Shown here: in pieces, positions 1 to 35,531 of the stretch
Layout of the letters: each line of letters opens with the position of its first letter
Position numbering within the stretch: position 1 is the stretch's first letter
From: a virus
Strand: one strand, 5' to 3'
IMG/VR virus record: IMGVR_UViG_3300036841_000171
Coordinates: 1-35,531 of that record
Length of the DNA: 35,531 nucleotides
The notes under the pieces: generated by a model
Databases searched by the model: none
What the model was told of the DNA's origin: nothing
Seen by the model: the letters and a program-made list of their open reading frames with translations, nothing else
Translations under genes and position numbers: made by a program

Positions 1-21
1 CCCCGTCCCTCTATATAAGAT

Positions 22-43
22 AAAAAAAAAAAAAAAAAAAAAA
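22..43. repeat. Homopolymer tract, A22
   Basis: An uninterrupted run of 22 A residues lies near the left edge, preceded by a short AT-rich stretch (CTATATAAGAT) and followed at once by a G-rich block. Nothing nearby is coding. Such a run may be a bendable tract beside a terminus or origin, or a length-uncertain assembly feature. The sequence alone does not separate these. Confidence 0.9.
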
Positions 44-54
44 CAAGGTAGTAT

Positions 55-85
55 GGGTGGGGAGGTGGGGGGATAGGGGGGAGGG
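55..85 (+). other. G-quadruplex-forming tract
   Basis: Five G-runs of 3, 4, 6, 6 and 3 residues occur within 31 bases (55-57, 59-62, 67-72, 76-81, 83-85), separated by loops of 1 to 4 bases. This satisfies the usual G3+N1-7 quadruplex rule on the + strand. It is followed by the 10-bp palindrome TTCGCGCGAA at 86-95. The tract is non-coding and far upstream of the first gene, so a role in replication, packaging or transcription is only a suggestion. Confidence 0.75.
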
Positions 86-172
86 TTCGCGCGAACGAGC
101 GGAATAGGCGGGCCACGCGCTTCTCAGCGTGAACCGCCCATTTCATGTTTCCAGCTTTTTCTCTTACGTCGT

Positions 173-191
173 ATTACGCCCAGGGCGTAAT
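173..191. repeat. Perfect inverted repeat with GGGCGTAAT arm
   Basis: ATTACGCCC (173-181) and GGGCGTAAT (183-191) form a perfect 9-bp inverted repeat around one base. The 11-mer GGGCGTAATGC at 183-193 recurs exactly at 11039-11049, in the only sizeable gap of the virion operon. That recurrence makes a protein-binding site more likely than a chance palindrome. Confidence 0.6.
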
Positions 192-460
192 GCATCAAAT
201 CGGTGGTGGACCGGAGCCGGGAACTGCGCGGGCCCTAGGGGCCACTGACCTCGCGTGCGCGCGCGATGACTCGAGGTCCGCTTCATCCGACTCCGGGCGA
301 GGGCCGCCTCGCTGTCGCCTCCTTTTGACTACGCGTCCCCCCAGTGGATTGCAACCGGGAGGCGTGAGTCCGGGAGGCCGTTACTGCGGCCGGGCGCTAG
401 GCCACTCCTCGACTTGGACCTCCATCCTACTCCAACCTCCCGCCCAAGTCCATGTGGCAA

Positions 461-516
461 AAGGTCGCACCTGAGACTGCGACCTTCTGACGCATGCCGC
501 GACCTTTTGTCGCGGC
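461..516. repeat. Two stem-loops built on GCGACCTT
   Basis: AAGGTCGCA (461-469) pairs perfectly with TGCGACCTT (478-486) across 8 bases. Directly downstream GCCGCGAC (496-503) pairs perfectly with GTCGCGGC (509-516) around CTTTT. The octamer GCGACCTT occurs twice in direct orientation (479-486 and 500-507) and once inverted (461-468). No T-tract follows, so neither hairpin resembles an intrinsic terminator; an operator, origin or packaging-site array fits better. Confidence 0.6.
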
Positions 517-534
517 GGGGCGCGAACGAGGCAG

Positions 535-567
535 GGGGGCACCGCCCCCAGGCGGGGGGTCCCGCCT
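535..567. repeat. Tandem GC-rich hairpins
   Basis: GGGGGC (535-540) pairs with GCCCCC (544-549) around ACC, and AGGCGGG (550-556) pairs with CCCGCCT (561-567) around GGGT. Both stems are perfect and adjacent. They lack a U-tract. An 11-bp direct repeat, GCGCGAACGAG, lies just before them (520-530) and also at 89-99, beside the G-quadruplex tract. Confidence 0.55.
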
Positions 568-610
568 GTAAGCGCAAGACCTCTTCCGGAAGTACCCGCT
601 TGAGAAAGCT

Positions 611-657
611 TAATGCAGCATATGCTGTGAGCAGCCTGCCCCACATACGCCGCATTA
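611..657. promoter_or_regulatory. Operator-like inverted repeat TAATGCAGCATATG
   Basis: The left arm TAATGCAGCATATG (611-624) is matched by CATACGCCGCATTA (644-657), a 14-bp inverted repeat with two mismatches around 19 bases. The left arm lies in the perfect 12-bp palindrome CAGCATATGCTG (616-627). The right arm ends 13 bases before the -35 box of the promoter at 671. A third copy, TAATGCGGCATATGCTG, occurs at 11044-11060 before the tail fibre gene. Placement beside both transcriptional breaks suggests a phage regulator site; no regulator has been assigned to it. Confidence 0.6.
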
Positions 658-670
658 TGCAGACACAGAA

Positions 671-699
671 TTGACACACCCGGCCTCATTCTCTATAGC
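671..699 (+). promoter_or_regulatory. Sigma-70-type promoter for the virion operon
   Basis: A perfect TTGACA -35 box (671-676) is separated by 17 bases from TATAGC (694-699), itself preceded by C, as in the CTATAt -10 form common in alphaproteobacteria. Transcription would begin near 706, about 40 bases before the first gene at 745. It is the best promoter match I found by eye, and it sits just downstream of the inverted-repeat element at 611-657. Confidence 0.7.
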
Positions 700-744
700 T
701 CCCCGCAGTTGCCGCGGTGCGCTCGGCAGCTTGGAGGGGTACAT

Positions 745-891
745 ATGATCGATCTTCCTGCGATCATGAGCGGGCTGACCGGCGTCAGCTCAGCTCCCCC
801 TCCTGATCCATCCTACCTCCTAAGTGAATGCCAGTGGAAGATTGGAGGTGATATCCTGCATGGCTTAACCTCCTATGTGATCGCGCTCTGA
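745..891 (+). CDS. Small hypothetical protein, first gene of the virion operon
   Basis: A 48-residue protein that I do not recognise. The start at 745 has GGAGGGG (733-739) at good spacing; a longer in-frame ATG at 709 lacks one and would overlap the predicted transcription start. The sequence has a short Pro-rich stretch (APPPDPS) and a weakly hydrophobic C-terminus, with no convincing membrane helix. The stop overlaps the next start as TGATG, so it is translationally coupled to the DNA-binding protein at 891. It may be a leader peptide or a small early protein. Confidence 0.6.
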   Translation: MIDLPAIMSGLTGVSSAPPPDPSYLLSECQWKIGGDILHGLTSYVIAL

Positions 892-1400
892 TGGCACAAT
901 CCGTCCAGCTCCTTAAGGTGAATCACTGGCACCAGCGGCTGGCGGATTGGCTCATCGCCAATCCGAATAAGAAGCTCCGAGAGGCCGCCGATGAATTCCA
1001 GCGCTCCCAAGCTTGGATCTCCGCCGTCATCAACTCCGACGCTTTTCAAGATTACTTCAAGAGGCTTTCGGCGCAACACTCTGAAGCTCTTCTTGTCACC
1101 ATTAGAGACAAATCTCTCGCCGCCGCGGACGCGGCTGTTGGGGAGATCCAGCGGAGACTCGAGAGCTCGCCGGAAACCATACCATATAACCAGCTCCTTG
1201 AAACAGCCGAAGTTCTTATGAAGCGGGCTGCACCGGAGGTCTCTAGCAACCCCGGGCCCCCGAACGTACAGATCAACCTTGGAGTTTCGCAGCAGGAGCT
1301 CGCCGAAGCCCGGGCTGCGATGCGGCAGCGTCAAGCTCCGAAGGGGACACTCGAGCTTGATGCAAAGGACATCACACCTCCTTCCCAGACTGGAGGGTGA
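891..1400 (+). CDS. Helix-turn-helix protein, probable small terminase subunit
   Basis: A 169-residue protein. Residues about 15-60 form a homeodomain-like helix-turn-helix: a helix with LREAADEF, a turn, then QAWISAVI, followed by SDAFQDYF. This layout is common in phage TerS-like proteins that recognise the packaging site. A helical middle (about 60-125) could oligomerise, and the C-terminal 40 residues look disordered. In a packaging complex it would present concatemer DNA to the large terminase at 3706. Unusually, about 2.3 kb of other genes separate the two. An alternative is a general DNA-binding regulator. The start is fixed by the TGATG overlap with the upstream gene. Confidence 0.65.
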   Translation: MAQSVQLLKVNHWHQRLADWLIANPNKKLREAADEFQRSQAWISAVINSDAFQDYFKRLSAQHSEALLVTIRDKSLAAADAAVGEIQRRLESSPETIPYNQLLETAEVLMKRAAPEVSSNPGPPNVQINLGVSQQELAEARAAMRQRQAPKGTLELDAKDITPPSQTGG

Positions 1401-1401
1401 G

Positions 1402-1980
1402 GTGTCCTGGGGGAATGGAGAGGTGGGAACGGAAAGGAGCCTTGACAGGGGAACTCCGAGCGGCCGTTCTCACCTCTCCTATTTCAAACGCAAGCTCAAG
1501 AGTGAGCTTCTCTACGCCCATTTAGCTCCCCTTATAGCTCTCCCGAAATTCAAACCACGTCGTCCCGGCGCCAAAGCAGGTCTCATTTATGAGGCCAAGG
1601 TACTCGCGGCCTTACGCGCGAAGCCGGGCTTCATCGCCCACCTCCCGTTTTGCTTCAACGAAGGTGAAGGGAAGAAGTATGCCATTCCAGATGGATTGCT
1701 TTTCTCGCGGGATTTCTCCGAGGTCTGCGTGGTGGAGATTAAGATCCGCCACACCGCTGATGCATATCATCAGCTCAATGACTTCTATATTCCTATTGTG
1801 CATCGAGCATTCGGAGGTGCCCTTCGCGTCTTCGGATTGGAGATCTGTAAAAACTATGATCCTCTAATCCGGCTCCCTCGTCCACCTTCTCACGTGATTT
1901 GTACCGACGAAGCCTTCACCATCCGTGACGGCTTCCACCCCATCCTATTATGGAGCCGCTTCGATGGACGGGTGGCTTAA
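1402..1980 (+). CDS. PD-(D/E)XK nuclease-like protein
   Basis: Starts at GTG 1402, with GGAGGG ending five bases upstream and the previous stop at 1398-1400, giving 193 residues. The open frame extends further left but only through the upstream gene. The core pattern is of the PD-(D/E)XK superfamily: a helix with Glu (GLIYEAKVLAAL), then IPDG with Asp97, a strand, and VVEIK with Glu112 and Lys114, followed by a helix with His and Gln (about 119-125). This is the D-x(14)-E-x-K spacing of a metal-dependent nuclease active site. In a phage it could cut host DNA, resolve recombination intermediates or assist packaging. The assignment rests on motif spacing by eye; no close family name is claimed. 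Confidence 0.55.
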   Translation: MSWGNGEVGTERSLDRGTPSGRSHLSYFKRKLKSELLYAHLAPLIALPKFKPRRPGAKAGLIYEAKVLAALRAKPGFIAHLPFCFNEGEGKKYAIPDGLLFSRDFSEVCVVEIKIRHTADAYHQLNDFYIPIVHRAFGGALRVFGLEICKNYDPLIRLPRPPSHVICTDEAFTIRDGFHPILLWSRFDGRVA

Positions 1981-2212
1981 CCTTGCAAAATTCCTCACAT
2001 CGACTCTCGGCATTCCAGGTGCCATCATCGCGGGCATTTGCGCCTACCTCATCTATCAACTCAACCAGGAGCGGCAAGCCCGGGAGAAGGATCGAGCTAA
2101 GATAGATGAAGTCAATGACAAGCGGGTTGAGATCCTTTCTACATATCTCAAAGCGATGAATGACTTCAAGGTGGCAATCGACGCTCTCGCGGCAGCTGTT
2201 GGAAAGAAATGA
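1964..2212 (+). CDS. Single-helix membrane protein, possible holin-like
   Basis: An 82-residue protein starting at ATG 1964, with GGAG (1952-1955) eight bases upstream. It overlaps the end of the nuclease-like gene by 17 bases. Residues about 14-36 form one hydrophobic transmembrane helix, followed by a charged, Lys/Arg/Glu-rich coiled-coil-like segment. Position two genes before a GH108 lysozyme fits a holin or pinholin-like export protein, or an assembly-related membrane protein. Many holins have two or more helices, so this is tentative. The stop overlaps the next start as ATGA. Confidence 0.6.
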   Translation: MDGWLNLAKFLTSTLGIPGAIIAGICAYLIYQLNQERQAREKDRAKIDEVNDKRVEILSTYLKAMNDFKVAIDALAAAVGKK

Positions 2213-2415
2213 ACCTCATGCTGTGGATTCGGAAGAAGGCCGACGAGTTCACCGCGAAGCACAGCACGGCTTTCGATAAGATGATGGAGGAGGCGAAGAA
2301 GCTCGCGAAAGAAGCTGAAGAAGTGAAGCACAGAGCCATCTTGAAAGCGAATGGGGCATTCGTACCTGGGGTTCATGCTCTCGGCATGAAGATCAAAGAT
2401 GAGGAACACTCGTGA
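2209..2415 (+). CDS. Small charged helical protein
   Basis: A 68-residue protein, rich in Lys and Glu, with a long helix (MMEEAKKLAKEAEEVKHRA) expected to form a coiled coil. It has no signal or membrane segment. It overlaps the upstream membrane protein by ATGA and the downstream lysozyme gene by 17 bases, so all three are probably co-translated. I do not recognise a family. Given the neighbours it may help lysis or partner with the membrane protein. Confidence 0.6.
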   Translation: MNLMLWIRKKADEFTAKHSTAFDKMMEEAKKLAKEAEEVKHRAILKANGAFVPGVHALGMKIKDEEHS

Positions 2416-2923
2416 TGTCGCTTTCCGTTTCGCGCTCGACGACGAAGGAGCTAGCTTCAAACCTCGCGGTACTAAAGGCGAACTCGAACGAAAGTTTGGG
2501 ATCGACCTCCGACAGCTCGCGATGTGGAGAGGGGATGCAACACCATCTCAGCTTAAAGAGCTGGCGAAGGAAGAGGCTCTTCAGATTTATGAAGCAGAGC
2601 TCTGGAATCCCTGTCGGGCGGATCTTCTTCCAACTGGCCTTGATTATTTTTGCTTCGACACTTCTCTCGTGTGCGGAGTTGAAAACACTAACCGATGGCT
2701 TAGGCTCGTTAGTGGAGGAAGCGGATTCGACGTCCAGATAGATGATGGAATCATCAGCTTAGTTTCCCAGATTGAACCGGAGATCGCGATCTCGGGGGTT
2801 GAGTTCTTCCGGAGGCGTAGGTTCAAGAGTGATCCACGATGGCGGGTGCTCGGGCCGGAGTGGACGAACAGGTGTAACCGAGCGAAACGACGAGCTCTGA
2901 AGATGATTCACGGGGAGCTCTGA
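2399..2923 (+). CDS. GH108-type lysozyme (muramidase endolysin)
   Basis: A 174-residue protein with the glycoside hydrolase 108 layout. The N-terminal domain has the DEG motif with candidate catalytic Glu16, a FGID segment, then EEALQIYEAELWNP, and DYFCFDTSLVCG near residue 85, all landmarks of the family. The C-terminal part (about 110-174) matches the associated peptidoglycan-binding domain (DDG...RRRRF...WTNRCNRAKRRAL). The enzyme would cleave glycan strands at lysis. The family's usual EGG is EGA here and the glycine-rich loop after it is shortened, so activity is likely but not certain. No signal peptide is visible, so release through a holin is expected. A second lysin (M15) lies at 17601. 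Confidence 0.75.
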   Translation: MRNTRDVAFRFALDDEGASFKPRGTKGELERKFGIDLRQLAMWRGDATPSQLKELAKEEALQIYEAELWNPCRADLLPTGLDYFCFDTSLVCGVENTNRWLRLVSGGSGFDVQIDDGIISLVSQIEPEIAISGVEFFRRRRFKSDPRWRVLGPEWTNRCNRAKRRALKMIHGEL

Positions 2924-2941
2924 CGACAGAGAGGTCTAGAG

Positions 2942-3586
2942 ATGAAGTCTAAGATCATAATGGCGGCAGCCATCCTGGCTTCCGCTTTTGCTTATCCAGC
3001 TCAGGCACAGTGGACGGGTTGCGGAATGGGAGCTGGTGGCTCGTACATTGTGGGCTCCGCCTGGAGTGGTGATGTGGGTTTGAGCACCAATGGTGAGAAG
3101 GCGGGTGTGACCTTGAACTGCGATTGGCGCCTGCCGCATTCCGTTCTGGTGATCGGCGGTGAAGCTAATTATGATTGGATCTTCGGCAGCGCCGAGGCGG
3201 TTGGTTTCAAGAATGAATACAGCTTCCTTGCCCGCGCGGGTGCGCTCACGTCGAATACCAACCTGGTCTATGTCGCGGGCGGCTGGGGTCAAATGGACTC
3301 GAACTATGGGAAGGGTAGCAATTGGAAGCTCGGCCTCGGTGACGAGTTCCGGATTGCGAACTCTCCGCTCTACATGGACCTCCGCTTGACCTACACCAGG
3401 TTTGATGCAGACGCATTTGGCGGCCTGATGGCGGGCGTCACGAAGGACGCCTTCGAAGGTGGCTTGCGGCTGAAACTGAAGTTCGGCCCTGGGATGATGG
3501 GCGGAACAGGTCCTCTCTTCACGACCGAGGACTATCCGGTCGAGGGCAAGGGCTCAGATCCGAAGCTTAGTGCTCCAAAGCGATAG
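2942..3586 (+). CDS. Outer-membrane beta-barrel protein (Omp25/31-like)
   Basis: A 214-residue protein. Residues 1-23 form a Sec signal peptide ending AQA before QWTG. The rest shows alternating amphipathic strands (GVTLNCDWRL, LVIGGEANYDW, EYSFLARAGAL, NLVYVAGGWGQ, LYMDLRLTYTRF, GGLRLKLKFG) as in small 8-stranded porin-like barrels of alphaproteobacteria. About 30 residues follow the last strand, probably a periplasmic tail. AGAGAGG precedes the start. Phage-coded barrels such as lambda Lom can alter the infected cell's surface, so it may block superinfection or modify adsorption. That role is inferred. It is embedded in the virion arm between the lysozyme gene and terL. Confidence 0.75.
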   Translation: MKSKIIMAAAILASAFAYPAQAQWTGCGMGAGGSYIVGSAWSGDVGLSTNGEKAGVTLNCDWRLPHSVLVIGGEANYDWIFGSAEAVGFKNEYSFLARAGALTSNTNLVYVAGGWGQMDSNYGKGSNWKLGLGDEFRIANSPLYMDLRLTYTRFDADAFGGLMAGVTKDAFEGGLRLKLKFGPGMMGGTGPLFTTEDYPVEGKGSDPKLSAPKR

Positions 3587-3593
3587 GTGGATT

Positions 3594-3701
3594 ATGGCGA
3601 AGAAATCAAAGCTGAAGAACGAGAAGGGCGAGACCAAGGCTCAAGAGGCCAAGGAATCGAAAGCTGAGCGGCTGCGCGAGAAGAAGCGCGGGATTCGTTA
3701 A
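3594..3701 (+). CDS. Lysine-rich 35-residue protein
   Basis: A short gene preceded by AGGTGG (3585-3590) and ending four bases before the large terminase start. The product is very basic and helical (MAKKSKLKNEK at the start, RLREKKRGIR at the end) and could bind nucleic acid. No family is recognised. The good ribosome-binding site, exact fit between two genes and coding direction support it. Confidence 0.6.
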   Translation: MAKKSKLKNEKGETKAQEAKESKAERLREKKRGIR

Positions 3702-3705
3702 GAAG

Positions 3706-5502
3706 ATGAAGCTCCGGGCAGATTTCTTAGAGGCGCTGAACAAGGGGGCGATTGAGCTCCCCGCTGCGCCCGCTAAGAAGAAGGGGGAGGCCGGGCAGCC
3801 CACGCCCGCGTCTCCTCCTCCTGCCCGACCATCTCCTCCGCCGAAGGCGGTGGTTCCGAAGGGAGAGGAGCGAAAGCTAGCGCCAGCGGCCCAGGCTGCG
3901 GCTCCTCAACTCCGCAGTGAACCTCGCGATCCCCCGACCGCGATCCAGGTTCCTCCTCTTCCTTCCGAACCTCCAGCTGAAGATCGGGCCCCACTCGCTG
4001 AGCTCATTCAGCACTGCGCGGTGGATTCGATCTTCTATTGCAAGAAGTTCTTTCCGAAGACCTTCAGACAAGAGAGTCCACCATTCCATGCAGACATCTG
4101 GACCATTCTTGACGACCCGAGCGCAAGATACGTCAACATCCAAGTCATGCGAGACGGAGCTAAAACGACCCTTCTTCGTGGATTCGCTTCCAAGCGCATC
4201 GCCTACGGGATCTCCCGCACCATCCTATACATCGGAGCATCTCAAGACAAGGCGAAGCAGTCTGTGGGCTGGCTCAAGACCCAGATCCTCAAGAATAAGG
4301 AATGGACAGAGGTCTTCAAGCTAGAGCGCGCGAGGCCGTTCTCAGATGAGCACATTGTCATCAAGCACACGGTTGAAGATCATGTGGTCCATGTTCTGGC
4401 GTACGGCGTTACTGGTTCTACTCGGGGTGTTAATCTGGACGATTGGCGTCCAGACCTCATCATTGTCGATGACGTTCTGAATGATGAGAATGCAGCTACC
4501 ATCGAATCCCGGGCGAAGATCAAGAATCTGGTGCTTGGTGCGATTAAGGAATCTCTTTCACCTGCATCTGAATCGCCTGATGCAAAGATGGTTCTCTTGA
4601 ATACCCCGCAGGATTTCGAGGACCTTTCCACTGAATGCCTAAAGGACCCGCAATTCGTCTCCGCGAGATTCGGGTGCTGGACCGCGGAAACAGAGGAGCT
4701 GGCGATCGAGCTCCAGGAATCCAGCTGGCCCATCCGCTATCCATCCGAGGTGTTGAGGAAAGAGAAACGTGCAGCTATATCACGCAATACATTATCTATC
4801 TTCGCCCGAGAAAAAGAGGTACGGCTCGTTACGCCAGAGACTTCAGCTTTTAGAGAAGCGTGGCTTCGTTACTTTGGATTTGGAGAAGAAGAGCCTGAGC
4901 CTCCTCGGGACGAGCTCTGGATCGAGTACGCGATTGACCCCGTACCTCCGCCTTCTGATGCGGCGATTGCTAAGGGGCTCAAGAAGAATGACTTCGAAGC
5001 GCATGCCATCGTGGGGAGACGAAGAGGAAAGTATTATCTTCTGGAGCTCGTCGCCAACCGAGGGCATGATCCAAGCTGGACATCCGCCACCTTTTTCGAA
5101 CTCGCAAGTCGATGGGCTCCAAGAAAGGTCCTCGTTGAATCGGTCGCCTATCAGCGGACCTTGACTTGGTTGCTGAAGGAGGCGATGAAGAGAGCTGGAA
5201 GGTATTGGGTGGTCGAGCCCTTTGATGATAAGAGGAGGAAGATCGATCGGATCCTCCAGGGGGTGAAAGGTGTGGCGGCGAATGAGCAGCTTTATGTTCG
5301 GCGCACGCAGACTGGGTTCATCTCCCAGTACATCCACTATCCCGGGAAGAATCCGGATGGGACACATGATGATGAGCTGGAAGCGACTGCGGTCGCACTC
5401 ACCTCATTGCAAAGTGGTCATGTGGGGAATGTGAGTGAAGATCAGTATCGGGGGCGTGAGCAGGACTTCGAGGCCTTAGAGGATTATAGAGGAGCTCCCT
5501 GA
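3706..5502 (+). CDS. terL: Terminase large subunit
   Basis: A 598-residue packaging motor. Residues about 1-95 are Pro/Ala-rich and probably disordered, an unusual extension. The ATPase domain shows a Walker A-like MRDGAKTT (148-155, Lys153), Walker B LIIVDDV with Asp255 and Asp256, and a coupling-type LLNTPQD segment near residue 300. The C-terminal RNase H-fold nuclease has Asp411 (YAIDPV), Glu478 (VLVESVAY) and Asp555/Asp556 (THDDELEA), the acidic set that cuts concatemers. It docks on the portal encoded at 5816. The Walker A glycines are degenerate, as in many terminases. The start lies just after a weak AAGA site, following the small basic gene. Confidence 0.92.
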   Translation: MKLRADFLEALNKGAIELPAAPAKKKGEAGQPTPASPPPARPSPPPKAVVPKGEERKLAPAAQAAAPQLRSEPRDPPTAIQVPPLPSEPPAEDRAPLAELIQHCAVDSIFYCKKFFPKTFRQESPPFHADIWTILDDPSARYVNIQVMRDGAKTTLLRGFASKRIAYGISRTILYIGASQDKAKQSVGWLKTQILKNKEWTEVFKLERARPFSDEHIVIKHTVEDHVVHVLAYGVTGSTRGVNLDDWRPDLIIVDDVLNDENAATIESRAKIKNLVLGAIKESLSPASESPDAKMVLLNTPQDFEDLSTECLKDPQFVSARFGCWTAETEELAIELQESSWPIRYPSEVLRKEKRAAISRNTLSIFAREKEVRLVTPETSAFREAWLRYFGFGEEEPEPPRDELWIEYAIDPVPPPSDAAIAKGLKKNDFEAHAIVGRRRGKYYLLELVANRGHDPSWTSATFFELASRWAPRKVLVESVAYQRTLTWLLKEAMKRAGRYWVVEPFDDKRRKIDRILQGVKGVAANEQLYVRRTQTGFISQYIHYPGKNPDGTHDDELEATAVALTSLQSGHVGNVSEDQYRGREQDFEALEDYRGAP

Positions 5503-5503
5503 G

Positions 5504-5803
5504 ATGCAAGATGCGAGAGTCGCGTACGCGAATTATAAGGCGATCGCTGCCGGCCAAACGGATGTGGTGATCGCGAACGGGCAGCCGGGTGAGTTCCTCG
5601 AGCACATCCTGGTGATCCCGGCGACGACAACACCTGGGAACATTGTGCTCAAGGATGGAGCTAATACGATCCTGACCACGGTCTTCGGGACTCTAGCTGA
5701 TACGAAGCCCTTCCTGATGCGGATTGGAGCTCGCGCGACTCAGTCGGGTGGGTGGAAGGTGACGACTGGCTCCAACGTTTCTGTGGTCGTGGTCTCTCAG
5801 TGA
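5504..5803 (+). CDS. Small beta-rich virion protein
   Basis: A 99-residue protein between terL and the portal gene, with GAGGAGC upstream of the start. It is rich in short strands, Val, Thr and Gly (VVIANGQPGEFLEHILVIP, NIVLKDGANTILTT) and ends in a strand VSVVVVSQ, so a compact beta-sandwich is expected. Similar small proteins decorate heads or form fibre tips; it loosely resembles the product of 10613. No family name is recognised. Confidence 0.6.
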   Translation: MQDARVAYANYKAIAAGQTDVVIANGQPGEFLEHILVIPATTTPGNIVLKDGANTILTTVFGTLADTKPFLMRIGARATQSGGWKVTTGSNVSVVVVSQ

Positions 5804-5815
5804 AGGCGAGCTCCT

Positions 5816-7792
5816 ATGCCCAGCCTAACTAGGAATATCCCAAATGACAGTGACCTCGCCCGGCGGATCCGGGGCGAAGTGCAAAGACGCGTCCGGATGT
5901 GGGAAAGTGGTATCTCTCTCAAGGCGGCGAAATGGCGGGAAGCGGAGGAACGTGTACTCGCCTTTATTCCCGAAAGAGAGGTTGATGCAGCTCGGCGCAG
6001 AGGCCGGGAGAATGGGCTTCCGCAGTACACCACTATACAGATCCCCTACACTTATGCAGTTGTTATGGCTGCCTATACCTACCTTACGAGCGTATTTATG
6101 GGCCGCGACCCCGTATTCCAGTACACAGGTCGTCACGGTGAAACCCAACAGCAGGTTCAAGCTCTCGAGGCTTTAGTCGCTTACCAGTTGATGCAAGCGC
6201 AGATGACCAAGTATCTCCATACTTGGCTCTACGACAGCTTGAAGTATGGGGAAGGGATTGTCGGGCTCTTCTGGGATGAGAAGATCGATGTTGTCACCAC
6301 GATCCAAGAGCAACAGCAGACAGATACTGTCACTGGTATGCCCATTGGACCGAAGCAGAAGGTGCAGCAGTCCTTGCCCATGCGGACTTATGCAGGAAAC
6401 CGGCTTTATAATATACAACCTCAGTACTTTATCTGGGATACTCGTTACACCATGCGGGAGTTCCAATCAGGTGAGTATTGCGGCGAGCGACGGAAGGTGG
6501 GTTGGAATGAGATCATTCGAAGGCAGAAGCAAGGGTATTATATGAATGTAGACCTGATCGGTATGCAGACCGGTCGGGACTTTGTGAGCAGTGAGGAAGG
6601 GAGCTCAGAGCTGGAGCGCCCGGAGACGCTTGCGAACTTTCGCGCGAATGAGATGGGGAGTGATTTCGAAGGCCTCATCAAGCACCCGATGGTGGTCGGG
6701 ATCATCCAGCTCGCGGTGGAGCTCATACCGAAGGAGTGGCAGCTTGGGCAGTCTGATTATCCTGAGAAGTGGGTCCTTACTACCACGGATGACTTTACTG
6801 TGCTCATGGGGTGCCAGCCGCTTGGAGCTCTTCATTGTCGCTTTCCTTATTCGACTATTCCTTTTGAACCTGAAGGCTACGGCCTCACTTCTCGCGGGAT
6901 GCCAGAGATACTTGAGCCGGTCCAGAACACCGTGGACTGGTTGGTGAACTCGCATTTCTATAATGTGAGAGCTGCATTGAATAATAAGTTCGTGGTCGAT
7001 CCGAGCCGGGTGATCATGAAGGACGTTTTGGATCCGTTGCCCGGCGGGGTGATCCGACTCAAGCCCGAGGCGTATGGAACTGATACCCGGCTTCCGATGA
7101 ATCAGATGGCAATCAATGATGTGACGAGAACGCATCTTCAGGATCTCCAGATGATGATTGGGATCGGGGAGCGGACTGGAGGTGTGAATGATCAGATCAT
7201 GGGTATGCTCTCCACAGGAGGTAGAAAAACGGCTACGGAGGTACGTACCTCGACATCTCTGGGTATTAATCGTCTTAAGACGTCGGCGGAGTTTGCCAGT
7301 ACGTGTGGGTTTGATCCGTTATCCGTGATGATGGTCCAGAACACCCAGCAGTATTATGATATGGAGCTGAAGTTCAAGATCGCGGGTGATCTGTTGATGA
7401 ATGCCGGGCAGAGCTTCATTATGGTTCGCCCGGAGAACATAGCAGGTGGTTTTGATTTCGTCCCAGTAGATGGGAGCTTACCCATTGACCGGATGGCGCA
7501 AGTGCAGCTGTGGGAGCAGCTGATGAGTACCGGGATGACTAATGCGCAGATTGGAATGGGGTATGATTGGGCAGGGATCTTCCAATGGGTAGCTCAGCTC
7601 GCGGGGCTGAAGAATATCACGCAGTTCAAGGTGCAAGTGCTGCCGCCCGGGATGGGGGCTCCTCCTGGGAGTATTCCGCTGACGCCGAGTGGGCCAGGTT
7701 CTGCAACGAAACGCGCGAATGGATCATCTCCGGGTGCGCAATCGGCCCCTGGTTATCCTGGTGGTCCGGGAGCTCTAGCTGGAGCGATGTAG
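5816..7792 (+). CDS. Portal protein
   Basis: A 658-residue protein placed directly after terL and before the scaffold and capsid genes, where tailed phages encode the portal. The N-terminal helical part includes IPYTYAVVMAAYTYLTSVFMGRDP and a repeated Gln/Thr loop. The centre has the stem/wing pattern with YGLTSRGMPEILEPVQNTVDWL and a long helix following, as in podovirus portals. About 50 C-terminal residues are Gly/Pro/Ser-rich and probably flexible. It would form the dodecameric ring at one capsid vertex through which DNA is packaged and ejected. Start at 5816 follows AAGGCGAG. Confidence 0.85.
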   Translation: MPSLTRNIPNDSDLARRIRGEVQRRVRMWESGISLKAAKWREAEERVLAFIPEREVDAARRRGRENGLPQYTTIQIPYTYAVVMAAYTYLTSVFMGRDPVFQYTGRHGETQQQVQALEALVAYQLMQAQMTKYLHTWLYDSLKYGEGIVGLFWDEKIDVVTTIQEQQQTDTVTGMPIGPKQKVQQSLPMRTYAGNRLYNIQPQYFIWDTRYTMREFQSGEYCGERRKVGWNEIIRRQKQGYYMNVDLIGMQTGRDFVSSEEGSSELERPETLANFRANEMGSDFEGLIKHPMVVGIIQLAVELIPKEWQLGQSDYPEKWVLTTTDDFTVLMGCQPLGALHCRFPYSTIPFEPEGYGLTSRGMPEILEPVQNTVDWLVNSHFYNVRAALNNKFVVDPSRVIMKDVLDPLPGGVIRLKPEAYGTDTRLPMNQMAINDVTRTHLQDLQMMIGIGERTGGVNDQIMGMLSTGGRKTATEVRTSTSLGINRLKTSAEFASTCGFDPLSVMMVQNTQQYYDMELKFKIAGDLLMNAGQSFIMVRPENIAGGFDFVPVDGSLPIDRMAQVQLWEQLMSTGMTNAQIGMGYDWAGIFQWVAQLAGLKNITQFKVQVLPPGMGAPPGSIPLTPSGPGSATKRANGSSPGAQSAPGYPGGPGALAGAM

Positions 7793-7793
7793 T

Positions 7794-8177
7794 GTGGCAT
7801 GGTGGTTATTCGTTGTCTCGGCGATCTTAATCAGTTGTGGTCTGGGATCCAAGGTATGGAAGCTATGGAAAAAGAGAAGGTGGAAGAAAGTGACCGAGGA
7901 ACAGAGGGTGGAAGCGGCCCGGCAGAAGAAGATGATGGAGGAGTTGATTTCAAGTCCTGGATGGGAGCTTTTGAGCAGGGCCGCGGAATACCAGATGAAG
8001 TACCGGACGGATACGATCCTTCTCGACCCGGAGGTGGAACCACTGAGAGCTAAGTATTTGGCTGGCGAGGTCGGGGGCATTAAGACTTTTCTTGCGATCC
8101 CGCAGGGCCTGATAGATACGAACGAAGCTGTTCTGCAAGCGTGGATGGCGCAAGAAGAGGAAGAAGGTAGAGGATGA
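7794..8177 (+). CDS. Membrane-anchored hypothetical protein
   Basis: A 127-residue protein starting at GTG 7794, with GGAG (7781-7784) nine bases upstream and two bases after the portal stop. Residues 2-18 are hydrophobic (WWLFVVSAILISCGLG), then a basic stop-transfer segment WKLWKKRRWKK and a helical, Glu/Lys-rich body. The C at residue 15 is not a convincing lipobox. It overlaps the scaffold gene by ATGA. A competing frame at 7799-8053 looks less protein-like. No family recognised. Confidence 0.6.
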   Translation: MAWWLFVVSAILISCGLGSKVWKLWKKRRWKKVTEEQRVEAARQKKMMEELISSPGWELLSRAAEYQMKYRTDTILLDPEVEPLRAKYLAGEVGGIKTFLAIPQGLIDTNEAVLQAWMAQEEEEGRG

Positions 8178-9298
8178 TTCTCGGGCACGTACAAGCACTT
8201 CTCGCGGGCGACGGATCGGGCAGCGGCGTTCCAGCTGCGCCGCCGGCCCCCGCTGCTCCAGCTAGCGCTCCAGCTCCTACTCCAGCTGTCGAGCCCGCAG
8301 CTCCAGCTTCTAGTCCTGCTCCTGCTCCGGATCCGATCGCGGAGGGTGAGAAGGAAGTGAATATGGATTGGGTGCTCCAAGCATTCGATCCGATGCAGAA
8401 TGACATCGAAGAAGAGAGCGATGTTATTGAAGCTCCACCGGCGACCCCGGTGGTTGAGGGTCAGCCTCCGGCTGCTACCCCACCCGTGCAGACGCAGGTC
8501 GCACAACAGCCCGTAGCTGCAGTTCCTCCGGTGACGACTCCGCCGGTGGTAACACCTCCTGCAGTTCCGCCCGTTGTGGCTCAACCTGTGGCAGCACAGC
8601 AGGCGCAGACTCCAGTGCAAACTCAGCAACCCCCTCAGACGGGAGCTGCGGAGCCTGAGCCGACGCAAGTGTTGCATCAGCTTGCTGATGCAGTCGTCCA
8701 GCAACAAGGCGTGTTTACTGACTACCTCGCTCAGCAGCAGTATGGGATACCACAGCAGGATTTGGATGCTTTAGGTCTTACGCCTGAGCAATCAGCTGTG
8801 CTCTCGAAACTGCAAGCGAAGGTGCATGTAAACGTCGTCAGCTCGATGACGAAGATGTTTGCACAGCAGCTGCCCGCGATGATGCACGGCCTGCTTAATC
8901 AACGGGACAGCTCTCGGAAGGCGGAGGACGCTTACTTCGAAAGGTGGCCTCAGCTCAAGAGCGCTGATAAGAAGGTCGTGTTTGATGTCATGAAGACCTA
9001 TCGTCAAATGAACCCCCAGGCGACTCGGGATCAGTTCATCCAGATGACGGGTGCAATGGCATGTGCGGTCCTGGGTCTTCCAATCCAGGTCCCTAGTGGG
9101 ACTGCGCCTGCTCCCGCTTCACCACCAGCTCCATTAACCCCGGGTCCAATTGTAAGGCAGCCTAATGGCCTTCCGGCGTTCGTGCCAGCTGGTACTTCAA
9201 CCGCTCCGGCGAGTTCACAGCCGCAACCCCAGCTTAATGAATGGGACCGACTGAGTCGGATCATGGCTCTGGATGACCAAGGAGCATTCGATACCTGA
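8174..9298 (+). CDS. Probable head scaffolding protein
   Basis: A 374-residue protein immediately before the major capsid gene, the usual scaffold position. Residues about 18-165 are dominated by Pro, Ala, Val and Gln, with an acidic patch (NDIEEESD) near residue 77. A helical region (about 170-290) follows, with QQQYGIPQQDLDALGL and KAEDAYFERWPQL, then another Pro/Ala linker and a charged C-terminal helix (LNEWDRLSRIMALDDQG) that could bind capsid subunits. The assignment is by position and composition; scaffolds share little sequence. Translation is coupled to the preceding gene by ATGA. Confidence 0.65.
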   Translation: MILGHVQALLAGDGSGSGVPAAPPAPAAPASAPAPTPAVEPAAPASSPAPAPDPIAEGEKEVNMDWVLQAFDPMQNDIEEESDVIEAPPATPVVEGQPPAATPPVQTQVAQQPVAAVPPVTTPPVVTPPAVPPVVAQPVAAQQAQTPVQTQQPPQTGAAEPEPTQVLHQLADAVVQQQGVFTDYLAQQQYGIPQQDLDALGLTPEQSAVLSKLQAKVHVNVVSSMTKMFAQQLPAMMHGLLNQRDSSRKAEDAYFERWPQLKSADKKVVFDVMKTYRQMNPQATRDQFIQMTGAMACAVLGLPIQVPSGTAPAPASPPAPLTPGPIVRQPNGLPAFVPAGTSTAPASSQPQPQLNEWDRLSRIMALDDQGAFDT

Positions 9299-9308
9299 GG
9301 TGTAAGAG

Positions 9309-10568
9309 ATGTCAGCTATTGCTGGTCTGCGAGGAACTGGCGACTTCGGCACAGATGAAAGGCCGAAGAACTTTAGAGAGATGATTCTCTTCATGAACCC
9401 GAATGGCAGCGCGCCGATCTTCGCGCTGACCTCGAAGGCGAAGAAGAAGAGCGTCGACGATCCGGAGTATGCGTGGTGGAACGAGACGAACGTCTTGATC
9501 CGCTTGAAGGTGAACGGGGCATTGACCTCGGCCGCTACGACGGTGGTGGTGAACTCCGCTGACCCGAGCGCGAGCACCTTGAATATCAACTATGGGACGG
9601 CGAGCCACCTGAAGAATGGTGACTTGCTGATGGTGGAGCCCTCTTCCGATAACGCGACCTTCAACCCAGAAGTTATAGAGGTGATCGAATCGCTTTCGGA
9701 TACCGCCTTCACTGTGAGACGGGGAGCTCAAGGCACGACGCCCGCGACCATCGCGGACCAAGCTTTCCTCCTTCTGATTGGTTCGAACTACGCGGAAGGT
9801 GGGACGGCTCCGAAGGCGGTCACGAGGAACCCGGTGAAGTTCAACAACTACACCCAGATCTTTAAGAACTCCTATGAGCTCACCGGGACGGTCAATCAGA
9901 CCAGGTTCCGTACCGGTGACCCGTGGAGCAATGATAAGAAAAGGAAGATGTTCGACCACTCGAGGGATATCGAGATGGCGATCATTTTCGGACAGAAGAA
10001 CGAGAATACGACCTCGAGCGAGAACGGGAAGCCCATCCGGACGTTTGGTGGGTTGCGGCAGCAAATCCCGAGCACGAGGCAGTTTGTATTCTCGGGCCCG
10101 GTGAAGCTAGGGACGGACGCATCGAACTCCTTCCTGGATAACGTTTATAAGGTGTTCGACTACGACTCCCCCGCGGGGGATACGAGGATCTGCTTTGCTG
10201 GTAATGCGGCTATCAACTCGCTTGCGAAGGTGGCAGCAGCGACTACGAACGTTCGGCTCAATTCTGATTCTGTGATTAAGCAGTACGGGATGGAGTTCCG
10301 GGAGTTCATCATGCCACAAGGCCGGCTGCTGATCAAGTCCCACCCTCTGCTGAACATCCATGGAGGTATCTACGCAAAATCCATGTTGATCTTGGACTTC
10401 GCGTCCATTAACTACGTCTGTCTCAAAGGTCGAGATACGAAGACCTTTGATGATGTGCAGAACAAGGACGAAGATGTTCGGCGTGGGTATATCATGACCG
10501 AATGTTCGGTGGCCTTGGACCGCGGCGGCCTGACCTGCGCTTACCTTGGAAACGTGACTGATACGTGA
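9309..10568 (+). CDS. Major capsid protein, SU10/DUF5309-like
   Basis: A 419-residue protein that builds the head shell. Its architecture resembles the SU10-type HK97-fold capsid group: an N-terminal arm (FREMILFMNPNGSAPIFALTSKAKKK), then an inserted beta-rich domain (about 65-160, VNGALTSAATTVVVNSADP...TFTVRRGAQGTT), then the continuation VKFNNYTQIFKNSYELTGT. The spine-helix region has DIEMAIIFGQK and the C-terminus has a strand-rich domain with RLLIKSHPLL. The start follows AGGTGTAAGAG. Position after the scaffold and strong coding quality support the call. Confidence 0.85.
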   Translation: MSAIAGLRGTGDFGTDERPKNFREMILFMNPNGSAPIFALTSKAKKKSVDDPEYAWWNETNVLIRLKVNGALTSAATTVVVNSADPSASTLNINYGTASHLKNGDLLMVEPSSDNATFNPEVIEVIESLSDTAFTVRRGAQGTTPATIADQAFLLLIGSNYAEGGTAPKAVTRNPVKFNNYTQIFKNSYELTGTVNQTRFRTGDPWSNDKKRKMFDHSRDIEMAIIFGQKNENTTSSENGKPIRTFGGLRQQIPSTRQFVFSGPVKLGTDASNSFLDNVYKVFDYDSPAGDTRICFAGNAAINSLAKVAAATTNVRLNSDSVIKQYGMEFREFIMPQGRLLIKSHPLLNIHGGIYAKSMLILDFASINYVCLKGRDTKTFDDVQNKDEDVRRGYIMTECSVALDRGGLTCAYLGNVTDT

Positions 10569-10612
10569 GCAGTTCGAGCTGAGTGGCTTGGTGATCAACT
10601 TGGAGATGGAAA

Positions 10613-10996
10613 ATGGCACGTAGGCTTGATAATCCTCGGATTAAGGATCCGATTTTTGAAGGTCAGGCTTCCTCCTGGCCGAGAATTAAGGTGAACGCAG
10701 ACGTCGCGGCGGCCGGTTCAGCTCAGACTGACGCGGCAGCCCTTTTCGAAGGGTTCACGGTGGTGACAGGTGCTGATGGCACGAAGGGGGTGATCTTGCC
10801 TCCGGGTGTCCCTGGCACGGTCGTGTGGATCAAAGGTACCACGGCAGCGGTACTGAAGGTGTATCCACAAACGGGTGGGGCGATCAATGCGATCGCCGCC
10901 AATGGCGCCTTGAGCTTGACCTCCGGCGTCATGCCTTCGCTCTTTGTTGCGAAGAGCTTGACCCAATGGTACACGCTTCCGCTCGTAGCGTCGTAA
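10613..10996 (+). CDS. Capsid decoration or fibre-type small virion protein
   Basis: A 127-residue protein right after the capsid gene. After a basic N-terminus (ARRLDNPRIKDPIFEGQ), the rest is a beta-rich domain with GVILPPGVPGTVVWIKG, AVLKVYPQTGGAINAI and a terminal QWYTLPLVAS. The pattern of turns resembles small phage decoration domains and the C-terminal domain of the fibre protein encoded at 11072. A decoration or head-fibre role is likely but not demonstrated. Confidence 0.6.
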   Translation: MARRLDNPRIKDPIFEGQASSWPRIKVNADVAAAGSAQTDAAALFEGFTVVTGADGTKGVILPPGVPGTVVWIKGTTAAVLKVYPQTGGAINAIAANGALSLTSGVMPSLFVAKSLTQWYTLPLVAS

Positions 10997-11071
10997 GGTA
11001 GTGCGTTCCGGGGGTGGTGTTTTGATGCACTACTCCCGGGGCGTAATGCGGCATATGCTGAGGGGCTGCCC
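10997..11071 (+). promoter_or_regulatory. Intergenic control region with stem-loop and TAATGC element
   Basis: This 75-bp gap is the largest inside the virion operon. GTAGTGC (10998-11004) pairs perfectly with GCACTAC (11027-11033); no T-run follows, so it is not a standard terminator but could attenuate or stabilise RNA. It is followed by GGGCGTAATGC (11039-11049, identical to 183-193) running into TAATGCGGCATATGCTG (11044-11060), which matches 611-627 at 16 of 17 positions. GAGGGG next supplies the ribosome-binding site of the tail fibre gene. A regulated internal promoter or operator for tail genes is a reasonable inference. Confidence 0.55.
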
Positions 11072-13279
11072 GTGCCAAGCTTAAAACACAACTACATCTC
11101 TGCGCGGCCGCAGTCAGCGGATTCGAATCTCGTCTCGAAAAACGCGTGGAATGATGAGCATAATTTTCAGGTTGAAGCATTTTCGGTCCTTGGGAGGTCT
11201 GGTTCAACTGCCGGATCTGTTCAAGCTATCTCTGCCGCATCCGATAACTTAACGCTACAAAGGATCGCGGGAGCTCTTGTCTTTGCGATCATCTCAACTA
11301 CAGCTTTAGCGGATAATTCTGTCACCTATGCGAAGCTGCAGGATGTTGCAGCTCTTTCCGTCGTCGGCCAACCTACGAATGTTGCGGGGGATGCAGTTGA
11401 TATCACTGCGGGCGCGGACTTCAATATCCTTCGGAGGTCCGGGACTGCGATCGGGTTTGGATCGATCGACCTTTCTCAAGCCGGCGCGGTTGGTAGCTCG
11501 AGGTTGGCTTACGCGAACGTTGCGCAAGGTTCAGCCCGGAGTGTTTGGGGTGTAGGTGGGAATGCGACCGCGGATCATGCGGACATTCAAGGAACAGCTG
11601 ATCAAGTTTTGGTGGTGAATACGGCTGGCACTGCGCTGGCTTTCGGGACCGTTGCGACAGGTGGTATTACCGCCGCCGCGGTCACCTATGCGAAGATCCA
11701 AAACCTCGCTGGGCTTTCGGTGATGGGCCGGAGTGCCAGCTCGAGTGGAGTTGGCGCGGATATAACCGGGACCGCGAATCAATTTCTTCAGGTCAATTCT
11801 GGCGCAACTGCCCTCGCCTTCGTAACGATGGGCGGGGATGCGGCTTTAAGTAGTGGGACCCTGACTGTTCAGCCCCAGGCGATTACGTTTGCGAAGATCC
11901 AAAATTCAGCTGCGGCGGGCCTTTCGGTAGTCGGAAGGTCAACGAACTCCGCGGGGTCATTTGCGGAGATCAACGCGGCCTCGGATTTCCAGGTTTTGAG
12001 GCGGTCCGGGACGGCTGTCGGGTTTGGAGCGATTGATGTCTCACAAGCTAATGCAGTAACTGGCCGCCTCGCCTTCGCGAATCTTACTCAAGGTAGCGCT
12101 CGGAGCGTCTTAGGTGTAACGGGGAACGCGACGGCAGATTTCGCCTCGATTCAGGGCACCGCGGATCAGGTTCTAAGGGTCGATTCGGCCGGAACAAGCT
12201 TAGCCTTCGGAACTATAGCTACCGCCGGGATTGCGAACAACGCGGTCGATAATACGAAGATCCGGCAGGGGATTGCTAGGTCGGTCATTGGAGTGACCGG
12301 AAATGCGACGGCGAACGTTGCGGATATCCAGGGCGCGGCTGGATCGATCCTGAATGTCCCGAATGCGGGCACCTCGCTCATCTTCTCGACCTCTCCTGAG
12401 ATCGCCACGCAGGTGACGGTTCCGATTGTGATAGGTGGAACTGGGGCCTCGAGCTCGCTCTCGATTAAATCGACCTCTGGAGTCGGGACCTCTGATTTCA
12501 TTGATTTCCTGGTCGGTAATAATGGCGCGGTCCGCGCGATGCGGATGTTCACAACCGGACAGGTGTCCGTTGGAGACACTGCAACAGCAGCTGCTTCGAA
12601 CATTGCGATAAATTCTGGTGGAACCTTACCAAACTTCCAGACGCATACGACAACCACTCAACAATGCATGGCCTATTATCAGTGGTCAAATGATACCTTA
12701 TCTGCTCAGTTCAACTTTGCGAAGAGTAGAAGTGGAACTGTCGGGACGCATACTATTGTGGCAAGTGGAGATGATGTTGGGATTCTGCTTGCTAGAGGTA
12801 GTGATGGGACGAACTTTATTCAAGCTGCGGGAATTCGTTTCCAGATTGATGGGACCCCAGGCACAAATGATATGCCGGGGAGGATTGTCTTCTCAACCAC
12901 GCTGGATGGTGCTTCAGGTATCACGAATAGGTGGCAGATTGGGAATGACGGCTTCCTCACGATGCTCAGTGGGAGCTTTGGAAGAGGAGCTGTGGTTACG
13001 AAGACCGCGGACTTCACCCTCGCTGCGAACGAGAATTGGGTGATCAATAACAAAGCCGGAGCTACTTGCACTGTGACCCTCCCGGCCGGGTCGGCATACC
13101 CCGGAAGGGAGGTTATGTTCCAGAACAATCAAGCTCAGACGTTGGTGAGTGCAAGCTCGAATGTGGTGCCGAAGGCGAGCACCACCGCGGGAACTGCAAT
13201 CCTCCCAGCGACGAATGGAGCTTGGTGTACTCTGGTGAGTGATGGGACGAATTGGAAGATCATGATCTCGGGAACTTAA
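11072..13279 (+). CDS. Tail fibre protein with internal repeats
   Basis: A 735-residue protein starting at GTG 11072 with GAGGGG upstream. From about residue 96 to 445 it consists of imperfect repeats of roughly 55 residues with recurring SVVGR, SGTA.GFG, QGSARSV.GV.GNATAD and IQGTADQVL motifs, typical of trimeric fibrous beta-structures. Residues about 450-640 look like a globular fibre domain. The C-terminus (about 645-735, NWVINNKAGATCTVTLPAG...DGTNWKIMISG) is a small beta-domain seen in several phage fibre proteins. It probably helps recognise the host surface. The repeats are also visible at DNA level, so recombination could change fibre length. Confidence 0.75.
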   Translation: MPSLKHNYISARPQSADSNLVSKNAWNDEHNFQVEAFSVLGRSGSTAGSVQAISAASDNLTLQRIAGALVFAIISTTALADNSVTYAKLQDVAALSVVGQPTNVAGDAVDITAGADFNILRRSGTAIGFGSIDLSQAGAVGSSRLAYANVAQGSARSVWGVGGNATADHADIQGTADQVLVVNTAGTALAFGTVATGGITAAAVTYAKIQNLAGLSVMGRSASSSGVGADITGTANQFLQVNSGATALAFVTMGGDAALSSGTLTVQPQAITFAKIQNSAAAGLSVVGRSTNSAGSFAEINAASDFQVLRRSGTAVGFGAIDVSQANAVTGRLAFANLTQGSARSVLGVTGNATADFASIQGTADQVLRVDSAGTSLAFGTIATAGIANNAVDNTKIRQGIARSVIGVTGNATANVADIQGAAGSILNVPNAGTSLIFSTSPEIATQVTVPIVIGGTGASSSLSIKSTSGVGTSDFIDFLVGNNGAVRAMRMFTTGQVSVGDTATAAASNIAINSGGTLPNFQTHTTTTQQCMAYYQWSNDTLSAQFNFAKSRSGTVGTHTIVASGDDVGILLARGSDGTNFIQAAGIRFQIDGTPGTNDMPGRIVFSTTLDGASGITNRWQIGNDGFLTMLSGSFGRGAVVTKTADFTLAANENWVINNKAGATCTVTLPAGSAYPGREVMFQNNQAQTLVSASSNVVPKASTTAGTAILPATNGAWCTLVSDGTNWKIMISGT

Positions 13280-13290
13280 AGGAGGTGAGA

Positions 13291-13539
13291 ATGCTAGTGT
13301 TGAGTGAGAAGGATCTAGGAGAACTTCAGGCTTATTTGGATGAAGTTCCACTGAAGTACGCGGCCCCGATTGTGCAGTTTTTTATGCGGAAGCATAAGGA
13401 GCTTGCAGATGCGACCGCGGAGCAACAGAAGTTGAAGGAGATGAAGAATGAAGGAGCTGTTGGGAAGTCTGCCAAGCCTCCTAGCAATGGCGTGGGCGGC
13501 GGTAAGCCCGAGAAGTCAAAGCAACTGGACCCCAGATAG
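13291..13539 (+). CDS. Small tail-region protein with flexible basic tail
   Basis: An 82-residue protein with a near-perfect site AAAGGAGGTGAGA before ATG 13291, which excludes the earlier in-frame ATG inside the fibre gene. Residues 1-55 are helical and charged (LSEKDLGELQAYLDEVP, APIVQFFMRKHKELADATAEQQKLKEM); the rest is Gly/Lys/Pro-rich and likely disordered. It overlaps the next gene by 92 bases in another frame. No family recognised. Confidence 0.65.
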   Translation: MLVLSEKDLGELQAYLDEVPLKYAAPIVQFFMRKHKELADATAEQQKLKEMKNEGAVGKSAKPPSNGVGGGKPEKSKQLDPR

Positions 13540-13660
13540 TGGGAAGGTCGGGGTTTTCGACTCCAGGGTCTTTGATCCCATGGTTTTTGACGTGGAGTAT
13601 GAATTCGGGCCGCCGGATGATCCGAAGAGCTCGACTTGGACGGCGGAGGCACCGTTATGA
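13448..13660 (+). CDS. Small protein with VFD repeats, overlapping its neighbour
   Basis: A 70-residue protein with AAGGAG upstream of ATG 13448, inside the end of the preceding gene. The first 20 residues are hydrophobic (LLGSLPSLLAMAWAAVS) and may be a signal or anchor. The middle has the repeat VFDSRVFDPMVFD, a pattern seen in some phage tail-region proteins, followed by an acidic strand. Its TGA overlaps the next start as ATGA. Exact function is unknown. Confidence 0.55.
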   Translation: MKELLGSLPSLLAMAWAAVSPRSQSNWTPDSGKVGVFDSRVFDPMVFDVEYEFGPPDDPKSSTWTAEAPL

Positions 13661-14313
13661 CGAGGGATGAGGGGGTTGCCCGGATCAAGGAGCAGCTGGG
13701 TTTCCGGACGACTTTGGACAGCTCGATCGTGAATCAACTGATTCTCGCGCAGGTCTTGCTCGAGGCCAATCACCCTCTACCTTGGTTTCTGGTTTCGGAG
13801 GACTCCTACACGGTGACGGATATTGGAGATGAAAGGGTTTCGATCCCTTTGGACTTCCTCGCAGAGACGGATGAGGCGGTTTTTAAGTATGTTCCGGATG
13901 TGGTGAGTGGGGATAATCCGGAGGTGGATCTGGTTAAGGATGATTATGATACCTTGAGGATCAACTACCGGGATGATAGTACAGGGTTGACGAAGGTGGG
14001 CCCGCCGGAGGCGTATGCGCTGTTAGGGAATTACTTCCGGATCTTCCCCACCCCGGATGCTCTTTATACCTTGAAGACGATCTATTATGCAAAAGATACT
14101 ACCTTGGATACGAATGTGGAGAATAAGTGGCTGAAGTATGCCCCGATGCTTATTCTAGGTAGGGCAGGGAAGTTCATTGCCGGGCCTTTGCGGGATACGG
14201 CAGCTATGCAGATCTTCGGTGAGTGGGAACAGATCGGGCAGACGAGCTTAATCCGAAGGGATACGGATCGGGATCTGGCGAATCGAAGCTTGCAGATGGG
14301 AGGGCCGCACTGA
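13657..14313 (+). CDS. Head-tail adaptor-like (tubular A-type) protein
   Basis: A 218-residue protein starting at ATG 13657, with GGAGG seven bases before it and an ATGA overlap with the preceding stop. It opens with a helix (TRDEGVARIKEQLGFRT), then a helical pair, a strand-rich central region (SYTVTDIGDERVSIPLDFL, PPEAYALLGNYFRIFPTPDALYTLKTIYY) and a C-terminal helical part (WLKYAPMLILGRAGKFIAGPL...AMQIFGEWEQ). This order is that of T7 gp11/P22 gp4-like adaptors, which sit between the portal and nozzle. Identification is by pattern and by its place in the tail gene cluster. Confidence 0.6.
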   Translation: MTRDEGVARIKEQLGFRTTLDSSIVNQLILAQVLLEANHPLPWFLVSEDSYTVTDIGDERVSIPLDFLAETDEAVFKYVPDVVSGDNPEVDLVKDDYDTLRINYRDDSTGLTKVGPPEAYALLGNYFRIFPTPDALYTLKTIYYAKDTTLDTNVENKWLKYAPMLILGRAGKFIAGPLRDTAAMQIFGEWEQIGQTSLIRRDTDRDLANRSLQMGGPH

Positions 14314-15752
14314 TGGGCCTGGAATCTGGGACTTTCATTGCTGACCTGAATCAAAGTAACCCGGCCGGGGGAGATCAGGAGAGTCAGGGAGATGATCATC
14401 TGCGGCTCCTTAAGAAGGTGCTGCAGAATTCGTTCCCGAACTCGACTCGGGCGAAGTATATTCCCACCTCAGTTGCGACTCAAACCTCAACTGTGAATTT
14501 GGCGGCGACGGATGATGATAAGTCCGTCCCGGTCGATGCGACAGCTGGATCAATTGTGGTCAATCTTGCAGCTCCTGCGGTGGACGGGATCCGGCACTGG
14601 ATCTGGAAGGTGGATTCGGGCCCGAATACGGTGGTGGTGACCCCGACGGGGAAGACCATTAATGGGGCAGCTACCTTCGCACTCACTCAGCAGTATCAAG
14701 GTATTGTCTGCCAATGGTGCTTAGCTCTTAATAATTGGCTCGCGTTCCCCATTTTCAACCTCTCAGTCCTGCCCTACTTCACTGGAGGTACGGATGTCGC
14801 GATTACGGATGGCGGGACGGGGGAGAGTACGAGCTGGGAAGGGCTCGACGCGCTGATCGGGCTAGTTGCGTCGATCGTCCCTTCAGCTTCGACTGTTGAT
14901 CTCACAACAACTCAGGGGCTTTTCGCTCAAATCTCAGGTAATACTAACATCAGCGCGATCACGCTGAATGCCGGGCAGATGAGGATTGTGAGGTTTAATT
15001 CGGATGGTGGGGCCTTGGTGCACTCAGGCACCTTCTTCCTCCCGAATAGGGCACGGAATATCACGTGGAAGGCGAATGATTGGGGCCTCTTCCTTGGGCT
15101 GGGAAGTGGGGTCACGGAATGCCTCTTTATGCAGCGGGCGAATGCGAACCCGGTTGGAGGCTCGAGCTTACCGACTGTGCAGCGCTTCACCTCCGGCTCC
15201 GGGACCTATAATCCGACTTCCGGGGTGACCAGGATTAAGGTGAGGATGGTCGCCGGGGGTGGTGGTGGAGGTGCACTATCGACGAATAATGGAAGTAATG
15301 GGAATGATAGCTCGTTTGGAAGCTGGACGGCGATTAAGGGGAATGGAGGTAATACAGGCCCGGTTGGGACCCCTGGAGCAGGTGGAACGGGAGGTGCGGA
15401 TGGGACCGGGAATCTGGTCGTCCGCATACCGGGAGGTAGAGGTGGTGGTGGCGGGTGGGGATCTCCAGGTGGTGGGACCCCCTTCGGGTTCAGTGCAGCT
15501 GCGGGCAGGAATCCGACTCCTGGTGCAGCGCCCGCGAACTCGGGAGCTGGCGGCGCAGGCGCGGGAGATGGAAGTTCTGGCGGGAACGCGGCCGCGGGAG
15601 GTGGAGGCGGAGAGTATGTGGAGTTCTGGGTGGATTTACCAGGGTCTACGAGCTATGTAGTTGGAGCTGGTGGAAATGGCGGCGCGGCGGGTGGTACAGC
15701 TGGAGCGGCCGGCGCGGCAGGGATTATCATTGTTGAGGAGTTCTATAACTGA
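14313..15752 (+). CDS. Tail protein with glycine-rich adhesin domain
   Basis: A 479-residue protein starting at ATG 14313 in a TGATG overlap; GGGAGGG lies nine bases upstream. The N-terminus (ADLNQSNPAGGD.....GDDHLRLLKKVLQNSFPN) is the attachment motif of many phage fibre and tail proteins. Residues about 60-330 are beta-rich. From about 335 comes a glycine-rich domain: a strand segment (FTSGSGTYNPTSGVTRIKVRM), then GGGGGG and long runs of Gly, Ala, Asn and Ser, ending in a strand IIIVEEFYN. Such domains form polyglycine-II bundles in receptor-binding adhesins. It is a good candidate for host recognition. Confidence 0.75.
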   Translation: MGLESGTFIADLNQSNPAGGDQESQGDDHLRLLKKVLQNSFPNSTRAKYIPTSVATQTSTVNLAATDDDKSVPVDATAGSIVVNLAAPAVDGIRHWIWKVDSGPNTVVVTPTGKTINGAATFALTQQYQGIVCQWCLALNNWLAFPIFNLSVLPYFTGGTDVAITDGGTGESTSWEGLDALIGLVASIVPSASTVDLTTTQGLFAQISGNTNISAITLNAGQMRIVRFNSDGGALVHSGTFFLPNRARNITWKANDWGLFLGLGSGVTECLFMQRANANPVGGSSLPTVQRFTSGSGTYNPTSGVTRIKVRMVAGGGGGGALSTNNGSNGNDSSFGSWTAIKGNGGNTGPVGTPGAGGTGGADGTGNLVVRIPGGRGGGGGWGSPGGGTPFGFSAAAGRNPTPGAAPANSGAGGAGAGDGSSGGNAAAGGGGGEYVEFWVDLPGSTSYVVGAGGNGGAAGGTAGAAGAAGIIIVEEFYN

Positions 15753-17347
15753 TGGCTATTGAGAATCTGATCAATCTTGAGAACCTCGGCACCGCCGGGG
15801 TGATTAAGGATATCCCACCGTGGTATCTGCCCCCGGAAGCGTGGTCGGACGCGGGGGATATGAGGTTCTATAACGCCCAGGCATTGAGGATGGCTGGACA
15901 CACTCAAGTCTTCGGGACCCCGAGCATCGCTCCGGGCTTCTTGATGAATGTCCCGGCGCCGAACTCGAGCTTTTGGATTTATGGGGACCTCGCAGATATG
16001 TACGTCTATGACGCGGGCGTGCATACGAAGATCACGAAGAATGCGTTCACCTATAATGCGATTGCTTATGCGGAGTGGAATGCGTGTTTGCTAGCTGGGA
16101 TCCCGATCCTCACCAATCCGCATGATGTTCCGCAGTATTGGTCACCTCAATCGGTCGGGCAGAAGCTCCAGGACCTGACTGCGTGGCCGTCGACCCTTCG
16201 AGCTCGAGTAGTTCGGAATATCGGACCATATCTGGTTGCTTTGAACCTCGTAGATACCGGGATCGCATTGCCGCAAACCATAACCTGGAGTAATGAAGCG
16301 GATCCCGGGGCGGTTCCAACAAGCTGGGACTACACGGACCCGACTGTGAGCGCGGGGAGAACTCATCTTACTGATACGAAGGGTGGGCAGCTGCTAGATG
16401 CCGGGCTCTTGGGCTCGATTATGGTGCTGTACAAGGAGAATGCAACTCATAGTCTGAGGTTCATTGGAGGTACGAATGTTTTTGCCCCGGATCTGCTCTT
16501 TGGCTTCGGGATCCTCGCGACGAGGTGTTGGTGTCAGTTCGATGGAGGTAATAGACATTTCGTAGTGACTCCGGATGATATCATAATCCATTCGGGAACT
16601 GTGAGCTCGGTCGAGAGGCCTTTTGAATCGAGGTATAAGTCTGCATTCTTCGCGGACTTGGATGTGGATCATTTCTCAAATACCTTCTGCTTCGAGAACC
16701 CGGCGTTCAAGGAGGTATGGCTTTGCTACCCGCAGAGCGGGCAAACCTACCCGAATAAAGCTATTGTATGGAATTATCAGAATGGATCTGGAAATAATGT
16801 GACAATCCGGGATTTTAATGGAACTTGTGCGGATGTGGGAGCATATACGGATAGTGCAGGAAGGACCTGGGATTCGATCGTGGGGACATGGGATGAGCAA
16901 GTCGCAGTATGGGCTGCTTCGCAGAGGAGGAGAACTATATTTGGAGATCCCAATGGGACGAAAATATACTCTGCTGATACCGGTTATGCCTTCGGATCGG
17001 ATACAGTTACCGCCTTTATTGAGAGGGTGGGGCTGGCGATCTTGGGAAAGGATCAAAACGGGAAGCCAAAAGTGGATTATGAGAATAGAAAGCTTTGTAC
17101 GAGGATTTGGCCGAAGATCCGTGGAACAGCTTCGGTGAGCGTCCGGGTGGGGGCGCAGGACAGCTTGGATTTGGATGCCCCGGTGACTTGGTGTAATCCG
17201 GTGATTTATGATAAGAGTTTGGGGTTCTGTGATGTGGATCCGCCGGTTAATGGACGGGCTCTCGCGGTCCGGATGGAGAGTACCTCAGATGCTCCGTGGC
17301 AGGTTGAGGGGTATGGGCTTGAGGTTGCTGGATTGGGGAAGATGTGA
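15752..17347 (+). CDS. Tail nozzle/DNA-stabilisation-like virion protein
   Basis: A 531-residue protein coupled to the adhesin gene by a TGATG overlap. It begins with NLENLGTAGVIKDIPPWYLPPEAWSDAGDMRF and shows beta-propeller-like segments through the centre (YLVALNLVDTG, HFVVTPDDIIIHSGT, VWLCYPQ, DSIVGTWDEQVAVWA). The position and order resemble T7 gp12 or P22 gp10, which close the tail nozzle and hold packaged DNA. Family assignment is by overall pattern. The end overlaps the next gene. Confidence 0.65.
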   Translation: MAIENLINLENLGTAGVIKDIPPWYLPPEAWSDAGDMRFYNAQALRMAGHTQVFGTPSIAPGFLMNVPAPNSSFWIYGDLADMYVYDAGVHTKITKNAFTYNAIAYAEWNACLLAGIPILTNPHDVPQYWSPQSVGQKLQDLTAWPSTLRARVVRNIGPYLVALNLVDTGIALPQTITWSNEADPGAVPTSWDYTDPTVSAGRTHLTDTKGGQLLDAGLLGSIMVLYKENATHSLRFIGGTNVFAPDLLFGFGILATRCWCQFDGGNRHFVVTPDDIIIHSGTVSSVERPFESRYKSAFFADLDVDHFSNTFCFENPAFKEVWLCYPQSGQTYPNKAIVWNYQNGSGNNVTIRDFNGTCADVGAYTDSAGRTWDSIVGTWDEQVAVWAASQRRRTIFGDPNGTKIYSADTGYAFGSDTVTAFIERVGLAILGKDQNGKPKVDYENRKLCTRIWPKIRGTASVSVRVGAQDSLDLDAPVTWCNPVIYDKSLGFCDVDPPVNGRALAVRMESTSDAPWQVEGYGLEVAGLGKM

Positions 17348-17601
17348 TGGCAGATTACGCGCCAGTTCCGTATCATGGGAAGGGAGATGCGAAATCCCTT
17401 CAAGAGTGGGTGGAAAGGGAGCTTACACAGATCGCCCGTACCTTTCAAAGCTTCACCCAAACGCAGCTGGAGGTGCTGAATGTAGCGCCCAGCAAGCCCC
17501 GGGAAGGGATGGTGGTGTTCGCGGATGGGACGAACTGGAATCCTGGAAGTGGGAGGGGGTTCTACGGGTATCGGAGTGGTAGCTGGAGGAAGATGGACTG
17601 A
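17347..17601 (+). CDS. Small tail-associated protein
   Basis: An 84-residue protein starting at ATG 17347; a GTG in the same frame at 17344 is also possible. Residues 15-40 form a helix (SLQEWVERELTQIARTFQS), then REGMVVFADGTNWNPGSGRGFYGYRSGSWRKMD, a beta-rich C-terminal motif common in short phage proteins beside tail genes. It may be an accessory fibre or tail-assembly protein. The stop overlaps the endolysin start as TGATG. Confidence 0.6.
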   Translation: MADYAPVPYHGKGDAKSLQEWVERELTQIARTFQSFTQTQLEVLNVAPSKPREGMVVFADGTNWNPGSGRGFYGYRSGSWRKMD

Positions 17602-18005
17602 TGAGTATTAGCTTGAGTAAAAGGAGCTTACATGCGCTGGACGGGGTACATCCGGATCTCTTGCGTGTGGTACAGCTTGCTGCTGAGAAGTGCGATGGAG
17701 ATCCTGATTTCATCATCACGGAAGGCCTTCGTACGGTGGAGCAACAAAAGCTTAACGTGGCTAAAGGCGTTAGCCAAACGATGCACTCGAGGCATCTGGG
17801 TGGTTTTGCAATTGATTTTGTTGCTCTATCTGGCGGTCGCGTTACATATGATGAGCGTGAGATGGAAAAGCTAGCTCACCTCTTCATTGATTGCGCGGCT
17901 GAGCTTAACATACCTGTGGTATGGGGTGGGGTATGGAAGACGCTGCATGATACACCTCATATAGAATTGAACAAGATGGAGTATCCGGATGTTGGAGTGG
18001 CTTAA
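17601..18005 (+). CDS. M15-family peptidoglycan endopeptidase (endolysin)
   Basis: A 134-residue enzyme of the M15/VanY type, similar in length to T5 L-alanyl-D-glutamate endopeptidase. Zinc ligands are His65 and Asp72 in SRHLGGFAID and His120 in DTPHIEL; Asp117 three residues before His120 fits the catalytic acid. FIITEGLRT precedes them, as expected. It would cut peptide crosslinks or stems of peptidoglycan during lysis. No signal peptide is visible. It is followed by overlapping spanin genes, so 17601-18598 is the main lysis cassette and complements the GH108 lysozyme at 2399. Confidence 0.85.
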   Translation: MSISLSKRSLHALDGVHPDLLRVVQLAAEKCDGDPDFIITEGLRTVEQQKLNVAKGVSQTMHSRHLGGFAIDFVALSGGRVTYDEREMEKLAHLFIDCAAELNIPVVWGGVWKTLHDTPHIELNKMEYPDVGVA

Positions 18006-18411
18006 ATGGGGGGCGAAGATAACCGGCCTCAACAGTTTCACTGGAACTGGGACAATCATCTTAGGTCTTGGCGTTGCGATGGGTGCCGCCGCCTCCTGGC
18101 TGAGGGAGGATGCAAAGACTGCTTGCGACGCGGCCTGGACCCTCACCTTGCAGTCCGAGACCGAGAAGCTGCAGAAGAGCGAGCTCGCGAAGTCGAAGCA
18201 GATCCAGGCTCTTGAGCTTAAGCTCGCGGCGAAAGAGACAGAAGCTTCAGTCGCGGCCGAAAGCGCCGCCCATTTGATGGAGAATCAACGTGATAAGATC
18301 CCGCTTTCTGACGCCTGCAATGCTTGCCGGGTTCCTAATGCTCGCCTCTGGCTGCGCGACGAATCCGCTCCCGCAGTTAAAGCTGGTAAGCAGTCAAAAC
18401 CAGGAACCTAA
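17989..18411 (+). CDS. Inner-membrane spanin (Rz-like)
   Basis: A 140-residue protein with GGAG seven bases before ATG 17989, overlapping the endolysin by 17 bases. Residues about 18-38 form one transmembrane helix (GTGTIILGLGVAMGAAASWL). A periplasmic coiled coil follows (EKLQKSELAKSKQIQALELKLAAKETE), then DACNACRVPNARLWLRDE, an ending typical of Rz-like i-spanins. It would pair with the lipoprotein encoded in another frame at 18290 to join the inner and outer membranes in the last step of lysis. Confidence 0.8.
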   Translation: MLEWLKWGAKITGLNSFTGTGTIILGLGVAMGAAASWLREDAKTACDAAWTLTLQSETEKLQKSELAKSKQIQALELKLAAKETEASVAAESAAHLMENQRDKIPLSDACNACRVPNARLWLRDESAPAVKAGKQSKPGT

Positions 18412-18598
18412 GACGGATCCGGCGCTCTTGCGCCGGCAGAAGGCTCCAGTGTGTCTGGATGCCGGGGCGAAGGAATATAAGGTGCCGGAGGTGGAGCAGA
18501 ATGGGATATGTTGGAAAGGGTATGCGAGCTATCTCGAGAGGAAGTTCGATCACCTTTCGCAGGATGTGAAGAAGCGAGAGGAGCTGAGAGATAAATGA
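18290..18598 (+). CDS. Outer-membrane spanin lipoprotein (Rz1-like)
   Basis: A 102-residue protein starting at GTG 18290, with GGAG seven bases upstream. Its first 122 bases lie inside the i-spanin gene in another frame, the classic Rz/Rz1 arrangement. A hydrophobic signal (AMLAGFLMLASGC) ends in a lipobox with Cys22 for lipid attachment. The mature part is Pro/Lys/Gln-rich, as in o-spanins, with a C-terminal charged helix (YLERKFDHLSQDVKKREELR). It would bind the i-spanin across the periplasm. The stop overlaps the next gene by ATGA. Confidence 0.8.
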   Translation: MIRSRFLTPAMLAGFLMLASGCATNPLPQLKLVSSQNQEPKTDPALLRRQKAPVCLDAGAKEYKVPEVEQNGICWKGYASYLERKFDHLSQDVKKREELRDK

Positions 18599-19032
18599 GG
18601 ACAAATGTAGGGCTTGTAGATATACCTTGCATCCCTACGGTCTGGGAGGAGGTCTCCCAGCTGATTGAGCAGAATCATGCTGGGTGGTTGGATATGGTGG
18701 ATCTCAAAGAGGTATATGAGTCTTTGATGATGGATAAGCTGGATTTGTGGATCGGGCATGATAAGTGGGAGGTGTTTATTGCGATGATATGTGGATGGGA
18801 GCGGCATGCGAAGGCTAGCTTCTATCATATTATGTGGCTCGGGGGGCGGGATTTTAGACCTGCGATGAAAGCGGGGATGGAGAAGGTAGAACGGTATGCC
18901 TGCATGCAAGGTGCTAAAGAGATCCGGTTCGGGGGCCGGGAAGGGTGGGAGAAGCTTTTGAAGCCTCTGGGCTATGTAATGGCTCCTCACATCGAGATGC
19001 GAAAAAACGTGGCGATATGTTGGAGGAATTAA
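18595..19032 (+). CDS. T7 gp13-like (GNAT-fold) protein
   Basis: A 145-residue protein. The strand-helix order and the ending MEKVERYACMQGAKEIRFGGREGWEKLLKPLGYVM match the acetyltransferase-fold proteins of the T7 gp13 type found before internal virion proteins in podoviruses. The acetyl-CoA pyrophosphate loop (Q/RxxGxG/A) is not obvious, so enzymatic activity is doubtful. It is coupled to the o-spanin gene by ATGA and followed by ejection-protein genes. Confidence 0.6.
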   Translation: MRTNVGLVDIPCIPTVWEEVSQLIEQNHAGWLDMVDLKEVYESLMMDKLDLWIGHDKWEVFIAMICGWERHAKASFYHIMWLGGRDFRPAMKAGMEKVERYACMQGAKEIRFGGREGWEKLLKPLGYVMAPHIEMRKNVAICWRN

Positions 19033-19033
19033 G

Positions 19034-19927
19034 ATGAGTGGTGGAGCGCCTCCGGTAACGACGCAGAAGACTACAACTGAATTGGGGCCTGAGCAGAAGG
19101 CGATCTTCAACGCCGCCTTCCCTTACGCCTCGAACTTCGCGAACAATCCGCTCCAGCTGTATGGTGGAACTGGGATTGCCGCGCAGACGCCTGAGGAGGC
19201 TGCCGCCCAAAATCGCTACCTGATGACGAGTCACGGGACGGCTCAAGATCTTGCGAACTCGAGCGCATTAGCTCAGAAGACGATGCTGGATCCGAACTTG
19301 ATGCTAGATCCCGCGAATAATCCATATCTGCAGCGTTCGGCAGCAGGTGTGAGCGATGCTGCAACGAGGGACTTCTTGCAGAAGGTGCTGCCGAATATTC
19401 GAGGTGGGACCATTCAAGCAGGAGGTATGTATTCCGGGGGCGCGAGTAAGGGAGCTCAGGCGGAAGCCTTAGGTGCAGCGGAGACGGGGAAGAATGTAGC
19501 TAATACCGTTGCGGATATGTATTCGAAGGCGTATGGGCAGGGCTTGGATACGATGAAGGCTGCCCAGGGGATGAATAGTCAGGTGATGGCTGGTCAGCTC
19601 ATGCCCGCGGATATGGAAGCTGCAGTGGGGGCGCAAAAACGAGCTGAAGCTCAGGCGCAGCTGGATGAAGTGATTCGGAGGTTCTACGGCCAGCAAGAGC
19701 TGCCGTATGATCAGGCTTCGATGCTTATGAGCTTGATCTCCGGGATGCCGGGGGGAACTACTGTGAGCACCGGGACTGGAGCGGTACCGAAGGTGAATCC
19801 GCTGATGGCGTCGGGAAGTGGAGCGGCGACGGGAGCTATGATTGGAAGCATCTTCCCGGGAGTGGGAACGGCGATCGGAGCTGGAGTTGGTGGCTTGGGT
19901 GGATACCTGTTGAACAGGTTCTCGTAA
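19034..19927 (+). CDS. Internal virion/ejection protein candidate
   Basis: A 297-residue protein with GGAGG before ATG 19034. It is Ala/Gly/Gln/Met-rich and helical, with a conserved-looking centre (NNPYLQRSAAGVSDAATRDF, GGTIQAGGMYSGGASKGAQAEAL) and a C-terminal glycine-zipper hydrophobic segment (GAATGAMIGSIFPGVGTAIGAGVGGLGGYLL, given here by its region 265-293) that could insert in membranes. This matches small ejection proteins such as T7 gp14, which form the DNA channel through the cell envelope. Confidence 0.65.
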   Translation: MSGGAPPVTTQKTTTELGPEQKAIFNAAFPYASNFANNPLQLYGGTGIAAQTPEEAAAQNRYLMTSHGTAQDLANSSALAQKTMLDPNLMLDPANNPYLQRSAAGVSDAATRDFLQKVLPNIRGGTIQAGGMYSGGASKGAQAEALGAAETGKNVANTVADMYSKAYGQGLDTMKAAQGMNSQVMAGQLMPADMEAAVGAQKRAEAQAQLDEVIRRFYGQQELPYDQASMLMSLISGMPGGTTVSTGTGAVPKVNPLMASGSGAATGAMIGSIFPGVGTAIGAGVGGLGGYLLNRFS

Positions 19928-19937
19928 GGAGGTAGAA

Positions 19938-20591
19938 ATGGATAGCTGGATCAGTGCACTTTTGGCCCAGTTCGCGGGCTCCAACCCGTCGGTTGCGGGA
20001 CCTTTGTTGGATCAGAGCGGAATTCCGCCTCCGAATGCGAACCCTGCAGGCGGAGCTGGATTCCTTTCTATGCTCCCGGGCGGGATTGGAGGTCTTTTCA
20101 ATCCAGCAGGAGCTCCAGGTGAGATGCCGGGAGGATCCCCGGCGTTGTCAGGTGGGATGTCGCTGGGCGGGCCACCTCCAGCTCCAGCGACCCCGGCTCC
20201 AGCTCCGGATCTCTCGACCTCGGATCTGGGTGGCGGGTATTCCCCGATTGGGGCACTTATACCTTCTGATACCAGTACCGGCTCTATAGCTACGGCTCCG
20301 GGTCCGGGTAATCCAGCTGGGACGACTCCCGCGGCTCCAGCTGCAGCGGGCCCGAGTGATCAAGATAAAGCGAAAGCACTCGCGGGATTGGTCGGAGCTA
20401 CCCGGCCTCCGCAAACGCAACCTGTTACTGCTGCCGGGGTTCCGGGCGGGGCGAAGGCTCCGGAGATCCATGCGATGGCGAACGCGAATAATCCCTTAAC
20501 CCAGCTGATCGCCAGGCTCCTGGGACAGCATATGCCGGTTGTGAGCCCGACCCCGTATTTGGGTGATTTGATCCGTGGTGGGAGGTATTGA
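19938..20591 (+). CDS. Pro/Gly/Ala-rich virion-region protein
   Basis: A 217-residue protein with a strong AAGGAGG site before ATG 19938. The N-terminal 35 residues are helical and hydrophobic (DSWISALLAQFAGSNP); most of the rest is low-complexity Pro, Gly, Ala and Thr. A short conserved-looking end (NNPLTQLIARLLGQHMPVVSPTPYLGDLIRGG) follows. It lies between two ejection-protein candidates and is probably a virion component or assembly factor. No family recognised. Confidence 0.6.
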   Translation: MDSWISALLAQFAGSNPSVAGPLLDQSGIPPPNANPAGGAGFLSMLPGGIGGLFNPAGAPGEMPGGSPALSGGMSLGGPPPAPATPAPAPDLSTSDLGGGYSPIGALIPSDTSTGSIATAPGPGNPAGTTPAAPAAAGPSDQDKAKALAGLVGATRPPQTQPVTAAGVPGGAKAPEIHAMANANNPLTQLIARLLGQHMPVVSPTPYLGDLIRGGRY

Positions 20592-20592
20592 G

Positions 20593-21522
20593 ATGGCAGG
20601 ACTTGACGATCTCCTGGGGTTGGGCGGCCAGATCCCGGAGGAGGCGGCCCCGACTCCAGCTGCAGGTGGTTGGTCGGCGTTCTTGAACAAGCCGGAGAAC
20701 CAGGCCGGGTTGCTCAGTATGGCAGCTGCTATGCTTCAGCCCCAATGGGGTGGGACCGCGGGTGCGGTGGCTCAAGGTTTGGGTGCGTTTGGTGAAGCGA
20801 GGGGGAAGAGTGCGGAAGCTCAGCTTCAGCAGATGAATCAGGAGGAGGGAAGGAAGCTCACCCAGAGTGAGGGGGCGGCGAATAGGGCTTCACATGAGAA
20901 GGTAGCTCAAATCACGGCGGACTCGAGAACAGCTGCAGCCGAGATTCGGGCTGATGCGAGTATTCAGCGGGCGACGATGGCCTTGCAGAAAGCACCCCCG
21001 GGAATAGGAGCTAAGTACTTGGATTTGGCGAGAAAGGCGGTGAATGACACGCTAGGGAACGTGACGATTGATGATTTGACGCGAACGAGCTTGATTCAGA
21101 GCAAGGCGGCGCAGCTGTACGATGCGGCGGTCCAAATGGGGCTCGAAAAGGGCGGAGGGCCGTTTGGCGCTAGTGGATCGGGCACGCCAGGGGCCTCGCC
21201 GGCCGGGCCGGGGGGTACGGGCCCGACGGGCGCAGCGCCCAGTGCCACTAGCGGAACGCCAATTCTTGACAAGGCGATGACCGATCCCGCGAACGGAGCT
21301 CAGCTGCAGAAGGACCTGGGAAATCCGACGGCGAGGAAGAAGATATATGATAATGCGAGGAATCCCGCCTTCAAGAGGGAGCTCGAGATGAAGTATCCTG
21401 ATCTCGCGCCGAGTGGAGGTGGAGCTCCGAGTGGGCCGGCGAAGAGCTACGCTCCCTCGAACTTGATTCGAAGGTTGTTTGGATATCCCGAGACTGATAC
21501 CTCAGGGCAGGAAATCAAGTAG
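20593..21522 (+). CDS. Helical internal virion protein candidate carrying a GC-rich insertion
   Basis: A 309-residue protein starting at ATG 20593, seven bases after GGGAGG; the earlier ATG at 20575 lies inside the upstream gene. Residues about 60-185 are helical and Ala/Gln/Arg-rich (AEAQLQQMNQEEGRKLTQSE, ASHEKVAQITADSRTAAAEI). A Gly/Pro/Ala/Ser linker (about 192-222) is encoded by the ~90-bp GC-rich element at 21167-21256. It then continues as a charged helical domain ending in LIRRLFGYPETD. The stop abuts the giant protein gene, so it is probably co-ejected or an assembly partner. Confidence 0.6.
   Translation: MAGLDDLLGLGGQIPEEAAPTPAAGGWSAFLNKPENQAGLLSMAAAMLQPQWGGTAGAVAQGLGAFGEARGKSAEAQLQQMNQEEGRKLTQSEGAANRASHEKVAQITADSRTAAAEIRADASIQRATMALQKAPPGIGAKYLDLARKAVNDTLGNVTIDDLTRTSLIQSKAAQLYDAAVQMGLEKGGGPFGASGSGTPGASPAGPGGTGPTGAAPSATSGTPILDKAMTDPANGAQLQKDLGNPTARKKIYDNARNPAFKRELEMKYPDLAPSGGGAPSGPAKSYAPSNLIRRLFGYPETDTSGQEIK
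21167..21256 (+). repeat. GC-rich dispersed element, copy A
   Basis: A 90-bp segment that begins GCGCTAGTGGAT and ends TGCCACTAGCGGAA, with CGCTAGTGG and CCACTAGCG near its ends forming a 9-bp terminal inverted repeat. Inside are GGGCCGGGGGGT and a small hairpin (GGGCG-CAG-CGCCC). Copy B at 30678-30766 keeps both ends and puts the GGGGGGT block at the same distance from the left end. Here it is read in frame in a Gly/Pro linker. Confidence 0.7.
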
Positions 21523-24500
21523 ATGGGTGATTATGAGGACTTCCTGAATGGGCTTGGAGCTCCTGCTGAAGGGGCTCCTCCCGCTCCTACTGTACCCAAT
21601 CCGGATTTGGATGCCACAGGTTCTTATGAGAAGTTCCTGCAAGGGTTGGGAGGTAATCAACAAACCCCGGTCCCGTATGAGCAGTTCGTGCAGAATGTGG
21701 GGTTGGAGGATGAAGGTGTAGTTGGGAAGATGACCCGGCTCTTCACTTCCGGGGTGGCGAGGAATTATGGACAGTTTAAGGCGATAATTCCGACCTTGCA
21801 ATCCATGTATAATGAGAGCCAGGGGGATCAAGTTGGGGCAGTGGAGAAGGCGAAGGAGGCGCAAAACATCTTACAGGGTTATGGGGATTCGCAGTATGAG
21901 CTGTTTAAGAATGTGCATTCCCCGGAGGATTTTGGGTACTGGTTGATTGAGAAGCTAGGTGAACAGGGGATCACTACTTTAGCTACGATGGCGACGGCTG
22001 GAGGCGGGGCGCTCACTACCAAGCTCGCGATGTCTCAGCTCCTAGAACGGGGGCTCATCTCGAAGGGAACAGCTGAATCAGCGATGCTCGCGGGAGCAGC
22101 GGTCCCGACGTATGCTTTGAGCTCCGCGATGGAGGGGGCGAATACGAGTCAGGAACAATTCGAGGTGACAGGGAGCCCACAGGCCGGCTTGTCTGCAACG
22201 GCTGGTCTGACTAAAGGCTTACTCGAGCTGTGGGCTCCCATGTCCATTGCCCGGCACATGATCTCACCTTCTACGGTGGTGGGGACCAGTGCATTGGGAG
22301 CTCTAGGTAAGACTGCACTTAAAGAGGGGTCAACTGAATATGCGCAAGAGCTCATTGATATTGCGGCGCGGAAGTACTCCGATCCGAATTACAGTTTCTT
22401 TGGGACTGGAGCCACGCCTTGGTACCAAGGTGAAGGGTTCCTACGGGCGGCTGAAAGTGGAGCTACTGGATTCGCTGTTGGGGCTGTGTACGGAGCGCCT
22501 TTTGCTCGAGCTGAAGCAGCAGCGGCAACACGCGAAGCTTTGGGGGATCAACCAATAGGAGATAGGAGGACTTTCACTGCCGGGCAGATCCCGCCGGAGT
22601 TCCAACCCGGGGAGCCACCGCCTAAGGGGGAGATCAGTCCGGAACTCGAGAAGCTGTATGATCAGCACACGAAGCTGCTGCAGGATATTTGGAATAATGA
22701 TGAGGTGAAGAACCCGGCGAGGAATAAGCAGCTTAATCAACAGCTAGATCAGGTTGAGCAGAAGATCCGAGAGGTTGAGAATTTCCAAAACCGAGCTACT
22801 CATGGTGGGTCGGGAGCGATTAATGAGCTGTCGGTCCCGGAGGGTCCGATTACGAGCTTGAGGAATATGGTGATGGCTCCGCAGGGTTTTGATGCGGGGA
22901 ATATGGAGATCTTGAATGCGTTTCCGAAATCACCTCGAGATGATGTCACGGGGCTTGGACCTCTGACTGCTAGTGTGAGGAATGATGAGATGGCGAGGGA
23001 AGCCATCTTGAATCATATTGATAGGACGACTCTGAGGTATATTGAGCAGAAGCCGGATGGAAGCCTCGGGAATCGGATCCTCACGGATACGGAGATCGAG
23101 CTCCATGATTCGCTTTATAGAACCCAGGATGTGAAGCCGAGCTGGGTGCGGGTCGACCCGGCCTCGCTCCAGGCGGTTGGGATTTCAGCCCACGTAACCG
23201 ATCTTGCTGATCCGAAGAGTGGGAAGGTGTGGTTCGCGGATATGCCGGGGAGGCCGCTGAGCGCGCAGCAGAAGCAGCAGATGATGATGCAGTATGAGGA
23301 AACTTACCTCATGGCGAATGCCACGGAGCATCAGATTCTGGTGGATTCCGCAACGAGAGCTGCGTTTGAGAAGTCTATAGGTGATAAGTATGGACCCCTC
23401 CTCACGATGGGATTAAGGGTGGTGCCGAGTAGGGGAGCTGGATTCTACTATACCGCAGGGGTCCGGACTGTTGGGCCTGCGATGGATCCAGGGAGGTTAT
23501 CAAAGCGCAGCCAGGAGAATGCGTGGTATCAGCCGAGTACTGGGCTTCTGACACCTTTCCGGGGGGATGAAAGGCAGATCCCGGCCGGGGGCTCTGGGAT
23601 CCTGGTGAGTATTGATTGGAATAAGGCGAAGCCGGGAGATTTCACCCGGATGTCGAATGGAGATCTCCTCATGAAGAGGACAGATCTCTCAAAGCTTACT
23701 CCTGGGATCCGGAATGTTTATGATCGGAAGCAGGAGATGATTGATCGGCAATCGCGGCCCGCGCTCGAAGGGCAGTCTGCGATTCAGGTGATGCCGGACA
23801 TCAAGTTAGAGAACTCGGTGCTTGTGGAAAGGATGGTGAAGGTGATTGAGAAGGCCCTGCCGAAGATTAGGCAGGTGCTTAAATCGATCGGGTATACCGA
23901 GCCCGTTCCGATTATCTTAACGGATAATGGGGCGCAGTTTGGGATCCATGGGACCGGGGCAGCTCTGACCGAACGCGGGGCAGTGGTGTTGGTGCCGGAC
24001 AACTTGGCAGAACAGAGAGCTCTTCATGGTGTCCGGGATGATCTGCTTCTGAATAAGGACTTTGATCTGCACCTCCTGAATTTGCTGGGACATGAGATTG
24101 GGCACCTCGTCACTTTGAGGTACTTTATGCAGCTGCCCTCCGCAATCCAGGATGGGCTTACTTATGCGTGGCAGAAGGCGAATCTCGCGGGGAGGATGAG
24201 GAGCTATTCGAAGACAAACTTCACCTCGTATGGGAATCCCCATCCGTTGAATAGGCAGTATTGGGCCACCTTCCCTGAATGGATGGCAGAGCAATTCAGG
24301 AGGTGGATGACCTCCGACGCGCAGGCTCTTACGCATATAGAGGTGGCTCAAGCGGGGGTGGCAAGGAAGCTGGAAGCGTGGGTCCGCACCTTTAATGGGG
24401 GGAACATATCCCAGGCGGCGATTACGAACCTTCTCTACCCAGACCACTTCTTCTCCGCCTTTATGGAGTATATGCGGGAGTATGGGAAGGCGAGGAAAGC

Positions 24501-27500
24501 GAATTCCCAGCTCACCTTACAGCAGGCGCTGCTGAAGCCTCCTGGGGATTTGAGGCATACACCTGCTGCAATGAGTGTTGCGAATATCGTGGCGAATCAG
24601 CTGGAGAACTATGCCCGGATGATCCCGCCGGGCGTTGGGCTTGTGCTCCAGCCCGGGGCCCTGGATCCAAACGTGATTAAAGAGTACACGGGGGTTGAGT
24701 TCAACCCGAGCGCGGCGACTGCGAGGTGGGTGTATTATCCCGCGAAGATGATGCAGTTTATTGAGATCGCGTTAGGGACCTTGAATACCGCGAACGCGGA
24801 AGAGGAGTCCCGGCTTTTCATCCCGCATGAGTTGATGCATGCGTATGAGGCTTTAGGTATTATTCCGGATAATGCGATTGCGATCTTGATGAAGGATATC
24901 AAGGGGAAAGAAGATCAGATCTTCCCGCCGGATATGGCAGCTCAACTTCGGAATTCGGTGAGGCAGGAGCAGAAAGAGCTGAAGAAAGATGAGACCTGGT
25001 TCCAGGTCACCTATAAGGAGAGGTATGAGAAGGAACTGCGGGCTTATTATATTCAGGATTTCGCGGATACTGGGGTTGCGTATTCGGAGGAAGGCCGAGG
25101 GGTGATCAATTGGATCCTCCAGCTGATTGAGAGGATCAAGAATGCGGTGCAAGGTCTCGGGTTCCAGACGCGGGAGGATGTGATTCGGGCCTTCTATTCC
25201 GGGGAGATGCTTGAGAGGTTCAATAATGCAGATAAGCAAAGGGTGGTGAAGCAGAAGGCGCAGCTTCTGAACTCGATTGACCAGGCGAGAAGGAATGAGA
25301 TGGTTCCGAATCAGGTTATTGAAGTGGAACCTGGGATCTGGATGGCGAGTGAATATTATGGAGGTTCGAAGCAGGATTCCGATGCGATCTCATATATGTT
25401 TTTCGAGAAGAAAGGTGTTCAACCGACGGGGGCGAACCCGGCGTTGAAGCGCCTTGGCGCGTTGATTGGGCATGTGATCTTGGAGAAGGATTGGAGGAAG
25501 GGTTATCATGTCCAGGATCTAGCTTCAGACCGCCCCGGGTTTGCCGCCCGGATCGCAATTCACGTCTTGAGGGATCTCGGGTTGACCCAGGATGATCTTG
25601 TTCCACCTGCAGCCGCGACGCAGGAAGGGAAGGTGATCTATGCGTGGGCGGCCAGGAATACCAAGTGGAAGGGAGTCTTCGATTATTACGTGCTGGATAA
25701 GAGGAGCAATGAGTGGTTTAGCCCGAATCACATTCGGCAGATGGCTGGGTTCTGGAGCCAGGAGCTGGGGAAGAGCAAGGTGGGTCAAAGCGAGTACCCC
25801 CTCGCGACCATCTCGAAAGAGCTTCAGAGGTACTCGAAGCTTTATGATCAGGTAAGTAAGGAGGCGTGGAATGATCCGAGATTGGAGGAGATGTTCTCGC
25901 TGAAGAAGAACTTGATGGTGGATGGGGTTCAGGGATCAATGATCCGGGAAGGATCCCGGGCTCAAGAGGGGCAGCTCATGCAGAGCTTGGGGACCCCGAA
26001 TGAGGCTTCCACGCAGGATATGTGGACTGCGAGCCAGATGCAAGCGCAGTTCAACTCACAAGCTCAGAGGGCGCTTGAGCACGGGATGAGTTTTGATCAG
26101 GCCGCCCCGGAAACCCTTCTGAGCTATGGTAGCCGGAAGATGTGGGAGAAGCTGACAGGATATGGGCACGCGAGAGATATTGATAGGGTGGTGGGGAGCC
26201 GGACCACGAATGAGACCTTTCATGAGATGGATCGGATTGGGAAGTTCACGAAGGTATGGTGGACCCTGGATCAGCTCACCTGGAGGAATCTGCACATTGT
26301 TGGGTTGAAGATGTATAGAGAGCTGACGGAGAAGATGAAGCAGCTCGGTGCGTTTTGGCTCAATAAGGCGGATGAGACTGCCCGGTATTGGGAGAAGAAC
26401 GTCACGGATCCAAAGGAGAGAGATGCGGTAGCGCAAGCTTTGTTTATGTTGACAGAGATGAATTATCGGTTGCCGAATGAGGTGTTGAATAAGATCATCC
26501 GGCTCCCGAGTAATTGGGGGCAGTTCTTAGCTGGGAATCCCGTGGTCCCGGGAGGGGAACTGGATCGGCTGTTCAAGAGAGCGGGGGTGAAGACGGCGGA
26601 AGGGTTGAATGTGATTCGGATGGTTGCGAACGACTTCGCGGCCTTCCTCAATCAGGTTGAACAGGTACGGGATAAGTTGCTGGTGAAGAGGCATGGGGTG
26701 ACCTCGACTGCGTATGCGACCGCGAAGGCGGCGTTGACGAAGGAGATGAATGATCTGCGGGAGAAGCCGTACTTCCCGATGGTGAGGTTTGGGGAATTCA
26801 CCCTAGCTTTGAGGGACCCGAACAATAATAATAAGCTGGTTTATGCGAATGCGTATATGACGCAGAGCCAGAGAGATGCGGCCGCGCGGGAGGCTTTGAG
26901 GCAGTACCCAGGGACCGATCTTACGATAGGTAGGGTGGATCCTAGGATGAGTGAGCTGATGTCTCTTCCGGGGCCGCTCATCCGGTCTATTAAGGAGCTC
27001 TTATTGGATAAGATGGGGCTGAGTAAGGCGGATGAAGCGAAGATGGAAGCCTTGCTTGAGGAGTTCGAAGCTCATCATGCTCCGGATAGGAGCTTTAGAA
27101 GGAGGTGGATGCCGGCCAAGGGGATCCCAGGTTATAGTATGGATGCCCTGAGAACCTATGCTCACTACTTCATGTATGGGAGCAGGTATATTGCACGGCT
27201 CGCGTATATGGATGATCTCCAGAGCGCGATCAATCAGGTGAATAATACGGTCACATCCCCAGGTGTTAAAGATACTGCGAAGCGGCAGGCGATTGTGAAG
27301 TATATGAAGGATCACTTTGATTATATGATGGAGGGTGGGAGAGATGGGGGGAAGTTCCGAGCTTTCATGGCACTGTGGATGCTAGGCTTTAGTCCCGCCG
27401 CGGCGGCTATGAACCTCACTCAACCGTATATGGTGCTGTGGCCCAAGTTGGTAGCTGATTTCGGATTTGGGGACGGAAACGCCGTATTAAGCCAGGGGCT

Positions 27501-29010
27501 TAATGCATTGAAAGCGACGAACGGATATGCGGTAGGTGATCCCCGTTTCGAGATGGCTCGAGGGGAGATGGTGAGGCAGGGATACATTGAAGTGGGGCAG
27601 GCGGCGGAGCTGGGAGCTTTCGCTGAAGGGTACAATTTGATGAAGCTCTTCTCCGGGACCAAGGCGCAGAAGGCCTGGCGTGGGCTCCAGTGGGGCGGGA
27701 TGAAGATGTTCTCCGCGATAGAGCACTTCAACCGGGAGCTCACGTTCAAGGTGGCGTATGATCTGGGGTTGAAGTACGCGGCCACGAATAATAAGGCGAT
27801 GCAGCTCATTGACCTGACGAGCCCGCAGGAGGCGGCGGATCTCCGCGCGAGGTTGGGGATGACGCAGCAGGAAGCTTTGGCTTTCCTCTACGCAAAGGAT
27901 GCAATCAAACGAACTCAATTCGAGTATGGGAAGGATCAAGATGCACCTTTCATGCGGAACCCGCTCGCGAAGAACTTCCTGATCTTCTTCAAGTACACCC
28001 ACTCAATGCTTTATGCCATCCGCTTCAATGGGGCGATGTTCCAGATGCTTGCCCTGATGGCCTTTATGTACGGGCTCCAGGGCCTACCGGGGAGTGATGA
28101 GGCAAATGAGTTACTCCGGCTGCTCATGCGGAAGCTATTCGGCGCGGATTTCGACCTCCAGGGTAAGGCCCGGGAGTTCGCAAGAGCTGTCACGCGTGGT
28201 ACGATCTTCGATGAAGTGGGTCCAGACCTTCTCATGCATGGAATATCCAGATATGGCTTTGGTCTTGGCCTTCTGCCCGAAGGGTGGGGAGCTCCACGAT
28301 TTGACGCCTCAGCTAATGGATCAATGGGGCGGATCGTACCTGGTCTTGCAGAGATGCTACATGGGATCAATACGGATCAGAAGTGGAATGATATGGTGGC
28401 GCAATCAGCTCAGCGGGCTGCGGGCGCGGGTTATGGGCAGGTTATGTCCATGATGCAGTTTATGATGGCGCCCAACCAGGTGGATTCGCATAAGTGGGAG
28501 CAGTTGCTCCCGCGGTTTATGAAAGGATGGGCAGCTGCGTATCGGTATGGGGTGGATCCGCAGGCGGAGACCACAGCAGCTGGAGCTCAGATTGCGAAGT
28601 TCAACCCGACAGACCCGGATGATCTTACTACGATCGCAGCTCAAGCTCTTGGGTTCAGACCGACGAAGGTGAATGAGAAATGGGAGATGATTAGGGCCGC
28701 CCGGGAAGTCACCCAAACGTACACAGCCCGGAAGGCGGATCTATATATCCAGTTCCAAACCGCGATGGTGAAGAAGGACCCGGAAGCGCTGCAGGATGTG
28801 GCGAATGCGATTAAGGCGTTTAATGATCAAGTCGCGAAGGAGTATCCGACCCTGGTGATCTCGACTCAAAGCTTGAGGAACTCCATCCATCAACGCCTCA
28901 CGAGTAAGGGGCTGATGGAGGAGTTCCTCGCGACCTCGAAGAAAGATATCCTGGTCACGCAGAAGATAATGGATCTCTACCCAGGTGTGCGAGTTGAGAA
29001 AGTGAAATGA
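21523..29010 (+). CDS. Giant polyvalent ejection protein with two zincin motifs
   Basis: A 2495-residue protein, about a fifth of the window. The N-terminus holds three short repeats of the type DYEDFLNGLG, SYEKFLQGLG and PYEQFVQNVG, probably a virion sorting tag. Residues about 145-350 contain Gly/Ala-rich hydrophobic helices. HEIGH at 857-861, followed by EWMAEQ at 919-924, is a metalloprotease-type zincin site. A second, HELMH at 1102-1106, is followed by a Glu-rich EKELRAYY segment near 1169. The C-terminal third resembles the PLxRFG/large-polyvalent-protein region (NPLAKNFLIFFKY near 2147), with hydrophobic helices. Such proteins enter the host with the DNA. I saw no clear RNA polymerase motif. 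It abuts the preceding stop codon. Confidence 0.8.
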   Translation: MGDYEDFLNGLGAPAEGAPPAPTVPNPDLDATGSYEKFLQGLGGNQQTPVPYEQFVQNVGLEDEGVVGKMTRLFTSGVARNYGQFKAIIPTLQSMYNESQGDQVGAVEKAKEAQNILQGYGDSQYELFKNVHSPEDFGYWLIEKLGEQGITTLATMATAGGGALTTKLAMSQLLERGLISKGTAESAMLAGAAVPTYALSSAMEGANTSQEQFEVTGSPQAGLSATAGLTKGLLELWAPMSIARHMISPSTVVGTSALGALGKTALKEGSTEYAQELIDIAARKYSDPNYSFFGTGATPWYQGEGFLRAAESGATGFAVGAVYGAPFARAEAAAATREALGDQPIGDRRTFTAGQIPPEFQPGEPPPKGEISPELEKLYDQHTKLLQDIWNNDEVKNPARNKQLNQQLDQVEQKIREVENFQNRATHGGSGAINELSVPEGPITSLRNMVMAPQGFDAGNMEILNAFPKSPRDDVTGLGPLTASVRNDEMAREAILNHIDRTTLRYIEQKPDGSLGNRILTDTEIELHDSLYRTQDVKPSWVRVDPASLQAVGISAHVTDLADPKSGKVWFADMPGRPLSAQQKQQMMMQYEETYLMANATEHQILVDSATRAAFEKSIGDKYGPLLTMGLRVVPSRGAGFYYTAGVRTVGPAMDPGRLSKRSQENAWYQPSTGLLTPFRGDERQIPAGGSGILVSIDWNKAKPGDFTRMSNGDLLMKRTDLSKLTPGIRNVYDRKQEMIDRQSRPALEGQSAIQVMPDIKLENSVLVERMVKVIEKALPKIRQVLKSIGYTEPVPIILTDNGAQFGIHGTGAALTERGAVVLVPDNLAEQRALHGVRDDLLLNKDFDLHLLNLLGHEIGHLVTLRYFMQLPSAIQDGLTYAWQKANLAGRMRSYSKTNFTSYGNPHPLNRQYWATFPEWMAEQFRRWMTSDAQALTHIEVAQAGVARKLEAWVRTFNGGNISQAAITNLLYPDHFFSAFMEYMREYGKARKANSQLTLQQALLKPPGDLRHTPAAMSVANIVANQLENYARMIPPGVGLVLQPGALDPNVIKEYTGVEFNPSAATARWVYYPAKMMQFIEIALGTLNTANAEEESRLFIPHELMHAYEALGIIPDNAIAILMKDIKGKEDQIFPPDMAAQLRNSVRQEQKELKKDETWFQVTYKERYEKELRAYYIQDFADTGVAYSEEGRGVINWILQLIERIKNAVQGLGFQTREDVIRAFYSGEMLERFNNADKQRVVKQKAQLLNSIDQARRNEMVPNQVIEVEPGIWMASEYYGGSKQDSDAISYMFFEKKGVQPTGANPALKRLGALIGHVILEKDWRKGYHVQDLASDRPGFAARIAIHVLRDLGLTQDDLVPPAAATQEGKVIYAWAARNTKWKGVFDYYVLDKRSNEWFSPNHIRQMAGFWSQELGKSKVGQSEYPLATISKELQRYSKLYDQVSKEAWNDPRLEEMFSLKKNLMVDGVQGSMIREGSRAQEGQLMQSLGTPNEASTQDMWTASQMQAQFNSQAQRALEHGMSFDQAAPETLLSYGSRKMWEKLTGYGHARDIDRVVGSRTTNETFHEMDRIGKFTKVWWTLDQLTWRNLHIVGLKMYRELTEKMKQLGAFWLNKADETARYWEKNVTDPKERDAVAQALFMLTEMNYRLPNEVLNKIIRLPSNWGQFLAGNPVVPGGELDRLFKRAGVKTAEGLNVIRMVANDFAAFLNQVEQVRDKLLVKRHGVTSTAYATAKAALTKEMNDLREKPYFPMVRFGEFTLALRDPNNNNKLVYANAYMTQSQRDAAAREALRQYPGTDLTIGRVDPRMSELMSLPGPLIRSIKELLLDKMGLSKADEAKMEALLEEFEAHHAPDRSFRRRWMPAKGIPGYSMDALRTYAHYFMYGSRYIARLAYMDDLQSAINQVNNTVTSPGVKDTAKRQAIVKYMKDHFDYMMEGGRDGGKFRAFMALWMLGFSPAAAAMNLTQPYMVLWPKLVADFGFGDGNAVLSQGLNALKATNGYAVGDPRFEMARGEMVRQGYIEVGQAAELGAFAEGYNLMKLFSGTKAQKAWRGLQWGGMKMFSAIEHFNRELTFKVAYDLGLKYAATNNKAMQLIDLTSPQEAADLRARLGMTQQEALAFLYAKDAIKRTQFEYGKDQDAPFMRNPLAKNFLIFFKYTHSMLYAIRFNGAMFQMLALMAFMYGLQGLPGSDEANELLRLLMRKLFGADFDLQGKAREFARAVTRGTIFDEVGPDLLMHGISRYGFGLGLLPEGWGAPRFDASANGSMGRIVPGLAEMLHGINTDQKWNDMVAQSAQRAAGAGYGQVMSMMQFMMAPNQVDSHKWEQLLPRFMKGWAAAYRYGVDPQAETTAAGAQIAKFNPTDPDDLTTIAAQALGFRPTKVNEKWEMIRAAREVTQTYTARKADLYIQFQTAMVKKDPEALQDVANAIKAFNDQVAKEYPTLVISTQSLRNSIHQRLTSKGLMEEFLATSKKDILVTQKIMDLYPGVRVEKVK

Positions 29011-29260
29011 GTTCATCCTCAACGAGCTTCGCATACCCCGCGATGTCATGCCAGGAGTCTGGGTAGTTCGGGTCCCCATTCAGGATCCGAGCTATCTTGT
29101 GTTGGATCATATCGAGAGCTTCTTTTTGAGAAGCTGTAAGCTTATCCCAACCGGGAGAGCACCGCATCATAAGCTTGAACTCTTGTGAGATGTAGGCGTG
29201 GGTTTTAAAGCTTCCATACCTCTTACCTCTCTCTACCAAGGTTTGAGCTACATCATTCAT
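28955..29260 (-). CDS. DUF6378 family protein
   Basis: A 101-residue protein with the conserved DUF6378 pattern: ERGKRYGSF, then HAYISQEFK, and the long stretch EALDMIQHKIARILNGDPNY followed by DSWHDIAGYAKLVEDEL. This small family is widespread in phages, but its biochemical role is not known to me. The start overlaps the preceding stop as ATGA. Its 3' end runs 56 bases into the end of the giant gene on the other strand, so the two arms converge with overlapping coding sequence. Confidence 0.85.
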   Translation of the reverse strand: MNDVAQTLVERGKRYGSFKTHAYISQEFKLMMRCSPGWDKLTASQKEALDMIQHKIARILNGDPNYPDSWHDIAGYAKLVEDELISLSQLAHLGRDPLSSA

Positions 29261-29685
29261 TTGAGGGCCTCCAAGAGCTCACTCATGTCGATCACAATCT
29301 TATCCGCCAGCAGATACATCAAGTCTGGTTCCTCTCCATCTTCAGTATAGATAACAACCCTCTTCCCCGCGCCCGCCATCCATCCAGCTTCGAGGTGGGC
29401 GGAGCGGCCGCACGGGAGGAGGAGCACGCAGGTATCTGCCCACTTCATCCCGGAGAGATCTTGGTAGAAGCCGTGCCGGGCGATCGGGTTGGTATAGAGC
29501 TCAAAGCGGAAGGCCTTGGCGGTCCAATCCCTCCAATCCGGGTCGATTTGGGACCACGCGAATCCACCTTGGCCATCCGGTGGATTACGGAAGTCATAGA
29601 CCATGTGCCCAGCAGTTCGAAGCCAGGAAACAATATGAGGTTGGCGCTCGTTCCGCCAACTCGATGCGAGGTAGATCTTTGCCAT
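29257..29685 (-). CDS. Nucleoside 2-deoxyribosyltransferase-like protein
   Basis: A 142-residue Rossmann-like protein. KIYLASSWRN at the start and CGRSAHLEAGWMAGAGKRVVIY later (about 92-113) are the phosphate-loop and Ser-x-x-x-Glu type sites of the nucleoside deoxyribosyltransferase/DUF4406 superfamily; GHMVYDFR is the second strand. It may handle deoxynucleosides or modified nucleotides for phage DNA synthesis. Substrate is unknown. It overlaps the upstream gene by TAATG and the downstream DUF6378 gene by ATGA. Confidence 0.7.
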   Translation of the reverse strand: MAKIYLASSWRNERQPHIVSWLRTAGHMVYDFRNPPDGQGGFAWSQIDPDWRDWTAKAFRFELYTNPIARHGFYQDLSGMKWADTCVLLLPCGRSAHLEAGWMAGAGKRVVIYTEDGEEPDLMYLLADKIVIDMSELLEALK

Positions 29686-30221
29686 TACTGATCCTCAGCT
29701 CCTCTCTTCCTCGGGGCAACGCATCTGATAGCCCACACCTTGCAGCGATACAGGACTGGAGCTCCCCCTCCAGTGATCGCGTCAGTTACTTTAGCAGCAA
29801 GAGATTCCCCCGTACTGCTTCGCTGACATCTTGATTCGTAACGTCTCGCATAGGTGAGATCCATCCATTTCTCCCCGAAGTCGAAGCGGACGGATGCTTG
29901 CCACCTCTTGTCCGCGCTTTTGAGGGCTGCATCTTGGGATGCATGCTCCTCCCCGATGGCTTCAATCCGGGGTCCTCTGCACCTTTCTTCTTCTGCAATT
30001 CTCTCCACTTCTTCCACAGTTGGGTCGTAGCGTCGGTAGGCGGGTCCCCGGAAGTACCGAGGACGGTAATGGTGGTGATAGGTGAAGGCTTGTCGAAGCC
30101 ACCTCGAGTCTTCCTGCGCTCTCGCAGGAGTTGGTTTGAAGTACCACACAATGAAGCCGGCCAGGATGGCACAAGCTATGATTCCGAAGATAAGCTCGAG
30201 AACTGTGAATCCCCGTTTCAT
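29685..30221 (-). CDS. Membrane-anchored protein with type IV prepilin-like leader
   Basis: A 178-residue protein with AAGGAG eight bases before ATG 30221; the extra upstream in-frame ATG at 30248 lies in the previous gene. The start MKRGFTVLELIFGI matches the prepilin pattern: short basic leader, Gly, Phe, then Glu at +5 and a hydrophobic helix (to about residue 27). Alternatively ARAQ-E near residue 35 could be a signal peptidase site. The rest is periplasm-like with paired cysteines (about 79, 135, 159, 166) and the segment FGEKWMDLTYARRYESRC, resembling a conserved domain in rhizobial phage proteins. The leader may be a chance anchor. Confidence 0.6.
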   Translation of the reverse strand: MKRGFTVLELIFGIIACAILAGFIVWYFKPTPARAQEDSRWLRQAFTYHHHYRPRYFRGPAYRRYDPTVEEVERIAEEERCRGPRIEAIGEEHASQDAALKSADKRWQASVRFDFGEKWMDLTYARRYESRCQRSSTGESLAAKVTDAITGGGAPVLYRCKVWAIRCVAPRKRGAEDQ

Positions 30222-30340
30222 TCTAAGATCTCCTTTTCTTTTTTGCAAAAGCAGCGATAGACAGGGAGATCATTATCGCCTTGGAATTGGAGGTGGAAGC
30301 GGTGGCCGCGGAGCCAGCATATCCACCTAAGGAGCTTCAT
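30218..30340 (-). CDS. Forty-residue Cys/His-containing protein
   Basis: A micro-gene, 40 residues, starting MKLLRWICWLRGHRF with YRCFCKKEKE near the end. The LLRW...GHRF...YRC arrangement recalls the small DUF1660-type phage proteins that carry a zinc-ribbon-like Cys pair, although only part of the ligand set is present. It overlaps its neighbours on both sides by ATGA, which supports translation as a chain. Function unknown. Confidence 0.6.
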   Translation of the reverse strand: MKLLRWICWLRGHRFHLQFQGDNDLPVYRCFCKKEKEILE

Positions 30341-30444
30341 CGCATCACCTTATCAGCGAGAGGTAGGATTAAAGCTAAGGCGATGGGTCCCGTGACGAGG
30401 CCGATGATGAAGCCGATCAGGAACTCGAAGTAGAGGTCACTCAT
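30337..30444 (-). CDS. Thirty-five-residue single-helix membrane protein
   Basis: A micro-gene encoding one hydrophobic helix (FLIGFIIGLVTGPIALALIL) between an acidic start and a short basic end (ADKVMR). GGAAAAG precedes the start. Both ends overlap adjoining genes by ATGA. It could regulate a membrane process, but no family is recognised. Confidence 0.6.
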   Translation of the reverse strand: MSDLYFEFLIGFIIGLVTGPIALALILPLADKVMR

Positions 30445-30581
30445 CTTTTCCAATCCTCGAAGTCCCAAAGGGGGTCGAATTCACAAACGTCATCGAAGAA
30501 CCAACATTGGAGGCAGTAGACTGACCAGCCAATGCAAGCTGCGGTTGTGATGCCCGTGATGATCCACCATGCAAGTTCCAT
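30441..30581 (-). CDS. Forty-six-residue membrane protein
   Basis: A micro-gene with AAGGTG upstream of ATG 30581, one base after the preceding stop. Residues 5-30 are a Trp/Cys-rich hydrophobic helix (WWIITGITTAACIGWSVYCL); the C-terminus is acidic (DDVCEFDPLWDFEDW). The next gene starts inside its stop (ATGA). Likely a small inner-membrane protein; function unknown. Confidence 0.6.
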   Translation of the reverse strand: MELAWWIITGITTAACIGWSVYCLQCWFFDDVCEFDPLWDFEDWKR

Positions 30582-30582
30582 T

Positions 30583-31584
30583 TCAGTTCACCTTCTGGTT
30601 GAGAGGGATGATGTTAGAAGCTGGTTGTTTCTTCTTGGGGAATGCGGGGAGAGGAGTCGGGGCAGGGTTCGGTTTTTGCGCTGGTGGATTTGGGCGGCCG
30701 CCGGCCACGGGCGCCGGGCTGGGGGGTGAGTGCCCGCCCGTGGGGCGGGCAATGCCACTAGCGGAATGGGCCGGTTTCCCAAGAGCTGTCACAATGATCC
30801 TCGGCATACCTAGAGCGAAGGCTTCGGCCGCGAGAGCTAGAGCGGTGATGAGGGCATCAGCTACTCGCTCTGGCATTGCTCCAATGAGAGCTGCAATTCT
30901 TGAAGCTTGCATATCAGCTCCGAGAGGGACAGGTCCAAGGGATAGTAGATCGTTGGAGAGCTGATCGATCCGTGCAGAGAGATGATCAGCCCGTTCATTA
31001 ACCAATCTGTCTCCAACGAGAACTTGGAGTTCAGCTTGACGCGTAGCAACTTGGGCTTGTCTTGCACGGCAGTTATCTCCTACTCGTCCGCATTCCTGGT
31101 CTCGCGCCTGTATTGCCAAGGTAACAGCAGCACGCGCCGAATCCACCATCTCCGCAGAAGTTGGGCGGAAGTTGGGAAGTCCGTCTCGAACTTTACGCGT
31201 TTCTTCGATTTGCCTCTTGAGCGTGCCCGCTCGAGAGATGATGAGCTGTTTAGTCCCCGCGTCTTCATCACGTACCTTCCCGATAGCCCCCACGGCCATG
31301 CTATAGTTGAGAGTTAGTAAACCAATGCCGAATACGAGAGAGGTCCACCAGAAACCACGGTTGGGCGCCTTTTTCATCGCAAACGGCACAGCTGTCATCC
31401 CCAGGGCAGATAGCGTCACAAGGAGCACAATACCAAGTTGATTCGAGCTTAATCCCGAGTCCAACATATTTTGGATTCGCGGCCAGACATTCAAGGTGAT
31501 GGCCGGACTCGCACATGCTATCACCACTCCTCCGAGTATCCAATTCGCAACTCCTTCTTCAATTCGCCTTTCGTTGGGAGACAT
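30583..31584 (-). CDS. Multi-helix membrane protein with coiled coil and Pro-rich tail
   Basis: A 333-residue protein, preceded by AAGGTG. It has three N-terminal transmembrane helices (about 15-32, 49-68, 78-97), a long charged helical part (about 100-230, KRQIEETRKVRDGL, ARQAQVATRQAELQ) and another hydrophobic segment (about 235-265). It ends in a Pro/Ala/Lys-rich tail (about 275-333). The GC-rich element at 30678-30766 encodes much of the first half of that tail. It overlaps the upstream primase/helicase gene by 26 bases. No known family is claimed; the topology suggests an inner-membrane protein with a cytoplasmic coiled coil. Confidence 0.65.
   Translation of the reverse strand: MSPNERRIEEGVANWILGGVVIACASPAITLNVWPRIQNMLDSGLSSNQLGIVLLVTLSALGMTAVPFAMKKAPNRGFWWTSLVFGIGLLTLNYSMAVGAIGKVRDEDAGTKQLIISRAGTLKRQIEETRKVRDGLPNFRPTSAEMVDSARAAVTLAIQARDQECGRVGDNCRARQAQVATRQAELQVLVGDRLVNERADHLSARIDQLSNDLLSLGPVPLGADMQASRIAALIGAMPERVADALITALALAAEAFALGMPRIIVTALGKPAHSASGIARPTGGHSPPSPAPVAGGRPNPPAQKPNPAPTPLPAFPKKKQPASNIIPLNQKVN
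30678..30766 (+). repeat. GC-rich dispersed element, copy B
   Basis: An 89-bp segment with ends GCGCTGGTGGAT and TGCCACTAGCGGAA, matching copy A at 21167-21256 (11/12 and 14/14). GGGCTGGGGGGT lies at the same distance from the left end as in copy A. A perfect hairpin, TGCCCGCCC-GTG-GGGCGGGCA (30731-30751), sits before the right end. The element lies antisense to the membrane protein gene and is translated as part of its Pro-rich tail. Confidence 0.7.
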
Positions 31585-32767
31585 AGATCACCTTCGGATT
31601 TGTCGAATCACCTTCATACTTGACATATCCGGCGTCCTTTGCAGCTTTCAGCGATTCCGCGAAAGCCTTCTGAGAGTGGGTGGTGAAGCAGAGCTTCCAT
31701 AGATCTTGATACCTGATCTCCCTGTGATTCTTCACCAGGTTGAGGACTTCATTCGCTACCTTGGCTTCATCTGAGACTCCTATTGAGCTGAAGACTTTCA
31801 TCATATCAGGTTCTATTCCTTCCACGTAGGCGAGAGCTTCACGTAGATCCTCCTCCTCCACGAGTAGATCATCTCGCTTAGCTGCGGCCAGGATGATAGC
31901 AAGCTTATGGATATGAGTCTGCTTGCGAGCAAGGTAACCATCATAGCGACCGGAGCGCAGATGAGCTGGGAGTCCTCCATTATTATGATGAGCGTACCAC
32001 TTAGTACCAAAAGCGATTGCACCAGGAGTGAGCTTGTACTCGCCTGCAAGTTGAGATATTTGAATGAGATCGTGAAGGAGAAATTGCTCCTCTTTATCAT
32101 AATCCGCATCCTTGATCTGCTCAGATGGGTAGGCGATGAGCTGTTCTTTTTTGTCCCCGTAAACAAAGATGATACGACTTGTTAACCCACCACCAATCAT
32201 AGTATCCGGAAAGCGGTCCTTGAGCCAGCTCGGGGTGGTACACCCGATGATGTTCAGCCAGGGGTTGTATACAACTTGCTCCCCCTTGCCAACCGTCCGG
32301 CGGCGCAAGGTTTCCTTTTGTCCGTCCCACATAGCCGTGAGGAGGTCGCCGAACTCCTTGTTCGAAGGATCGAAAAATGTTCCAAGCTCCGAAATGCCAA
32401 TTGTCAAGCAGGACATAGTAAGGGCCTTTGGCAAGCCGGGTAGCTCGAGGACCTCGCTTGCTTGTAAGAAGGCCTCGATCAATGCTTGCCATGTCAAGCT
32501 CTGTGACCCAAAGCAGATGCCCGGTACAGCTTCGAGTAAGTTCAATCCGTTCCGGATAGAGGTGGATTTCGCAGCCACACCCGGGGGACCAACTAGTATG
32601 ATATACATGTTGGGCGTCCACTGAAAGTGGAGCTGATTGATCCACACCCTTCGCCTTAAGGCGCCAGCCACGGTGCTGACCGCTGTCCAGAAGTGGAAGC
32701 TTTGGGGGGATTCGGAGTATCGTTGGTGCTGGACGAAAGCGTCGATCCAGTTCTCGTGCGCGCGCAT
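31559..32767 (-). CDS. DUF3987-type primase/helicase ATPase
   Basis: A 402-residue protein starting at ATG 32767 (TAATG overlap, GGGAG upstream); an earlier in-frame ATG at 32857 lies inside the upstream gene. It opens with the DUF3987-like segment YSESPQSFHFWTAVSTVAGALRRRVW, then Walker A GPPGVAAKS (60-68) and an acidic Walker B region (TIGISELGTFF, about 145). Trp-containing SWLKDRFP and the GGLTSRIIFVY arginine-finger-type segment follow. The C-terminal 80 residues look like a winged helix (ALAYVEGIEPDMMKVF...IRYQDLWKLC). It would be the replicative helicase or primase-helicase, working with the polymerase at 33033. Confidence 0.75.
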   Translation of the reverse strand: MRAHENWIDAFVQHQRYSESPQSFHFWTAVSTVAGALRRRVWINQLHFQWTPNMYIILVGPPGVAAKSTSIRNGLNLLEAVPGICFGSQSLTWQALIEAFLQASEVLELPGLPKALTMSCLTIGISELGTFFDPSNKEFGDLLTAMWDGQKETLRRRTVGKGEQVVYNPWLNIIGCTTPSWLKDRFPDTMIGGGLTSRIIFVYGDKKEQLIAYPSEQIKDADYDKEEQFLLHDLIQISQLAGEYKLTPGAIAFGTKWYAHHNNGGLPAHLRSGRYDGYLARKQTHIHKLAIILAAAKRDDLLVEEEDLREALAYVEGIEPDMMKVFSSIGVSDEAKVANEVLNLVKNHREIRYQDLWKLCFTTHSQKAFAESLKAAKDAGYVKYEGDSTNPKVIYVSQRKAN

Positions 32768-33036
32768 TAACCATCTCCCAACTCCCTCGTCATCACCCGG
32801 AGGTGCTTCATGCAGAAGTGCTTCCCATTGAAGAAATGCCTCGCCTTGTGTTTGCACTGCTCGGGGTGCTCCTGGAGTCCCGGGCAGCCAGTATACCTTG
32901 CAAGGCCTTCACACTGAGGTAGGGTTCTCTTCTCCTTGTAGAGCCGCCTTGGCTTGAAAAGCTTCAACTGCCCGGCGGAGCTGTCCAGCGGTTCTCCTAC
33001 CTTCATTCGCAATTGCGGTGAGCGAAATAGGGTCAT
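32767..33036 (-). CDS. Small Cys/His-rich, probable zinc-binding protein
   Basis: An 89-residue protein starting at ATG 33036, inside the polymerase stop (ATGA), with GGAGGAG upstream. The C-terminal half has Cys42, Cys51, Cys61, His63, His67, Cys75 and His78 (QCEGLARYTGCPG, EQCKHKARHFF, HFCMKH), enough for one or two zinc sites. The N-terminus is basic and unstructured. It stops at the primase/helicase start, so it may be a replication accessory or a DNA-binding zinc finger. Confidence 0.65.
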   Translation of the reverse strand: MTLFRSPQLRMKVGEPLDSSAGQLKLFKPRRLYKEKRTLPQCEGLARYTGCPGLQEHPEQCKHKARHFFNGKHFCMKHLRVMTRELGDG

Positions 33037-33788
33037 TGGAGCTCCTCCCACTTGTACTTCTTAACATCTCCCCAACTTTCGGCGGAGGCGGCGAGTCCCC
33101 ATGGTATAGTAAGGGGATCTGGATACGGGATTGGGACTGTAAGCACATCGCGGACCTCGCGGAAAGATGCCGCAGTAAAGCGGTGAGTGGGGACTTGGAA
33201 GATGATGGAATCGTGAACTTGCAGGAGAATTTCTGCCCAGGGGAGCTTAGCGCGAAGATTAAGAGCAGCGCGGCCTGTGACTCCGGCCACTGTCGATTGA
33301 GGTATCCATGCAAGCCCCTTCGGGAGAAGATTGTCTGCCCGATCGAAGTAGATGATCCGGTTTCCAAACTTATTCGACACCATCCGGCGGAGTTGCAGAT
33401 CACGTTCAACTCGGCGGTGCCATTCCTTGATTCCAGGGTGGAGCTGGAACCACCTTTGTTGGAAGGCTTCGGCTTCTGCGATACGCCAGCCGAAGGTGAT
33501 AGCGAGAGTCCGGGCGGAAGCTCCATAGTTGGTTCCATGGACACCGCTTTTAAGCTCGTCGCGGACAGTTGGTTTAATTTTGCCCGGCGCTTTCGGATTG
33601 TATGACTTCCCATACATTGCCTCCCCGTTATGGTTGTGGACATCGAGCCCGTTGCGAAAGGCAGATTTCAGGTCCGCATCCTCGGCCTCCCAGGCAACGA
33701 CCTGCGCGTCTGCACCGGAAAGATCGACGTCGCAAATGATCCTCCCTTTGTCGGGCATGAAGAGTTTCCGGATATTTGGTAGCTTCAT
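33033..33788 (-). CDS. Family-A DNA polymerase, palm/fingers part only
   Basis: A 251-residue protein that aligns only with the C-terminal polymerase domain of DNA polymerase I. Motif A is DVDLSGADAQ (catalytic Asp22), motif B/O-helix is RDELKSGVHGTNYG (Arg76, Lys80, Tyr88), and motif C is QVHDSIIF (Asp193, where the usual HDE is HDS). The chain begins 21 residues before motif A, so the 3'-5' exonuclease and thumb are absent from this gene; typical relatives exceed 550 residues. ATG 33788 overlaps the preceding stop (ATGA). Either the rest is encoded beyond the right edge and pairs with this part, or it is a remnant. An HNH endonuclease lies about 1.1 kb upstream. Confidence 0.85.
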   Translation of the reverse strand: MKLPNIRKLFMPDKGRIICDVDLSGADAQVVAWEAEDADLKSAFRNGLDVHNHNGEAMYGKSYNPKAPGKIKPTVRDELKSGVHGTNYGASARTLAITFGWRIAEAEAFQQRWFQLHPGIKEWHRRVERDLQLRRMVSNKFGNRIIYFDRADNLLPKGLAWIPQSTVAGVTGRAALNLRAKLPWAEILLQVHDSIIFQVPTHRFTAASFREVRDVLTVPIPYPDPLTIPWGLAASAESWGDVKKYKWEELQ

Positions 33789-34120
33789 GAAAGGAGGTCC
33801 TTCCGCACATCAGCGCTGAGCTCGCGGGTATATAGGTCAAGTAGTGTTCCGATAGGGCCTTCAGGCTTTCCTTTGTGTGTCCGTGGCATGGCATTTCGAA
33901 CCTCTTCAACGGTGCCCCCGTGCTGGAGGTAGAAGGAGAGCAAAAGGGCGGCTTCCATCATCACGATGTTGACCTCGGTTCCAACCTTCCCAGACCTCAG
34001 GAAGACATCCCGGAGCTCGTTTTGCCGGTTGAAACCGAGCAAAGCTGTATAAAGGTTACCTCGGCACTCGAAGTCTATGTTGAAGCCGCCCCTTCGATTA
34101 GGTAAACGAGTCCGAGGCAT
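33785..34120 (-). CDS. TSCPD domain protein
   Basis: A 111-residue protein matching stand-alone TSCPD-type proteins: RLPNRRGGFNIDFECRGNLY at the start, then RDVFLRSGKVGTEVN and LLLSFYLQHGGTVEEVRNAM, ending KGKPEGPIGTLLD. The domain also occurs at the end of some class II ribonucleotide reductases and in rhizobial proteins of unclear role. No reductase is in this window. It is coupled by ATGA to the polymerase gene, so it may modulate nucleotide supply for replication. Confidence 0.75.
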   Translation of the reverse strand: MPRTRLPNRRGGFNIDFECRGNLYTALLGFNRQNELRDVFLRSGKVGTEVNIVMMEAALLLSFYLQHGGTVEEVRNAMPRTHKGKPEGPIGTLLDLYTRELSADVRKDLLS

Positions 34121-34124
34121 AGGT

Positions 34125-34283
34125 TTAACCTTTCACTCTCTTGAGATTCGGGTTCTTAGCTTTCGCTCCCGCGCTTGCGCGGCGGGTGGAGGCTGCGAGC
34201 TCCGCGCTGGCGCGCTCCTTCGAGATGCCTTGCTTCTTCGCCATACTTGCAGCGACGTTCTTGAATCCAGGGTGCTTAGCCAT
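34125..34283 (-). CDS. Small conserved basic phage protein (MAKHPGF type)
   Basis: A 52-residue protein starting MAKHPGFKNVAASMAKKQG and ending AKAKNPNLKRVKG. Very similar short proteins are common in phage genomes, with a basic helix-turn-helix-like region (GISKERASAELAAST). It may bind DNA or help assembly. The frame was chosen because the competing 69-residue frame at 34133-34342 lacks this recognisable pattern and overlaps the upstream gene. GGAGAATG precedes the start. Confidence 0.75.
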   Translation of the reverse strand: MAKHPGFKNVAASMAKKQGISKERASAELAASTRRASAGAKAKNPNLKRVKG

Positions 34284-34287
34284 CTAT

Positions 34288-34521
34288 TCATTCTCCACGT
34301 GGTGAGCCATCGGGGTTGCGGGTGATTGCTACGTTGACCCACATTGCCAAACTTCGTAGCTTTCTGAGAATATAGACTTTATCTGGTCCATCAGGAATGA
34401 TGACTTCAAGATTCAAGGCGTATTTTGCTGCCGCTTCCCTACCTTGGTTCATCTTCATCATTTGGCTAGGTGAAGGTTTTAGATAGAGAAAGGTGTTTGG
34501 ATGGAGGTATTGATGACTCAT
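34288..34521 (-). CDS. Candidate Acb2/Tad1 hairpin-domain cyclic-nucleotide sponge
   Basis: A 77-residue protein. Two helices make a hairpin: REAAAKYALNLEVIIPDGPD (about 28-47) and KVYILRKLRSLAMWVNVAITRNP (about 48-70). The pattern F.Y.KP, then IPDG..K...L.KL...MW.N.AI.RN, is what I know from short phage proteins of the Acb2/Tad1 hairpin group. Members of that group bind CBASS or Thoeris signalling nucleotides and block anti-phage defence. Assignment is by pattern, and key binding residues cannot be confirmed here. It overlaps the upstream gene by ATGA. Confidence 0.6.
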   Translation of the reverse strand: MSHQYLHPNTFLYLKPSPSQMMKMNQGREAAAKYALNLEVIIPDGPDKVYILRKLRSLAMWVNVAITRNPDGSPRGE

Positions 34522-34682
34522 CTTCCACTCCTGCGCTTCTCAGCTAATGCTACTGCCACCGCTTGCTTGTCCGCCTTCTTCTTCCCGAATTTCGCCTCCG
34601 TTTTGCGATAGGTGTTCCCCGTGTGGAACTCGCGAATGTTCTGGCTTACGGTTGACTTGCTTGTACCTTTCTTCAAAGGCAT
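34518..34682 (-). CDS. Small basic conserved phage protein (MPLKKG type)
   Basis: A 54-residue protein starting MPLKKGTSKSTVSQNIREF and ending KQAVAVALAEKRRSGR. This start and end are typical of a widespread small phage protein that I cannot name functionally; a basic DNA-binding role is plausible. The start is at 34682, inside the 3' part of the zinc-ribbon gene in another frame (143 bases of overlap). Its stop overlaps the next start as ATGA. Confidence 0.7.
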   Translation of the reverse strand: MPLKKGTSKSTVSQNIREFHTGNTYRKTEAKFGKKKADKQAVAVALAEKRRSGR

Positions 34683-34866
34683 CTTCCATTCTCCTCCTAA
34701 ACCGGCGAAGACGCCGGAGCTCTTCAACGATATTCTGTTCAACTTCCCAAGTATCCCAGAGCTTCTTACATTGTTTACACCTCCGTACCCTTTGGACAGT
34801 ATCTGTGAGCTTCCTCGAATCAAGGATCTCACTTCCCTTTGTGCAACCCCACGGGCAACTAAGCAT
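34540..34866 (-). CDS. NrdR-like zinc-ribbon protein
   Basis: A 108-residue protein starting at ATG 34866 (AAGGGAG upstream), just inside the end of the HNH gene. Residues 4-40 form a zinc ribbon similar to the N-terminus of NrdR: Cys4 and Cys8, then EILDSRKLTDTVQRVRRCKQC with Cys30 and Cys33, then WDTWE. NrdR represses ribonucleotide reductase genes, but its ATP-cone is missing here. The next part is a basic helix (EELRRLRRFRRRMEDAFEERYK); the last 35 residues are low-complexity and share DNA with the next gene. Confidence 0.65.
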   Translation of the reverse strand: MLSCPWGCTKGSEILDSRKLTDTVQRVRRCKQCKKLWDTWEVEQNIVEELRRLRRFRRRMEDAFEERYKQVNRKPEHSRVPHGEHLSQNGGEIREEEGGQASGGSSIS

Positions 34867-35194
34867 AGCTTTTTCTCCCTTGGCCAGTAAATTTACGTCT
34901 CCAACGCCCGCGGGAAACAGTATCTCGATTATTATCGGTAGCTGTTCCAAGTTGGAGATGGGAGAGCTCGAGGCATTCTTTGTTATCACAGGTGTGTCGG
35001 ATTACAAGGTGTGATTCGATCTCCCCATGGATGATGGTCCAAAGAAGGCGAGCAGCTCGGCCAGTCCTTCCATCATACCAGAAGGCGGGATAGCCGTCGC
35101 GGTCTTTGCCTCCTGACCATTTCGTGCAACCGTTCTCCCCTGGGGAGATACGGAGGTAGAGACGACGAAGGGCTTCTTTCTTGTTGTACTTCAT
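34859..35194 (-). CDS. HNH homing-type endonuclease
   Basis: A 111-residue protein with an N-terminal NUMOD-like part (CTKWSGGKDRDGYPAFWYDGR) and an HNH nuclease core: RHTCDNKECLELSHLQLGT with His67, Cys69, Cys74 and His79, then DNNRD. Free-standing HNH endonucleases of this type spread by cutting related phages at their insertion sites. GAGG lies nine bases before ATG 35194. It is the first confidently identified gene of the leftward operon in the window, and the polymerase fragment lies downstream. Confidence 0.85.
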   Translation of the reverse strand: MKYNKKEALRRLYLRISPGENGCTKWSGGKDRDGYPAFWYDGRTGRAARLLWTIIHGEIESHLVIRHTCDNKECLELSHLQLGTATDNNRDTVSRGRWRRKFTGQGRKSYA

Positions 35195-35368
35195 TCAGTG
35201 CTGCCTCGATATGCAAGATATCGCCAAGGTACGAGTCTCTGCACCCTGTTTTAAGGTGTTTATTTTAACTTCTGATTTAGCTTGCAAACAATGCTTCTCT
35301 AAAATAAAGCTCGTTTTATTGAAGCAATCAGAGCCTGCAATACAGATGAAGACTATCAAGATCTCCAT
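35195..35368 (-). CDS. Doubtful small ORF, 57 residues
   Basis: An open frame starting at ATG 35368 with a clear AAAGGAG site seven bases upstream and ending directly before the HNH start. The product begins hydrophobically (MEILIVFICIAG) and has four cysteines. Its DNA is clearly more AT-rich than neighbouring genes and it overlaps the partial gene at 35328 by 41 bases. It may be a short expressed protein or just the leader/promoter region of the HNH operon. A TTGTTT-N18-TAAAAT promoter-like pair on the - strand lies in it (about 35298 to 35269). Confidence 0.35.
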   Translation of the reverse strand: MEILIVFICIAGSDCFNKTSFILEKHCLQAKSEVKINTLKQGAETRTLAISCISRQH

Positions 35369-35531
35369 CACTCGTCTCCTTTCGGGAGGTTTTGCATATT
35401 CGTCCCTTCTCCAAAGCCGTTGGAGTTGGAGCTCCACCGAAATGTCTCTGGATGAGCGATATTAAAGCTGCATACGAAACGCCCATCCGCTCGAGGTCTA
35501 GCATCATGGAAATGCGAGATAAATACGCCGA
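35328..35531 (-). CDS. Partial gene at right edge, possible small regulator
   Basis: Open through the right edge of the window: 67 codons before TGA at 35328-35330. The visible part includes YLSRISMMLDLERMGVSYAAL and then ISLIQRHFGGAPTPTALEKGR, a helical pattern that could be a DNA-binding helix pair. No ribosome-binding site lies before the internal ATG at 35507, so the true start is probably outside the window. It is the most upstream gene of the leftward arm seen here. No family is claimed. Confidence 0.5.
   Translation of the reverse strand, partial: SAYLSRISMMLDLERMGVSYAALISLIQRHFGGAPTPTALEKGRICKTSRKETSDGDLDSLHLYCRL

What the first reader, a model, noticed from the sequence alone, without database searches (positions are those of the whole stretch)
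34288..34521. Candidate anti-CBASS/anti-Thoeris sponge
The 77-residue product has the two-helix pattern (IPDG..K...L.KL...MW.N.AI.RN) that I associate with Acb2/Tad1 hairpin proteins, which sequester cyclic oligonucleotide or gcADPR signals. It sits in a cluster of very small genes beside an HNH endonuclease, a typical place for anti-defence genes.
Basis: partly seen in the sequence, partly recalled or inferred. Interest (0 to 1): 0.6.

Follow-up and report, generated by a model that had tools for sequence, protein, structure and literature searches.

The report
Small Acb2-like phage nucleotide sponge
This soil-phage gene encodes a 77-residue protein of the Acb2/Tad1 hairpin family, so it probably soaks up the alarm nucleotides that bacteria use to trigger anti-phage suicide; it is a divergent member of a known family, and its binding has not been tested.

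Summary
In detail: a 77-codon ORF lies at 34521→34288 on the minus strand, with a ribosome-binding site and an ATGA overlap with the preceding gene. It has at least 205 homologous stretches in viral contigs and clear purifying selection (median dN/dS 0.15).

The family call is also right. The protein alone scores below the Pfam cut-off for Acb2/Tad1 hairpin (18.2 vs 27 bits). But all 28 aligned relatives match that model, and 12 of 14 relatives' records exceed its cut-off. It aligns with other compact hairpin proteins at 98.7% hhalign probability. AlphaFold2 gives a confident two-helix hairpin whose top viral structure matches are Acb2/Tad1 hairpin proteins.

The architecture is Acb2-like: a short N-terminal arm plus hairpin, without Tad1's β-domain. 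The tyrosine needed for cyclic-dinucleotide binding in T4 Acb2 is conserved (Y13), with a basic residue at the Lys23/Lys26 position (R28).

The best reading is a nucleotide sponge that blocks CBASS-type signalling. Ligand, hexamer and anti-defence effect are untested, and no biochemistry was found for this compact branch. It is a new member of a known kind; a lineage-specific arginine set and C-terminal tail may change ligand choice.

The parts
34288..34521 (-). Compact Acb2/Tad1-hairpin protein, 77 aa, predicted cyclic-nucleotide sponge (Acb2-like)
   Evidence: PF24729 18.2 bits, E 0.0029 (cut-off 27); phrog_1454 E 1.3e-7; all 28 relatives match PF24729; hhalign 98.7% with compact hairpin proteins; AF2 hairpin pLDDT 91
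34483..34485 (-). codon of Y13, aligned with T4 Acb2 Y8 / PaMx33 Y11
   Evidence: alignment; Tyr in 65 of 68 sequences; T4 Y8A disrupts cyclic-dinucleotide binding (PMC12657218, PMC12657230)
34438..34440 (-). codon of R28, aligned with T4 K23 / PaMx33 K26
   Evidence: alignment; Arg in 67 of 68 sequences
34518..34682 (-). preceding 54-aa gene, DUF6496-like; its TGA overlaps the sponge's ATG (ATGA)
   Evidence: DUF6496 E 8.6e-5 for the longer frame, below cut-off; overlap read from sequence
34125..34283 (-). following 52-aa basic gene, starting 4 bases after the sponge's stop; same presumed operon
   Evidence: no family match
34859..35194 (-). HNH_3 endonuclease, 111 aa, upstream in the same direction
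   Evidence: PF13392 E 3.7e-9; phrog_1872 E 1.1e-23

Best explanation
The gene encodes a compact, stand-alone Acb2-type sponge. SHOWN here: it is a real, conserved phage gene; its protein belongs to the Acb2/Tad1 hairpin family; it is predicted to fold as a short N-terminal arm plus two antiparallel helices; and the tyrosine and basic residue at the cyclic-dinucleotide pocket positions of tested Acb2 proteins are kept (Y13; R28 in place of Lys). INFERRED: by analogy with Acb2, the hairpins pack into a hexamer. Head-to-head protomers form pockets in which Y13 and R28 hold a cyclic dinucleotide, with possibly a second kind of site for cyclic trinucleotides in the central channel. The protein is made from the replication-gene operon during infection. 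It titrates the signal made by the host's CBASS (or a related nucleotide-signalling defence) without cutting it, so the suicide effector is not switched on and the phage can replicate.
For: PF24729 hits for the protein and all 28 relatives, with 12 of 14 relatives' records over the cut-off and positive controls T4 Vs.4 at 71 bits and PaMx33 Acb2 at 66 bits. Direct tblastn match to Paenibacillus phage Heath's hairpin protein at E 1e-4, itself 86 bits to PF24729. hhalign with compact hairpin proteins 98.7%, E 1.7e-16. AF2 model pLDDT 91. All of the first 13 BFVD hits are Acb2/Tad1 hairpin proteins, TMq 0.56-0.75. T4 Acb2 (7uq2) is the top PDB hit of both aligners, though weak. Pocket tyrosine in 65 of 68 sequences and basic position in 67 of 68. 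T4 Y8A loses dinucleotide binding (PMC12657218). Cluster E mycobacteriophage proteins are already annotated as CBASS antagonists from sequence (PMC11953737). Varied gene neighbours fit accessory cargo.
Against: The window protein alone is under the Pfam cut-off. Direct profile comparison with the tested T4/PaMx33 clade is weak (hhalign 6.6%, E 0.0055), and that clade carries about 15-25 extra residues between the helices, so the link runs through Pfam and compact intermediates. PDB structural matches are not above the background for helical hairpins (Foldseek E 2.5, Z 6.4). No compact member with measured binding was found in the held papers. Hexamer formation was not testable. The host, and whether it has CBASS, is unknown.
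Confidence: 0.75

Rival explanations
1. Same hairpin fold, but the compact branch is an anti-Thoeris or broader sponge whose main ligand is gcADPR, as in Tad1, rather than a cyclic oligonucleotide.
For: The hairpin model covers Tad1 too: SBSphiJ7 Tad1 scores 35 bits. This family has a conserved tail after the second helix (DG[ST]PR), as Tad1 has a C-terminal extension after its hairpin, and the Tad1 C-terminal tail lines its gcADPR pocket (PMC12043709).
Against: Tad1's protomer also has an N-terminal beta-sheet domain and conserved loops that build the pocket (PMC12043709), and these 77 residues have none; only 17 residues precede helix 1.
Confidence: 0.12
2. The compact hairpin has been put to another use (binding a protein or a non-immune small molecule, for example in packaging or replication), not immune evasion.
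For: Relatives lie next to terminase and portal genes in some loci and next to DNA polymerase or SSB genes in others. No compact member has tested binding in the papers found.
Against: No neighbour is constant (at most 8 of 67 loci), unlike a packaging or replication subunit. The pocket Tyr and basic residue are nearly invariant.
Confidence: 0.12
3. The ORF is a chance reading frame and the motif is coincidence.
For: The protein alone is below the Pfam cut-off.
Against: At least 205 homologous stretches, dN/dS 0.15, RBS and coupled start, hhalign E 1.7e-16.
Confidence: 0.01

Closest known systems
Compact Acb2/Tad1 hairpin proteins of phrog_1454 (Paenibacillus phage Heath gp54, Lactococcus phages CHPC971/1706, Mycobacterium phage Phabba)
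   Same: Short N-terminal arm with F-x-Y-x-x-P, basic residue at the R28 position, no insertion between helices, P-x-x-x-[DE]-K turn and M-[WFT]-x-N-x-x-I second helix; direct tblastn E 1e-4 (Heath), hhalign 98.7%
   Different: About 34% identity; the window branch has invariant R53, R56 and R68 and a conserved DG[ST]PR tail
T4 Vs.4 (Acb2), PDB 7uq2
   Same: PF24729 hairpin; Tyr8 aligns with Y13, Lys23 with R28; MW in helix 2; top PDB hit of both structure aligners
   Different: About 14% identity over the structural alignment; T4 has a longer inter-helix segment; the T4 Thr68 position is Arg53 here, and the base-stacking Phe82 position is Thr67
PaMx33/PaP2 Acb2 (gp24/p26), PDB 8h2j
   Same: PF24729 hairpin; Tyr11 aligns with Y13, Lys26 with R28; found in a phage whose major capsid protein is a distant relative of this phage's (about 26% identity to PaMx41/PaMx33)
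   Different: Longer (93 aa) with an extra inter-helix stretch; different genome position (directly after the giant structural gene)
SBSphiJ7 Tad1
   Same: C-terminal hairpin of the same Pfam domain (35 bits), MW-x-N in the second helix
   Different: 142 aa with an N-terminal domain that the window protein lacks

Membership tests
Acb2/Tad1 hairpin domain family (PF24729) | Sequence profile match | tested here: met
   Own protein E 0.0029, 18.2 bits, under the 27-bit cut-off; all 28 relatives match, best 2e-11; 12 of 14 relatives' records over cut-off; compact members aligned at hhalign 98.7%
Acb2/Tad1 hairpin domain family (PF24729) | Two antiparallel long helices joined by a short turn | tested here: met
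   AF2 H18-41, H46-67, pLDDT 91; first 13 BFVD matches are all this family
Acb2 | Small stand-alone protein: short N-terminal segment plus hairpin, no beta-domain | tested here: met
   77 aa, helices only before the C-terminal tail. The short N-terminal helix seen in Acb2 crystals was not predicted in this model
Acb2 | Cyclic-dinucleotide pocket Tyr (Y8 T4 / Y11 PaMx33) | tested here: met
   Y13, Tyr in 65 and Phe in 2 of 68; importance of Y8 from PMC12657218
Acb2 | Basic residue at K23 (T4) / K26 (PaMx33); its role in the pocket is recalled, not tested | tested here: met
   R28 by alignment, Arg in 67 of 68; Arg instead of Lys
Acb2 | Direct profile similarity to the biochemically tested T4/PaMx33 clade | tested here: inconclusive
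   hhalign A1 vs A2 6.6%, E 0.0055; both clades match PF24729
Acb2 | Fold match to solved Acb2 above background | tested here: inconclusive
   7uq2 ranks first but Foldseek E 2.5, VIA Z 6.4 over 65 residues, rmsd 4.1, tied with unrelated hairpins
Acb2 | Homo-hexamer | not testable with these tools
   only monomers can be predicted here
Acb2 | Binds cyclic oligonucleotides and inhibits CBASS | not testable with these tools
   needs ITC/gel shift and plaque assays
Tad1 | N-terminal antiparallel beta-sheet domain before the hairpin | tested here: not met
   17 residues before helix 1, no strands there; SBSphiJ7 Tad1 is 142 aa

The most novel reading that the evidence does not exclude
A soil-phage branch of the sponge family has re-tooled the pocket: Arg53 at the position of T4 Thr68 (a T68M change is reported to lower binding in a T4-like phage, PMC12657230), invariant Arg56 and Arg68, and a conserved DG[ST]PR tail. 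It would sequester a signal other than those bound by T4/PaMx33 Acb2.
Probability: 0.25. Interest if true: 0.5.

Novelty: new member of a known kind. Interest (0 to 1): 0.3.

Why it matters
It puts a recognisable anti-CBASS-type sponge into a group of uncultivated phages where single-sequence annotation misses it because it scores under the Pfam cut-off. The wider alignment (67 distinct proteins) gives a ready set for testing how pocket changes set ligand choice. It also makes these phages candidates for triggering Panoptes-type defences, which sense sponges. It does not change the picture of how sponges work.

Tried and rejected
Plus-strand reading of the coordinates: stops throughout. phmmer/hmmsearch of the PDB with the protein, its family, or Heath's protein: only designed bundles or unrelated chains, or nothing, so sequence alone does not reach solved Acb2 structures. 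Poxvirus F15 Pfam hit (E 0.15): chance. Tad1 membership: rejected for lack of the beta-domain. Search of one genome per species (84,980 species): pattern hits but no confirmed relative, so no host could be named. Plasmids: no match. Conserved neighbour genes as a functional clue: none conserved. DNA-level relatives of the surrounding region in sequenced phages: only a short stretch in the DUF6378 gene.

Full report
OBSERVATION. The ORF is real and lies on the minus strand, 34521 to 34288, 77 codons. An AGGAG stands shortly before the ATG, and the start codon overlaps the stop of the preceding 54-codon gene in an ATGA; a 52-codon gene begins 4 bases after its stop. It lies in a minus-strand run with an HNH_3 endonuclease, DUF6496-like and other tiny genes, a weak TSCPD match, a family-A DNA polymerase fragment and a primase/DUF3987 protein. 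A pattern scan of viral contigs found 205 stretches that encode relatives. From the loci kept, 67 distinct proteins were extracted, mostly 70-82 aa. Seventeen independent close pairs give a median dN/dS of 0.15, so the protein is under purifying selection.

FAMILY. Pfam finds Acb2_Tad1_hairpin (PF24729) in the window protein at E 0.0029 but 18.2 bits, under the 27-bit cut-off. The weak score reflects divergence: all 28 aligned relatives hit the same model, best 2e-11; six of nine relatives scanned singly exceed the cut-off, and 12 of 14 records searched whole do. Positive controls score 71 bits (T4 Vs.4), 66 bits (PaMx33 Acb2) and 35 bits (SBSphiJ7 Tad1). Independent routes agree. tblastn links the protein directly to the Paenibacillus phage Heath protein at E 1e-4, which scores 86 bits to PF24729. 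hhalign between this family and three compact hairpin proteins gives 98.7% and E 1.7e-16. PHROG phrog_1454 matches at 1.3e-7 and also matches those same proteins.

STRUCTURE. AlphaFold2 with 28 sequences gives a helical hairpin, H18-41 and H46-67, mean pLDDT 91. In BFVD all of the first 13 hits are named Acb2/Tad1 hairpin proteins, with Foldseek probability 0.97-1.00 and TMq 0.56-0.75, although E-values are only 0.015-0.27, as one would expect for so small a fold. In the PDB, T4 Acb2 (7uq2) ranks first with Foldseek (E 2.5) and with VIA-align (Z 6.4), but unrelated hairpins reach Z 6.0, so this is agreement and not proof.

POCKET. In the joint alignment Y13 aligns with T4 Y8 and PaMx33 Y11, and R28 with K23 and K26. 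Among 68 sequences position 13 is Tyr in 65 and Phe in 2; position 28 is Arg in 67. Y8A disrupts cyclic-dinucleotide binding by T4 Acb2 (PMC12657218; PMC12657230); the pocket role of the Lys is recalled from the PaMx33 work, which was not available to read here. Arg53, Arg56 and Arg68 are invariant. R53 stands where T4 has Thr68, whose change to Met is reported to lower binding in a T4-like phage (PMC12657230), and T67 where T4 has the base-stacking Phe82. The Phe82 position is also Ala in PaMx33 and the Thr68 position is Asp in some T4-like Acb2 proteins, so neither difference argues against sponge function. They may change ligand choice.

ARCHITECTURE. Tad1 carries an N-terminal beta-sheet domain (PMC12043709), and SBSphiJ7 Tad1 is 142 aa. 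The window protein has 17 residues before helix 1 and no beta-domain, so by plan it is Acb2-like. Compared with T4 and PaMx33 it lacks about 15-25 residues between the helices, and direct hhalign with that clade is inconclusive. It belongs with the compact branch. Proteins of cluster E mycobacteriophages have been annotated as CBASS antagonists from sequence (PMC11953737) without, as far as the held papers show, binding tests; cluster-E-like phage proteins next to a ClpP-like protease gene are among the tblastn relatives of Heath's compact protein, but Xandras and BigBubba themselves were not looked up.

CONTEXT. The phage's major capsid protein is a distant relative (about 26%) of those of PaMx41 and PaMx33, in whose group Acb2 was found, but the gene sits elsewhere: near polA here, beside the giant structural gene there. 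Among 67 relatives no neighbour recurs in more than 8 loci; terminase and portal genes, a small DNA-binding-like protein, SSB, Sak4-like and DNA polymerase genes are seen. This fits mobile accessory cargo and argues against a fixed packaging or replication role. No relative was confirmed in 84,980 bacterial and archaeal species genomes, so host and host defences are unknown. The soil origin of the wider family is an inference from the contig collections and is not shown by a tool here.

VERDICT. Shown: gene, family, fold prediction, pocket residues. Inferred: hexamer, ligand, inhibition of CBASS or a related signalling defence. New member of a known kind.

Noticed in passing
33033-33788 (-): The family-A DNA polymerase ORF is only 251 aa and matches positions 140-350 of the 381-position Pfam model; the N-terminal part was not found directly upstream, where TSCPD-like and tiny genes lie. 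It may be a split or truncated polymerase, or the rest may lie beyond the contig end.
   Followed up: no
21523-29010 (+): A single 2495-aa ORF, probably a giant internal virion or ejection protein; PaMx41-like podoviruses also have a giant structural gene followed by a convergent early region.
   Followed up: no
9309-10568 (+): Major capsid protein 44% identical to that of Microcystis phage Mel-JY34 and 41% to Vibrio phage vB_VspS_VS-ABTNL-3, and about 26% to Pseudomonas PaMx41/PaMx33.
   Followed up: partly
29257-29685 (-) and 28955-29260 (-): Nucleoside deoxyribosyltransferase (phrog_12607, E 8e-59) followed by a DUF6378 protein (phrog_16943), a possible nucleotide-metabolism pair.
   Followed up: no
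34540-34863 (-): A frame with an NrdR-like zinc-ribbon similarity (E 2.6e-5, below cut-off) overlaps the DUF6496-like gene 34518-34682 by more than 140 bases in another frame; either a real overlap or one frame is not coding.
   Followed up: no
L050 24225-24335: In PaMx41 the acb2 frame carries an in-frame stop at codon 37 that is absent from close relatives such as PaMx33; already described in the literature (PMC10419184).
   Followed up: yes
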